A stretch of 64,000 bases of DNA from Laburnicola sp. R22_1 (Eukaryota; Ascomycota; Dothideomycetes; Pleosporales; Didymosphaeriaceae), in assembly GCA_014281115.1 (NCBI GenBank), contig JACONQ010000020.1, forward strand, positions 1,364,001 to 1,428,000. The letters run 5' to 3'. A program made the position numbers and the translations under genes. The notes below the pieces were generated by a model, which ran no database searches, had not been told where the DNA came from, and worked only from the letters and a program-made list of their open reading frames with translations. Of the stretch, positions 1 through 64,000 are shown in pieces (position 1 is the first letter of the stretch; each line of letters opens with the position of its first letter).

Positions 1-1
1 A

Positions 2-2248
2 CGGCCGAGCGTGGGTGCGGGGCTGTGGCTACAGGGCGGCATCAGCCACCTTGCTAGGTTGCACGGGCTCTCGTGTGATGCTGTTGTCGGTGCCGTTGTG
101 GTCAGCGTTGACTCCAGCCAGGTCCTCTGCATCGGCTATGTACCAAGCCAACACCAGCCGGCTGGTGCTTTTCGCCCAGAAAACGAAACTGATCTGTTGT
201 GGGCGATAAAGGGCGCAGGGACTAACTTTGGCGTCGTCGTCAGCGTGACTTTCAAAGCTTATGTGGCTCCGACTTACTTAACTCGAAACTGGACTTTCCC
301 GCTGCGGGACAGCCTCGAGGCACGAATCAAGCTCGGTGACTTTGACAAGCTTGTCGCCAGGAAGCTCCACCGAAACTGTTCTGCAGATGCGTATCTGTAC
401 TGGGACGCCGGCCAGCTGCATGTTGGCGTGACCATGTTTGAATCATCCACGACCGAGGCCGCCTTTTCAACGCCCACTCCTGCGAGTGCGAATGCGAGTG
501 CGAGTGCGATTTGGGGATCAGAATGGGATTCCAAGGTCGTGGATACCGTTGGTTTGTTCGAAACCGATATGTACGTGTCTCGGATGCATGGCGGGCATGG
601 GGGCGGCAAGACCTCCTCGTTTAAGCGATGTTTATTCTTGAAACAAATTGGAGAAGCAACCGTGGCCGACCGCTTGGTGGCAGCCGTCGAAACCCGTCCC
701 TCACCACTCTGCTATCTCCATCTGCTGCAAGGTGGCGGCGCGGTCGGCGACGTTGCGGCGGGTGCCACTGCTTTTGGCTGTCGAGACTGGGACTTTGCCT
801 GCGTAATAACCGGTGTGTGGCCCCGCGATCAAGATGGCACCGAAGTTGCACAATCTGCCGTGCAGTGGGTTTACGATGTCGCTGGGGACTTGTTGTCCCT
901 GAGTAACGGAGTTTACAGCGCTGACCTTGGGCCTGACCCTCGAGATGTCGCGCTGGCAGCCAAAGCTTTTGGACAGAACGGGCCGCGCCTAGCCCGTCTT
1001 AAACAAAGCTTCGACCCGCATAATGTGCTAGCGTACGCGTGCCCGCTCCCAAAAGCGCCAGTGGAACAGAAGCTTATCATCCTCGTCACTGGGGAAAGCT
1101 GCGTTGGCAAGGACTATTGTGCCGAGGCCTGGGTCTCCGTGTTCACCAGATACGCCCACAAAAACCTCACAGCGCGTGCACTCAGCATCAGCGATGCGAC
1201 CAAGCGAGAATACGCGGCGGCTACCAATGCCAACCTGAACCGTCTGCTCAAGGACCGTGCCTACAAGGAGCAACATCGGCCAGCATTGACGGCATTTTTC
1301 CAGGAACAGTTAGAGCAACGACCAGAGCTGCCTCAAGATCATTTTTTGGATGTGGTGTACAGCGCTAGAGAGGTAGACGTGCTCCTCATCACCGGGATGA
1401 GAGACGAGGCGCCGGTAGCAGCCTTTTCGCATTTAGTGCCGGACAGCAGATTACTCGAAGTTCGTGTCCAAGCCAGTGAACAGACGCGCCGGACTCGGCG
1501 CGGCTGTTCCCGCGGTGACGGCAATGGCGACAATAACAACGACAATAACAGGTCGTATCCAACTGCCTCAGACTACCGCCCCAGTCTCATCTTTGAGAAT
1601 GACACGACTGGAAACGAGGCAGCACACAGGTTTGCTGAAGGTTACTTGACTCCCTTCTTCCACACGGACCTGCAACGACTGGCGGATATGGTACGGCCAG
1701 TGCCTGACTTCCCACGCTTAGGTGTCGACTTCCGTCATGTGCTGGGAATCTCCCAGCAGCCGGGTGGGCTGGCGCTGTGTACATCTCTGCTGCAAACTCA
1801 CTTTACCGGTGACTGGGCCAGAGTCGATGCGGTGGCGTGTTGCGAGGCCGGCGGCTTTATCTATGCGTCGTCGTTGGCCTCGCGGGTTGATATGCCCTTG
1901 GTGCTGATTCGCGAAGCCGGCAAGCTTCCCCCACCCACCGTTTCCGTGAGCAAGGCCCAGTCACATATCTCCTCTTTCGCTTCCGACAATTCGAAAGAGA
2001 AATGGTTCGAGATGGGGCGGGATGTAGTTCCCAGGGGCGCGTCAGTGGTGGTGGTGGATGATGTGCTTTCCACGGGGGAGACGCTCTGTGCTGTCCTACA
2101 GCTATTGAAAGAAGCTGGCATCGACGTTGAGGATGTCAGCATCATTGTCGTCGCCGAGTTCCCGGTCCACCGTGGTCGGGCATTGTTACGTCGACGTGGC
2201 TTCGGCAGAACCAATATTCAAAGCCTCTTGGTGTTTGGGAGTGCTTAG
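2..2248 (+). CDS. FAD-linked oxidoreductase / PMVK-like kinase / APRT-like phosphoribosyltransferase fusion (5' partial)
   Basis: Open frame running in from the left edge; the first possible in-window start (GTG at 11) lies inside a domain, so the true start is upstream. Numbering from that GTG: residues 1-347 are the second half of a berberine-bridge-type FAD oxidoreductase (GGISHLARLHGLSCD, AIKGAGTNFGVV, and a C-terminal BBE segment ending RLKQSFDPHNVLAYACP). Residues ~353-560 resemble animal-type phosphomevalonate kinase, with a GESCVGKD P-loop at ~360-367 and the family's LNRLLKDRAYKE-like stretch. They hold an Asn/Asp-rich insert (GDGNGDNNNDNN). Residues ~575-745 form a type I phosphoribosyltransferase resembling adenine PRT; the PRPP loop is VVVVDDVLSTGET (~680-692). 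No internal stop or intron is visible. The domain calls are recognition of family patterns; the combined reaction is unknown. A flavin oxidation plus nucleoside or nucleotide modification is only inference. GC content is normal and RIP signs are absent, unlike the DNA that follows. Confidence 0.85.
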   Translation, partial: RPSVGAGLWLQGGISHLARLHGLSCDAVVGAVVVSVDSSQVLCIGYVPSQHQPAGAFRPENETDLLWAIKGAGTNFGVVVSVTFKAYVAPTYLTRNWTFPLRDSLEARIKLGDFDKLVARKLHRNCSADAYLYWDAGQLHVGVTMFESSTTEAAFSTPTPASANASASAIWGSEWDSKVVDTVGLFETDMYVSRMHGGHGGGKTSSFKRCLFLKQIGEATVADRLVAAVETRPSPLCYLHLLQGGGAVGDVAAGATAFGCRDWDFACVITGVWPRDQDGTEVAQSAVQWVYDVAGDLLSLSNGVYSADLGPDPRDVALAAKAFGQNGPRLARLKQSFDPHNVLAYACPLPKAPVEQKLIILVTGESCVGKDYCAEAWVSVFTRYAHKNLTARALSISDATKREYAAATNANLNRLLKDRAYKEQHRPALTAFFQEQLEQRPELPQDHFLDVVYSAREVDVLLITGMRDEAPVAAFSHLVPDSRLLEVRVQASEQTRRTRRGCSRGDGNGDNNNDNNRSYPTASDYRPSLIFENDTTGNEAAHRFAEGYLTPFFHTDLQRLADMVRPVPDFPRLGVDFRHVLGISQQPGGLALCTSLLQTHFTGDWARVDAVACCEAGGFIYASSLASRVDMPLVLIREAGKLPPPTVSVSKAQSHISSFASDNSKEKWFEMGRDVVPRGASVVVVDDVLSTGETLCAVLQLLKEAGIDVEDVSIIVVAEFPVHRGRALLRRRGFGRTNIQSLLVFGSA

Positions 2249-2626
2249 GAAAGAATTCGGGGCCTTACTTACAAAGATGTTTAGTTATTAATTCTATAAA
2301 TTTCTCAAGCAGGGAGAGGTTTGTCTCCATAAAAAAGTGGCCCAAAAAGTAGCAGATATCCCTCTTGCGTATACACCAAAAAGATCGTTTGTAAGGGGTA
2401 GCTCAAAAGGATCGCTTACAAAGATAAGCCTTGCTACGTCCGATGGGCAACAATCGAGGTACTCCAAGGCATCGCAGCACAGCTCGAGGGTGGAGATAGC
2501 GGTGTCTGATGGGCAGCAATTGGGGCGCTTATAAATCAAGCAGCGCTATTGTTAGAGGTCCTTGGGCCATATGTCAAACCCTTATACTAGGCATTGCTAC
2601 ACAAAAGCTTGACCAGCATCTACACT

Positions 2627-2684
2627 GGTCCCCTTTTTTTATTAGTGTCCCTTTTTTTATTGGTGTCCCTTTTTTTTATTAGTG
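2627..2684. repeat. Poly-T-containing tandem repeat, about 3 units of 18-19 bp
   Basis: Three near-identical units with the core GTCCCTTTTTTTATTAGT follow one another directly. The tract length differs by one T between units, as expected for slippage. Confidence 0.75.
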
Positions 2685-2710
2685 TTGGTCTTAGACATAT
2701 TTTGTTAAGT

Positions 2711-2757
2711 TAACGTCTGTCCACCCGTAACGGAACAACCGCCGTAACAGAACAAAC
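2711..2757. repeat. Orphan pogo-like terminal repeat (candidate)
   Basis: A TA dinucleotide is followed by ACGTCTGTCCACC and then by two copies of CGTAACRGAACAA starting at 2726 and 2743, that is 17 bp apart. This is the same double-motif layout as in the terminal repeats of the complete pogo-like elements here. No matching opposite end was found in the window, so this may be a truncated element or chance. Confidence 0.4.
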
Positions 2758-3361
2758 TATAACGTTAGGTACTTTGATTTTAAAGCCACAGAACTCCTCC
2801 ACGCATCTTAAATTTTACTATGTCCACCTTAGGTTATATACTCAGACCATTTCTAAAGCGCTATAATCCTACTTAAATAAAAATTACGCTTGCGCGGACG
2901 TCTTGCTACATAATTCGCGAAGAGTGTTATATTAAATAAAAACGAGCCTTGTACGCTAGAAGGCCGCCACTACGCTTACATCACTATCGCAACCCCGTAG
3001 GCATCTCTATTAAAGCTAGAGAATCTAATACTACTAAGAAGTTATAATTAGCTGTAAGGCTGCGAGGCGCGCTTAATTCATGCAGGGTCGCTACCCTAGC
3101 TAGTACCTCTAATTGGAATGATTACTAATTTTGGCTAGCACAGGATTATGACATAATTGTCTTGTGGTGCTTATACAACTTGCAGAGTAATATAATATTA
3201 ATTATAAGGCACTTTTTATTTATAGTTCCTAGGCGTATAAGATAGTCATAGAGAGACTTTAAATCCATATAGATAACTATAAGAATTCGTAGTAGACTAA
3301 GTGTGTATATAATCTTTTAGAAAGTTATGCTAATAGTAATAGTATTATTAAACCCACCCTA

Positions 3362-5189
3362 ACCTAGATTATAAGCGAGTCGCCCTTACAAGCGAGTCGC
3401 CCACCTTGTCAACTCTCTCAGCCTTTTATAGCCTGTACATCCACAACGCAATAAAATAATATTAATATAAGAGCTGTCCTAGTTCAAGTAGTATCTACAG
3501 TACGCTTTTCACACGTTCGTGAGTTATGGCCAGTCTCTCTGCAGCGACCGCAGCGCGCTAAGGCCTGCCGGCTCGTACCTGATCGCGCCTTGCCTTGACG
3601 CGTTTCTCCCTTAAGTTGCTGCTTAACAGCCCTTTGAGTAATAATATCCTCTCCCTCTGCCTTTAATAGGGTGCCTTGCTTCTGGATCCGCTTCTTTTTG
3701 CGATTCTTGCGCGATGTGGCGGCCTCATTTGCTCTCTCAAGGCTTAAGATTCGCTCGCGCATAAGCGCCATTTAATGCATTGCTTTAGAAGAGCCTCTTT
3801 CTAGCTGATTAAGCCTCTCAATAATAGAAGCAGGTAACGAGCTCTTATGCGCGCGAATCCGCTCGCGAATCAACGTTGATTGAGCCTCTAGTTCGCGCAC
3901 ATTGCTGGGTGTTTTAGCCTCCCACACGGCCTCTGGTAGGGTTGCTGGCGACGGCGTCCTTAGCTTAACATCAAGCTTCGAGATCACTACCTCTGGATTG
4001 TGTGGGGCTAGTCTGGCGCCCTAAAAGCTTGCGCAGATATTCTCCTTTGTGATTAACTGGTCGTAGGCGGCGCGGAAGGCAGGTAGGAACTCAAGCTTGG
4101 TGATATGGTTGATATGGTCGCGTATCAGGCTCGACACTTGGCACCCGTACGCCCGCTTTAATGGCGAGAAACAGCCAACGTCTAGCGGCTGCAGGAGGTG
4201 CGACGAATGTGGCGGCATACAGAGAGTATAGATATTGTTATCCTTGCAGATTTCTTGGAATTTGAGCGACTTGTGGCTCTCATGGCTGTCAAGTATAAGC
4301 AGCTAGTGCGCGCCTACCCTACGCGCTGCTATATACTTAATAAAGTGCTGTAGCCAGGCAATACCAAGCTCGTTGGTAGTCCAACCGTTGTCACTGAGCC
4401 CAATAGTCCAGTCGCCTGGTATATCCTCGCCCTCATACCAGGCAGAGAGGTAATACTGGCCAGCGAAAATGACGAAGGGCGGGATTGCCCACCCGGCAGC
4501 GTTGATTCCATGGATCACCGTGACCCATTCGCGATTGCCTGGCTGGATTGCTTTTGGCCGGCTACGTCTCTCTGATCCCGTGACAACTAGCTGGGAGGAT
4601 ATCTTGCCCATTAGAAAGCCAGTCTCGTCGAAGTTGAAGGTGTCCTCGTCGTGGATACCGTAGGTGGCCTTCGTACGCGCTACGAGGTTAAACCAGCGTT
4701 GTATAGCTTCTGGATCCTCGCAGAGCGCTCTCTGGTGGTCGTACGGTCGATTAAACCGCGTAGTAAGGCTGTCTGTTCGCTTGACAAAGTTTCTAGGCCA
4801 CTGTTGACCGACCTGGCCACTGCCGCGCTCAGCGAGCAACTTATCCGCCATATTCCGCACAGCTTCTAGAGTAGGCGCAAACCCTCGCGAATCTAGATCA
4901 AGTATATACTCGATAATCACCTCCTCTTCTAGCTTGGTAAGCTTTCTTGAGTTGGGCTGGCAATCGCGTCGCGCAGCGTTGATCGGGGGACATTATAAGC
5001 CCGTACAGCCTCTCGTACAGTCTGAATTTGGTTCTGATTAATAGCTAGGATAGCAAGGTAGATATCTGCTTCGTTGCAGGGCAATTGAGTAGAAGTTGGT
5101 TGAGCCATTGTAGTTTGTAGGTGACGCGTCATAGAAAGTTGACGAGGTGGGCGACTCGCTTGTAAGGGCGACTCGCTTATAATCTAGGT
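3362..5189 (-). mobile_element. Pogo-like DNA transposon A (1,828 bp, complete ends)
   Basis: The ends are ~52 bp inverted repeats with one mismatch (starting ACCTAGATTATAAGCGAG at 3362 and its reverse complement ending at 5189), flanked by TA target duplications at 3360-3361 and 5190-5191. Each end contains AGCGAGTCGCCC twice with a 17 bp period. The transposase gene is on the minus strand and broken, so the copy is non-autonomous. It is closely related to elements B and C. Confidence 0.93.
3484..5108 (-). pseudogene. Pogo/Tc1-type DDE transposase of element A (decayed)
   Basis: Start ATG at 5106-5108, by alignment with the copies in B and C. Layout: N-terminal helix-turn-helix (NEADIYLAILAINQNQ region), CENP-B-like DNA-binding part, and DDE_1 catalytic core with first Asp in FNFDETGF, second in ILDSHESH and third in [10 protein letters not shown]-terminal basic coiled region ends in a CCHC knuckle, CGRCRETGHNSRTC. 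Damage: a ~23-25 bp deletion between short GCG repeats near 4965 shifts the frame relative to B. In-frame TAG occurs before LLILD (about 4300) and before GARLAP (about 4020), and TAA after AMH (3772). Most of the stops match RIP-type changes of Gln or Arg codons. Not functional. Confidence 0.9.
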
Positions 5190-5191
5190 TA

Positions 5192-7780
5192 GTGTTAAAA
5201 GCATATTAATGCTCGTGCACTTAGCAATAGCCAGCTTTTACGCCGAGGTTAGTCAGAGTCGTGAATGCGAATATGAGGTAGAGCTTCCATTGCTCTACAA
5301 CAATCTCTGGCGCCGTAGTCGAGAGACGAATGTTGGGTTTGTTCATTCCGGAATCGAATATAGAATACGAACTAGCTCTTAGGCCTTCTGCACAATACAA
5401 ACAATAACAAGATAGATATATAAGATCTTTAAATAGACTTTATTAAAGTTATGTTAGGCCCCTATTAAAACGAAGCGGTCCTTTGGGGACTCGGCATAGA
5501 TCTGAAACAAGCTCTATATTAGAGATTCTAGATGGCAGTTAAGATATCACTTAAAGATTTTCCCTTAAAAGAGCTGCTTATTAAATATATTAGCTCTAAT
5601 AATGTAAGCCTAGATAGTAAAAAGCTTTGCTAAACCTAGGTGCTACTGTGCCTCTTATGCACAGGCGGCACAGATCGCAATTCCACGAAGTGGTAAGCTA
5701 GTACCTAGAAGCTAATATTTTAAATACGCTATATTAGTGTTGCGTTTATATACCATTTACGTTTATGCCCTATAGTAGTATCTATCTCTATATAGATTTG
5801 TAATAAGAATTGCCATAGCGCTAGTATTACTATTAACTAATTTATTAACGCCCTTAGATGTTAGTTTAGCTTACTACTCTAGTTAATCCGCGTATCTTTA
5901 GAGTAAGCTTAATTTTATAGGCTTAGGAGCAATAGCTAGTAGAAAGAGGTTCTACTATAATATTAAGAGGTAGATTTAAGTTAAATATAGTTATCCTAGA
6001 AGTTTCTCTAGCCTTATAGCCATGCGATATTTCTACTAGCTATATTTTATTTTATACTAGCACTAATTAGGCTTTTATATAATTAGCTATACGGAATTAG
6101 ATATAAGCTATTCCTAATTAAAAATAACCTAAAAATAGAGAGAGCTTACGCCTAGCTTTATAGTATATCCACTAGAGTCACCTTAGTGCTGCTACTCCTC
6201 TAGTGCTACTACCCTTCTAGTGCTACCATCTTTATGTCTAGAATAGTAGCAGCACTATAAAAGTGGCAGCACTATAGAGGTAGCAGCACCCTAGAGGTGG
6301 CAGTACTAGAGGGGTGGCAGCACTAGAGGGGTGGCAGCACTAGAGAAGTAGCAGCACTAGAGGAGTGGTAGCACTCAGAGGTGGCAGCACCACTAGTAGC
6401 ACCTCCACCTAGATAAATAGGCTTTCTTATCCCTAACTAATATTAAAAAAAAGAAATTACGGCACTTTATATTAATAGTTGTCTACTTCTTTTATATAGA
6501 CTTGTGTAAAAAGGATTTAAGGTATATTAAAAAAAAGAGAAGCTTAAGATTATTTATATATAGTGTTCTTTATATTACTAAAGGAGTTACTAAGAGTAAT
6601 ATCTAAGAAAGGCTTAATATTATATAAGATATACTTACTAGCGCTAGTAAGAAAGCGATACCCTAAAATAGAATTAGCGGTAGTAGGTGTAGAGCAAAAT
6701 TTCTACACTTACTACTACTAAACTATAGAGTGCTTAGAGAGTAGTATATTATAATACGCTCTATTACACTTGTGCTTTGCAACCCTACTCTATCCCCGAG
6801 AACTAACCTAGCCTTTGGCTTACTATATCTAACTCCTTCTGGCTAGTACAATTACTAATAAGCCAATAGGCTTTAATAAATTTTTTTCTATTAGAGGGAA
6901 TTTTTCTTCTACTGAGGACGGCCGTACAAAGTACTAGCTAACCAGATAAGTTCTTATAGAGATTCCTACATCTAGGGGTCCCCTTATTTACTACTTTTCC
7001 TAGTAATTATAGTACTTACATAACGTCCCTTACTGCGTAGCGAGATATACTATATAGCGAGACAAATAAGGGATACTTTAACTTTTAGTAGCTAGAAAGC
7101 TTATGCGCACAATAAATATCGCTACAATTCTATAAAAATAATCTATAATAGGAGGAATTATAGACATTTAGAATTAGCTATAGTATAGTAGAAGAGTAAC
7201 GTTATATTACGCATGCTTTCTTAGGCTAGCGCGAAGTAGGAGACGCTAGTAAGGTAGGAGATATTTTTCTTCTCGTGCCTATTAGGAACTAGTACTATTC
7301 TGGAGATAAACATAGATTGGCTTAGATTAAGCTAGATTGTTAACTTTAATAACTTAGTTTAGCTAATTGTTTTTAAGATCCTTCCTATTATAATTAATTT
7401 TATTATTATAATAGAATATGTTACCTAATTAGCTATTTAATATATACTTAACTTTAGTTATTATTATTATCTTAGTAATCTACCTCTCCTTTAAAATTGT
7501 TTTTAACTCTTAGATACTACAACAATAAAGAATCTTAACTAAAAATAGCCATAGTAAGAGCGAGGTGGCGTATAAAGCTATATCAAACTAGCTTACTATT
7601 ACCTACTTTACGTTATAGTACTAGGGCTTAGTCTTCTTAATACTTTATATAGCTACCTTTATTAACTACTATATAAGATCTATAGAGTTTAAGACTACAC
7701 AAAGAGTTACGTACTACAAATAGAGGAAAACGTAGAGGAAAACGAATAAGAATATAAAATAAATTAGTTAATACTATACT
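5192..7780. other. AT-rich RIP-degraded sequence without recognisable genes
   Basis: Six-frame translation is saturated with stops. A less degraded patch at about 5220-5520 (containing TGTTGGGTTTG at 5333) may be a retroelement remnant, but no paired repeat or TSD was found. A hairpin-forming minisatellite lies at 6170-6415. The right end grades into the 3' part of the DUF3435 pseudogene. Confidence 0.6.
6170..6415. repeat. 17-bp minisatellite arranged as an inverted repeat
   Basis: About nine head-to-tail units of GTGGCAGCACTAGAGGG (with variants) span roughly 6244-6395. Three units in the opposite orientation (GTGCTACTACCCTTCTA type) occupy 6172-6229. The two orientations can pair into a long hairpin. 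The units retain CpA and TpG sites that RIP would have removed, so the array may be younger than its surroundings. Confidence 0.8.
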
Positions 7781-7789
7781 AGCGTCGTA

Positions 7790-8479
7790 ATAAAGGAGTA
7801 GCAGCCTTAATTTATGCAACGCGTAATAAGACAATACTATGGACCTTATACGCATATCGTTGCTAGTGCATCTTGTGCTCAACGTCGATCCCGCAGAGGC
7901 CGCACCTAAGGAGATCTCTATCCCATATATTTACTAGGTGTTTTCTTATAAAATGTGTGCTAAGATTGCCTAGAATATAAAACAAGTGTGTGCGCTTAGC
8001 TGTTAGCAATTTCTTGTTACCTAGGCATACAAAACATATCCTTAGTCTCTTCTTCTTATATACTAACACCTTGGCTGCTTCTAACTCTTTCTTATTAACC
8101 TTACGCTGTAACTCCTCTTCCCTAGTAACTAGTGGTACGACATAACCATTCGATTACTTTAGTCAACAAAGGTGTATTCTACTCTCTTTAATTTTACAGT
8201 AATTTATAACAGCATAAATAGCCCTATTATACTAGCTAACTTTCTCTTGTAGGGATATTCCTAGTTAGGTTAGGACAGCGTTAACTAATACCTTCTAGGC
8301 CAGAAGCATAGCGTTATAAAATATCGCCGCTACTATAACATCTTTGGCTTTAATACTAGTAAGCTGTTGCTTAATATCGCGCACAGATTGCTTATACTTC
8401 CAGCGCTCTTTAATCTCCTAGAGAAGAGCATGCCGCAATTGCTGCCTTATCTAGTTAATCTGGCAGTTAAGTGCTTAGT
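7790..8479 (-). pseudogene. DUF3435-type tyrosine recombinase, C-terminal fragment
   Basis: Reading minus strand from the chromovirus insertion site, the translation continues the DUF3435 pseudogene found at 15928-17440. It gives a charged helical stretch (EIKERWKYKQSVRDIKQQLT), then EEELQRKVNKKELEAAKVLV and two zinc-finger-like segments, CFVCLG...THFIRKH and CGLCGIDVEHKMH. That CxxC...HxxxxH pattern followed by HKMH is typical of the C-terminus of this fungal family. Many TAG/TAA codons stand in for Gln/Arg/Trp. The natural end is uncertain (about 7790). DUF3435 proteins are YR recombinases, the family that includes the captains of Starship elements; this one is dead. Confidence 0.82.
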
Positions 8480-8659
8480 TGTCACAACGCGTCCCCTGTG
8501 GCAGCGTAACCCCCTAGTTGACCTAGACTGGCCTAGATTAGCCTTGGCTAGGGAAGAGTTTTCTTCTTAGGCCTTGTAGCCTTTAGACCTACTTTCCTTT
8601 TTTAAGGGATCGCCTTAATAGTGAATTGATAGATTAAGCATTGTACCCACGATCTTACA
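8480..8659 (+). repeat. 5' LTR of the chromovirus
   Basis: 180 bp, TG...CA ends, with 179 of 180 positions identical to the 3' LTR by eye. The right third of the LTR runs close up to the gag start at 8698. Confidence 0.96.
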
Positions 8660-8697
8660 ATACGATCCCTTACCACCTTATATCTTATCATTCCAAC

Positions 8698-10077
8698 ATG
8701 AGCGACGTCCGTCGAAGCCAACGCCTGGCCTCCGTAGCCGGCCCAAGCGGAGCGACAGTAACCAGCGAGGGGCAACCTCACGCCAGCATCGAGGACCCCG
8801 GACCAGGCCAAACTGGCACGGACAAAGGACAAACAGCCTTGAGCGCTGAAGAAGCTCAGATACAACGTCAGGAAGAGGAACTTAAGCGAGAAATTGAGAT
8901 CGCGAAGAAGCGCGAGGCTATTAAAGCCTTGCAGGACCAACTCAAGATCCTGCAGGTCGAAATAGGACCCGACGATAACGAACAAAGAACCTCGACCCTT
9001 GCGACCGACGCCGAAGCCGCGACGAAGAAGGACAAGGGCAAGGGCAGGCAACTGACGCCCGAAACTATCGAAGAGGATACAAGCGACCCTGATAATAGCA
9101 GCGACTCGTTGGAGGAGCCTAGCAGCCCTGGAGAGGACTCCCCTCCGCGTAAGAAGGGCGGACGAAAGAGCAAGCGACCAAGCAAAAAGGACAGGAGGAA
9201 GCCCCTAAGGACTAGCATCGCGCCTATTGTCCCACCCCAAACGACAACAGCCAGCTTAGACCTACAACTACTAAAACCGCCAGAGCCTCCCCAATTCGAA
9301 GGAAGAGGCCGGAAGGAACTAAACGCCTGGGCAAGAGGCTGCGAAGATTACATTTAATACGCACCGGCCCTTAGCACTAATCTAGCCCAGACAAGGTTCG
9401 CACACCGCTATCTTGGGGACACGCAACGCAACTTCTGGGACAGGGTAGTCCGGGAGATCCCCGAGCGCAAACGCGAGCGTAAGGTAACGTGGAAGCTAAT
9501 GAAGCAGACTATAGTGGACACCCTAGGATCGAGCTAGGAAAGAGAACAAGAGGCTTGTCGGCGCATTAAGAACGCAAAGCAGGGTTATCGGACCCCAACT
9601 GAACTCCTAAACTATCTTAAGGATCAGTGGGAAGAGACTAACCCTGATCATGCCTTAGATGATTATGACGATCAGCACATTAGCGATTTCTTCTCCGCTC
9701 TGGACAGTTGAGTAGTGGAGAGGCTCCAATGGCAACCACAGCGGTGGACCAGCCTTATCCGACTAGAGGAGACGGCCAACTAACACTGGCGGGTCATCTA
9801 AGGGCCGAAGCTAGGCAAGCGAAAGCAAAAGGATGACGATGAGGAGGCCTAAGAGGACAACGGGCGAGGCACGACCAGCCAGAAACGATCTAGGTCAAAC
9901 GACACCAGACTAGGCCAGAGGCGCTATGACCTGCAATGTAAGGAATGGGATGAGCGTCGCAAGGCACAATCACTGCTGGACTGGGAAAAGAACAACTGTT
10001 TCTACTGTCACGAGCAAGGGCACTACAAAGACAACTGCCCAAAGCGAAAGACAGAGGCGGGAAAAGACAAGCCCTAG
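8698..10077 (+). pseudogene. gag of the chromovirus (stop-interrupted)
   Basis: ATG at 8698, 38 bp after the 5' LTR. Encodes an N-terminal acidic/basic low-complexity region with a coiled coil (EEELKREIEIAKKREAIKAL), a K/R-rich stretch (KKGGRKSKRPSKKDRRK), a capsid-like region and a CCHC zinc knuckle, CFYCHEQGHYKDNC, near 9999-10038. In-frame stops occur at 9355 and several later codons; the frame itself is conserved through the knuckle. The stops are TAA, TAG or TGA in contexts compatible with mutated Gln/Arg/Trp codons. The TAG at 10075 may be the natural end or another mutation. pol is in the +1 frame relative to gag. Confidence 0.9.
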
Positions 10078-10136
10078 GTCATCCGTCCCTCAGACCGACG
10101 GGCTCTGTCATATACACGGAGGGATAAAGATTGCTC

Positions 10137-13100
10137 GCCGCAGCCACCTTGGAGGCAAGGGGCCCCCGCAAGGCTGGAGGGTCCCTGATCGCCCTAGAAG
10201 GGGTTATCCGAACAGCAGCGGGCTCCTTCAAAGTGAGGGCCCTAGTAGACTGCGGCGCGGAGGCCAACTTCGTCAGTACCAGGATGGCGGAGAGGGTCGC
10301 AGTCTAACTAAAAGCGAATGCAAACTAGACTTACAAGGCCCTAAACGGAGTTAAATTGGAGGTTTAAGGCCAGACCAAGCTGGCCTACGCGATAACGGAC
10401 AGCCGTGGGCAAACCCGGGCTGGGTCGGACGAATTCGTCGTAGGGGACATCGAAGGGTTCGACATAGTGCTGGGGATGCCCTGGTTGACCAAATGGAACC
10501 CACTACCCAACTTCACCGCTCGTACATTGCGATTTAACAACGGCAAGCGCAAATTCCAGAAGGTCGCCATGGAGGGGCCACAACAATTCGCGAATACCGC
10601 TAAGGACGCTGACAATGACTGTTTTGTCATGTATGGAGTTAGCCTAGGCCAATCCGGTCCGAACGAGACTGTTCTACCCGAGGGTTACTGAGGGAGGTTC
10701 GAAGAAGCCTTCTTAGAAGCGGACGCCGCCCTACTGGCGGACCATGGGCCTTACGAGATGTCTATTGACATTGAGGCAGACAAGAAGGTACCCTTTGGAC
10801 CGCTCTATAGCCTGTTGGCGCCGGAGGCACAGGTCTTGAAGGAGTACATCGAGAGGAACCTCGAAAGAGGCTGGATACGCCACTCGAAATCGGAAGCAGG
10901 AGCACCGATCCTTTTCGCAAAGAAGAAGGACGGGGGATTGCGATTATGCGTAGATTACTGTGGACTGAACGCGGTGACCGTGAAAAACCGTTACCCACTC
11001 CCACTAATCCAAGAGTCACTGGACCGGTTGGGATCCGCCGTCATATACACTAAATTGGACCTGAGGGACGCCTATTACCGTATATGAATCAAGGCAGGCG
11101 ACGAATGGAAGACGGCATTCCGGACTAGATATGGCCACTACGAATACACAGTAATGCCCTTTGGGTTAACTAACGCCCCCGCGGTCTTTCAGAGCTATAT
11201 TAATAGTGCGCTGTTGGACTTACTTGACGTCTGTTGCATTGTATACTTGGACGACATCCTTATATATTCCCAGAGTGAGGAGGAACACGTTGAACACGTG
11301 AAGATAGTGCTGGATCGGCTTATCCAGCACAAGCTGTACGCCAAACTCTCCAAGTGTGAGTTCCACACCTGAGAGGTAGGCTACCTAGGGTTTGTAGTAA
11401 GCCCGGAGGGCGTGCATATGGAAGGGGATAGAGTCAAGAGCATACAGGAGTGGCCAGAGCCTAAGTTGGTATGGGATGTGAGAATTTTCCTAGGCTTTGC
11501 CAATTACTACCGAAGATTTATTAAAGGGTTTTTAAGGGTCGCAAGCCCCCTGCACGTACTCACCCAGCGACCAGAAGGGTCGGCCCGTGGTGGTCACTGA
11601 TAACGTAAGGAGGAATCGGTACCTATTGCCCTGTCAAGCGAGGCTCGGGCTGCGTTTGAGCAACTAAAGCAAAGCTTTGCTAGTGGGCCCTTGCTAGCCT
11701 ATTTTAACCCTGAATTGCCCTTGAGGGTGGAGACTGACGCCTCTGGATACGCGATATCTGGCATCTTAAGTCAACCACACCTAGGGCCCCAAGGAAAGGA
11801 ACAATGGCACCTAGTTGCCTTCTACTCGCGCAAGATGAGCCAGGCTGAGCGTAATTACGACACGCACGACGGAGAGCTGCTTGCAATAGTAGAAGCCTTT
11901 AAACACTGGAGGCACTACTTAGAAGGCACTGTAGAGCAGGTAGAGCTCCTGACAGATCATGCCAACCTACAGGGGTTCATGACAACTAAAGTCCTGACCT
12001 GACGCCAGGCCCGATGGGCTGAATGGCTTGCCTCATTCAATTTTGGGATCAGACACCGCCTAGGGAAGACAAACCTGGCGGACGGACCCTTAAGGAGGCC
12101 CGACTACGAGTTGGAAGGAGCGGAAAGGCCTGATAGGACGGATAGTTCCTAAGGAAGGCTGCTCAGAGAGCTTTAAAGTAAGCTAAAGCTTGGGGGAGCT
12201 AAAACACCCCAGGAGAGGCTGGAAGAGCCTAGGCTGGCAGCCACCGCGCGGATTGCGCGACCTGGGGAAAGACCTACCCTAGAGGATGCGCAACAAGGGG
12301 AATTCAAGAACCCTTTGCTTCAAGCCATCTCCAAAGAGATGACGAGCGACCCAACAGCGGTTAGGGTGAGGGCGAGTCTCTCGCACCCCACAGAGGATCG
12401 CCCACCGTGGATAGAGCGGTGGAGCCCAATTAAGGGTCATCTACTCCAGTTCAACGGTCGCCTGTACGTGCTGGCCGGCGTCAGGATCGAGACCTTGAGA
12501 CGCTGTTATGATGATCCGCTAGCAGGTCATTTTGGTTTCGCGAGGACACTCGATATCGTCCAGAGGGAGTTCTGGTGGCCCGGGGCCCGTCGGTTCGTTA
12601 AGGATTACGTCCTGACTTGCAAGGCCTGTGCAAGGGTTAAACCCACTAGACACGCACGGTATGGCCAACTCAACAGCTTACCGATCCCGACAGGTCCCTG
12701 GCAAGATATAACAATGGACATGATCATAGACCTCCCTGAGAGCAGGGTGCGTAACCACAAGTATGATAGTATACTGGTGATTGTAGATCGCTTTAGTAAG
12801 ATGGCCCACTATACGGCTGTTCGCAAGGACATGACCGCAGCAGAGCTGGCTGAGATCTTTTGGCGGGAGGTCATACGGCTCTATGGTCCCCTAAGGTCGA
12901 TAGTGACGGACAGGGGTAGCCTATTTACATTAGGATACTGGAGCACCTTTGCGTAGTGCTTAGGGTCAAAACGGCTGCTTTTGACCGCCTTTTACCCGCA
13001 GACGGATGGGCAGACTGAGAGGCAGAACCAGACGCTGGAGCAGTACCTACGAGTCTTCTGCAATTACGAGCAGGACAATTGGGCCTTGTTGCTATTAGAG

Positions 13101-13883
13101 GCAGAGTACTCGTACAACAACAGCGTACACAGCTCTACGGGGAAGTCGCCTTTCCAGGCCGTGTACGGATACGACCTGCCAACCACTGGCGTGGCTGAAG
13201 AACTCCACTTGAGGGGTAACGCACCTCAGGCTATCGCTGACGTGACTAGAATGGCCCAGATAAGGGCTGTCATGCGAGAAACCATGACAAAAGCCCAGGC
13301 TTACCAGGCGAAGGCATACAACTCCAAGCACAAACTGGTAGAGTTTGCTGTGGGAGACATGGTCTACCTTGATGCACGGAACCTGGCCTCGTTAAGGCCG
13401 AAAAAGAAGCTGGACTACAAGTACTGGGGTCCCTACAAAGTTCTACGCCGAGTAGGGGATCAGGCGTACGAACTAAGCCTGCCCAAGGACTTCCAGATCC
13501 ACCCAGTGTTCCACGTGTGCCTACTGGAGCGATCGGCCCTAGAGGGACTCATGCAGCGGGAGCAAAGTCCCCCCAAGGTTGTGGTACCACAAACAGGTCC
13601 AGACATATACCCAGTTGAACGGATTAAGGGTAGGACAAGAGAGAACGGCAGGTGGCTGTACGAAGTGAAGTGGAAAGGGTACGGTGACGAAGAAAACCAA
13701 TGGTTGCCAGCAGAAGACATTTCCAAGACGGCGATGAAGGCTTTCTCTAAGCGCACAGGCTTCACGGAGGACGCAAACCTGTCAGAGGTAAAGACAGGCC
13801 CTAAACAAGGCCCACAGGCCATGCAGAGGCCGGGGTCGCCCTCCAAAACAAGGAGGGGTAGAGATAACCCCAGAAAGGCCTAG
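10137..13883 (+). pseudogene. pol of the chromovirus: protease, RT, RNase H, integrase, chromodomain
   Basis: One continuous frame of ~1,249 codons broken by about 12 stops but no frameshift. Protease: ALVDCGAEANFVS (Asp-Cys-Gly instead of the usual Asp-Ser/Thr-Gly) followed by DIVLGMPWL. Reverse transcriptase: [20 protein letters not shown] and the catalytic YLDDILIYS. RNase H: VETDASGYAISGILSQ and LLTDHANL. Integrase: zinc-binding HxxxxH...CxxC (AGHFG...CKACAR), then the DDE residues in MDMIIDLP, VTDRGSLF and TERQNQTLEQYLR. The C-terminal chromodomain (YPVERIKG...YEVKWKGYG...NQWLPAEDI, about 13610-13740) places it among chromoviruses, which target histone-marked chromatin. The stop at 12954-12956 lies between the second catalytic Asp and the Glu. 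Confidence 0.95.
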
Positions 13884-14269
13884 ATTGGCCTAGACTAGCC
13901 CTAGCAGGTACACAGGCAAGCAATAGTACGCAATCGCGGACTCTGAGAAGTAATAGTGTTGTGAAACAGGCAAAAATACCGTCACAAACATGCAATATAA
14001 AGGATTATGAGAGCAAAGCACAGAAAAGCTTCTCTACCAAGAACCTAAACTAATCGGCGTCCAAGATCCATGAACCAGGGAGCCGAGCACGAACAAGCCC
14101 AATCAAGGCCAAACTAGGCCGAAGCTACGTCTCTAGACCCATAAACAAGGCCAAACAAGGCCCTTAGCCCCTCCCGAAAGCCAAAGGGAGGCAGCAAACG
14201 CTAAAAGGGGGTATCTCAGACTAGGAAAACGCCAGAAAGGGCCAAACAGGCCTAGAAAGCCCAAGGATC

Positions 14270-15291
14270 CTAATCCCAGGTGCGCACCTGCTGCCACAAC
14301 GACTCGAAATCCCTCTTCGCACGCTCCGAAGCCTTGGAACCCGGCCGCACCCTCTCAACTAGGAAGTCTAACGCGTCCTCGAGCGCACTCAAGCGAGCCT
14401 GACATTGGTTAGCCTAGATTACCCTAGATAGGGCTTGGGAAGTTTAGATTACCTCAACAGCAGAGAGATCAGCATTGCCCACCGCCTTACCTCCACCTCT
14501 AGCCCGCTTACGCGGGGTACCCGCGAGACCGCCCGCGTCATCATCCGCCGAACGCTTCCGATTCTTCTTGGCCTCAGCCTTCTCCTTCTCGGTGAGCCCA
14601 AGGGGAAGGAAGCCGTCAGTGGGAAAGTTGGCCCGGCCGGAGTGCAGCGGAGTGTCCTCGTTGCCAGCGTACTTGCCCTTGGTACGGCTACCCCAAAATT
14701 AGCCTTGGGAGGCCTTGATAGGCCTAGATAGGAGAAACTTACATTTGGATATCCTCAAAGACCTTCCGCAACTGGATGGAAGCCTCCTTAAGGGGAGGCA
14801 AGATAGGCCGGGGGCCTCGGAACCCTCGGGGACCTCAGGAATCTCCTTCAACGCCCTCACGTCCAATTCGGCCTCAGTGAGATGAAGGCTGCTGGGATCC
14901 GGGAGGATGAGCTTCATGGCGGCCTGGAGCTTGGAGACAAGACGCTGGGGAACCTAAACACGTTAGGGGGCCCTTGAGAACCCTAGAGAGGCCTAGATAT
15001 GCCTAGGTTGGCCCTACTCACCTGGAAACAATCCCGACCGGCGTTAGCGCACTTGACGCACTTGAGTATGAGATCGTCCTGGCCAGGGTCGATGACGCCA
15101 TCCGAGATGTAGGTCTTGCGGTCCTGTAGAGCTCTGTGGTCCTCTTGGAAGAACCGGCAAGGATGAACTTCCTCAACTTCGTCATCATGGAGCTCGTCCA
15201 CCAGACTCTGGAGGCAGGTTATGCAGGGGTTCGTTGTAATAAGTGCATTGTCCTGGGCCGTTTTCTTCAACCTCTGCAAAGTACCGGACAT
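14270..15291 (-). CDS. Antisense four-exon gene inside the chromovirus (unrecognised, Cys-cluster nuclear-type protein)
   Basis: Minus-strand model: exons 15291-15022, 14953-14743, 14687-14453 and 14398-14270. Introns are 68, 55 and 54 bp, with GTGAGT, GTAAGT and GTAATC donors, CTAAC/CTAAT branch sites and TAG, TAG and CAG acceptors. Exon 1 is exactly 90 codons, exon 4 is 43 codons including TAG, and phases match throughout except for one apparent base missing in the CCCCC run of exon 2 (near 14810). With that base the protein would be ~281 aa. Exon 1 has five cysteines (C23, C26, C45, C78, C81) plus C88 in CVKCANAGRDC, a possible metal site. Exon 3 is Lys/Arg-rich (KKNRKRS, TPRKRARGGGK) like a nuclear localisation signal, and exon 4 is helical. 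Not assigned to any family. It has no in-frame stop apart from the indel effect, whereas gag-pol has about 19. Its 5' end lies 456 bp from the 3' LTR. Confidence 0.72.
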
Positions 15292-15731
15292 CTTGATGAG
15301 GGTGAGATAGGGCTAGATGGGCCTAGATCGGGCTTGACTGGGGCCGAGGCTGTTCCGAGGAGGTTAAATGGGTCGAAAAAAGGATTGGGCGACGTCGAAG
15401 CGGACTGTCAAGCGTCGTTAGCTCTAGACAAGCCTAGATGGGTATGGGGGACCCCCACAGGCCCGAGAAAACCCCAGATTGGGGGTGTTTTGGCCTAGAA
15501 GGGGCCTAGATCACCCTAGATTACCCTTGTCGGAGCCTGCTAGGAGCGCCTATCCCGGGGGTACTTACGCTAGAATAAGTGGCGACGTGGGGAGAGTGGG
15601 GAGAAGAGGTGATGGAGCGGCAGGGCTGGGGGTAAACTTATAAAGGTACGCTAGTCCAAAATAGGCTAGTTAAGCGAGCTTAGCTAGCCTATTTAGAAAA
15701 TTTCTCTGGCGACCTCGGGGTCGAGGTCCTT

Positions 15732-15746
15732 TAAAGAAAGGGAGCT
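15732..15746 (+). other. Polypurine tract of the chromovirus
   Basis: AAAGAAAGGGAGC lies directly upstream of the 3' LTR, the expected primer site for plus-strand DNA synthesis. Confidence 0.75.
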
Positions 15747-15747
15747 T

Positions 15748-15927
15748 TGTCACAACGCGTCCCCTGTGGCAGCGTAACCCCCTAGTTGACCTAGACTGGC
15801 CTAGATTAGCCTTGGCTAGGGCAGAGTTTTCTTCTTAGGCCTTGTAGCCTTTAGACCTACTTTCCTTTTTTAAGGGATCGCCTTAATAGTGAATTGATAG
15901 ATTAAGCATTGTACCCACGATCTTACA
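15748..15927 (+). repeat. 3' LTR of the chromovirus
   Basis: 180 bp copy of the 5' LTR, followed by the TTAGT target duplication at 15928-15932. Confidence 0.96.
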
Positions 15928-17440
15928 TTAGTAGCGTAGATGTCTTATTCCAAGGCTATATTTAAGTCGCTCCCACTACGCTAGCAGCGAGCGAACAATA
16001 GAATAATTGTTTACTAATGCCAATTGCTCCAGTGTAAGGCTTCTTAGCCTTTAGAAATTAGTTAATTAACTTATTGTGTAAGCTGCTCGCATTAACGCGT
16101 CCTAGAGTTGTATGCCTTATACGATCGCCAGTATATCTACCATAATACGTCGCGATAGGTAGTATTTTAAGAATGTCTGTATATTGGCATATCCTATTAT
16201 TAGGTTTTATATGGCCTCGCTAACGTTGCCTATACATATGTTAGTTCTAGATCTGCTAGAACTAGTAGCTAAGACTAATATTACCATTCTTATTAAATGT
16301 CTTATCTCTAGCATAGCGTAGTAAATAGGGCTGGGTGACCTATGCAAACCCTATAATTTCCCCAAGGGTTTTAATCTAAGGCTGTAACGTAGAGTCTAGG
16401 AGACGTTTATCCTTAGAGATAACCTAGCCTTCTAGGGTCCTCTCCGCCATGCGGAAGATAGGAATATTATCTAGTTTTTAATTAAGACGCAATAGGAGCT
16501 TATTGCGCTCTAGCGAGATAAAGAGCCTACTTAGCTCTTCTAGATCTATTAGATTGTACGCAGCAAACGCCCTATTATAGAAGAGCATCCTAAGTAGAAA
16601 CATATAGGGGCTAAAGGTAAGGGTCTTATTATAAATAACTTTAGGGATAGAGAAAGTATTCCTAACCAGATTATTAGCATCTTTATAAGACAAATAGATT
16701 TTAGAAAAAGAAAAAAACTTATATATCTTTAATTCTAAAGAACTCCTTTGTGAATTTAAAGGTTAGCTTAAGTAACACCTAATAAGGCCCACCCTCTAGA
16801 TTCCAGAGTAGCGTAACCTAGACATGCTAATAGCAGAGGCTAAGAAGAGCTTTTGGCCAATTTGCCGTAAAACCGCCAAGTTATAGGTAGACTTAGGTTT
16901 GTATCTAATAGCGTCTGTAGAAATATCGCTTTTTAGTTATTATAAGATTTGTCTCTAGGACTTAAGTAAGGTCCTTTATATATATATATAGGCCTTGTCT
17001 TAGCCTATCTTCTTTAAGCTATGCTTTTTAGCTAGCTTTTATAATACCTACAATACAGCTTAGACATACTATAAGGTAAAGAGGTATATAATAAGAGGCA
17101 GAACAGACCTTATGCATACTCTGGTTTATTTTCCTATCTAGCTTAAGACTTATTACTCTCTTATATACGAGACGGTACACCTTCTAGTACGTCCTAAGGG
17201 AGCTAGCGAACTTAATACCCTAGCGTTTCTAACCTTTCTTTCCTTAACGCTAATTAAGTAGCTAGTTAAAGAAGGTGTATAGGGTGCGGACAGACACAGT
17301 CGTATAGGAGCAGAGGTCTATTCTTCCTAGGTAGGTCCAGCATCTATCTTGTGTTACCATCACATTTCTTAGTCCAAAGAGTTAAAGCATATAACTTACT
17401 ACTTCTATTAGTCTTTAATATAATCTAGTAGACAGATACT
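15928..17440 (-). pseudogene. DUF3435-type tyrosine recombinase, central/N-terminal part (RIP-mutated)
   Basis: Minus-strand translation shows the family pattern clearly: SYKDANNLVRNTFSIPKVIY, then TFSPYMFLLRMLF and ELSRLFISLERNKLLL (16693-16478). These are followed by NIPIFRMAE, TLGEIIGF, the catalytic-region match PYLLRYARDKTFNRNG-like segment, and IQTFLKYYLSRRI...D..AIV (about 16210-16110). The pattern ALMRAAYTIS and RLRSLTLEQLALVN continues to the chromovirus junction, and the reading frame resumes at 8479 once the insert and one TTAGT are ignored. Numerous TAG/TAA codons replace Gln/Trp/Arg. The N-terminus (above ~16900) is too degraded to define. DUF3435 enzymes are tyrosine site-specific recombinases related to Starship captains and Crypton-like elements; no recombinase-flanking cargo could be defined here. 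Confidence 0.8.
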
Positions 17441-17467
17441 ACTCTCCTTATAGTCCTTCTTAGTATA

Positions 17468-19318
17468 ACGTGTTTACAAGCGAGCCGCGCGTACAAGTGA
17501 GCCGCGCGCCCCACCAACTTTCTACAACGCGTCTTATACAAACTACAATGGCTCAACTATTGTCTGCTTAATTGCGCTATAAAGAAGCAAATATCTACCT
17601 AGCTCTTTCAGCTATTAATTCCAGTCAAATACGAAGTATAAAACGCGCTGCCGCAACGTTTTGCGTCCCTGAAACAACACTTCGCGGCCGACGCGCAGGA
17701 ATCGCTGCGCGACGCGACTCTGAGCCCAAATCAAAGAAGCTTACCAAGCTTGAAGAGGAGGTGATTGTTGAGCATATACTTGACCTAGATTCGCGAGGCT
17801 TTGCGCCCACTCTAGGTGCTATACGAGATATGGCGAATAAGCTGCTCACTGAGCGCAGCGCAGGCCACGTTGGCCAGCAGTGGCCTAGGAACTTTGTCAA
17901 GCGAACAGACAGCCTCACAACGCGATTTAATCGACCCTACGATCGACAGCGAGCCCTCTGCGAGGACCCGACGGTTATACAGGCCTGGTTTGAGCTAGTA
18001 GCACGTACAAAGGCCACCTACGGTATCTGCGACGAGGATACCTTCAACTTCGACGAGACTGGCTTTCTAATGGGTAAAATATCCTCCCAGCTAGTCGTTA
18101 CTGGCTCAGAGAGGCGTGGCCGGCCAAAAGCGATCCAGCCAGGCAATCGTGAGTGGGTGACGGCGATCCACGGAATCAACGCTACTGGGTGGGCAATCCC
18201 GCCCTTTATCATCTTCGCTGGCCAGTACCACCTCTCTGCCTGGTACGAGGGCGACGATATACCAGGTGACTGGGCTATTGGTCTTAGCGACAATGGCTGG
18301 ACTACGAACGAGCTTGGTGTTGCCTGGCTACGGCATTTTATTAAGCATACAGTAGAGCGTAGAGTGGGCGCGCGTCAGCTACTAATACTTGACGGCTATA
18401 AGAGTCACAACTCGCTCGAATTCCAGGAGATCTGCAAGGAGAATAAGATCTACACTCTCTGTATGCCGCCACATTCGTCACACCTTCTGCAGCCGCTTAA
18501 CGTTGGCTGTTTCTCGCCGTTGAAGCGGGCGTACGGGCGCCAGGTCGAGGGCCTAATACGCGACCACATCAACCATATCACCAAGCTTGAGTTCCTACCA
18601 GCCTTCCACGCCGCCTACGACCAGTCAATTATAAAGGAGAATATCTGCGCAAGCTTTTAAGGCGCTAGGCTAGTCCCACACGATCCAGAGGCGGTGATAT
18701 TAAAGCTTGATGTGAAGCTTCGTACGCCGTCGCCAGCAGCCCTACCAGAGGCCCTATGGGAGTCTGCAACACCAAGCAACGCGCGCGAGCTAGGCGCTCA
18801 GTCAACTCTAGTTCGTAAGCGGATCCAAAGGCATCAAGGATCCTCTCCTACATCAGTTATCCAGTCGCTTAATCGGCTTACAAGAGGGGCTGAGAGAATG
18901 GCGCATTCGATGGTGCTTATGCGCGATAAGATAGCTAGTCTACAGAGGGCAAATAAGGCAGCCACAACGCGTAAACAGCGCAAAAAGAAGCGGATCTAGA
19001 AGCGAGGCACCCTATTAAAGGCAGAGGGAGAGGATATTATTGCTCAGAAGGCTATTGAGCAGCAACTAGAGGGAGAAACGCGGTATAGCCAGGCGCGGTC
19101 AGGTGCGAGCCGGCAGGCTTCAGCGCGCTGCACGCGCTGCAGGGAGCCTGGGCACAACTCACGTACGTGCAAGAAAGCTTCTATAGATACTGCTTGATTT
19201 AGGATAGCTATTATATTAATAGAATTTTAATGCGTTGTTGATATACAGCCTGCAAAAGGCTGAGAGACTTGGTGGGGCGCGCGGCTCACTTGTACGCGCG
19301 GCTCGCTTGTAAACACGT
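17468..19318 (+). mobile_element. Pogo-like DNA transposon B (1,851 bp, complete)
   Basis: The terminal inverted repeats are at least 50 bp and identical by eye, starting ACGTGTTTACAAGCGAGCC. TA duplications lie at 17466-17467 and 19319-19320. Each end carries the AAGYGAGCCGCGCG motif twice, 17 bp apart. The identical ends suggest recent mobility, but the transposase has three stops. The right TA is also the left TA of element C. Confidence 0.95.
17548..19197 (+). pseudogene. Pogo-type DDE transposase of element B (three stops, no frameshift)
   Basis: 549-codon frame from ATG 17548 to TGA 19197. The N-terminal HTH spans ~residues 10-55 (EANIYLALSAINSSQ), and a CENP-B-like domain runs to ~150. 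The DDE_1 core has FNFDETGF, LILDGYKSH and LLQPLNVGCF (the third Asp is read as Asn, GAC to AAC, so the active site is also lost). The C-terminal coiled, basic tail carries a CCHC knuckle, CTRCREPGHNSRTC. Stops: TAA at codon 8, TAA at 18658-18660 (element C has CGA there) and TAG at 18997-18999. All fit C-to-T or G-to-A change. Confidence 0.93.
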
Positions 19319-19320
19319 TA

Positions 19321-21164
19321 ACATGGATGGCAAGCGAGCGGCGCAGGCAAGCGAGCGGCGCACCCCATCAACTTTCGCACCCGCTCTAAACGCGTCCTAC
19401 AACAACTCCACGCCACAACACTCAAATGGCTTCAAAGGAAGCAGATGTTTAGCTTGCCATCTTTTTAATCAATACCAGCCAGATCTAAAGCAACCGAGCT
19501 GCTGCAGCAGTCTACAATGTACCCGAAACAACGCTCCGCCGCCGACGCGCTGGGAGACCTACGCGACGCGATTGCCAGCCCAACTCGAAGAAGCTTACCC
19601 AGCTAGAAGAGGAGGTGATAATTCGTCATATACTTGATCTGGACCTACGTGGATTTTCGCCTACCTACTTAGCAATTCGCGATATGGCAGATAAGCTGCT
19701 AGCGCGGCGCAGGCCAGGTTGGACAGAAGTGGCCAGCCAACTTTGTTAGGCGTACAGACTCTCTTAAGACGTGTTTTAACCGAGCCTACGATAGACAGAG
19801 AGCTCTCTGTGAGGATCCTATCCTAATTAGCGCCTGGTTCAAGCTTGTAGAGCAGACTAAGGCCAGGTACGGCATCTGCGATGAGGACGTCTACAATTTT
19901 GATGAGGCTGGCTTCATGATGGGCAAGATTACGACTCAGCTCGTTGTTACAGGGTCAGAGAGGAGAGGCCGGCCAAAGGCTGTCCAGCCTGGGAACCGCG
20001 AGTGGGTGACACTTGTCCAAGCAATCAACGCTGCTGGCTGGGCTATCCCACCGTTTATCATCTTTGCTGGCCAGCACCACCTATCTGCTTGGTACGAGGA
20101 GGATATCCCGCGCGATTGGGCTATATCTCTTAGCGACAACGGCTGGACGACGAACGAGCTTGGAGTTGAGTGGCTAAAGCACTTTATCAAGCATACAGAG
20201 ACCCGGATTGTTGGCACGCGTAGGCTGCTTATCCTTGATGGCCATGCGAGCCACCACTCTCTTGAATTTCAACAGCTCTGCAAGGAGAACAACATCTACA
20301 CGCTCTGCATGCCGCCTCACTCCTCGCATCTGCTGCAGCCACTTGATGTGGGCTGCTTCTCGCCGTTGAAGCGCGCGTACAGCCGAGAGGTTGAGGCTCT
20401 GATCCGTAACTACATCAACCACATTACGAAGCTTGAATTCCTGCCAGCCTTCAAGACAGCCTTTGAGCAATCATTTACATCAGCCAATATCTGTTCAGCC
20501 TTTCGAGGCGCAGGCCTTGTTCCTCTCCAGCCTGAAGCTGTTCTGTCAAAGCTGGATGTGCAGCTTCGTACGCCTTCACCAGCTGCTCTGCCAGAGGCTC
20601 TCTGGGAAGCCAAAACGCCGAGCAACATACGTGAGCTTGAGGCTCAATCAACTCTAATCCGTGAGCGCGTTCAACGGCACAAGAGCTCCTCGCCTGCCTC
20701 TATTATTCAGGCGATTAATCAACTTAAGAAGGGTGCTAAAGTAATGATGCTCTCAGCTGAGCTTATGCGCGATCGGATTACTAGCCTTGAGAGAGCCAAT
20801 GAGGCAGCAACTAAGCGTAGACAGCGCAAAAAGAAGCGGATACAGAAGCAGGGGACCTTAACAAAGGGAGAGGGAGAGAATATACTTGCTCAAAAGGCGG
20901 CTGACCAGCAGATAGAGCATGAACAGCGTCAAAGTGGAGAGCGATCAGGCCTGAGCCGCCAGGCTCTGGCGCGCTGCACAAGGTGCAGAGAGCTTGGGCA
21001 TAACTCACGTACGTGCAAAAAAGATACTTTAAATACTGCTTAATCTATTGTATCAAAATCTATATAGTATATTATATTGTGGTTGAGCTGCGCGACTTCA
21101 AAGGTGCGAAAAGTTGATGGGGTGCGCCGCTCGCTTGCCTGCGCCGCTCGCTTGCCATCCATGT
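19321..21164 (+). mobile_element. Pogo-like DNA transposon C (1,844 bp, complete)
   Basis: The terminal inverted repeats of ~55 bp begin ACATGGATGGCAAGCGAGC, with TA at 19319-19320 and 21165-21166. Each end has GGCAAGCGAGCGGCGCA in perfect tandem (17 bp unit). Same orientation as B; one TA separates the two. Confidence 0.95.
19426..21043 (+). pseudogene. Pogo-type DDE transposase of element C (catalytic half intact)
   Basis: ATG at 19426 by alignment to B. In-frame TAG at codon 9 and TAA at about codon 20 interrupt the HTH. A loss of a few bases near 19695-19705 (LLARRRPG versus the expected acidic-rich sequence) shifts the frame. From about 19710 the correct frame is open to TAA 21043. It contains [17 protein letters not shown] and [10 protein letters not shown] (all three Asp retained), then a helical basic tail (RRQRKKKRIQKQ) and the knuckle CTRCRELGHNSRTC. 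The best-preserved catalytic core among the pogo copies here, but without an intact DNA-binding domain. Confidence 0.92.
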
Positions 21165-21166
21165 TA

Positions 21167-21960
21167 CTCTCTTTTGTTAAACGTTTCTAGCATGCTGGTG
21201 TAGTGCTAAGGCGGATAATTCTTATTAGCAAAGAGCCATGCTTAGTCCTCTACCTCTTCGCCTTGCTTGCCATCCTTGTTACTGCACGTTTCGTTATCTA
21301 TAAGGTCCGTGTCTAATATAACACTGCCGTTAGCATTAGACTTAGTATATTCGCTCTTGTCAAAGGAATCGTCGATGGGTAGACGGCGTCGCAGATTACG
21401 TCGGTGCGGGGGGTGCATGGGCGTATTAGATAATAGGTAGGGCGGTTAGTTGAGTATATGAGCGAGAGAAGCGGCGGTCCTTGCTGGTGGTTCTGTAAAG
21501 GGCGAGGAAACCGCTTTAAGTACGCCGCCAATCAGGCGGCCTTAGCTTAGGTCAGCATGCTGCTAGTGACAAGAATAGCGAGTGGTGTTAAGAGCTGTGC
21601 CCCACCCTCGCGTTCCTGGCAGCAGGGGTGCCGCAACCCGCCGCTTAGGCAAGAGCCCAGACAAGAGTGCCATGGCGATGGCGATAAGGTATCCGTGCGA
21701 GGGAAAGGAGAGCGCGTGGTGTTTTAAAACGTAGGATATAATGTAATCTAGGCGCTATTAGATTGTAAAAGCGTGCCAAAAGCTCTATTGCTAAGCTTCC
21801 TTAAAGTTGGGGTAGTAGCGCAACTACGCTAGCTAAAGTGGGTAATCTGGAGAGCACGTGCGCCCAAGCTGTCCGGCGCATAAGTAGGGAGGTTTAGTAG
21901 CAAGTCAGCATTAGAAAACGGCAGCACCAGCACCCTAAATCGGCAGCCAAAATGCTGTCG
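21167..21960. other. Intergenic island of normal GC, unassigned
   Basis: Not AT-rich. The longest minus ORF (21531-21313, 72 codons) shows no recognisable motif. At 21264-21284 there is a near-copy of element C's terminal bases (GCTTGCCATCCTTGTTACT). Confidence 0.5.
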
Positions 21961-24900
21961 GATTGTTTAAGGTAGTTATTATTAATACTTTTATTAAAAG
22001 CTATTTTCTTTACCTTTTAACTATAATAAGGCTTTTTTTTACACTTCTAGTTAAAGTTTTTATTATTATTTTTACTTTAGTAATAAACTTTATTAATAAT
22101 TTTATTAACTCTATATTACTAGTTAATTTTAATATATACTTTTAATATATTTTATATTATAGTGTCTATTAAATAAAAGCCTTTTAATATTTTAGAAAGC
22201 CTTTTTCTAAGTTATAATCTATAGATGTTAATAAACTTTAAGTGTAATAAGTAGAAGGGTTATATAGGGGTAATAATTATAGCCTTTTATTATACTATAT
22301 ACTAACTTAAATAGAGTTTTATATCTAGAAATAAAGAAGTTAGCTAGATTCTTTTATAGCGTAGCTAGAGTAGCTTATACTTCTTCTAGGCAGAAGTATA
22401 AACTACCTCTACTTATTAGTTTTTAAGTAGTCTACTATATTTAATTACTATATTTTTTTATTATATTATTAGCGTCTATATAATATAAAATTATATTATA
22501 TATAAATAATAAGCTCTAGAACTAGAGTGCGTTAAAGTTTTACTAATATTTCTCTCTTTAGCTTTTAAGATAATAACTTATAATAATAATACCTAACTTA
22601 TATACTTACTTACTACCTTACTAAATAAGTTTAATATTTACCTTTTAACCTTTTACTATATTACTAAATAATTAACTACTTAGAGTCTTTAGACATATAC
22701 TTTACTACTATAATATATAATAAATTATATATATATCTTTTACTTTTAATACTAAATAGTATCTTAATACTTTACTAGCCTTACTTTACTTTTCTTTTCT
22801 AGATTTTTTGTAAAGTTTACTAAGTTTATAGTTATAAAAAAATTTACTTTTATTTTAAGTATATTTATATAGTGTAAGATATTATTTATTAGCTAACTTA
22901 GTATATTTACTTATATTTATCCTATTTATATTATTATAGTTATTAGGGTAGCGTAAGTAAGGGCTATAGTTAATAATAAGCTTATAGTAACTTACTAAGT
23001 CTTAATCCTTTTATAGACTAGCTAGAGTATTTATTTAATATTTTTTTATTTAAATTATAGCTAGATAAGAAGTTTAAAAGCTCTTAATATACTTATTTTT
23101 AAAGATACACTTAGCTATTTATATAGTATACTAATTAGTACTTTTTTATTAATATCTTAAAATACATTTCTATATCTATAATAGTAGGAGAAATGTATAT
23201 ATGTTTTTCTTTAGCTAATCGTACTAAGAGAAATATTAGCTAGCTATAGTAAAGTGTATATAATGCTTAGTTATTAATTATATAATATTAGTTTAGTATA
23301 CTATACCTATATATATATTAGGAACTATTTTATACTTATATACTATAAGTATATATAACGCGTTAACTTACTTACTAGCTAGTAATAGTTATTGCTACTA
23401 TAGCTCTCTATAAGTCTGCATTGTAGGTTTAAATACCTAGTAATACTTACTTATTATATTTTCTACTTTCTTCTCTTTTACTATATTAGAATTGCTTTAA
23501 AAGTTAACATACCTTACTCTTACGCCTATAGCACCCTAGCTAGAAAGTATATAAATTAATAAAGTAGTAATACTATAATATGCTAAAATGCTAAAAGGTA
23601 TATTTAAAAAAATAGGTATATAGTAGCTAAAAAGTCTACTAGATCTATAATAGGTGTAAATAAATTTCTAAATTATTTAACTTAAGGAGCTTAGCCTATA
23701 GCTACTATATAAGTAGTAGTTACCTAGTAATATAATATATATAGCTAAACTCTAAAACTTTTACCTACTAAAGAAGTATCTTTAAAATAACTATAATTAT
23801 AATCTTGCTACACATTACTATATATAGTTAACTATTATTAAAAAATAATAATAAGAGGTACACGTACTAGTACTTCTACCTTCTTACTACTTATAACACT
23901 ATATAAATATATTAGTAGTAATAATAACAAAAATAAAAATAATAATATAAAATAGGTTTTTAAAAGGATAGATAATTAAAAGGAATAAAAAGGCGTGCGT
24001 ATAGTAACATAATATAGAGTAACCTAAGGGTAATTATTATTATCTATAAAGAGATATAAATAATAAACTATTGCATTACTATATAATATCTATAATTAAA
24101 ATTTCTATTAAATTAGTAGAAGAAATAACTACTATTATTTATAATCTTTTCATTAGAAACCTCTTAGTCGCAAAAAAATAAACTATACTAATTAGCTAGT
24201 AATTATACTATAATATATATATTATTTACTAAAGCTTTACTAAATTTATAAGATAGTACTATTTTATTCTTTTAAGTATAACTATAGTATTATTTTTTCT
24301 ATTCTAATATATAACTTCTTTAAGTTTTTTATTTATACTAACTATATATATAGCTTATAGCACTAATTTCTATTTTAATATATATAATACATAATATTAA
24401 CTTTTATTTTAATAAGTATAAATAGAGTGTTAGCTTTTTATTTTAATATTATATTTCTAAGAACTTTAACTCTTAATATAAATTATTTAATTAGATTATT
24501 ATTTCTATCTATGCTTCTATAGCCACGCGGCTACTAAAAAGAATAAAAAACAATAATAATTAAATAAAATTATAAAAGGCTTAGCCTTAAAGGTAAATAC
24601 ATAGAAAAATATTTATAGATTTAATATTTATTTTATAAGTATTTTAAAGACTTACTATATAAAAGATTAAAAATTACTTACTACTCTAAATACTTTTATA
24701 ATATATCTAGAGTAACTTCTTTTTATTAATAGCTTAAAACGCTTTTCTATATCTATAATAGTAGGAGAAATAACTACTATTATTTATAATCTTTTATTAG
24801 AAACCTCTTAGTTATAAAAAAAAGAAATAAACTATAAGCTTTTTATAAATAAATAGACTACTTACTTTATTATATCTCTTATACGCAATAATTATATATC

Positions 24901-25949
24901 TAATTTTCTATTAGTACTAGTACTTACTTAATCTTTTAATAACTTAATATTAATTTTATACTAATAGAAATACTTTTCTTAAGTAGAAATTTTATAGAAA
25001 ATGATATACTTAAATTTCTTATAAATTATAATATTAGTTATAGTTAATTAATTAATACTATCTAAACTCTCTTATATTAGTTAGCTATTATCTAATATAA
25101 ATTTATATATAAATTTATCTTATACTAAGTATAATTAAACCTATAACAACTTTAATAAGTATATTATTATTTACTATTAGATATACTAAATATAGTCTAC
25201 TTATACTTATTAACTTTTTATTAATACCTTAAAACGCTTTTCTATATCTATAATAGTAGGAGAAATAATACTATTATTTATAATCTTTTTATTAAAAATC
25301 TCTTAGTCGTAAAAAAATATACTTATTAGGAATGGTCTTAAATTAACTTATTATAGCTATTATCTTAGTATATTTTATAATATATAACTAAGCTTATATT
25401 TCTTTAATATAATTAAATATAGATTATATAGTATATTTACTAAGCTTGCTAGTAGGCCTAGTAAGCCTATAATATACACTTCTTTTTATTATTACCTTAA
25501 AACGCTTTTCTATATTTATAGTAGTAGAAGGAATAACTACTATTATTTATAATCTTTTTATTAGAAATCTCTTAGTTATAAAAAAACCTATATAGTATAT
25601 TAAAATATTAAAAATATAGTAAAATTTAAATAGAGATTATAATAAAATTAATACTACATTATAATTAAATTAGACTTAAGCTTATATTAATATATTTATC
25701 TTACTTACTAATTATATAATAGCTATACATAGTAAAAGAATTAAACTTAATATAAAAAGCTTTAATACTATATAAAATAATATTTTATAAAAGTCTTAAA
25801 GTCTTTATATTTCTATATAAGCTATTTTAAAATTAATAAAGATAAGACTAATATTAGGATTAAATAAGATTAAGGTATAGCTTTATTTATTTTAATAAAT
25901 TAAGTATATATATAAAAATAAACTTAGTATAGTATTACCTAATATCTTA
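21961..25949. other. AT-rich RIP wasteland with a dispersed repeat
   Basis: About 4 kb of extreme AT content dominated by TA and TTA runs, stops in every frame and no recognisable protein. The only clear structure is the ~105 bp repeat listed separately. Compatible with a heavily mutated retroelement or heterochromatic relic. Confidence 0.7.
23141..25587 (+). repeat. Dispersed ~105 bp AT-rich repeat, five copies
   Basis: Copies at 23141-23196 (partial), 24115-24180 (partial), 24718-24824, 25211-25318 and 25480-25587, all in the same orientation. Shared segments include ACGCTTTTCTATATCTATAA, AGTAGGAGAAATAACTACTA (a short internal palindrome) and TTAGAAACCTCTTAGT. Divergence between copies is mostly C/T or G/A. 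Confidence 0.8.
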
Positions 25950-25954
25950 AATAA

Positions 25955-26133
25955 TGTAAGATAGTGGAGATCACAGTAATTCATAGTGATATGGGTTGAC
26001 CATGAGAAAAGAGGTGTGTCATTCTATCGAGGACCGAGGGCCTGAAGGTGTATGGGTGAGGCTAGGCATAAGGTTATTCCGGCCGAGGTCATGTGACCAA
26101 GGACCGACCATACAGCCATGCGGCAGTCTTACA
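25955..26133. mobile_element. Solo LTR (179 bp)
   Basis: Begins TGTAAGATAG and ends CAGTCTTACA, with a 5 bp duplication AATAA at 25950-25954 and 26134-26138. A sharp GC-rich block inside AT-rich DNA, so it arrived after the surroundings were mutated, or escaped because it is short. Confidence 0.9.
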
Positions 26134-26138
26134 AATAA

Positions 26139-27212
26139 GTATAATAATAATAAAGAGTATAATAGATTATAAAGCCTAAGTTAATAATTAAAGAAAAAAG
26201 TTTTAAATATAAAAAGAGTTTTAATTCTATATATCTCTTAAATATATAACTTTTTATTAAGATAGAAATAAGTATACTTTAACTATATTTTATACTTATC
26301 TTATAGGTATATACTTATCTTAAATTATAAGATAAAATTTATAATATAATTAATAGTTAAATCTTAATATATAATTTTATAATACTATAAGAAAGAGATA
26401 TATATATTTATTTAAATAATACTTTTTTATTACGTATTTTAAGAAGAATTATAATTAATAATAAGATATTATATTAAGTACTTAGTATAATATTATTAAT
26501 TACTAAATTAGATAATTATAAATTATATATAGAAATATAATATATTACTTATAAAGTATAATTACTTAGAAAATATACTTATTAGAGTAAAGTAACTAAA
26601 AAGTTATAAGAGTAATTACTTAGTTTTACTTAATTATTAATTTTTTTAATAAAGTAAAAGAATTATTTTAAACTTTATAAATAAGCTAATTATAACTTAA
26701 TATTAATTTTGTTATAGTCTAGTATTAATATACTGTATGTCTATATAAGAAAATAATAAGATATTAAACTACTCTTAAGAAAAAAAGAGTTATTATTATA
26801 ATTTCTTTATTTATACTTACTGAGATCTTTATAAGAATAAAATATAGAGCTCTTCTATATATAAGTAGCTCTATCTATATAAAGAAGAAAATAGTCTATA
26901 ATTATATTAATATTAAACTATATTTAAAACTAAGAAAGGTATATAAGTAGAAGTTATATATATACCTATTATATATATATCTATTATGTCTATATCTAGT
27001 ACTCACATATTATATATATATCTTATGACTTATTATTCCTATATATAAGGCTGCTTCTAGCCACTCTACTCTATTAGAGCTATAATACATACACGATCCG
27101 CCTTATACACCCCTTATATCTTTCTACATATATTTATATGCATACTAACAAGTATATTATTTATAGAGATTATTTACACTAATTTAACATTACGGATTTA
27201 CTTTCTTATTTT
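26139..27212. other. AT-rich degraded sequence, no gene seen
   Basis: Stops in all frames. A T/C-rich stretch at about 27040-27150 precedes the 3' side of the LysM pseudogene. Confidence 0.6.
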
Positions 27213-28551
27213 TTCTTTACTACTAGAAGAGAGGGCTCCGACTACGCCTTAGTGTAGACTAGAGCGTTGAGCCATAGGTTTGTGCAGCTCGCGTTAATAG
27301 CCGTGTTCTACTTACGAAAGTTAGTAACAGTAATACTGGCCTTAGAGGCGATAGCATCGCACAAGTCGCTGAAGACGACCTGGTAGTAGTGGGTGTAGCC
27401 TAAGACTATGCTGGACATGGGCGTAGCGACGGTGGAGATTCTAACGCAAGTATAGTAGTTAATCTAAAAGTTATTATAGCCTGCGATAGTTAGTAAGTAA
27501 GCGAGAGACGAGGAGAGTGCTGTGGGTATATACTAGAGTTAATCTGGGTGTTAAAACTATAGAGCTAAGCAATAGTAATTGTGTTCTTAGCGGTAATATT
27601 ATTATAAGAATCGCCTAATTAGATCTTGTACCACTTGTTGTAGTTAGACACAGCGCTAGGTAGAGTGGGAAAGTTGCTAGACGCGGGTAAAGAGGTGGTG
27701 GTTACAGCTTTGGGGACACTAATATAGATATAGTAGTTAAGCCAGAGGTTAGAGTAGGAAGCGTTAATCTTAGTGTTCTAGGACTTTAGCTAGGTAGTAG
27801 TTATATCGCTCTTCTGGGTAATAAAGTCGTAACTATTACTAGACTAAACTATATAGAAGCAATTATAATTTTCCATAATACTAGGTATAAGAGGAAAGTT
27901 GCTAGGAGAGGGACTACTAGTAGTAGTAGTAGTAGTAATAGTGGGCGGGGTAGTAGCATCTAGAACGTAGACACAGACATAGTAATTAAGCCAAAGGTTA
28001 AAGTAGAAGGCGTTAATCTTAGTATTCTAGAACTTAAACTACGTAGTAGTAATGCCATTCTTCTAGATAATAGAATTATAACCGTCGCCAGACTAGACCT
28101 TATAAAAATAGTTACAGTTTTCTACAATACTAGGAATAGTAGGGAAGTTACTAGGGTTAGGCGCCGTAGTAGTGCTAGAGATAGTAGAAGTCTAGATAGT
28201 AGTAAAAGGAGTAATAGGAGGCATTATTAGTGGGACGGATATAGTTATAGGCAAAGAAGATGGAGTAGTCTAACTATTATTATCTGTGTACTCGCTAATA
28301 ACGTAGTATAACTTGCTGGCCTAAAGGTTAGAATAGGTTACGCCTAGGTTAAGCTTAGTAAACTCTTTAACTAAAATGCCCTAGGAGGTAGACATATTAT
28401 TGCAGGTCTTGCTAGCCTTTGCCTAGATATTAAAGTAATAAGTAACACTATGGCGGGCGATAACAGGCCTTAATCTACTAGCCGAGACAAGGTCCAGGCC
28501 TGGGCTAGAGAGAAGACTAAGTAGGATAAGGTAAATACGTGCCGCGTGCAT
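27213..28551 (-). pseudogene. Multi-LysM secreted chitin-binding protein (RIP-mutated)
   Basis: ATG at 28551-28549 opens a hydrophobic signal peptide (ARIYLILLSLLSSPG). At least four LysM modules follow. An N-terminal degenerate one is followed by modules starting NCNYFYKV, NYNCFYIV and NYNKWYKI, which share the IxxKNGIT / NTKINA / NLWLNYYVCV pattern. A last, better preserved module (YYQVVFSDLCDAIASKASIT...NTAINASCTNLWL) lies in another frame after an indel near 27500. Thr/Ser-rich linkers separate the modules. Stops stand exactly where the family has Gln or Trp (V*SG, T*F, *NT). LysM effectors bind chitin fragments and shield hyphae from plant or animal chitin sensing or from chitinases. This one lies upstream of, and divergent from, a DUF7136 gene and a chitinase. 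Confidence 0.88.
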
Positions 28552-29496
28552 TTTAAAAAGAGACAAATAGAGTAGAGTAGAAACTAAGGTTAAAGAGTAA
28601 CTAGTTTGGGGAAGATGTCCTGCAGAACAGAAATAAACTCACAGCTAATATGATAATTACTAAAAGGCCATCTTATACGCCAACCTCGCGCGCTTTTCCC
28701 TTATACCTTAGGCGCTAAATACTATGCCGTAGTAGAGTAGAATACTATGCTACAGCAGAGCAGAGCATCTAAGATAGAATTCTCATAATAATATCGCTAA
28801 GGCTTAATATCACGAGACGAACAAGGTATTAATCCATTTTCTATGCCATGCTAACTGCCACAGCCACGCCTAGACTGTGCGATAAGATTAGTGTAATGGC
28901 GAATACACTACAAGACTCTTAAGGGGTAAGTATTTACAATATAATATCTGGCTAACAGTAATAAATAAAGCCTGTTAATAGTCTGTTATTCTGCAGGCTT
29001 GGCGGTGGCGTCTCTTATTGCAGTTTACTGTCAACTCTTGTATACTAAACCAGAAGGTCAACAATGTCTTTGTTGTTGGTATAATGGACGTTGTAACCGC
29101 ATTTGGAATCCCTGTCTAGCCAATCAACAGCACCAGATCTGATACCGCTGGCCCAGAACGCGGTACGCCACCCGGCGGACTCATTCTAGGCTGCATCCGC
29201 CTCCTGCAAGGGGAACGGCTCTCGGCACATTGCCGCGCGCCAAGCGCGCTAAGACGGCCAGGCGGTCCGCCCCAGCCGAGACACTAAGCGCTGTAATTTC
29301 AACTTAAAGCTGTGCCGCGTGTTTGTCGCCCGATTTTACACCTATTCTCGCCAATGGCGTCCTAGCAAGGTCATCCCTAAAAGGACCGCAGCAGCAACAG
29401 CAGCAGAGGCAGCAAACAGCAGTCAGACAGTCATTAATTATCTTGTCAGCAAGGCCAATCACAACCGCAACCAAAGCCCGTGGTCCGCTTTCCGCC
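28552..29496. other. Intergenic region between divergent LysM and DUF7136 genes
   Basis: About 945 bp with composition shifting from AT-rich to normal at roughly 29000. It would hold both promoters. A GC-rich CAG-repeat-like stretch (GCAGCAACAGCAGCAGAGGCAG region, 29390) lies in the presumed 5' UTR of the DUF7136 gene. Confidence 0.55.
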
Positions 29497-30372
29497 ATGC
29501 GCCTGGCTTCCCAGTCCATATGGGCCCTCGTAGGTGCCTCTGGCTACCTCGGCGCCGTCGCCAGAGCCGCTGGTGTCCTGGATATCGGTCTGGTTTTCCC
29601 CCGTACCAACGCCACATACTCGCCCGCAGACGACTTCCCCATTGTATTCGCCGTCCAGAACTCCAAGCTGGCTAAGCATCTCAAGGCCACCATCCGGTTA
29701 AAGGTCCTCAACGTGACCGGGGATATCGAAACCCTCATTGACGTCACCCACGAGTTCAACTGGACCAGCGCCTCAGAGCACGACCCCTATCTTTTGTGGA
29801 GCCGTGTCAAGGTTGGAGGCGAGAGCAAGCTTCGCGTCCTCTGGCAGCCGCGCTGGACGTCGTGCGACCAGAGCCACAAAGAGGTCGGCCTGGCGCGCAA
29901 TCACACAGACAACTTCTTGGTCGACTTTAAGATCAGAGCGAGTGGCGAAAAGGCGGACCTCGTGGCCGCCACCAACAACGGCAATAGCGAGAACTGCCCA
30001 AACGCGGGAGTGGCCATCGACGTGACTGACAAGACACTCGAGGCTGCAACCAGATCCTACGGATCCTCGGCATATGAGACGGTGACCTGTGCGGTTCTGG
30101 GCTCTTCGTCCCCCACAGGCTGGCCCTTGCCACCCAAGATCACTGGCGACAACAACACCACACGGTCCACACCAATCTCGAACCCCTGCAAAGTCCAGCT
30201 CAACAAGGCTACAGTTGAGAGTATGGCCGCCGCCGACCTTAAGGAGAAGTGCAGGGGTCTGCTAGACCCGCCAAGCGAGTGTCCAAAGGGCGGTCTCGCC
30301 AATCCCAGATTTGCTGTTGCAGGAGTTTCTACCCTCGCCGCGGGTTTTGGTGCTGCTCTTTTCCTCGCTTAA
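29497..30372 (+). CDS. DUF7136 secreted, probably GPI-anchored protein
   Basis: 291 aa, one exon. I chose ATG 29497 because it opens a signal peptide (MRLASQSIWALVGASGYLG, residues 1-24). The upstream in-frame extension is a Gln-rich, non-secretory sequence starting at a GTG. After the signal comes the hallmark of the fungal DUF7136 family, LDIGLVFPRTNATYSP...FPIVFAVQNSKLAKHL. Several N-glycosylation sequons follow, along with paired cysteines (SCDQ, NCPN, TCAV, NPCK, EKC, SEC). The last ~20 residues form a small-residue hydrophobic tail after a GGLAN region, consistent with a GPI signal. The biochemical role is unknown. The gene has no stop, normal GC and no RIP signature although both neighbours (LysM and chitinase) are heavily mutated. 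Confidence 0.85.
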   Translation: MRLASQSIWALVGASGYLGAVARAAGVLDIGLVFPRTNATYSPADDFPIVFAVQNSKLAKHLKATIRLKVLNVTGDIETLIDVTHEFNWTSASEHDPYLLWSRVKVGGESKLRVLWQPRWTSCDQSHKEVGLARNHTDNFLVDFKIRASGEKADLVAATNNGNSENCPNAGVAIDVTDKTLEAATRSYGSSAYETVTCAVLGSSSPTGWPLPPKITGDNNTTRSTPISNPCKVQLNKATVESMAAADLKEKCRGLLDPPSECPKGGLANPRFAVAGVSTLAAGFGAALFLA

Positions 30373-31191
30373 TTGGGCCCATATGCGTCGACCCGCGTCT
30401 GTTCGTCTTGGCAAAGTAACAAGCCCCCATTGGATTACATTCTTTACGTACGGCACGGCAGTGACGGCACCATCTTATGATTCTCCCCTGCATAAGGCCG
30501 GCTTATTTGTGAGGGTAAAGAGATGCAGGCAGGGGTTTTAATATCTTGTACTTGGCTAAAATACTTTAAACTGCACAGTCCTTTTATTATTTAATTACTT
30601 ATGTCAGCTTATATATACATACATCTTCTTATTAAGTTATAGAACCGTCGCCTATATTATGCAATGCTGCTTCTTAGCAAAATGTTATTAGACTTTGTTA
30701 AGGACCCTAATGCTCTATAAAGTTGCTTCCTTATAGCTAAGGCATCTTCACAATTAAATCCCGCGAACCAGGACTTATTATGCGAGCCGTATAACAATAA
30801 AGCGACCCCACCACTCAGGCGGCCATAAGGCACAGCTTATTAGATGTACAGATGTTAATTTTACGCCAAAATATCTTTTTGGCAAGTCTATCTTCCTATA
30901 GCATAGTTTCTTCGCCATACCTCTTCACTAAATACTAGCAATTAAACATTAGATTAAGGTTAATAAATAGCGTCCGTCGCGCTCTATAAATATTAGACGT
31001 AGTCTACTAGCAGTAGTAGCAAGCAATAATTAGTCGCTAATTAGCCATTAGGTGTCTTTCTAATCTATATTTATTTATTTATTTATATCCGTTTATAGTT
31101 AACTTAACATCTAGGTATAGCTTTACCCTCGCCCCACCTCTTTACAATTTACATTTACTAACGTCCTATTTAGTATTTTTCTAATAGCATT
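30373..31191. other. Spacer between DUF7136 gene and chitinase pseudogene
   Basis: Starts with normal composition (3' UTR of the DUF7136 gene) and turns AT-rich after about 30540. No ORF of note. It would hold the lost promoter of the chitinase. Confidence 0.6.
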
Positions 31192-32231
31192 ATAGTAACA
31201 CTACTACGGCTTATAGTAGCGCTCGCCGCTATAGTAACTATCCTACTAGGCTTAGTTCAGACTTAGGACTTTTATCCCGGCTAATACTTAGACGCTAGCC
31301 CTAATACTAGTAAGTAGTTAGTCTATTCTAATCTTAACCTTATTAAGAGGTGTAAAGAGACTGTATTCTATGGCTTTAACCTATACAACTCTATTAATAA
31401 TAGAGGTTCTAGCCATCGCATTGCCGCTTATACATTCTTTGGCTTAGACTTTAATAACATAGACGCCACACTAGCCATAGCTAGGATCTCCTCTAGTGCT
31501 AAAGTGGCTAGGCCTGCCCAAGTTAAGTTTGAGCTCGGCTGGTTCGAAGAGGCTTTCAGCCTTACTGGGGCCAGAATTACTGCTCTTACTAAGCAAATGC
31601 AAGAATATATTAACAAGGGCCATGCCAACACTACAGACAGACTATTTATACTCTATAAACGCGCTAGTTAAGCCAGCATTAGCGTCTATATTAGCTAGGG
31701 CCTACTGCGCCAGGGCCTTAGCGAGTCCGCCCTACGAATATTTAAGAACAACTTTAATAACCTTAATATTACCTCGCCTAGCTTAGCCATACAGCTGTGT
31801 AATAATAAGTCTATTAGCACTTACATTTTTGGCATTATTATTACTAGCAATACTACCTTTGCTCCTATCCAAAACGCGATCTAATCTTAGGCTAATACTA
31901 AGTGCCTATCTTTTAGCAGATCGCGAGACTTTACTAGCACAGTTACCTATATCGCTTCTATAATTAATAGCCGCTTGGCCAACTCTATAATAGGAAGTAA
32001 CTCTACTATAAGGGCCAGATTTATAAAAGCCTACTCCTATATCCTTTATTATATTTCTTATTATAAAGATGCAAACATCCTCTAGAAGCGTGCTAAGTAT
32101 AGGTTAGTCTAGGTCTAGTCTAGCACTAGCTGCCTAGAGCTAGCGGTTATATATAGAATCTTAGCCAGCGACTTTACAAAGTACAATCCAGATCTTAAGT
32201 GTAATAATATTAAGCCTAAGATGTAAGTTTG
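31192..32231 (+). pseudogene. Class V GH18 chitinase with LysM, fragment 1 (N-terminus)
   Basis: A signal-peptide-like stretch (VTLLRLIVALAAIVTILLG) follows an ATA at 31192 where a start would be expected; ATG to ATA is a RIP-type change. Then come the N-terminal region usual in large class V chitinases (ELGWFEEAFSLTGARITAL, YINKGHANTTDRLFILYKR, LAIQLCNNKSISTYIFG) and the start of a LysM-type module (ASDFTKYNPDLKCNNIKP). Interrupted at 32231 by a solo LTR. Several TAG/TAA stops. Confidence 0.83.
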
Positions 32232-32428
32232 TGTTAGGGATTCCTGAGGTGCGGCGCGCCCGGCGGAAGGTTCCGCCGAGCCCCGGAACCTTACCCGATT
32301 AGGCATTAGCGCCTCGGCTACGTGTGGGTATATAAGGCAGCTGTTAACAGTCTTTATACGCCACCTCGATATCTTAGTAAAATCAACTTCTTGATTTCAA
32401 CCTTTGATGCCTTGAGTGATCCCTTACA
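32232..32428. mobile_element. Solo LTR (197 bp) inside the chitinase
   Basis: Starts TGTTAGGGATTCC and ends GATCCCTTACA, with TSD GTTTG at 32227-32231 and 32429-32433. GC-rich, not RIP-mutated. It contains a TATA-like TATATAAGG (32329). Removing it with one TSD restores the chitinase frame (KPKM.VCC). Confidence 0.92.
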
Positions 32429-32584
32429 GTTTGCTGCTCTAGCGGTACTCTACCTAATAGGCGGCCCAAGCTAGTTAATAGTAAGTGCTTTTCGTATACT
32501 ATTTAGGATAACAACAACTACGACAACCTCGCCGCTAAGTATAGTCTAACCTAAAAAAAGCTTAAGAGTTTTAATAAAAAGATA
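32429..32584 (+). pseudogene. Chitinase fragment 2 (between solo LTR and element D)
   Basis: Continues in frame: VCCSSGTLPNRRPK, then a second LysM-like module beginning KCFSYTI.DNNNYDNLAAKY and running KLKSFNKK to the TA where element D is inserted. Too short to be seen as a gene without the flanking fragments. Confidence 0.8.
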
Positions 32585-32674
32585 ACGTACTTTGCACTCG
32601 AGTCGGACACTCCATCGAGTCGGACACTTTGCCAAGACCCCACCAAAACGTACTATCAGCAATAGTATAACGCG

Positions 32675-33984
32675 ATGCCTCAACCACACAATGAACTACC
32701 AGCGTTAAAAGAAGCGCGTATACAGCTTGCGATCCAGGCTATTAAATAAGACGCGACACTCTCTCAGCGACGCGCTGCAGCTATCTACAACGTCTCTCAA
32801 AGTACACTTAGCGACCAACGCGCTAGAAAGACGTTTAGACGCGACTGCGCACCCAACAAAATAAGACTTACTATAAGAGAGGAGCAGGCGATTGTGGAGC
32901 ATATACTCGACCTAGACGCGCGAGGATTTCCGCCTCAGCTCGATGCTATAAAAGATATGGCTGATTCTTTACTGGCTGCACGCCACTATAAGCCAGTTGG
33001 CCAGAGGTGGCCTTATGACTTTGTTAAGCGCCAGCCAGAGCTTAAAGTCAAGTTTAATCGAAAGTACGACTACAAGAGAGCTCTCTAGAAGGATCCTAAG
33101 GTGATACAAGACTGGTTCTGGCTTGTAGAGAACATAAAGGCCAAATATGGTATCCTAGACAAGGACACCTACAATTTTAATAAAGCAGGCTTTATAATGG
33201 GCATGATATTGACTAGAGCAGTAGTCACAGGCTCTAAGCGTCGAGGACGGCCAAAGCAGGTGCAGCAGGGCAATAGGGAGTGGACAACAGTCATCCAAGG
33301 CATCAATGCGACGAGGTGGTGGATCCCACCCTTTATTATCTTCGGGGGCAAGCACCACCTCTCCGCCTAGTATAAGGAGAAGGATCTACCTCATAATTAG
33401 GTTATTGCAGTCTCTAAGAACAGCTAGACAACAAATAAGCTTAGTCTATAGTGGCTAAAACACTTTGATGAGTATACAAAGAGGCGTGTTGTTGGCATAA
33501 CATATTTGCTTATTCTTAACAGCTATAAGAGTTACAACTCGTTCGAATTCGAACAGTATTATAAGAAGAGCAATATTGTTACTCTCTGTATGCCCTCGCA
33601 TTCGTCGCACCTCTTGCAGCCACTTAATGTGGGCTGTTTCGCGCCTTTAAAAAAGGCATATAGGCGCCAAGCTGAGGATTTAATACGCAACCACATCACG
33701 CACATCACTAAAATCGAGTTCCTGCCTTACTTTATTGCTGCTTTCAAGGCTTCGTTTACTAAAAGTAATATCAAAGAAGGCTTTCGAGGTGCTGGCCTAG
33801 TGCCCCACGACCTAGAAGCTGTGATATCGCAGCTTGACGTCCGCCTGCGTACGCCTCCACTTTGTACTATTCGCGATAGTACATAGGAGTCGCAAACTCC
33901 GCGAAATAGTACAGAACTTAGGTCGCAATCGACGCTAGTTAAGCAGAGGATTCAAAGGCATGTGGATAGTTCCCCAACTTATAT
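32675..33984 (+). pseudogene. Pogo-type transposase of element D, part 1 (N-terminus and catalytic core)
   Basis: ATG 32675; HTH (LKEARIQLAIQAIK), CENP-B-like part (EHILDLDARGFPPQL), then the core with YNFNKAGF (first Asp-Glu now Asn-Lys), LILNSYKSY (second Asp now Asn) and LLQPLNVGCF (third Asp now Asn). All three catalytic Asp codons were lost by G-to-A changes. Stops replace Gln/Trp codons. Interrupted at 33984 by the copia insertion; the frame resumes at 39630. Confidence 0.9.
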
Positions 33985-34153
33985 TGTAAGCAGCCTAGAG
34001 CTATGTCACATGACGACATTAGTCTCATGAGTCAGCTCGCCTACTATATACGAGCCTCTGATCACTCCATGTACGATACACAGGCATATACACATCTGAA
34101 CACAGATACTTCTACGATATACACTTTCTACACATACTACCCAACTGCTTACA
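33985..34153 (+). repeat. 5' LTR of copia element E
   Basis: 169 bp, unmutated relative to the 3' copy: it keeps CpA sites near its start (TCACATGACGACATT) that are TpA in the other LTR. Confidence 0.95.
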
Positions 34154-34230
34154 GTTATGAGCCCGGCCTAATCCGCACTTATATACATACATTGACTCCC
34201 TACCTACCTATCTGTTGATTGAGCCTACTC

Positions 34231-37200
34231 TATCTTGCCATGTTAAAGGCCAGCTCTTCGATTATCCTTCACGGTCCACACAACTGGGAACTATGGATCT
34301 ATACTGTCAAAAGGCTCGCAGAGGCTGGAGACGTATGGGGATATATTAATCCAGATCTGTCACCCCTATTGACGCTTAGCAAGCCTTAGCAACCTGCCTA
34401 GCTTCAAACTGTCAATGAAGACGGATTGCTAGCGACAGAACCTACTACTGAAGCTCGAGCGCAGTACAATTAGGAAATAAGTCTCTACTATAGGGAGCTT
34501 AAGGAATACAGATGAACTAAAGATAAGATTGGCCAAATTGAAGCGCACGTAGCTAACACTATTACTTAGGACCTAGTCTATTAAATTAAGGACTAAAAGT
34601 CCCTCCACGATTAGCTCAAGATGCTATAGGAGCTCTACAGCCCTATAATAGCTGATTGAGAATATTAGGTCTAGAAAGCCTATAATACTGCCAAAGTACT
34701 ATATGCTTGTAGAGAGAATCTAGAGGAGTGGTGTAGCACCTTTCTTGCTGCCTACAACAGGGCCAAATAACTCAAGCTACTAGAGACGCATGGCTACCGA
34801 CCTTACAAGGACCTCATTCGAGCTATTAGGCAGATTGATCCTGGCTACGCTGCTACTATCGCCATTACAGTATTCAACGCGGAAACTATCTCAACTGCCT
34901 CAGATAGCGACTCTATCCAGCCAACACTACCTGAACTACTAGCAGGATACCTGCGCTACTATCGTACGACCGCAACAAAATCAACTATCCAAGGCGAAGC
35001 ATTTGCAGCTACATTGAATCAAGAGGAGTCTCTATATAGACAAAACAACAGAAAGAGACCTTATTAGGACAAGCTATCAAAGCCATCAAAGCTATGTCTT
35101 TGTGGGGATCTATACTATTGGGGACAGTGTCCGTACATCGACACCTTACAGCGCAGAGGAGGATTTGTTGAAAACCCTAAAAAAGCTAAGAAGATAGTTG
35201 AATACGAAGCTAAGGATACGAAAGGCATACTAAACAAGATTTGGGAAAAGAATTAGCGCTATAAGAAGCGTAGGGTTCAAGGGAGCTACGGGTCAGAACC
35301 TGATTCGATAGAAATCGACGCAGGCGATGCACCTGCAGCCGACCTTCCCCATGAAGCCTACGCTGTCTACTTATCGGCATTTAATAACAGGCCAACGCTA
35401 TAACACTTCCCACTCCTCCACTTATGGACGCTAGATCCAGCCACTAATATCCACATCTGCAACAATCCTACTGAGTTCTAATGGAAGGCTCCTGCATCGC
35501 CAGACGATATTGTCCTCGCAGGAGGCACAGAGATGGCTATTCAGGCATGGGGAGAAGTTGAGATACTCCTATCAACGCCTTAAGGACAGAGAAAGACAAA
35601 GCTCAAGCGCGTTGCCTTAATACCAAGCTTCTTTACAAGCCTAGTCTCTCTAGCCCGACTATTATTGTCAAACGTCCATTTCGACTTAGGAAGAAACACT
35701 CTATATCGGTCCAACTTATCAGGGTCACGAGTTAAAGACATTGCTAGCCTCACTAGGCTAGGTGGTCACTGGCTAGTAGTCCATCGAACTGATCCTCCAT
35801 CTACCCAATCTACTCAGCTTCAAACATTCGCTACCTATTAACGTCGGCCACAGTACTTAGCCCTACCGCCTAAATCAAGATCGCTAAGCAAGGCCCAGCT
35901 CCATGTCCTTATGGGACATCCAAGTAATAATGCGATTGACTAACTGTTAAGTTATGTGACAGGCATACAGCCAGCTACTAGAACTGCTCCTTAAACAGTT
36001 GACTGCGAAGAATGCCTACAAAGCAAAGCACATTAGATTATCTCGCGTCGAATAGGCCATGAGATAGGGGCAACCCGAGCCTTTGAAACTATCGCTATCG
36101 ACCTAATTGAGCTTGACACAAGAGCCTATAACGGTGATCGATATATCTTCCACGGGTTTGACCTATTCTCGAAGTTCTATTTCGTCTACACGATACCTAG
36201 ACGAGACAAGCCTACGCTACTATCTATTATTAGACGACTAGATCGAACGATTAAACGAGAATTCAACACAACTGTCACCTTTCTTATTGCTAACAATGAG
36301 CGAGGATATGGCCTGGCAGACAACTCTGCTAGAGACTACTGTTAGAGAGAAGGCATTAAGCTACAGATTAGAGCTCCACACACTAAAGAGCAGAACGGCT
36401 CAGCAGAGCGCTTAGGCAGGAGTCTTATTGAGAGAAGTCGTTTAATAAGGATCACCTCAAACCTACCTCTAGCACTTGGCTCTGAGATCTACCCCACAGC
36501 AGCATACCTGCTTAATCGCACACCCACGCGATTACTAGGCTGGAAAACACCATTTGAAATTGCCTACGGCAAGAAACCGTTAATTGCTCACCTACGCGTC
36601 TATAGCTGCCGAGCATACGCACTGCGCAAGCAGATACCACGAACAGACAAGCTTAGTCCTTGAGCTTTAGTAGGATACCTAGTTAGCTACAACTCGTCAA
36701 ACATCTACCGAATCTGGATGCCTAAGGCGAGAAGCCGAGCTTATGGAGGCAAAGTTATTTGTGTGAGAGACGTTACCTTCCGAGAAGACCTCTTCTATCA
36801 ACCACACGATGAAGCAGATCCGCTCCTACAAGGCTCTGAGCTAGAGCAATTCGCCCACGAGTATCAACTACCTTTAATACGCAGCCAAGACAGCTCTACA
36901 GAAAATTTATCTAAAGACAAGCTCACATTAGATCTAGACTAGTCCAGCTAGACTGCTGCTATTACAGAGCAAAGCTAATTAACGCAAAGAGTAACAACAA
37001 CCTAACACTAGACAAGAAGTTACTATCAGCAGCTTCCAACACCGAGTTGAACAGAGACTACTGAGGTTTACAGCAGCTCACGGGGCTTACCTTATAATAA
37101 CTCACTATGCTTACTATTAGCTACACCAACTAGCTTACTACCGCTATCCACATCTTTAAAGAAGCGCAAACGTGAAACATTAGATTCTGTCTTACAAACG

Positions 37201-38960
37201 GACTTGAACTAAGCAGAGAATCGAGAACTGATTGATAGCAACCTTCGTCAGTCTTACATACTACCTGAAGGGTTAATAAGATCTAGAAAGCCATCTTAGA
37301 AGAGTAGCAGCTTCTTTATTAGCACATACTAGTTAGCATACGTAGCAGCCTTAGCTACAGTATTAAAAACACAATTTCACTACACCAAGCTACCTCCTAA
37401 GCCGCGTCTCTATAGAGATGTGATGAAAATGCCATCTTCACATAGGGAAGGCTTCCTTTAGGCTATGAAACAAGAAATTAGCAACGTGAAGCAAAAAGGC
37501 ACGTATGAGAGGATTACCTGGCAGGAGTTCAACCCGCAAGACTAAGAGGTCCTTCTATTAATGTGGGTCTTTAAGTACAAGCTTGATAATTAAAGCTACC
37601 TTACGAAATATAAGGCCTGTATCTGCGTACGAGGCGATCTATAGGCGACTACTAAGGATACCTACGCAGCCACTCTAGCGGTTCGAATATTCTGAGCTCT
37701 AGTTGCTATAGCTGCCTACTTTAATATGGAAATCTGTTAATATGATGCTGTTAACGCATTTATAAACGCTTAGCTTGTGACACTAGTCTATTGTCACTCA
37801 CTAGAAGGATTCTCTAACCCTGACTATCTATGGAGACTACGTCGAGCTCTATACGGCCTAAAGACCTCACCACTACTCTGGTATTAAGAGCTTATTAAGA
37901 CGCTTACTAAGCTAGGCCTACGCGAAGTTAAAGACGTTTCTTGTCTATGGAAGAATAACAAGCTTCTAGTCTTCTTCTATGTAGATGACATTGTTGTACT
38001 CTGCCTACCAGCCCACAAGACTGCACTATATGAATTTAAGCAGAAGCTCTTGCGCCAATATGAGATTTGATCTCTAGGAGAGCTTTAAACGTTCTGTGGC
38101 ATTTAAACGTATAGAGACTATAAGAATGGCTCTATCTGGCTATCACAAGCTTTATATATCGAGAAGCTGGCACAGAAGTATCCTTTACCAAAGCCATACA
38201 CGAAGTTACTAGCTACCCTACTACCTCTAAAAGAGCTATTACTGTCTAAGGATTAGGCAAATGACTTCACTAAGCACAGATATGCCTAGCTTGTAGGCTC
38301 TATAGGCTACGCGGCTGGAGCTACCCAACCTGATGTCTTAAAAGCTCATTCTAAACTAGCTGAGTTTCTCACGAATCCATCTTCACGTTATCTCGACGCA
38401 GCCTACCAGACAATTGCCTACCTGCTAGGCACTAAAGATCGAGCTCTCTACTACACAGCCTCTATCTCAAACGAATTAGTCTATATAGCTGACTAGACTT
38501 AGCCTGAGTTCTTTGGAGCAACAGATGCGTCGTACGCCGATAATAAGATCACACGCAAGAGCTTACAAGGCTATATCTTCTTCCTATTTAGCAGACCTAT
38601 AGACTGGAAAGCAACACTCTAACGCTGTATTACTAAGTCTACTACAGAAGCAGAGCTAGTCGCCGCATTGTCTGTAGGCACTGAACTAATCTGGTGGTGG
38701 AGAGTCTTTGAACAAATTGGCTTTGATCCAGATCATGAACGCCTTCTATACTGTGACAATTAGCAGACTATCCGGCTTCTTACCTCTACTACGCCTCGTC
38801 TTAAGACTACTGTACGGCACGTCGATATCCATTATTACTGGCTACGCCAAGAAGCTTAATCTAACAACATTAACCTCTCATACATCCAGACAAGCTGTCA
38901 ACCAGCTGACGGCCTCACTAAGCTGCTACCTAGGCAGAAGTACAAAAACTGGGTTTCTCT
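34231..38960 (+). pseudogene. gag-pol polyprotein of copia element E (RIP-mutated)
   Basis: A single recognisable polyprotein in copia order. The gag-like region runs to ~35200 with a partial knuckle (LCLCGDLYYWGQCP). A protease-like stretch is weak. The integrase has a pre-integrase zinc region (LHVLMGHPSNNAID...CEECLQSKAH) and core segments AIDLIELDTRAYNGD and PHTKEQNGSAERLGRSLIER. Reverse transcriptase: VFKYKLDN, RALYGLKTSPLLWY and FYVDDIVVLC. RNase H: GATDASYADN and KSTTEAELVAALS. The frame is mostly kept, but TAA/TAG/TGA codons appear every few dozen residues, usually at Gln, Arg or Trp positions. Confidence 0.92.
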
Positions 38961-39455
38961 TCTTTATTTTTAACCATTTCCTTCTAAATGAGCTTCCCTA
39001 CAGTATAGTACTCTTCCTGGTTTCTCCCATGTGGTTTTTACAGGTTTAACAAGGCTATATATTTACTAAGCTCTATCCTGTACACAGCTCTACGCTGTAC
39101 CCCTACACTTTACTCAGCTCTATTATGTACTCAGCTTTACGCTGTATTTTACCTTTATACATAGAGCAAACATGCTCGCATTATATATTAAGCTCCACCT
39201 ACAAGGCTTATTAACCTTAGCACAGAACGCGAAGCAATAAGGATCTCAATACTGGCTCTAGGAGACGTCCTACTATTAGGGACGCCTGTAGTATAGAGCG
39301 AGGTCCACCAACACTGCGACGGCGGACGGCTACCTACCTGGGACTACACTAATACAGAGACTAGTTCTTAACCTAAATACAGCTGCCATACAAAGGCAAA
39401 GGGGGACCTATAGCCAATATTAGCTTTAAATATGCGTTCGAACCTAAAGGGGGTG

Positions 39456-39624
39456 TGTAAGCAGCCTAGAGCTATGTTATATGACGATATTAGTCTTATA
39501 AGTCAGCTCGCCTACTATATACGAGCCTCTGATCACTCCATGTACGATACACAGGCATATACACATCTGAACACAGATACTTCTACGATATACACTTTCT
39601 ACACATACTACCCAACTGCTTACA
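39456..39624 (+). repeat. 3' LTR of copia element E
   Basis: 169 bp; differs from the 5' LTR only by C-to-T or G-to-A changes at CpA/TpG sites confined to its first ~50 bases. Confidence 0.95.
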
Positions 39625-39629
39625 TATAT

Positions 39630-39672
39630 GGTTAAGGCGATAGAAAAGCTCGTTAAAGGCGCTAAGATAATA
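39630..39672 (+). pseudogene. Transposase of element D, part 2 (14 codons)
   Basis: Joined to part 1 across the TATAT duplication it reads MVKAIEKLVKGAKI, matching IIQAINQLKKGAKV in element C. Ends at the TA used by element F. Confidence 0.85.
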
Positions 39673-39689
39673 ACGTATACGTTCGCGTA

Positions 39690-40338
39690 ATGCACGGCTT
39701 TTTACTAGGAAAATTAAGAAAAATAAGAAAGTTTAAAGTAATACAACTTTTAAACTACTAATTATTTTTAAAAGTTTCTTAACTAGAGTTATAAAGAAAG
39801 ATTCTATCTATAATTCTAGGATTTTAGTTTTTAATAATAATAAAGTTTAGAAAAAAGGTATAATAGTAGAAAAATAAACGTTCTTAAAATTAAAATATAA
39901 TAATTTCTTAGAAGTAAACTATATAATTTTGAATACTTTTTATATTGGGTATTTTTATATAATAGCTTACTTTAAAAGATAGATTATCTTTCCTAATTTT
40001 TTTCTTTTTAAAAAAATAAAAGATAGTATAACTTTGTATCTAGCTATTTTATATAAAAATATCTAATATAAAAAGTATTCAAAATTATATAGTTTACTTC
40101 TAAGAAATTATTATATTTTAATTTTAAGAACGTTTATTTTTCTACTATTATACTTTTTTCTAAACTTTATTATTATTAAAAACTAAAATCCTAGAATTTT
40201 AGATAGAATCTTTCTCTATAACTCTAGTTAAGGAACTTTTTAAAAATAATTAGTAGTTTAAAAGTTGTATTACTTTAAACTTTCTTATTTTTCTTGATTT
40301 TCCTAGTAAAAAGCCGTGCATTACGCGAATCCGTGCAT
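39690..40338. mobile_element. Foldback MITE G (649 bp) inside the left end of element F
   Basis: Two arms of ~280 bp, inverted relative to each other, separated by ~85 bp. The ends are ATGCACGGC...CCGTGCAT, with TA at 39688-39689 and 40339-40340. The right end has an extra 17-bp unit (its outer copy of ATGCACGG) that is missing on the left. Its exact insertion site is shown by F's uninterrupted right end. No coding capacity. Confidence 0.88.
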
Positions 40339-40429
40339 TACCCTAGCTTGGCAGTCCGTGCAACGCGTCACTCCATGCAACACCCCGCCATGCAACACCC
40401 CAACTTTGACGCGCCATATCTCCACCAAT

Positions 40430-41924
40430 ATGGATCCAATTGAGGCTGCGATAGCAGCAATCGAATCGCGAGAGCCAGGAGAATCTTTCTTATATAGACA
40501 GGTTGCAAAGGATCACGGTGTTGTGACTTCTACACTGACGCGTCGGCACTAAGGCGTCACACAAGCAGGTGCAGCTGCCAACTCCGCGCGTCGAAATATC
40601 AGCCAACAACAAGAAGTAGAGCTTCTACGATATATTAAACAGCTCACCGAACGTGGCCTTCCTCCTACAAGGCAGATGATACAGAGCTTTGCTTCACATA
40701 TAGCCAAAAAGCAGATCTTAATATCCTGGGTTGATCGCTTTGTACGGCGGAACAAGGAATCCTTGATATCTCGATGGACGGCCAGCATCGACAACAATCG
40801 CCACAAAGCTGATTCTCTAGCCAAATATAAGCTCTACTTCGAGCTCTTGCAGCGTAAGATCGAACAATATCAGATCGAGGCTCGAGATACGTACAATATG
40901 GACGAGAAAGGCTTCCTGCTCGGCATCACCTCCCGCTCTAAGAGGATCTTTAATAGGCCTCTATACGAGGCTAAGGCTGTGAGGCAAGCAATACAAGATG
41001 GCAGCTGTAAGTGGATATCGATCATAGCTTGTATATGCGCCGACGGATCTGCCTTAACCCCAGGTCTCATCTATTAGGCCAGCTCTATCAACATACAATC
41101 AAGCTGGGCCGAGGATATTAATCCTGAACACTATTAGGCCTTTATCACGGTATTAGAATCTGGCTAGAGCAATAATTAGATCGGCCTTGCATGGCTGCAA
41201 CAGGTGTTTAATCGGCTCACAAAGCCAAAATCTGGACGATTGTATTGGCTATTGATCCTTGATGGCCATGGATCTCATATCACAATGGACTTTATTGACT
41301 TTTGTGATCGCAATAGGATCCTGCTAGCCATATATCCGCCTCATTCTACGCATACGTTGCAGCCTCTTAATGTCTGCGTCTTCAAGCCTCTATTAACAGC
41401 ATATTTGAACGAGCTATCAGCCTTCATAAACAACAGCCAGGGACTGGCCTCAATCGCTAAGAGAGATTTCTTTAGCCTGTTCTGGCAGACCTGGGTTAAT
41501 ACAATGAGGCAGCTATTGATCCTCTGGGCCTTTGAAGCTACAGGCATCTCCCCGCTCGATCCGACGACTATACTCAATAGATTTGATCAGTCTCAACTAT
41601 CTGAGCAAGGATCACGAGAAAGCTCAACCTTAGTACTCAGTGCTTCAGATTGGAGAAAGATCGATAGGCTACTAAGGGCCGCTGTGGATACAGGCGGAGA
41701 TAATAAGGCCAAGAAGCTCAGTCGAACTGTACACCATATCTCTGTACAGAAACAGCTTTTGGAGCATGAAAACAATGGCCTCCGCGAGGCCCTATCGATA
41801 CAGAAGAAGCGCTCAAAGCGAGGCAGGCCTTTACCTCTTGATCGGCCAGATGAGTATTATGGTGGAGCTGTTTTCTGGTCACCTCATAGCGTGCAGCGGG
41901 CCCGCGATCGTCAACACCAAAAAG
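40430..41924 (+). pseudogene. Transposase of element F, part 1
   Basis: ATG 40430 (MDPIEAAIAAIESREPGE), HTH, then RYIKQLTERGLPPTRQMI and the core: YNMDEKGF (first Asp), LLILDGHGSH (second), PHSTHTLQPLNVCVFKPL (third position Asn). The tail is long and basic (VQKQLLEHENNGLREALSIQKKRSKRGRP) and, unlike A-D and I, no CCHC knuckle is seen. In-frame stops: TAA after RRH (40552), TAG after GLIY and several more at Gln/Trp positions. Interrupted by hAT element H at 41925; the frame resumes at 45603. Confidence 0.9.
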
Positions 41925-44900
41925 CAGGGTTGTCAACAACCAAACATGCCTCAATATTTTGTTTGAATTTTGTTTGAATTGACAACGTCAACCAAACAAA
42001 AAGCTGCTGCTGCAATTTTGATAGGTCAAACAAACAAAAGAGGCAATTGCAGTCAAAAAATTTGAAGTTTGTTTGAATCGCTTAGCATACTGTAATGATA
42101 AGGTACCCTAGAGTTAGTGATATATTCTTAGTGTTGATGTAACAATAACTTTCCCAACGCTGCAATTATATAGGTATTCCTATAGTAAACAGAGCAAAAA
42201 CGGAGCTTCTTAAGTGGATTGTACCTGCGTAAAAAAGCCCGCATAACGGATGTGTGCTTCCACTGGCCGCCAGCAACTGATATACATGAATTGCTATTCG
42301 GCTTTAGCACCTCCTATCCTCTGTTCCTCCTCTTTCTTTACGTAGGTAATAAGCTGTTAAAACAATAAATATATATATAATAATCTAAATAAGCTAATAT
42401 TATAGTGTTGAGGTATTGTAGCAAAGTGAGTTTGCGCTGTTGCAGCGAAGCCTAAGTTATGTTTATATATTCTGAACCTAGTTACTACTCTTAAAAATCG
42501 TTTGCTATAACCACGCAATAAATCTTGTCTTCTATAAGTTAAACTATTAAATCAATGTTGCTAAATTAATTCCTGTCGCCTGTTTTACTATATCTCTATT
42601 GTTGCGGGCTGCAGAGCGTCGCGCAGTACGCCTTGGCATGAAGTGGTAATGTTGGCTAGCCGACCGCGTACTTTCCGCGTACCTTGCGCGTCAACGCTTA
42701 CACACCCACTATACTTTGGCTTACTTGCCTGCGCCTACAGCTTACTTTTTCGCGCCTTTGCTTACCTTCACGCTTACTATGCCCCCAAAACGAAGCCGCG
42801 AGCCTGCTGAGGCATCCGAACCTATGCCTAAACGTTCCCAACGTGCGCCGAAACCCAGCCAGCGCCTTATGGATAGCTAGCGGCCGCTTACTCCTCCGCC
42901 AACCTAGCCGTCTATTGAGGTAGTTGACGAGCCGGAGCCGCCTATTGAGGTGCTTGAAAGTACTCTAGAGCCGCGCTCAATAGAGCCACTAACTGAGCTA
43001 GAGGAGCGCGCCCGGAGGCCATTACCACGGCCTATACTACAAGCCTTACAGGCTGATGAGCCAGCTTGGGAGTTGCTGTTAGTGGCTAATAAGCCGCCTA
43101 TAGCTACTAAGCCGCCGCGCGCGTTTAGTAATGCTGCCACAGAGGCTTTAGTGGAGGAGGACGCTGCGCCTAGTGTTGACTTCACTAACTACGAAGGCCT
43201 TGACTTGAAGCGCCTGCTGGGCTTCAATGTGCCTCTATCCACACCTACAGGCAACATTAGCTGGGTCTTTAGGCACGGCTATCGCCTTCGAAAGCTTGGT
43301 ACTAACCCTGAGAAGATCTACTTCCAATGCAAGCACTGTCACATTAACAGAAAGAAGGGCGGCCTACACCAGACCACTCTGTCAACTACAGCCGCCAACA
43401 ACCATTTGAAGCAAGACCTTCCCGGCCATCGGCTCACCAAACAAGGCACTATCGTACACAAGAGGCCGCTCGAACCTGGCCAGAAGTCGCTGCGATGGGC
43501 GGAAGAAAACGGGGTCACATTAAGCCAAGATGCAACGCAGGAGCTGGGTAACTTCGACGTACAAGGCTTCAGGCAAGCTGCAGTGTTATGGCTCGTCAAC
43601 AACAACAGGCCATTACGCGAGTTTGAGACTGAGTCCTTCCGCGCGATGATCAGGTTCGCCAACCCAGAGGCAGAGGCGGCGCTATGGAGGTCTCACAACA
43701 GCGTTTCGAGGTTCGTGATGAGGCTTTACAGCTGGCTACAACCTCAAGTCAAGCGCGCCTTGTCTGAGGCCTCTAGCAAAATACACATAAGCTTTGACGG
43801 CTGGACTACCAAGGGGGGGAAGCGCGGCTTCTTTGCAATTTGTGCGCAATACGCTGACTCTCAAGGCAATATAGTTGACCTTCCCATCGCCTTGCCGCAG
43901 CTGGTTGGTGCGCACACAGGCTCAGCGATCGCGGAAGCTGTCGTACGAATCCTACGCTACTTTGAGATTTCTAGCAGCAATTTGGGCTATTTCGTGCTTG
44001 ACAACGCCTACAACAACGATACTGCAGTTAATAAACTCGGCACAATGTACGGCTTTATCGCCAACGATCGACGCCTCCGCTGCGCTTGCCACATACTCAA
44101 CCTCGTTGGGCAAACTATTATGTTTGGCACTGACTCCGACGCCTTTGATAACGAGCCTGAACACTACAACGAAGAGGAGTTTTATATGAAGCAATGGCGG
44201 AAAGATGGTCCGCTTGGCGTGTTTCTTGATATTGTTAACTACATTAACACGCCAAAACAATGGGGTATATTTGAGGATTGTCAGAACAGCGAAGCAGTTG
44301 AGATGCCTGCTGGCGCTACAGCAAGACGCCGTGAGCCTTTCAAGCCTGGAGTTACGCGTTGGAACAGCTATCATGACTGCTTTAAGCGCGGTGTTGAGCT
44401 ACAACACGCCATCAACAGCTACTCCTCCTACCACATACAAGAGACTGAGCACGCTGACGAGCTTGCCAAAAGCAACAACACTAAGCCGCCTATTGTGCCG
44501 CAGTGGATGCGATCAGGCGGGCTTGCAGCTGCAGACTGGGCGGTGATTACCGAGTACATTGAGGTGCTTGAGCCGCTGAAGTCCGCAACTAATCGCTTGC
44601 AAGGTCGCGGCAAAGCTGGCACTCACGGCGCGTTATACGAGGTTATCCCTATGTTTGAGTCTCTTATTGCTGACCTAGATGCCCGCCTTAGACTGTTTGA
44701 AAGCGTCAATTACCTGCCAGACGAGGCGCCAGAAGATCACGTCGCTATTAACGTACGTGCTGCGCTCAAGAAGGCGAGCAAGTACCTTAATAAACTCCTC
44801 AAAATCCCCGTCTACTACACTGCCACGGCACTCCACCCACGCTTCAAGAACTACTTTAAACGCTTCTGGCGTGAGAAGCCCGCACAGTTACAAGCTACGC

Positions 44901-45594
44901 ACGCGAGCTTCGAGCAGCTTTGGGCTCGTTACAAGCCCGCCCTAGCGACAGCAACAACAATAACAACTGCGCCTAAACACGCGATGAGCAGCTTTGACGA
45001 CGCGATCGATTCGGTACTTGACAACAGCGACGAGATAATAGGGGTGGCGGATGAGTACGAGAGCTGGCTTAGAGAGCCAACATGGACATCAGAACAGTAC
45101 AAAACTGGCTGTACAGCTGTCCAATACTGGTACCAGCTCAAGCCGAGGTATCCCAATTTGTCACGATTGGCGCTGGACGTGTTAACTATCCCTGCCTCCA
45201 GCGCTGACTGTGAGCGAGTCTTCTCGGGTACTGGCGACGTACTTGAGCCACAGAGACGCAAAATGGGCAGCCAACTATTGGCTGCTTTAATTTGTACTCA
45301 ACGATGGATTCGAGCAGGTTTTAAACCTCCAAGCGCAAAGGTGGTGGCAACGTACGATGACAATAAGCTCAACGAACAGTTTAGCATACATGAGTGGGAG
45401 GAGCCGCCGCCTATAACACCACCAGAGTCTCTTTCACAGTCCTCTTAAAGTACTCAAAATCAAACAAACAATCAAATAAAAAGCGCCTCTATAGCTCCAT
45501 CAAATCAAACAAACAAACTACAACACCAAGAAAGTCGTCAAACAAACAAATTCAGAGCCACAAATTTTGTTTGTTTTGTTTATTGACAAGTCTG
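41925..45594 (+). mobile_element. hAT DNA transposon H (3,670 bp)
   Basis: Short terminal repeats CAG(GG/AC)TTGTCAA and an 8 bp target duplication CCAAAAAG (41917-41924 and 45595-45602), as expected for hAT. Both subterminal regions (41940-42080 and 45455-45585) are packed with TTTGTTTG / CAAACAAA motifs. Carries one large transposase ORF and a ~840 bp 5' leader. Confidence 0.95.
42779..45448 (+). CDS. hAT transposase of element H (two N-terminal stops, otherwise intact)
   Basis: Frame from ATG 42779, 889 codons in all. TAG at codons 34 and 43 (42878, 42905; Gln expected) leaves 832 uninterrupted codons to TAA 45448. N-terminal Pro/Lys/Arg-rich segment (MPPKRSREP); BED-type zinc finger CKHCHINRKKGG...H...H around residues ~180-215. 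Catalytic RNase-H-like fold with ISFDGWTTKGGKRGFFAI, GYFVLDNAYNND and RCACHILNLVGQ. The C-terminal hAT dimerisation block is LALDVLTIPASSADCERVFSGTG and following. Codon usage is GC-balanced. It could be repaired by readthrough or a downstream start, but no ATG lies before the BED finger, so this copy is probably inactive; a close active relative is likely. Confidence 0.9.
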
Positions 45595-45602
45595 CCAAAA
45601 AG

Positions 45603-45980
45603 ATATAGAGGATCAGCAAAAACAGCTTCAAAAAAGTGAGTAAGCAGAGGCTCGTCGGGCCAGCCAGCAGCTCAAGGCAAGACTTCTCTAGGAGAGGCGT
45701 ATTGCTTGAGCAGCTGCTAGAGATGCGCGCGCAAAGTAGAGGGCTGATGAGGCTGCAGATCGACGTCTTAAACAACAGGCCCGCAAGGCACAAAGTCAAC
45801 TTCAGAAACGTATCAGATTATCCTAAAAGGGTAATAAGAAGGCCTTAAAGCCTTCTAGCAGATCTATTAAGAAGAAACAGGCTCAGCGTGAGGCTGTAGA
45901 TATTGATGAGGCCTTATCTGTTGCATCCGCCTCATAGTTACGCAGAGGCCGAATCATCAAAACACCAAGCAGATATTAAT
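45603..45980 (+). pseudogene. Transposase of element F, part 2 (basic coiled-coil tail)
   Basis: Continues the frame after one CCAAAAAG: KDIEDQQKQLQKSE, then Arg/Lys/Ala-rich helices (ADEAADRRLKQQARKAQSQ, KKALKPSSRSIKKKQAQ) ending near TAA at ~45978. Five or more Gln-to-stop changes. Confidence 0.82.
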
Positions 45981-46163
45981 AATCTGAGTAGCTAGCAATT
46001 ATCTACGGGCCTTAGAGACCTTAACTCCAGAAAATCTCGTGATATTATTTTTTGTGGCTGTCTCTATAGCATCATGTTTGTGGCTGAGCGATTATGTTGG
46101 GGTGTTGCATGGAGTGACGCGTTGCACGGACTGCCAAGCTAGGGTACGCGAACGTATACGTTA

Positions 46164-46463
46164 GGGCATTCTTTGGTATTAATGACCAAACGCAACGCCG
46201 AACTTTAAGCTGCTAATGAGGCCGCCACACAACGTAAATTATATAAAAGAAAGCGATTGCAGCAAGAAGGAGTCCTTACAGTTAAAGAGGGCCAGCGACT
46301 GGCTACTCTAAAGGACTTTGGGGTGCGTAGTGATGGCAAGAAGGCAAAGAAGAGGGTGCGCACTAATAGAGGCGAATCCGCTCAATGGCGCTGTGGACGC
46401 TGCGGCAAGCCTGGGCACAATAAAAAAACCTGTAGACAGCTTATAGAAGTAGATTCTGAATAG
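46164..46463 (+). pseudogene. Transposase of element D, part 3 (CCHC tail)
   Basis: Resumes after element F: NEAATQRKLYKRKRLQQEG, TVKEGQRLATLKDFG, then the knuckle CGRCGKPGHNKKTC and TAG 46463. One in-frame TAA at Gln position. Confirms that D and F are nested, not adjacent. Confidence 0.88.
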
Positions 46464-46591
46464 TTTAACCTATTTAGACTATTGAAAATAGTTCATGTTG
46501 ACTCTATACTATCGTGAATAGTACAGAACTTGGTGGGGTCTTGGCAAAGTGTCCGACTCGATGGAGTGTCCGACTCGAGTGCAAAGTACGT

Positions 46592-49500
46592 TATAGGAAT
46601 TCTCTAGTTGCAAACCTCTCTTCGCTAAGATTGTTTTGTGTCTTAGCAAGAGAGATTCTCCCTTCCCCAACGCTATTAATAACGCTAAGTGCGGCCCTTA
46701 GAAGCTAGGATCTAAGCCTCTCACTAATAGCTCTAATATTACTAACATAAACCTATGTCCCCTTAACGTATACTACAACATCTAGAGTTAGTGCGGAGTT
46801 AATAGGGACTTTTATATTAACACTAATACCGGCCCTTCTAGCACTACTAAGAAGGGCGCCTATAGCTATATCTCTAACTACGGTGTTAATATCGTTAAGG
46901 AAACTAGCAACAGTGGCATTAAGCTCGCCTACTTCCAGGGCTACAGTATGGGCCGCAAGTACCTATACTAGGACGCCCTCCAGATTAACGCGTCGAAGTA
47001 CACCCACCTTTACTTTAGTTTTAGCACACTAACCCTAGCTCTAAAATTTAAGGTCGCAGTTAGCGACACGCTCGCTACATACTAGTTTTAAGAGTTTACA
47101 CGCATCTAAGGGCCTAAGAGAATTCTTTCCTTTAGCGGCTAGGCTTTCTCTAACAATAATACTATATACTAAATCTTTTATAAGGCTGTTACGCCTACTT
47201 ACTATATAAAGGCCGCGAAGAGTATTGCTAACTTTATTATTAAGCATAAGCTTAATAGTGTAGATATTAACTAGAAGTACCCTAGCGCACCAAATCTTCC
47301 TAATATATTGGACTCTAGTTTAGAAAAAGATAGAACTAACTACCTTGCTTTCCTTGCTGTTCTTAAAAATCTGCTTTCTGGCAAGATAGTTACCATTACT
47401 GCCCCTATATTATACTAGTACCTAAAACAGTTTCTAATTAAAAAGATTAGTAAAATAGTTAACTATATTATTTATATAATATATAATCTTTACAGCTAGT
47501 AGAATGTACATAATAAGTACTCTTAGAAGTACTATAAATCTGGCAACTATCTTCGCAGCCAAGTTAATCTTACTAAGACCTAATAATCGCTCGTTATAAT
47601 TACTAAGACTAGTATTCCTAGTAACAAGATTGTTATTAGTGTTACTAGCTATGAGCGCTCGTTCTAAATGGCCAAAGTGGGCTATTAGAGTCCTAACTAT
47701 AAATTCACTAGCGATAGGCTAATCTTATACACTATACTAGACAGGTGTACTAACACTAGAGGCTATATTGCCAATACTAAGATTAACAAGATTATCTATA
47801 GTAATACTAGTAGTAAGCGTTAGAATAGCCGCGTTATAACGCAGTTTCTAGACATAAGTAGTAACAGCGATATTCTCGTCTATAATAATAACTAGTAGGT
47901 CGCCTATATAAGCGAGAGCACAAAGGCAGTTCGCACAAAGCTATACGCTAGTCTCGAAATGGCTGGCATAATAGACTAGGCTAGCGATTTGTAAGAGTTT
48001 CACAATCCTCCCAAGCTAGCTAAAAACTAGAATTTTTTTATCTCCCTTGCACGCGCGGGCGGTAATCCCAAGGTAAGCACTCTTAAGTTAGGTAAGTAGT
48101 AAGAGGGCTCTTATAAGTCTAAATATATCAAGTACTAGTACAATTATAATCCTAATATATATTAGAAGGAGCTTAATACCGCTTTTGCATAGAATAAGAT
48201 TATCGTTAAGTAGACTAGAACTAACAATGGCCAGCTCACCTTCATAGAATTAGTAGAGCAGACTCTCCTCGCTAGCGGTAATATGGGCTACAAGAAGCTT
48301 AGAAGTACTAACAATTTCTGCAATAACTAATAGAAATGCCTAGACAGCGCCAACAGCCCTAATTCCAAACCAGCGGCCTACGTTATCTAGTAGTCCCTTA
48401 TTAAGGTCCATTGTATGTTCCACACCTACTACAATAGTCTTCGCGACATAAGAGGAGGCGTCCAGACTACTATTAGACAAATGGAAAATGTCTTTACGCT
48501 AATTCCTAAGCCCAAAACTAACTAGTAGTTAAACGTCATAATTAATTTCCTAACCATTAGGGCTCTTAGCGCCGCAGCGCCCTTCTTTAATAGCGTCTTA
48601 AAAACTCTTCCCGCCTTTGCCAAAGAAGGCAGCACCCTGTTCAACAACACCAAGGACACGGCGCTAAACATAATAGGCCAGGGCACAACGCTGGCAAAGA
48701 ATCTGCTTCAGGCTCCCCTAGCAGACAAATAGACCCTAGATAAGCAAAAGGACTTTTCCGACTACGCCGCGCAGGCCGTCTTTGGCTAGATAAATAGCAC
48801 CACCCTGTCCCTCTAGAAACTCTTCAACAGCGAGCGTGCCTCGCTCAACACTCTAACCTCCATTATTAAGGACGGCAGAATGCTGCCTAGTGCAGGCGCC
48901 AATATAGGCAATAGTAAGGGGGCGATAGACATCAAGGCAACAGCTCGCAAGACATTCTTTGCCTACGCCATCCCTAGCCTATAGCGCTAGTCTAAGCAGT
49001 ACGCGTTCATTCTTAACTTGGGAGACAGCTATAGCGGCAACCTAGTAAGCAAGTACGTTAACAACAACACCACCAAGGTCACTTTAGTCTGTGTTAATAA
49101 CAGGATATACTACCTAGTCGCGCCTAAGAGTAACACTAAAGAGTGCAAGTGCAAGAGGCGCACCAATACCAGCCTCTGCCAGACCATCTATTAGGACAAC
49201 AAGTTCTCCGCGCCCAAGGGCATCAGCTCTCTTACAGACAATAACTTTGGCAAGCTAACAAGGGACAACATCGTTAAGGGCGCCCTGGCCACGTACAACT
49301 ACAACAGCAGGGAGAACAAGATTATTAATATCACCAAAATGGCTAACAAGAAGAACGTCCGCAAGAAGCTAGTCAGCGTCAACACCATAACACTAGGCCT
49401 TATCTAGCTGCCCGTGTGTAGCCCTAGCCGCGCGTGGCAGGCCTAGCACACAGGCACCAAAGGCAGGTCCAACCACTACCCCTACAACATCTTCCCTAGT

Positions 49501-49857
49501 AAGGACTACTACAGCAACTTATTGTTTAAGAACTAAGGCAGCAGCGCATTACCCCTTGTCAACAACTGCAAGCAGATCATCCAGAACATTAAGAAGGACG
49601 CCTCAACCAAATAGGAGCACCGCATCACAGGCCACCGCAAGATCCTTAAGTTCAGCTCGTGCGCGTTCAGCATCAAGCGCACTGGCAGCACTAGCGGCGC
49701 GGTGCATTTTAAGGTAGGAGGCCAAGACGTTATCAATCTCATCAACAACTCCATTAAGCGTTTTGCCAGTAATAGTTAGGTAAGTGCAAAGGGCGTTATA
49801 TCTTGCTCTAAAACAACAACTAGCACGCATATAAATGTTAAGTGGGGTCTCTATTAA
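46592..49857 (+). pseudogene. Class V GH18 chitinase, fragment 3 (chitin-binding, catalytic and C-terminal parts)
   Basis: Directly continues fragment 2 after one TA: FSSCKPLFAKIVLCLSK, a Cys-rich chitin-binding-like stretch (LCPLNVYYNI.S.CGVN), then the GH18 barrel start LAYFQGYSMGRKYLY and YTHLYFSFSTL. The catalytic signature near 47259 reads VDIN.KYPSAP: the Asp became Asn, Trp a stop and the catalytic Glu a Lys, all G-to-A changes. Downstream come the long C-terminal region with LPVCSPSRAWQA, LVNNCKQIIQNIKKDA and a terminal GQDVINLINNSIKRF...VKWGLY before TAA 49857. Without inserts the gene is ~4.46 kb (~1,480 codons), the usual size for subgroup-C-type chitinases. Such genes often neighbour LysM genes, as here. 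Confidence 0.87.
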
Positions 49858-52800
49858 GCACTAGTGTATCTTTATCTATATAGGCTATAGTAGAGGAAGA
49901 CAGTTCTTATAGTATTTATTTATCGTACTCTTTTTTAGTATTAATTATCTTTTTTAACCTTATAGTGTTCCCTAATAGTGTTTTACCATTTAGTAGAAGA
50001 TTAATAATATTTTAATCTCTAATTATCTTTTTTAAGATATAAAGTATTTAGTAAAATACTCTTAATATTTTGTATATAACTTAAGGTACTTAGTATAAAA
50101 TTATTATATATATATTTACCTAGCTAGAGTATATTATAAAAAGTTTTTATTTAGTACTATTATAAATAATACTAAATATTTAGTATATAACTCTAGGGTT
50201 TTAGTATATAATTATTATATATATATCTTAGCTATTTATAGCTACTTATAAAATATATATAGTAGTATTAAATAGTAATACTACCTTATAATTTATATAA
50301 AAGCTACTCTATTTATCTATACTAGTTAAATCTAGCTTAGGTTTATAAGTAATTACTAATAAATCTAGCTTAGGTTTATAAGTAATTACTAATAAATCTA
50401 AAATAAGTTTATATAGTAAAGATAAAAATAAATAAGTATATAAAAAGTAGATATATAGATTTATATATATATATATATAGTATTAAAGCTAGCTTATACT
50501 AAGTAGAATTAGTAAAATAATTTATACTAAGCTATATAAGTAATACTAATAGGTTTTATTTTAATTTAGTATTCTAGTATATACTATTATATTATAACTA
50601 GAATAAAATACTATTATACTATCTATATAGTATTATATTAAATACTCTAAGAGTAAAATAATTAAGCTTTCTATTGTAAATAATAATATAAAAGAAGTAG
50701 AGCCCTCTACTTATTAATTAAAAAGAGTATAAAAAAGAGATATAAAAATATATAGGTATTATAGCTTAAACTTATAAAGTAAGTATAAGTAAGCTTAGGT
50801 AAGTCTTACTAAGGCGCGTATATATAGAGAGCTCTTATATATAAATTTTTAAAATTATACTTAAAAGGCTATTTTTTCTTATTACTATTTAGGCTACTAG
50901 TAAAAGAGAATTAAAATAGCTACCTTTAGCGCGGCTATACTAGAGTTACTATTATCTTTCTCTTTTACTACTATTTTTTTAATATTTAAGTAGTTATAAA
51001 AATACGTCTATTTTTAGAGATTGTTTACTACTACTTTTAGTAGCATTTTTATCTTATTTAGCTCCTAAAAGCTTACTACTTTAATGATAACTTTAGTTAC
51101 TTAAATAGTGTCTAGATAGAGATTGTTAGTGCGTAGCACGTTAATTACTTACGCCTTACTATACTTAAGGGCAAGCACTACTATAAGTAATACTACTAAG
51201 TAGTACTTAACTAATATTAAATATAATAACTCTTTACTTGTTACTCTATATATATCTATTTAACTAGCCCTATAATTTTTTTTTCTTTTTACTAGGCTTT
51301 AACTTTTTTATATTTAATCTTTATAATATATACTTTAAGTATTTAGCTATTATTTTTAATCTTACTAATCTACTTATAATATAATAATAATACTTTAATA
51401 TAGCTATAGACTTAGCATCTTCTATATTATAACTATAGCAGTTTTTACTATTACTATTCATAAAATAAAGAGATAATACTATAATAATTTTTTTATAATA
51501 TTCTTATTAAGTTATAGTTCTAGTTTTATTTATAATAGAAATTTTAAACTAGTTATATACTTAATATTAGATATAGATATTAAATTACTAGCTAATATAA
51601 AAACTAGTAGTTATAAAGATAGTAGTAGTAACTTAAATATAAAATAAAATAGAGAGTAGAATTTACTAGCTTCTAAGGTAGCTATAATACTAAAGAGAAT
51701 AGCCTACTATTAAAAGTAAGGTCTAGTAAAACTAAAACACTCTAATAATATAAAGAAACTATAAAATATAAAAAGTAAATTTTAGAAAATATAAGTATTA
51801 TAGAAGTTATTTATATAACTTAGGCTAATAATACTTAAATAGTACTTTATAGTTTAAAAAAATAAGCCTATTTTTAAAGGACTAGCTATATAAATATAAT
51901 CTAGTAGTATTTACAACATATCTAGAATAGTAAATAGAGAATTTCTAAATTCAAAAGAAAAGTATAATTAGTACTTATTAAGAATAGATTAGTATATATT
52001 ATAATTATATTATAGGCTATATAATAGCAAATAAAGTTTTTAAGAATATCTAAAGTGTTTATTAGCCCCTATAGTCTTCTATTTAGTATTTAATATCTAA
52101 CCTAATACAGTAAATACTAAAGCTTAAACTAAATAAGTTAAAAAAGGCTAGCTATATATATCTAAGACCTTTTTACTATTCTATATACTTTTTAAGTAGA
52201 TAATAAAAAGCTACTATATAGCTGTATTTACGTATAGATTTTGATCTTTTTTTCTAAGTGTAGCTACTACTATATAACTAGAAACGCTTATTAAAAGTAT
52301 AAGTAATAAAGAAAGTAATAAAGCGCTTTACTTTAAGAAATATTACTTATAAAAGTTCTTAGTTTTATAGATTCTAAATAAAGTGTTCTTATAGTAAATA
52401 TAAATCTAGTATATATTAAAAATAAAAAAGAGATAAAACAGTATATATTATACTATAGAGATTATTATACCTTACTAACTTATTATTTACTCTTTAGAAA
52501 GGGGTTTATATTTTATTTTAAAAGGTTACCTATATACTATATAGTATTATATTTATTAGCTATTAGCTTTAGGTAAGATATATTTTATAATAGTTTTTTT
52601 ACTATTTAGCAAATCTTTAATTTTAAGATACTAGTAGAATATAACGTTTTTATACTAGAAAAAAATAAACTAAATAAGCGTTTTTTAATATCTAAAGTAT
52701 AGTAAAAGTAGTTATACTTTTTTACTATTAGTATTCTCTTACTAAAAGTATTAGAAATGTTTTATTTAACTAAGGCGTATTATAGGATTTAAAATAGATA

Positions 52801-55800
52801 TTAAATTTTACTAGCTATAATAAGCTTCTAAAAATAAGATTAATAGTAAGTAACTTTTATAAATAACTTAGTTTTTTATACTAAAGCTAATAAATATTAC
52901 TAGAGGCTTTTTCTACTATAACTTAAAACTAGATTATAAGTTCTAGTAGTAAAACTTATAAAAGATATTATACACTAATATATATTATATATAACTTCTA
53001 ATTAATCTATTTTTATTATAGAAGTAAGGCTTTAACTAGATATAATTATGTGCTTATAATTAGGTAAGTAGTACTATTTTAGTCCTATTTCTTTTTATAA
53101 GTGTATATATAGTTTAGCCCTTTAGCTTTTTTTCGTATATAGTAATCTTATCTACTTTACTTACTAAATCTAAGATTCTAGCTTATTTTTCTCTAATAGT
53201 TATAAGTCTAAGGCTTTAAAATTATAGGCTAATTTTCCTTACGCCCTTATATATTAGAATCTAGATTTCCCTACTTTAATTACTTTTTATTAATTATTTT
53301 TAAGCCTTACTTATATTTAAATTATATTTATAATTAAAATAACTAATACTATAATTCTTATTATAAAAGTGCTTTTTACTAATTAAGTAAGTTAGCCTTT
53401 TTAGTTTATTTAACTCTAATTCTATACTTAATCTAAAGGTATCTAGTATCTAGTTAATTCTAAAACTAAAGAAGTTATTAAGTAAAATCTAGTTTAACTA
53501 ACTTATTCTATACTATTTAAGAAAATAGTAAGTATAAACAATACTATATATAATAATTAGATTAAAGTCTATAATATTTAGATTATAAAATATTAAGTAA
53601 AAGTATAAAACTAGTAAATTAATATAATAAAAATCTAAAACCTTATAGTATAGGTTTATGCTATAGTATTTTAAAATCTACTAGTACTAGCTATAATTAT
53701 AATAAATAACTAGAATAAAACGTTCTTATAAGCGCTTATTAAGTTACTTAAAAGAATTAAGCTTTAATAAAGACAAGTATAAAGAATTTAATACACACTT
53801 AATATTAAGCATACTTTAAAAAGGCTAAGTATAAAAGATAGGTACCTAAAATATAGTACTAGAATTAGTAGCTTTTTTATAATAAAGCTAAAAGTTTTAA
53901 GTTTTTTAATATAGAAAATAAGCTTATAATATATAACTTCTTAAATATACTAGTAATAAAGCTTGCACTAGAATGGGCCTAATTTATAAACTAGTATTTT
54001 ATATAGCATATCTTATTTAAAATTAAAGTAATAAATTTTATATATATTAGGAAGGTCTACTTTATACTTATTTAAAAGTACTAGCTTTAATTTACTAATA
54101 GTACGTTTTCTAGTATATTTATAATAATTACTAGTTAAAATAATAATTAGAAATAGTAAAATAAAGGCAAATTAAATAAAGGAAAGGCTTATAAGTATAA
54201 ATGTAATAAGTACTTTTATAAAAGAAAAAGTATATATAAAATTATTTTAAATACTATTATTTTTAAACTACTATTACTAGTAAATGCCTAAAAAGTAATA
54301 TTAATTACTTTAAATAAGAAAAAGTAAAAAGGTATTAATAATTATTTAGTATTTTTAGAATTTTAAAAGCTTTAAAGTAGAATTAATATAAAAGAATAGA
54401 AAACTACAGCTATAATAAAAGCTTATCTACTTCTACTTACTTAAGATTATGAATTTATATTTTAATTAATTTATTAGTTTTTAATAAGCAACTATAAAAA
54501 AGCTTAAGAGTATATATAATAATATATTATAGCGCTTACCTACTTATATAAAGCACTATTCTTAATAGTAAAGTAATAGTTTATCTAGTTAATAATTGCT
54601 TACTTTTAATGCCTAGCTTATTTAAAAAATAAGCTTAACCTAAAGTATTAAAGCTAGAACTTAGGCTTTTTTAATTTTAGAAACTAGAAATTAACTTATA
54701 AAAAGTATACTTACTAGTAAGTATAGTACTTATATAAAGAATTTCTTACTTAAAAATATTAAAGTTATTAAAAGTTTCTATATTAATATTGTTTCTAAAG
54801 CTTATTTAAAGAAAGTAAAAATTTAGTATCTTAGTTTAAATAGATTACTCCGTATAAGAATTTTTATATAAAGTATTATTTTAGTAAAACTAAGTAGTGT
54901 TTATAATTTTGTTTTTATTAAATATAAGCCTCTTTTTTACTATTTTTTATTTATACTAATTAAATAATTATACTACAACCTTCTGCAAAATAATACTAAA
55001 AACTTTAGCACCTTTGATTAGATTATTTAAAATAGTAAATATATTAAGCTCTAGTTTAGAACGCCTAGAATGTGTGTATTATTAGCACTAAAAAAACAAC
55101 TATTAATACTACTTAGTAATATATATAATAAAAGTAATTTTAAAAACTTAAAAAAAGATTTTAAGGCTTTTTTACTATATTTTATAAAATTTATTTAATC
55201 TTTTAGTAGGACCGCTTAAAGAGCTATAAAGTTTAATTATTAAAAAGAAATTTAATAAGAAACTTTATAATAATAACTTTATATTAAATTTTTACTAGAG
55301 ATTATATAAATAATTACTAAGTTTAATTAAAACGTAAAAATAGATATAAGGTTAGAATTATTATAATCTATTAGAATAATAATACTACTACTCTTCTCTA
55401 AAAAGAATAATTAGACTATAAAAACTATATAAATAAATAAAAAAGTAAAATTAATTATACTTTATTATATATATATATAAACTAAATAAAGCACCTAAGT
55501 AAGTAAAATAAGAGATTATTAATAAGACTATAAAGATAAGGGAGAGTATAAACTTATTGCCTAAAATATAGCTAAAGATTATAAATATAGCTATTTATTT
55601 TTATAAAAGAAGCTTATTAGAGCTATATAGTTTTTAAGCGCTAGATAAAGTGTTTAAAATTTAGTTTAAGTAGTATTTCTAGTAGTATAATCCTGCTTAA
55701 ATATAAGTATAAATAGCTTATTTTTATTTTAACTAAAGTAAAATTTATACTTATAGCTACTAAGTATATTTTTTAAAAAAGAAGTAAGTAGTAAAGTAAG

Positions 55801-57492
55801 ATAAAAAAGAATTTAAAGTAAATTTAAAGAGCTATATTAAATACTTAGTTAGTTATAGAGTATTAAACTTTTATAGGATATAAATTTTAATACTTAAATA
55901 AGTAATTACTACGCACAATATTACATTTAATAAAATATTATTTTATAAGAGTAAAGCTTATTAAGGTATATTTTATAAAGAAGTAGTAAAAATTATTAAA
56001 ATTCTATACAAGGGGGAGATTAATAATTTAAAAAAGTATTTAATAATATCGTTAATTTTCTTTTTATACTAAATAAATAAGTAAGTACTAAGTAAGTAAA
56101 AACAGTACTCTTATTAAGTAATATAAGAGTAAAGCTAGCTAAACTAGTAATTAAAAACTAATAGAATAGGTATATAAGTAGTAAGTATAGCTAGTAAGTA
56201 GCTAAGAATTTATATAGTTTAAAGTAAGTATATAAAACTTATAACTTTAAAGTAAATACTAAAGCTAGATAATATAAAGTATAATTAGTTAGAGAATTAT
56301 AAAAGAGTACTAGCTACTAAAATATATACTAATTTAGATAAGCTAGCCTATTAAATTTTATAAAGTATCTTATTTAAAGTGTAAAACCTAAAAGCTTTAT
56401 AACTACCTTTTTATTTAGTTTTAAAAGCTTAACTATACTGGAGAAAGTAAATAACCTACTAAAAGGCTAAAAGTAAAGACTAGATTAAGTACTTATAAGA
56501 TTAAGTAAAAGACTTTAAAAAAGTACTATAGATACTAGTATATAAAACTATTTCTTTCTTTAATACTAAAGAAATTATAATTAGTATAATAATACTACTA
56601 ATTAGCTAAGAAAGAGATTAAGTTATATATACACTAATTACTAGTTATTTTAAAAATAATTTTATATTTATATTTATTTTAAGAGTATAAAAAGCTTAAA
56701 ATAAGCACTAAAAGCATACTATAATAAAATTAGTAATTACTATAGTAATACTTAAAAGATACTAAAAGTATTACTTTTTACTTATTTATATAGAAATAAG
56801 CTACTAAAGCTGTTTACTTTATAGAAACATTTTATTAATTATCTATTTAGAAAGCTCTTTAAGTAAGCTTTTTATATTAAAATCTAAATACTTAAAAAGA
56901 AAAAGTATAACTAGTAATTTATTAAGTATAAGCTACTAGATAATTACTTTTATTAAAATAAGTTTAGACCTATAAGTTTAATTAGAACAAGTACTTTTTA
57001 AAGTGTAAGGCTTATATTATAGTAAGAGATAATTTCTAAAATAAGAACTTATTATAGTTAACTTATATAGTAATACTTACTATAAAATTATTTAGAGTTA
57101 TAATAGTAATTATAGTAGAATTTTATTTAGAGATTATTTAATATAATATAGTAGGAGCGTTTTTAAACACTTATATTATAGCTAAAACTCTAGTTATTTA
57201 TAAGCTTCTAAATAGGTTTAAGTAAAATAGCAAGTATATAACTTTTAATTAAGCTTTATATAGTTTAAGAGATTTACTACTACTTTAGTATAAGAAGTTC
57301 TTAGAATTGCTAAGGTTTATAAGGCTTACTACCTTAAAAAAATAGCCTTATTTATTTATAAGCAAAGATTATAAGATTTTAGTACTTTTCTATATTAATA
57401 ATATACTTTTATTCTTTAAGAAAGCTTATAAAGCTGAGGTATAAAAGTTTTAAAATTAAATTAAATTAAAATATAAAATTATAAATTATAAA
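49858..57492. other. 7.6 kb AT-rich RIP-degraded retroelement sequence
   Basis: Extreme AT content with TA-dominated dinucleotides and no ORF. A copia reverse transcriptase is legible at the right end (next entry), so part of this is a dead copia element on the plus strand; earlier parts are unreadable. A 33 bp perfect tandem duplication lies at 50328-50393 (unit with AAATCTAGCTTAGGTTTATA). Confidence 0.7.
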
Positions 57493-57900
57493 TGTCCGTA
57501 CACCGTACGGGCAAGGGCACCTGAGGGTGTTGAGGTTTCAATATTGCCGCACGATGGCATCACGTGGGCATCACGTGATGCCCGTGCGCCGCGGCCCGTG
57601 CGCCGCAAGATCTTCTCCTTTCCATCCGCACCCTCTCTAGAGACAAGCAATCAATACCAAGTCGTTCTGTTATGTTATTTCCTTTCCTCGTACGATCGCC
57701 CCGTACACCCTCCACGCTTGCCAGTATAGAGGATTAGAATTCGATGTCTATACAGCTAGCTGTAGAGTACCCATTCAATAATAAACTAGTTAAACAGTTT
57801 CTAGGTATTTGAGTAATTTAAAATTGGAAAAATAAAATAATTACACTTATTTATAATATATATTAAAGATCTTTATTATATAGAAATTTTAACTAAGATT
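56950..57900 (+). pseudogene. Copia reverse transcriptase relic, interrupted by a solo LTR
   Basis: Plus-strand reading gives RIVVRGDL-like, a YDVVGAFLN-like helix, ALYSLRDLLLLWYKKFLE-like, and FYINNILLFFKKAY where the catalytic YVDD has become YINN. After the solo LTR the frame continues LVKQFLGI and NKIITLIYNIY. Almost all C:G pairs outside the core are lost. Confidence 0.7.
57493..57780. mobile_element. Solo LTR (288 bp) inside the copia relic
   Basis: Starts TGTCCGTACACCGTACGGGC; TSD ATAAA at 57488-57492 and 57781-57785. The 3' end reads CAATA rather than the expected ...CA, which one C-to-T change in CA would explain. GC-rich in AT-rich surroundings. The RT reading frame joins across it when one ATAAA is kept. 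Confidence 0.75.
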
Positions 57901-59674
57901 AAGTCTACACTGTATATAAAGAGGAGTAAAATAGGAGACACTAAAACCTAGTACCTAGTATACAGTAGTAGTAATAAAATATACAAAATAATAATAATTT
58001 TATTATTAATATTCTAAATAGTATTATTATTAATAGTGGTTAATAAATAGTCTACTATGTAGTATAACTAAGTTATATATTATTTTTTAACTAGTAGAGA
58101 GCTATAGCAGAGTATAAAGTTATAACTATAAGAGTAGTATAAGTAATAGAATAGTAAAACTATAGTTTACTATATATATAGTGTATAAGTCTCTTATAAT
58201 ATTAGTAACACCTAGTATACTAAATTTTTATTTTTTTAATATATATATAACACTATATCTTTTAAATCTAGCTTTTTATTTATTATATTTAGTAATATAA
58301 TATCTTTCTAGTTTTAACTTAAAATTACGTCTAACTCTAATACCTATATTAATATAGCTATTATTAAATTTAGTTAAGGTATAGACAACTAGCTAGGCAA
58401 AGTTAAAAATAATTCTTAGAGATTTAGTAATTTTATAAAACTAAATGGATTGTTAAAGAGGTCTTTAGATTTTATTTTTAAGTACTTATATGTTAACAAC
58501 AAGAATAGAAAAATAACTTTATAGTAACTAGGTAGTAACACTAAAACTACTTAGTATAAAGTTAGTAGTAGGGTAAAAGTAATATAGTTATATAACTAGC
58601 ATCCTACTAAGATAAATACTAAAAGGAAGAAATAATATCCTACTAAGAATATATATCCTAAGGAAGATAAAGTAGCGTAGAAGAAATATAGTCTAGAGGA
58701 ATTATAGAATAGTAAAGATTAGGACTATATAAATTAGTAGAATTCTTTTAAGTTTAAATCTTTATAGTTAATTCTTTATAGTACTATCTTTTATATAGAT
58801 TAGTGCTAGTTATTTTATTTTATTTAGAACTAAAAGAGGCTTATATAAGACTGTTAATATTTTACTTAAATTCTTTTAAAGCTTACTAGCATAGTTACTT
58901 TAATTTACCTTACCTTCTCTAATCTAGATTAGAAATAAGGTACATGTCTCTGTGTTAACACTTTAACTACCTAATAGGTTTTAAAAAAATAGTTAATAAT
59001 AGTAATTTTATAACTAGTAGTAAGCGTAATAAAAGGCCCTATAATAAATCTAGTATAAATAGTTATAATACTTTAAGCAAAGGTTATAAAACTAGAGAAG
59101 GTTGCTAAAGTAGTATAAGCTAAGGTTATAGAACTAGAAAAGGTTACTAAAGTAGTATAAAAAAGGCAAAATAAAATGTTTATATTACTATTAAAAAGTA
59201 TAATAAAAAAAAGGATTAAAGACCTTTCTTACGCAGATAGAACTATTCTATTAGTTTAATAGTATCTTACTACCTATAAAGTAAAATAGAATTTTAGTAG
59301 CAAGTATATATATAAAGAATAAAGTAGCTACCTAGATTTAACTATATATAAACAACTAGTTATAGTATTCTAATACTAATAATATAAATAAGAAAACTAA
59401 GGCTATTTTTAAAAGTTAGGATAATTTTAAGGATAAAATGCATACTATATTTAGAAAAGTAAATAAAAATAGTAAGTAGAATAATAAATATAGTAACTGC
59501 AATAAATAATATTTATTGGCTAATATACTTTATAGTTTAGGCAACTATAGTCTAGAGTAGACTAAAATAACACAGCACTAAAAGTAGTTTTTTATAATAG
59601 TTTAAAGGATAGTGTAAAAAGCATAATACTAATATATAACTAACTAAAGAATTTTAGTAAACTAATTAAAGTAT
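57901..59674. other. AT-rich degraded sequence, probable gag relics
   Basis: No ORF. A ~43 bp imperfect tandem (AAGGTTRCTAAAGTAGTATA units) occurs at 59083-59165. A knuckle-like stretch near 59500 (KYSNCNK) hints at a retroelement gag. Confidence 0.5.
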
Positions 59675-59676
59675 TA

Positions 59677-61540
59677 ACGTGGTTCACCAGCGAGTGACCC
59701 ACACTAGTGAGCGCGCCACCTTTGCCAAGACCCCACCATCACCAACAATACCATCATAATACAACCACCTACCATGTCTTCTAAGCCATCTAATAAAGCT
59801 CGGTTACTTATTGCTATTAGAGCTATTAAACAAGACCCAAACCTTACAGAGCGAGCAGCAGCAGGGCTGTATAACGTTAATCGCAGAACGCTCAATTAAA
59901 GACGCAACGGAATAACTGCACAACGCGATAACCCACCTAAATCAAAGAATTTTACTCTCCTTAAGGAGCAGGCGCTTGTTAATCGTATAATCGAGCTGGA
60001 TACGCGTGGATTCCCTCCTACAAAGCTTATAATCCGCACAATAGCCAATTCACTACGTTTACAGAGAGGAAAGCCACCTATTAGCATTAACTAGACAGAC
60101 AGGTTTAACAAGCGCAGACGTGAAGTTAAAACGCGTTAGTCTCAGTTATACGACAACTAGAGGGCACAACAGAAAGATCTTAAGGTTATAAACGCGTGGT
60201 TTAAGCTTATAGAGGGCATTAAAGTCAAGTACGGCATTACAGATAAGGACACCTACAACTTTAATAAATCAGGCTTCCTAATAGGGGTTATAGGGTCTTA
60301 GCTTGTGGTCACAGCATTAGAGAGGCGTGCGAAACCCAAATTGATACAGCCAGGCGACCGCTAGTGGATTACAGTGATCTAGGGTATCTGCGCTGATGGA
60401 TAGGCAATCCCTCCCTTTATTATCTACGCCGGCAAGCGTCACATCTCCACCTGGTACGAAGACGCGTCAATTCCTGGCGATTAGGTAATCGCTGTTAGCG
60501 AGAATAGCTGGACAAACAACGAGCTCAGTATCGCGTGGTTAAAACACTTTAACGCGCATACAAAGGGACGCGCCAAAGGAACCTATTAGCTGCTAGTTAT
60601 TAACAGCTATAAGAGCCATAACTTAATTAAGTTCCAGGATTACTACAAGGAATATAAGATTATTACTCTCTATATGCCGCCATATTCGTCACACCTGCTG
60701 TAGCTATTAGATATGGGCTGTTTCTCCCCGCTAAAGAAGGCATATAGTGCTAAGATCTTAGGCTTAGCGCGTTAGCTAATAACCCATATTACAAAAATTA
60801 AGTTCCTCCCAGCCTTTAAAACCGCGTTTTTAAAGGTTTTCTCTGCAGAGACAATTAAGGGTGGTTTTCGCAGTGCTGGGCTAGTCCCATTAAATCCAGA
60901 GGAGGTGTTGCAGCACCTTAACATCCGCATCCGTACACCTAGTCTGCCTATTAAAGAGCCTACCACCTAGGAGTCTAAAACACCAAGTAACCTACGCGAA
61001 TTTAAGGCGCAATCAACACTAGTTCGCAAGAGAATTAGAGATCACTTCAATTCATTACTAACTTCAACTATGCAGGTGCTTAAGAAGCTTGAAAAAGGCG
61101 CTCTAAGTGCAATGCATAGTTAGGTACTAGTGTTGGATGAAATTGCAGGCCTTCGCAAGACAATTAAGGAGACTACAAGGCGAAAATTGCGTAAAAGGAG
61201 GTATATCCAGCATTAGGGATCACTTACAGTAGCAGAGGGATCTCAGCTAGCCACTTCTAAGGACGCTGGTGGACAGAAGAAGGGTAAACAGTTGTTAGGT
61301 ACTAGTCGCGCTGCAACAGGGCTATTAACTTAATGGCGTTGTGGCATCTGCAGGCAACCTAGACATAATGCGCAAACCTGCCAGGGAGTTAAAGAGGAAG
61401 AATCTAAATTAGATGCATTAACTTAGTATATATTTTCAAGTAGTGTTGCGACGCAGTCTGATAATGAATGAAATAGTTTGGTGGGGTCTTGGCAAAGGTG
61501 GCGCGCTCACTGGTGTGGGTCACTCGCTGGTGAACCACGT
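59677..61540 (+). mobile_element. Pogo-like DNA transposon I (1,864 bp, complete ends)
   Basis: The ends ACGTGGTTCACCAGCGAGTG... are inverted at 61540; TA at 59675-59676 and 61541-61542. Inner motifs AGCGAGTGA and AGTGAGCGC lie 17 bp apart. It shares TTTGCCAAGACCCCACCA with the subterminal part of D. Confidence 0.94.
59774..61426 (+). pseudogene. Pogo-type DDE transposase of element I (many stops)
   Basis: ATG 59774 (MSSKPSNKARLLIAIRAIKQ), TAG 61426, 550 codons, no obvious frameshift. Core residues: YNFNKSGF, LLVINSYKSH and LLDMGCFSPLKKAY, so the first two catalytic Asp are Asn. The C-terminal coil ends in CGICRQPRHNAQTC, with Arg where A-D have Gly. More than ten stops at Gln/Trp/Arg positions. 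Closest to D among the copies in this window. Confidence 0.92.
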
Positions 61541-61542
61541 TA

Positions 61543-62200
61543 GTACATATTAATAATTAACTTTATAAAAAAGTATAAGAGAAAAAATATAGTAGAGCTA
61601 AGATAATTACTAAGTTTAAGAATAAAGAAAGAATAAAGTAGTGCTATAATACAGACAGAGACGTTATAATAGCTAGAAAAGTCTAGAAAAAGGGGAAAAT
61701 GCTATAAAAAAAGAATTTACCCTAGAAGCTATAAAGAAATAACAGCTTATTTAAAAAAGAAAAATAAAGGCGCTATAATAACTACGTATATCTAGAATAT
61801 AGCAAAACAGATTACTTTGTATAAAACTACCCTAACTAAATAAAAACTAGTTAGGTAAAAGTAGTTAGAGTTAAAATAATTAAATTATTTAGAGAACTTA
61901 TATTTATAACTTAAGACCTAAAGTATAAGGCACTAGACTAAACAAAGTATAAGAAAAATATAAAAAGTGTAAAGTATAGTAGAAAGTATAAGTATAACTA
62001 AAGGGTTATAATATAACAACCTAAAAACCTTAATTATTTTTTAATTATAGCAAAAAGGTGCTATAAACAACTAAAAACTTAAAAAAATAAAAATCTTTAC
62101 TATATTTACAAACAATAGGAATAGAAGAATTAGTATTAATACTATAATAATACTTATAAAATCTATAAAACGTATAAGCATATAACTAGATAGTAGCTAG
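61543..62200. other. AT-rich degraded sequence continuing the pre-insertion relic
   Basis: Same type of sequence as at 57901-59674, which it joined before element I inserted. No ORF. The AT-rich zone ends abruptly near 62200. Confidence 0.55.
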
Positions 62201-62692
62201 TCCACCAAGGCGTGACTGCCCAATGTGCTCACCAATACTCCCCCTCCCATCATGTGCGACTACACGCAAGTTCACTACAAGTGTTTGCACTTACAATACA
62301 CAGTACGGGCTTAGTGCACCAAATATCAGGAGACACAGAAACAGTGCCAGCCAAATGTAGTTGCTGTGTAAGAAGAGCCAACATTCAATTGAACACGATA
62401 CTAATCCGTTATATAGAGAATACAGACTCGACGAGCATTGCGGTTCGTCCAAACCAGTGCCCTACCTTCCTCGCGCTAACTAGGCCTTCTTGAAGGCGAT
62501 TGCAAAAGGGTCTGAAATGGAAGGGATCAGGAGTTAGTAGCAATTATGAGAAGAGAACGAGCGCTTTACCGGCGAAATGTCGTGGGGATATCCAACCTTT
62601 GCCACAGAAAATAATACATAAGTCTGTTATCCCGCTAGCGAAAACATCGCGAAAAGTAGCTGCGTAACCCAGAGCAAGCCGCTTGCCTTTCT
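62201..62692. other. Normal-GC intergenic sequence, no gene recognised
   Basis: The plus ORF 62212-62493 has no recognisable motif and lies in the 3' flank of the transcription-factor pseudogene. Confidence 0.5.
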
Positions 62693-63866
62693 TTAATAAG
62701 ATGTAGGTACGACAAAGCATAAGTTTTCCCACTGCCATTGTTTGACCAACTGCCTCACTCGATAGTCCGTAGCACAGCCAGTGTCGGCCTCAATGTCGCG
62801 GAGAAGCTCCAGTACCACTTGTCGCTCTCCAGAAGTTCTCAGACACTAGCCGGCAGTGAATAGTGGCTGAACGGACTAAATGCGGACGGCCTCGTCCGGT
62901 CGAGCTAGAGATATGCTAATAATCTCGCGGGCGGACGCCTAACATACAGCCTGCACGGATTGACAAGTGTTTAATCGAGCGACTACACTAGTATGGCCCG
63001 GTGTGGACTCGTGTGGCTTGTTCATCAGCAGCTGGATCTTGCTCATGTAGTAGCATTGCATAGTTGACGCGCACATAGGAATGCTGTACCAAATCTTGGG
63101 AAACCCATCGTACCATCTCTGAAACTGGCAATTCAAGGAGTTCCAGTGATCCAAGGTGCACTGGGGCACATCGACGCGGGAGGGTCCAAGATCCACAGGA
63201 AGGTCCTCACCGGCGGCCATGAAGTTGACGAGCTTCGACATCAGCCACACCAGTGCATTGCAGTTAAGGTCCTCCTTCATAATAATGTCGCCCTCTGGAT
63301 AGCCAGTGTCAGTTGTGTTGCTAGGGACAATGTATCCATACTCATCAATAAGGAGGCCAGCTTCCTTCCATAGAGAGAGCTCTTCGGTGTCAAAAAGGGT
63401 TCAACTCTTGGTGATGACTACATTGTGAAGGTTAGTTAAGGCTATCGAAGTGGGCAGAGCGCACTTACACGCTGCCAGCATACTCTGCCGGGCTATGTTC
63501 CAGAATATCGCGCGACGTGCTCTAGAGATAAACCCAAGATTGGCGGAGTTGACTGTTGGAGGGGGTGTTTGTATCTGTACAAGAAGAGACTTCACGCCGT
63601 TCAAATGCTTGGACCAGTCTGCCATAGAGGCGTCCAGAAACTCGTATACGCAGAGGATCGCTGAAGCCGCGAGCAGCTCATCTGTGTCAGTCCGCTGGTT
63701 CACATTGCTTGAGGCACGGCGCCGTTTACGAAGGGGACTAGTATCCCCGTGTGATAGACCGCTTTCAGAATCTAGTTCTAGCATAATGGTCGAATCAGCC
63801 TTCAAAGCCTGGAGAAGAAGCGACACGGCAGCATCGTAGTATTGCGCGGCTTTGTGGTACCAGCAG
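62693..63866 (-). pseudogene. Fungal-specific transcription factor, C-terminal (middle-homology) part, decayed
   Basis: Minus strand. Exon from ~63866 to 63469 encodes WYHKAAQYYDAAVSLLLQAL, ILCVYEFLDASMADWSKHLN and RARRAIFWNIARQSMLAA. Intron 63468-63418 (51 bp) has GTAAGT, CTAAC and TAG. The next exon begins with a codon string broken by TGA at 63403-63401 (Arg expected). It then continues LWKEAGLLIDEYGYIVP, EDLNCNALVWLMSKLVNF, FQRWYDGFP, LARPDEAVRI and CATDYRVRQLVKQW, to TAA at 62693-62695. Further TAG stops after QAVC and in I.SVQ and G.CL replace Gln. This is the pattern of the fungal Zn2Cys6 regulator family C-terminus. The N-terminal zinc cluster is missing, cut near 63867 by unrelated repeat-like DNA. 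Confidence 0.82.
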
Positions 63867-64000
63867 CGCTAACAACGTAGCGTAGTACGGTACGGTTGAC
63901 CCTCATTGCTCTACGCTACGGCTTGTATGGGCGCTACGTACGTACGGGAGCCGCTGGAGATGCCAGATTACGCCCCGTAACCGTAGTACGGTCTAAAAAG
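63867..64000. repeat. Palindrome-rich GC sequence at the window edge
   Basis: Contains GTAGCGTAG...CTACGCTAC as an inverted pair (63876-63915) and GTACGGTACGG / CCGTAGTACGG motifs. It truncates the transcription-factor homology, suggesting the end of another inserted element that continues past the window. Confidence 0.45.

What the first reader, a model, noticed from the sequence alone, without database searches (positions are those of the whole stretch)
14270..15291. Intron-bearing antisense gene carried inside an LTR retrotransposon
Between pol and the 3' LTR, on the opposite strand, four exons with three short fungal introns fit together. All donors, branch sites and acceptors are canonical, the exon phases close, and exon 1 and exon 4 are whole numbers of codons. 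Only one base in a C-run of exon 2 has to be assumed lost. Antisense introns survive reverse transcription of the genomic RNA, so a gene in this orientation can travel with the element. It has no RIP-type stop in ~281 codons, against about 19 stops in ~1,700 codons of gag-pol (suggestive, not proof of selection). The product has a Cys cluster and an NLS-like basic stretch, compatible with a nuclear regulator of the element or the host. I recognise no family.
Basis: partly seen in the sequence, partly recalled or inferred. Interest (0 to 1): 0.9.

Follow-up and report, generated by a model that had tools for sequence, protein, structure and literature searches.

The report
Antisense spliced gene in fungal retrotransposon
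A jumping element in a fungal genome carries, on its opposite strand, a small gene interrupted by three introns, and those introns and most of the element's other non-coding stretches hold short ten-base repeats that may be landing sites for a protein, possibly the one this gene encodes.

Summary
Window 8480-15927 is a chromodomain Ty3/gypsy element. Between pol and the 3' LTR, on the minus strand, lies a four-exon, three-intron gene of 281 codons. The window copy is frame-broken in exon 2, but 2 of 31 aligned copies carry the frame open unchanged. A gene-model search returns the same 846-nt model in those two; 0 of 3,000 shuffles reach it. All 31 copies keep all three introns, so copies pass through the sense RNA.

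New here: a degenerate 10-bp unit (about GGCCTAGATA) recurs in same-strand register in the three introns, the pol-to-gene gap and a likely 5'UTR intron, with two units in the LTR; its core word is absent from the gene's exons. This resembles the non-coding targets of Arabidopsis VANC anti-silencing proteins. Best reading: an element-encoded nuclear regulator, possibly binding these repeats. Binding and expression are untested. Antisense genes at this place are known (Boty brtn, plant Grande and Retand): a new variant of a known kind.

The parts
8480..15927 (+). Ty3/gypsy chromodomain LTR retrotransposon, 7448 bp, target duplication TTAGT
   Evidence: LTR ends and TSD; chromodomain and SH3_Tf2-1 Pfam hits
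8480..8659 (+). 5' LTR, 180 bp; two motif units 10 bp apart at 8522 and 8532
8698..10077 (+). gag, broken by 6 stops in this copy
   Evidence: gag end TAG in 20 of 20 copies with sequence there
10128..13883 (+). pol (limits approximate; SH3 and chromodomain at its end), broken by 12 stops in this copy
13884..14269 (.). gap between pol and the antisense gene; 10-bp repeats (units at 13879, 13889, 14251); probable antisense 3' UTR
   Evidence: lag-10 z 3.9, 0 of 2000 shuffles; positions; 3' UTR is inference
15022..15291 (-). antisense gene exon 1 (90 codons): Cys at 23, 26, 45 and CX2CX6C at 78-88
14954..15021 (-). intron 1, 68 nt, made largely of 10-bp repeats
14743..14953 (-). exon 2, frame-broken in the window copy; the frame is open in natural copies
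14688..14742 (-). intron 2, 55 nt, 10-bp repeats
14453..14687 (-). exon 3: basic NLS-like region
14399..14452 (-). intron 3, 54 nt, 10-bp repeats
14270..14398 (-). exon 4 (43 codons with stop): most of the Leu/Val heptad helix
15407..15568 (-). putative 5' UTR intron: GTAAGT donor 15568, CTAAC branch 15421, CAG acceptor; 10-bp repeats
   Evidence: splicing not shown
15637..15642 (-). TATAAG, candidate promoter element of the antisense gene, followed by a C/T-rich leader
   Evidence: function inferred
15748..15927 (+). 3' LTR; motif units at 15790 and 15800

Best explanation
The feature is a real protein-coding gene belonging to the retrotransposon, transcribed antisense from its own promoter inside the element and spliced (three coding introns, probably one 5' UTR intron). 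Because the introns lie antisense, reverse transcription of the sense genomic RNA keeps them. The 281-residue product (Cys-rich N-terminal region, basic NLS-like stretch, short heptad helix) most likely enters the nucleus and regulates the element. The step that I infer with least certainty is that it recognises the 10-bp unit repeated through the element's introns, gap and 5' UTR and present as two units in the LTR, so that it can raise, damp or de-silence its own family without touching host genes. Shown: gene model, intron retention, the repeats, and that their paired form is nearly confined to this family in this genome. Inferred: expression, nuclear entry, DNA binding, direction of regulation.
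For: Gene model not reached in 3,000 shuffles and returned by the model search in two natural copies. Coding signal highest in the gene's own frame (0.096 per codon against 0.006 for the next best of the five others) on codon frequencies learned from the window's gag-pol. 31 of 31 aligned copies keep the introns. TATAAG, GTAAGT, CTAAC upstream. CCTAGA 14 times in 1,237 non-coding nt against 3 in 5,981 coding nt; opposite orientation 0 and 1. Lag-10 periodicity in the introns, gap and putative 5' UTR intron reached by 0-1 of 2,000 shuffles, in the four exons by 72-1,009. Paired motif 106 times genome-wide against 1 for the reversed control; 97 of the 100 listed places lie within 1 kb of a copy or relic of this gene. 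Heptad window reached by 1 of 500 shuffles; basic stretch about 201-222.
Against: No RNA or protein data. No detectable relative or domain, so no cross-species conservation. No sign of purifying selection among copies; a phase test for old RIP showed no depletion of synonymous CpA in the exons. The exon 1 structure model is uninformative (pLDDT 46.8). The LTR has the motif twice but no 10-bp periodicity overall (783 of 2,000 shuffles reach it), nor has the part upstream of the 5' UTR donor (703), while gag and pol are slightly periodic themselves (11 of 300 shuffles reach each). The motif matrix trained on the introns beat all shuffles in only one of five held-out non-coding segments. Copies of one element are not independent evidence. 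The motif was found by eye, after the fact.
Confidence: 0.5

Rival explanations
1. The antisense transcript works as RNA: it pairs with the sense genomic RNA, feeds small-RNA silencing or damps the element, and the protein is incidental.
For: Antisense transcription as a silencing device is discussed for plant elements (PMC7264820). The gene is antisense and has its own candidate promoter.
Against: An RNA role would not need an open frame, coding bias and phase-closing introns. The gene lies outside gag-pol, so its RNA would pair only with the last part of the genomic RNA (inference from the coordinates).
Confidence: 0.2
2. A host gene captured with its introns and promoter in antisense orientation, now a passenger without a role in the element.
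For: Complete eukaryotic gene anatomy; no relative at 10 copies of other chromoviruses of this genome.
Against: Searches of this genome with exons 1, 2 and 3 found copies of this family and RIP-damaged relics, no free host gene (only the best 48-52 candidates were scored, so a weak host relative could be missed). The introns carry the same 10-bp repeats as the rest of the element's non-coding DNA, which suggests remodelling within the element (inference).
Confidence: 0.15
3. The 10-bp repeats have nothing to do with the protein: they are slippage products tolerated only where nothing is coded, or sense-RNA signals (packaging, dimerisation, export).
For: All 14 non-coding CCTAGA words are on the plus strand, as expected for an RNA signal or for one expanded array. 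Tandem repeats of unknown function near antisense ORFs are frequent in plant Retand (PMC11963269).
Against: Two units sit in the LTR upstream of the inferred transcript start, and units keep a 10-bp spacing within separate segments, close to one helical turn, which suits protein binding to duplex DNA (inference). Intron lengths are constant in 31 of 31 aligned copies, so there is no sign of ongoing slippage.
Confidence: 0.35
4. A chance open frame: the exons only look like a gene.
For: 29 of 31 aligned copies are broken and no relative was found.
Against: 0 of 3,000 shuffles, 0 of 156 other strand-windows, coding bias in frame, and the repeat content changes at the predicted exon-intron borders.
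Confidence: 0.03

Closest known systems
brtn of Boty-like elements (Botrytis cinerea, Zhao et al. 2011, known here by title and citations only)
   Same: Additional antisense gene in a fungal Ty3/gypsy element; [quoted passage not shown] a Boty-like gag-pol with chromodomain beside brtn is described in PMC4227169 (passage); a Monilinia transcript resembles Pol and BRTN (PMC5987419, passage)
   Different: No sequence of BRTN could be compared (paper not held); whether brtn has introns or repeat-filled non-coding DNA was not seen
Antisense genes of plant Grande (gene23), RIRE2 and Retand (TRP28 domain)
   Same: Antisense ORFs between pol and 3' LTR; gene23 product nuclear and transcribed from a promoter upstream of the gene; Retand often with tandem repeats in the same region (PMC7264820, two of three parts read; PMC11963269 abstract and passages)
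   Different: Retand are not chromoviruses; no TRP28 (PF04195) hit here. The word intron occurs 0 times in the main text of PMC11963269. Here the repeat unit is 10 bp and fills the introns
VANC proteins of Arabidopsis VANDAL transposons
   Same: TE-encoded protein; short motifs, often in tandem repeats, in introns, intergenic and terminal non-coding parts of its own TE (PMC5735166, first part of the Results and the section on target evolution read; PMC10398659 abstract)
   Different: Different element class (VANDAL transposons with a transposase, VANA); proven binding and loss of methylation; VANC repeats vary in number between copies, here intron lengths do not; no domain in common detected
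HBZ and APH-2 of HTLV
   Same: Spliced antisense gene near the 3' end encoding a nuclear regulator that inhibits LTR activation; HBZ has a basic leucine zipper, APH-2 has no consensus bZIP (PMC3185765 passages)
   Different: Those transcripts start in the 3' LTR; here a TATAAG lies inside the internal region (inferred promoter); no bZIP domain hit; different virus family

Membership tests
Chromovirus (Ty3/gypsy with chromodomain) | Chromodomain at the integrase C terminus | tested here: met
   PF00385 E 8.1e-10 and PF24626 E 6.3e-20 in 12957-13883
Chromovirus (Ty3/gypsy with chromodomain) | LTRs and 5-bp target duplication | tested here: met
   TTAGT on both sides, 180-bp LTRs
[quoted passage not shown]
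   gene region in 40 scored copies, 38 of 40 beside pol, frame open in 2 of 31
[quoted passage not shown]
   no RNA data
brtn family | Sequence homology to BRTN | not testable with these tools
   paper not held, BRTN sequence not available
Retand / TRP28 | TRP28 domain PF04195 | tested here: not met
   0 Pfam families at E up to 10 for the L018 protein
VANC anti-silencing proteins | Short motif repeated in the TE's own non-coding regions, introns included | tested here: met
VANC anti-silencing proteins | Protein binds that motif | not testable with these tools
   needs EMSA or DAP-seq
VANC anti-silencing proteins | VANC protein domains (DUF1985, DUF287; named) | tested here: not met
   no Pfam hit
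Zn2Cys6 fungal transcription factors | CX2CX6CX5-12CX2CX6-8C (motif recalled) | tested here: not met
   Cys at 23, 26, 45, 78, 81, 88: spacing differs in the first half and the linker; no Pfam hit
bZIP (HBZ kind) | bZIP domain | tested here: not met
   no Pfam hit; only a short heptad run behind a basic stretch

The most novel reading that the evidence does not exclude
A self-addressing LTR retrotransposon: its antisense, spliced gene encodes a sequence-specific DNA-binding protein whose targets are the 10-bp units that fill the element's introns, gap and 5' UTR, with two in the LTR, letting the family find and de-silence or regulate its own copies, as VANC proteins do for VANDAL transposons, but evolved independently in a fungal chromovirus under RIP.
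Probability: 0.27. Interest if true: 0.87.

Novelty: new variant of a known kind. Interest (0 to 1): 0.6.

Why it matters
[quoted passage not shown] Here the gene comes with a candidate DNA address repeated in the element's own introns, gap and LTR, which turns 'what does the antisense gene do' into one binding assay. If true, sequence-specific self-recognition by a TE-encoded protein arose in a retrotransposon as well as in plant VANDAL transposons. The case also shows that an antisense gene can keep several introns through repeated retrotransposition.

Tried and rejected
Selection on copies: not testable here. Differences of the 30 other aligned copies from the window copy are nearly all C>T or G>A (0-4 transversions per copy) and RIP hits synonymous and non-synonymous sites alike. 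A phase-resolved test for old RIP with purifying selection in the master lineage gave no support: CpA at codon position 3|1 is not depleted (1.20 and 1.24 of expectation), so I also doubt RIP as the source of the CTAG-rich repeats.

Inherited gag-pol stops (family moved in trans with dead gag-pol): not adopted, but not excluded. Of the window's 18 gag-pol stops, 12 occur in half or fewer of the sister copies with sequence there and 6 in more than half; the one at 10365 is in 17 of 19. Recurrent RIP at favoured sites or partial inheritance would both give this. No copy examined has an open gag-pol: 8 to 77 stops in the 20 copies covered over at least 0.81 of it, 7 in L022, covered over 0.33.

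Relatives elsewhere: protein database with the 281-aa protein, 1,524 candidates, none at E up to 10; exon 1 alone, no candidate; plasmids; viral contigs, 24 pattern matches, no relative; Pfam, none for the whole protein and one weak hit for exon 3 alone (YrzK, E 0.15, below its cut-off); PDB, one hit at E 1.2. The database has no close relative even for the integrase (best-ranked match 49% identity, 120 of 569 listed), so absence is weak evidence. Structure prediction of exon 1: uninformative. A survey of other fungi was not possible: apart from the window's own genome the whole-genome tool holds prokaryotes.

Full report
Setting. The window lies in a 63.9-Mb assembly of 26 contigs; that it is a fungus I infer from the RIP pattern, the intron type and the element. 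Window 8480-15927 is an LTR retrotransposon of 7,448 bp with 180-bp LTRs, 5-bp target duplication TTAGT and an integrase followed by SH3_Tf2-1 and chromodomains, hence a chromovirus. gag ends at 10075 in 20 of 20 copies with sequence there; the pol frame is offset by one base. A 10-nt stretch just after the 5' LTR (8663-8672) is complementary to LTR 8603-8612, which suggests Tf1-type self-priming (type recalled).

The gene. Between pol and the 3' LTR, on the minus strand, four exons (15291-15022, 14953-14743, 14687-14453, 14398-14270) and introns of 68, 55 and 54 nt form one reading frame. In the window copy exon 2 is frame-broken. The genome search scored 40 copies, the window's included; I aligned 31 of them (the window, 20 long and 10 short loci). 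Of the 31, 24 have an exon sum divisible by three and 2, L015 and L018, have no internal stop. So the inferred frame exists in nature.

More than chance. A search for the longest ATG-to-stop model with up to four introns (45-90 nt, loose donor, branch motif and acceptor) returns exactly this 846-nt model in L015 and L018. Dinucleotide shuffles of L015 do not reach it (0 of 300), nor do shuffles of L018 (0 of 3,000, mean 169, maximum 588); neither do 19 antisense windows of the gag-pol part (maximum 471) nor 156 strand-windows sampled from the rest of the 64 kb. Codon frequencies learned from the window's gag-pol score the gene's own frame highest (0.096 per codon; next best of the five others 0.006); by single exons the signal is weak for E1 (0.02 against 0.01) and negative though best for E4 (-0.04). 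Branch motifs CTRAY are in 31 of 31 copies for each intron; GT donors in 31, 22 and 28 of 31; AG acceptors in 31 of 31 throughout.

Mobility with introns. All 31 aligned copies keep the three introns at full length. Of 21 copies examined for LTRs, 17 gave both LTRs and 12 of these have an exact 5-bp target duplication, each different. They are therefore separate insertions made from the sense RNA, in which antisense introns are not removed (inference). 38 of the 40 gene copies have the pol SH3 domain at the expected place and strand; C2:1205131 and C13:636595 do not.

Upstream. Antisense to the element, 351 nt upstream of the start codon, is TATAAG (15642), then a C/T-rich leader, a GTAAGT donor (15568), a CTAAC branch motif (15421) and a CAG acceptor, compatible with a 5' UTR intron. 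Of 20 sister copies, 19 keep TATAAG and GTAAGT (L014 lacks that stretch) and 20 keep CTAAC; the acceptor reads CAG in 17 and TAG in 3. Promoter and splicing are inferred.

Selection. It is explained otherwise. The window copy shows 3 RIP events at 111 RIP-able sites of the gene, against 64 at 661 in gag-pol; summed from the region table of the same call, gag-pol hits fall on plus-strand C (58 of 400) far more than on minus-strand C (6 of 266), and plus-strand C>T rarely makes stops in an antisense frame. The gene, read in L015, has only 16 stop-prone codons of 281. In 8 of 21 copies the RIP rate in the gene equals or exceeds that in gag-pol. Over the 31 copies synonymous sites are hit at 0.367, non-synonymous at 0.410. 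A test for RIP in the ancestry with purifying selection was negative. Selection is neither shown nor excluded; cross-species relatives are needed. Some of the window's gag-pol stops are widely shared (6 of 18 in more than half of the sister copies), so partial inheritance of dead gag-pol is not excluded.

The 10-bp repeats. The word CCTAGA occurs 14 times in 1,237 non-coding nt of the element and 3 times in 5,981 coding nt; its reverse complement 0 and 1 times. It is absent from the four exons. Occurrences lie 10 bp apart: 8522/8532 in the LTR, 13879/13889 at the pol end and gap, 14413/14423 in intron 3, 14982/14992 in intron 1, 15505/15515 in the putative 5' UTR intron, where a further one at 15494 is 11 bp away. 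Base identity at lag 10 is 0.50-0.52 in the three introns (reached by 0, 1 and 1 of 2,000 shuffles), 0.37 in the gap (0 of 2,000), 0.39 in the putative 5' UTR intron (0 of 2,000), 0.40 in the second 5' UTR part (14 of 2,000). In the four exons 72 to 1,009 of 2,000 shuffles reach the value; the LTR (783 of 2,000) and the part 15569-15747 (703) are not periodic; gag and pol are slightly so (11 of 300 each). A matrix trained on the introns (about GGCCTAGATA) gave 5 hits in the putative 5' UTR intron (100 shuffles, maximum 4), but in the LTR, gap, second 5' UTR part and 15569-15747 the hits (4, 2, 2, 3) do not exceed the shuffle maxima (5, 4, 2, 4). Genome-wide the pair GCCTAGANNNNCCTAGA occurs 106 times, the reversed control once; 100 places are listed and 97 lie within 1 kb of a copy or relic of this gene, at a few fixed sites. 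These counts show that the pair is not a general feature of the genome; copies of one element are not independent. I found the motif by eye after the gene was defined, so the tests are post hoc.

The protein. 281 residues; Cys at 23, 26, 45, 78, 81, 88; basic stretch about 201-222; a heptad window at 232-252 reached by 1 of 500 shuffles of the protein (L018). No Pfam family for the whole protein, no credible PDB relative (one hit at E 1.2), none among 1,524 candidates of a 5.8-billion protein set. That set has no close relative of the integrase either (best-ranked match 49% identity).

Reading. The parsimonious view is an accessory regulatory gene of the element, like the antisense genes of plant Grande and Retand and brtn of Boty, whose functions are open. 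What is added here is a repeated candidate address in the element's non-coding DNA. VANC21 of Arabidopsis is concentrated in introns, intergenic and terminal non-coding parts of its own TE, on a nine-base motif often in tandem repeats (PMC5735166). The layout here is similar, the protein and the element class are not. HBZ of HTLV is the other functional parallel: antisense, spliced, nuclear, acting on the LTR (PMC3185765 passages). I found no earlier report of a multi-intron antisense gene with repeat-filled introns in a fungal LTR element in searches, whose listings were in part capped and of which I read few papers; the Boty paper itself was not held, so this is no proof of absence.

Noticed in passing
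window 8603-8612 and 8663-8672: LTR TAAGGGATCG is complementary to CGATCCCTTA just after the 5' LTR: likely Tf1-type self-priming instead of a tRNA primer (type recalled).
   Followed up: partly
window 9954-10077: gag and pol frames overlap with a -1 offset in copies without RIP stops there; gag TAG at 10075 in 20 of 20 copies. A frameshift is likely but no slippery site was looked for.
   Followed up: no
window 8698-13883: RIP in this copy is strongly strand-biased: plus-strand C 58 of 400 sites, minus-strand C 6 of 266 (summed).
   Followed up: partly
window 10365: A gag-pol stop of the window copy is present in 17 of 19 sister copies, and no copy examined has an open gag-pol (8-77 stops in the 20 well-covered copies): possible mobilisation in trans or a RIP hot spot.
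   Followed up: partly
window 17572-18660 and 4000-4978: A 362-aa open frame that looks like a DDE transposase; 17703-18681 is 86% complementary to 4000-4978, an inverted second copy (name from reading the sequence, not searched).
   Followed up: no
L039, L048: Loci of other chromovirus copies with pogo/Fot1-like transposase frames downstream (name recalled, not searched).
   Followed up: no
G000:C24:224895-236432: A copy of this family seems split by an insertion of about 10 kb: gene pieces at 224934-225654 and 235730, motif at 236415.
   Followed up: no
G000:C2:116611, G000:C9:2190159, G000:C21:853464: Three paired 10-bp motifs with no copy of the antisense gene within 1 kb; the last may be a displaced part of the nearby copy L014; not examined.
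   Followed up: no
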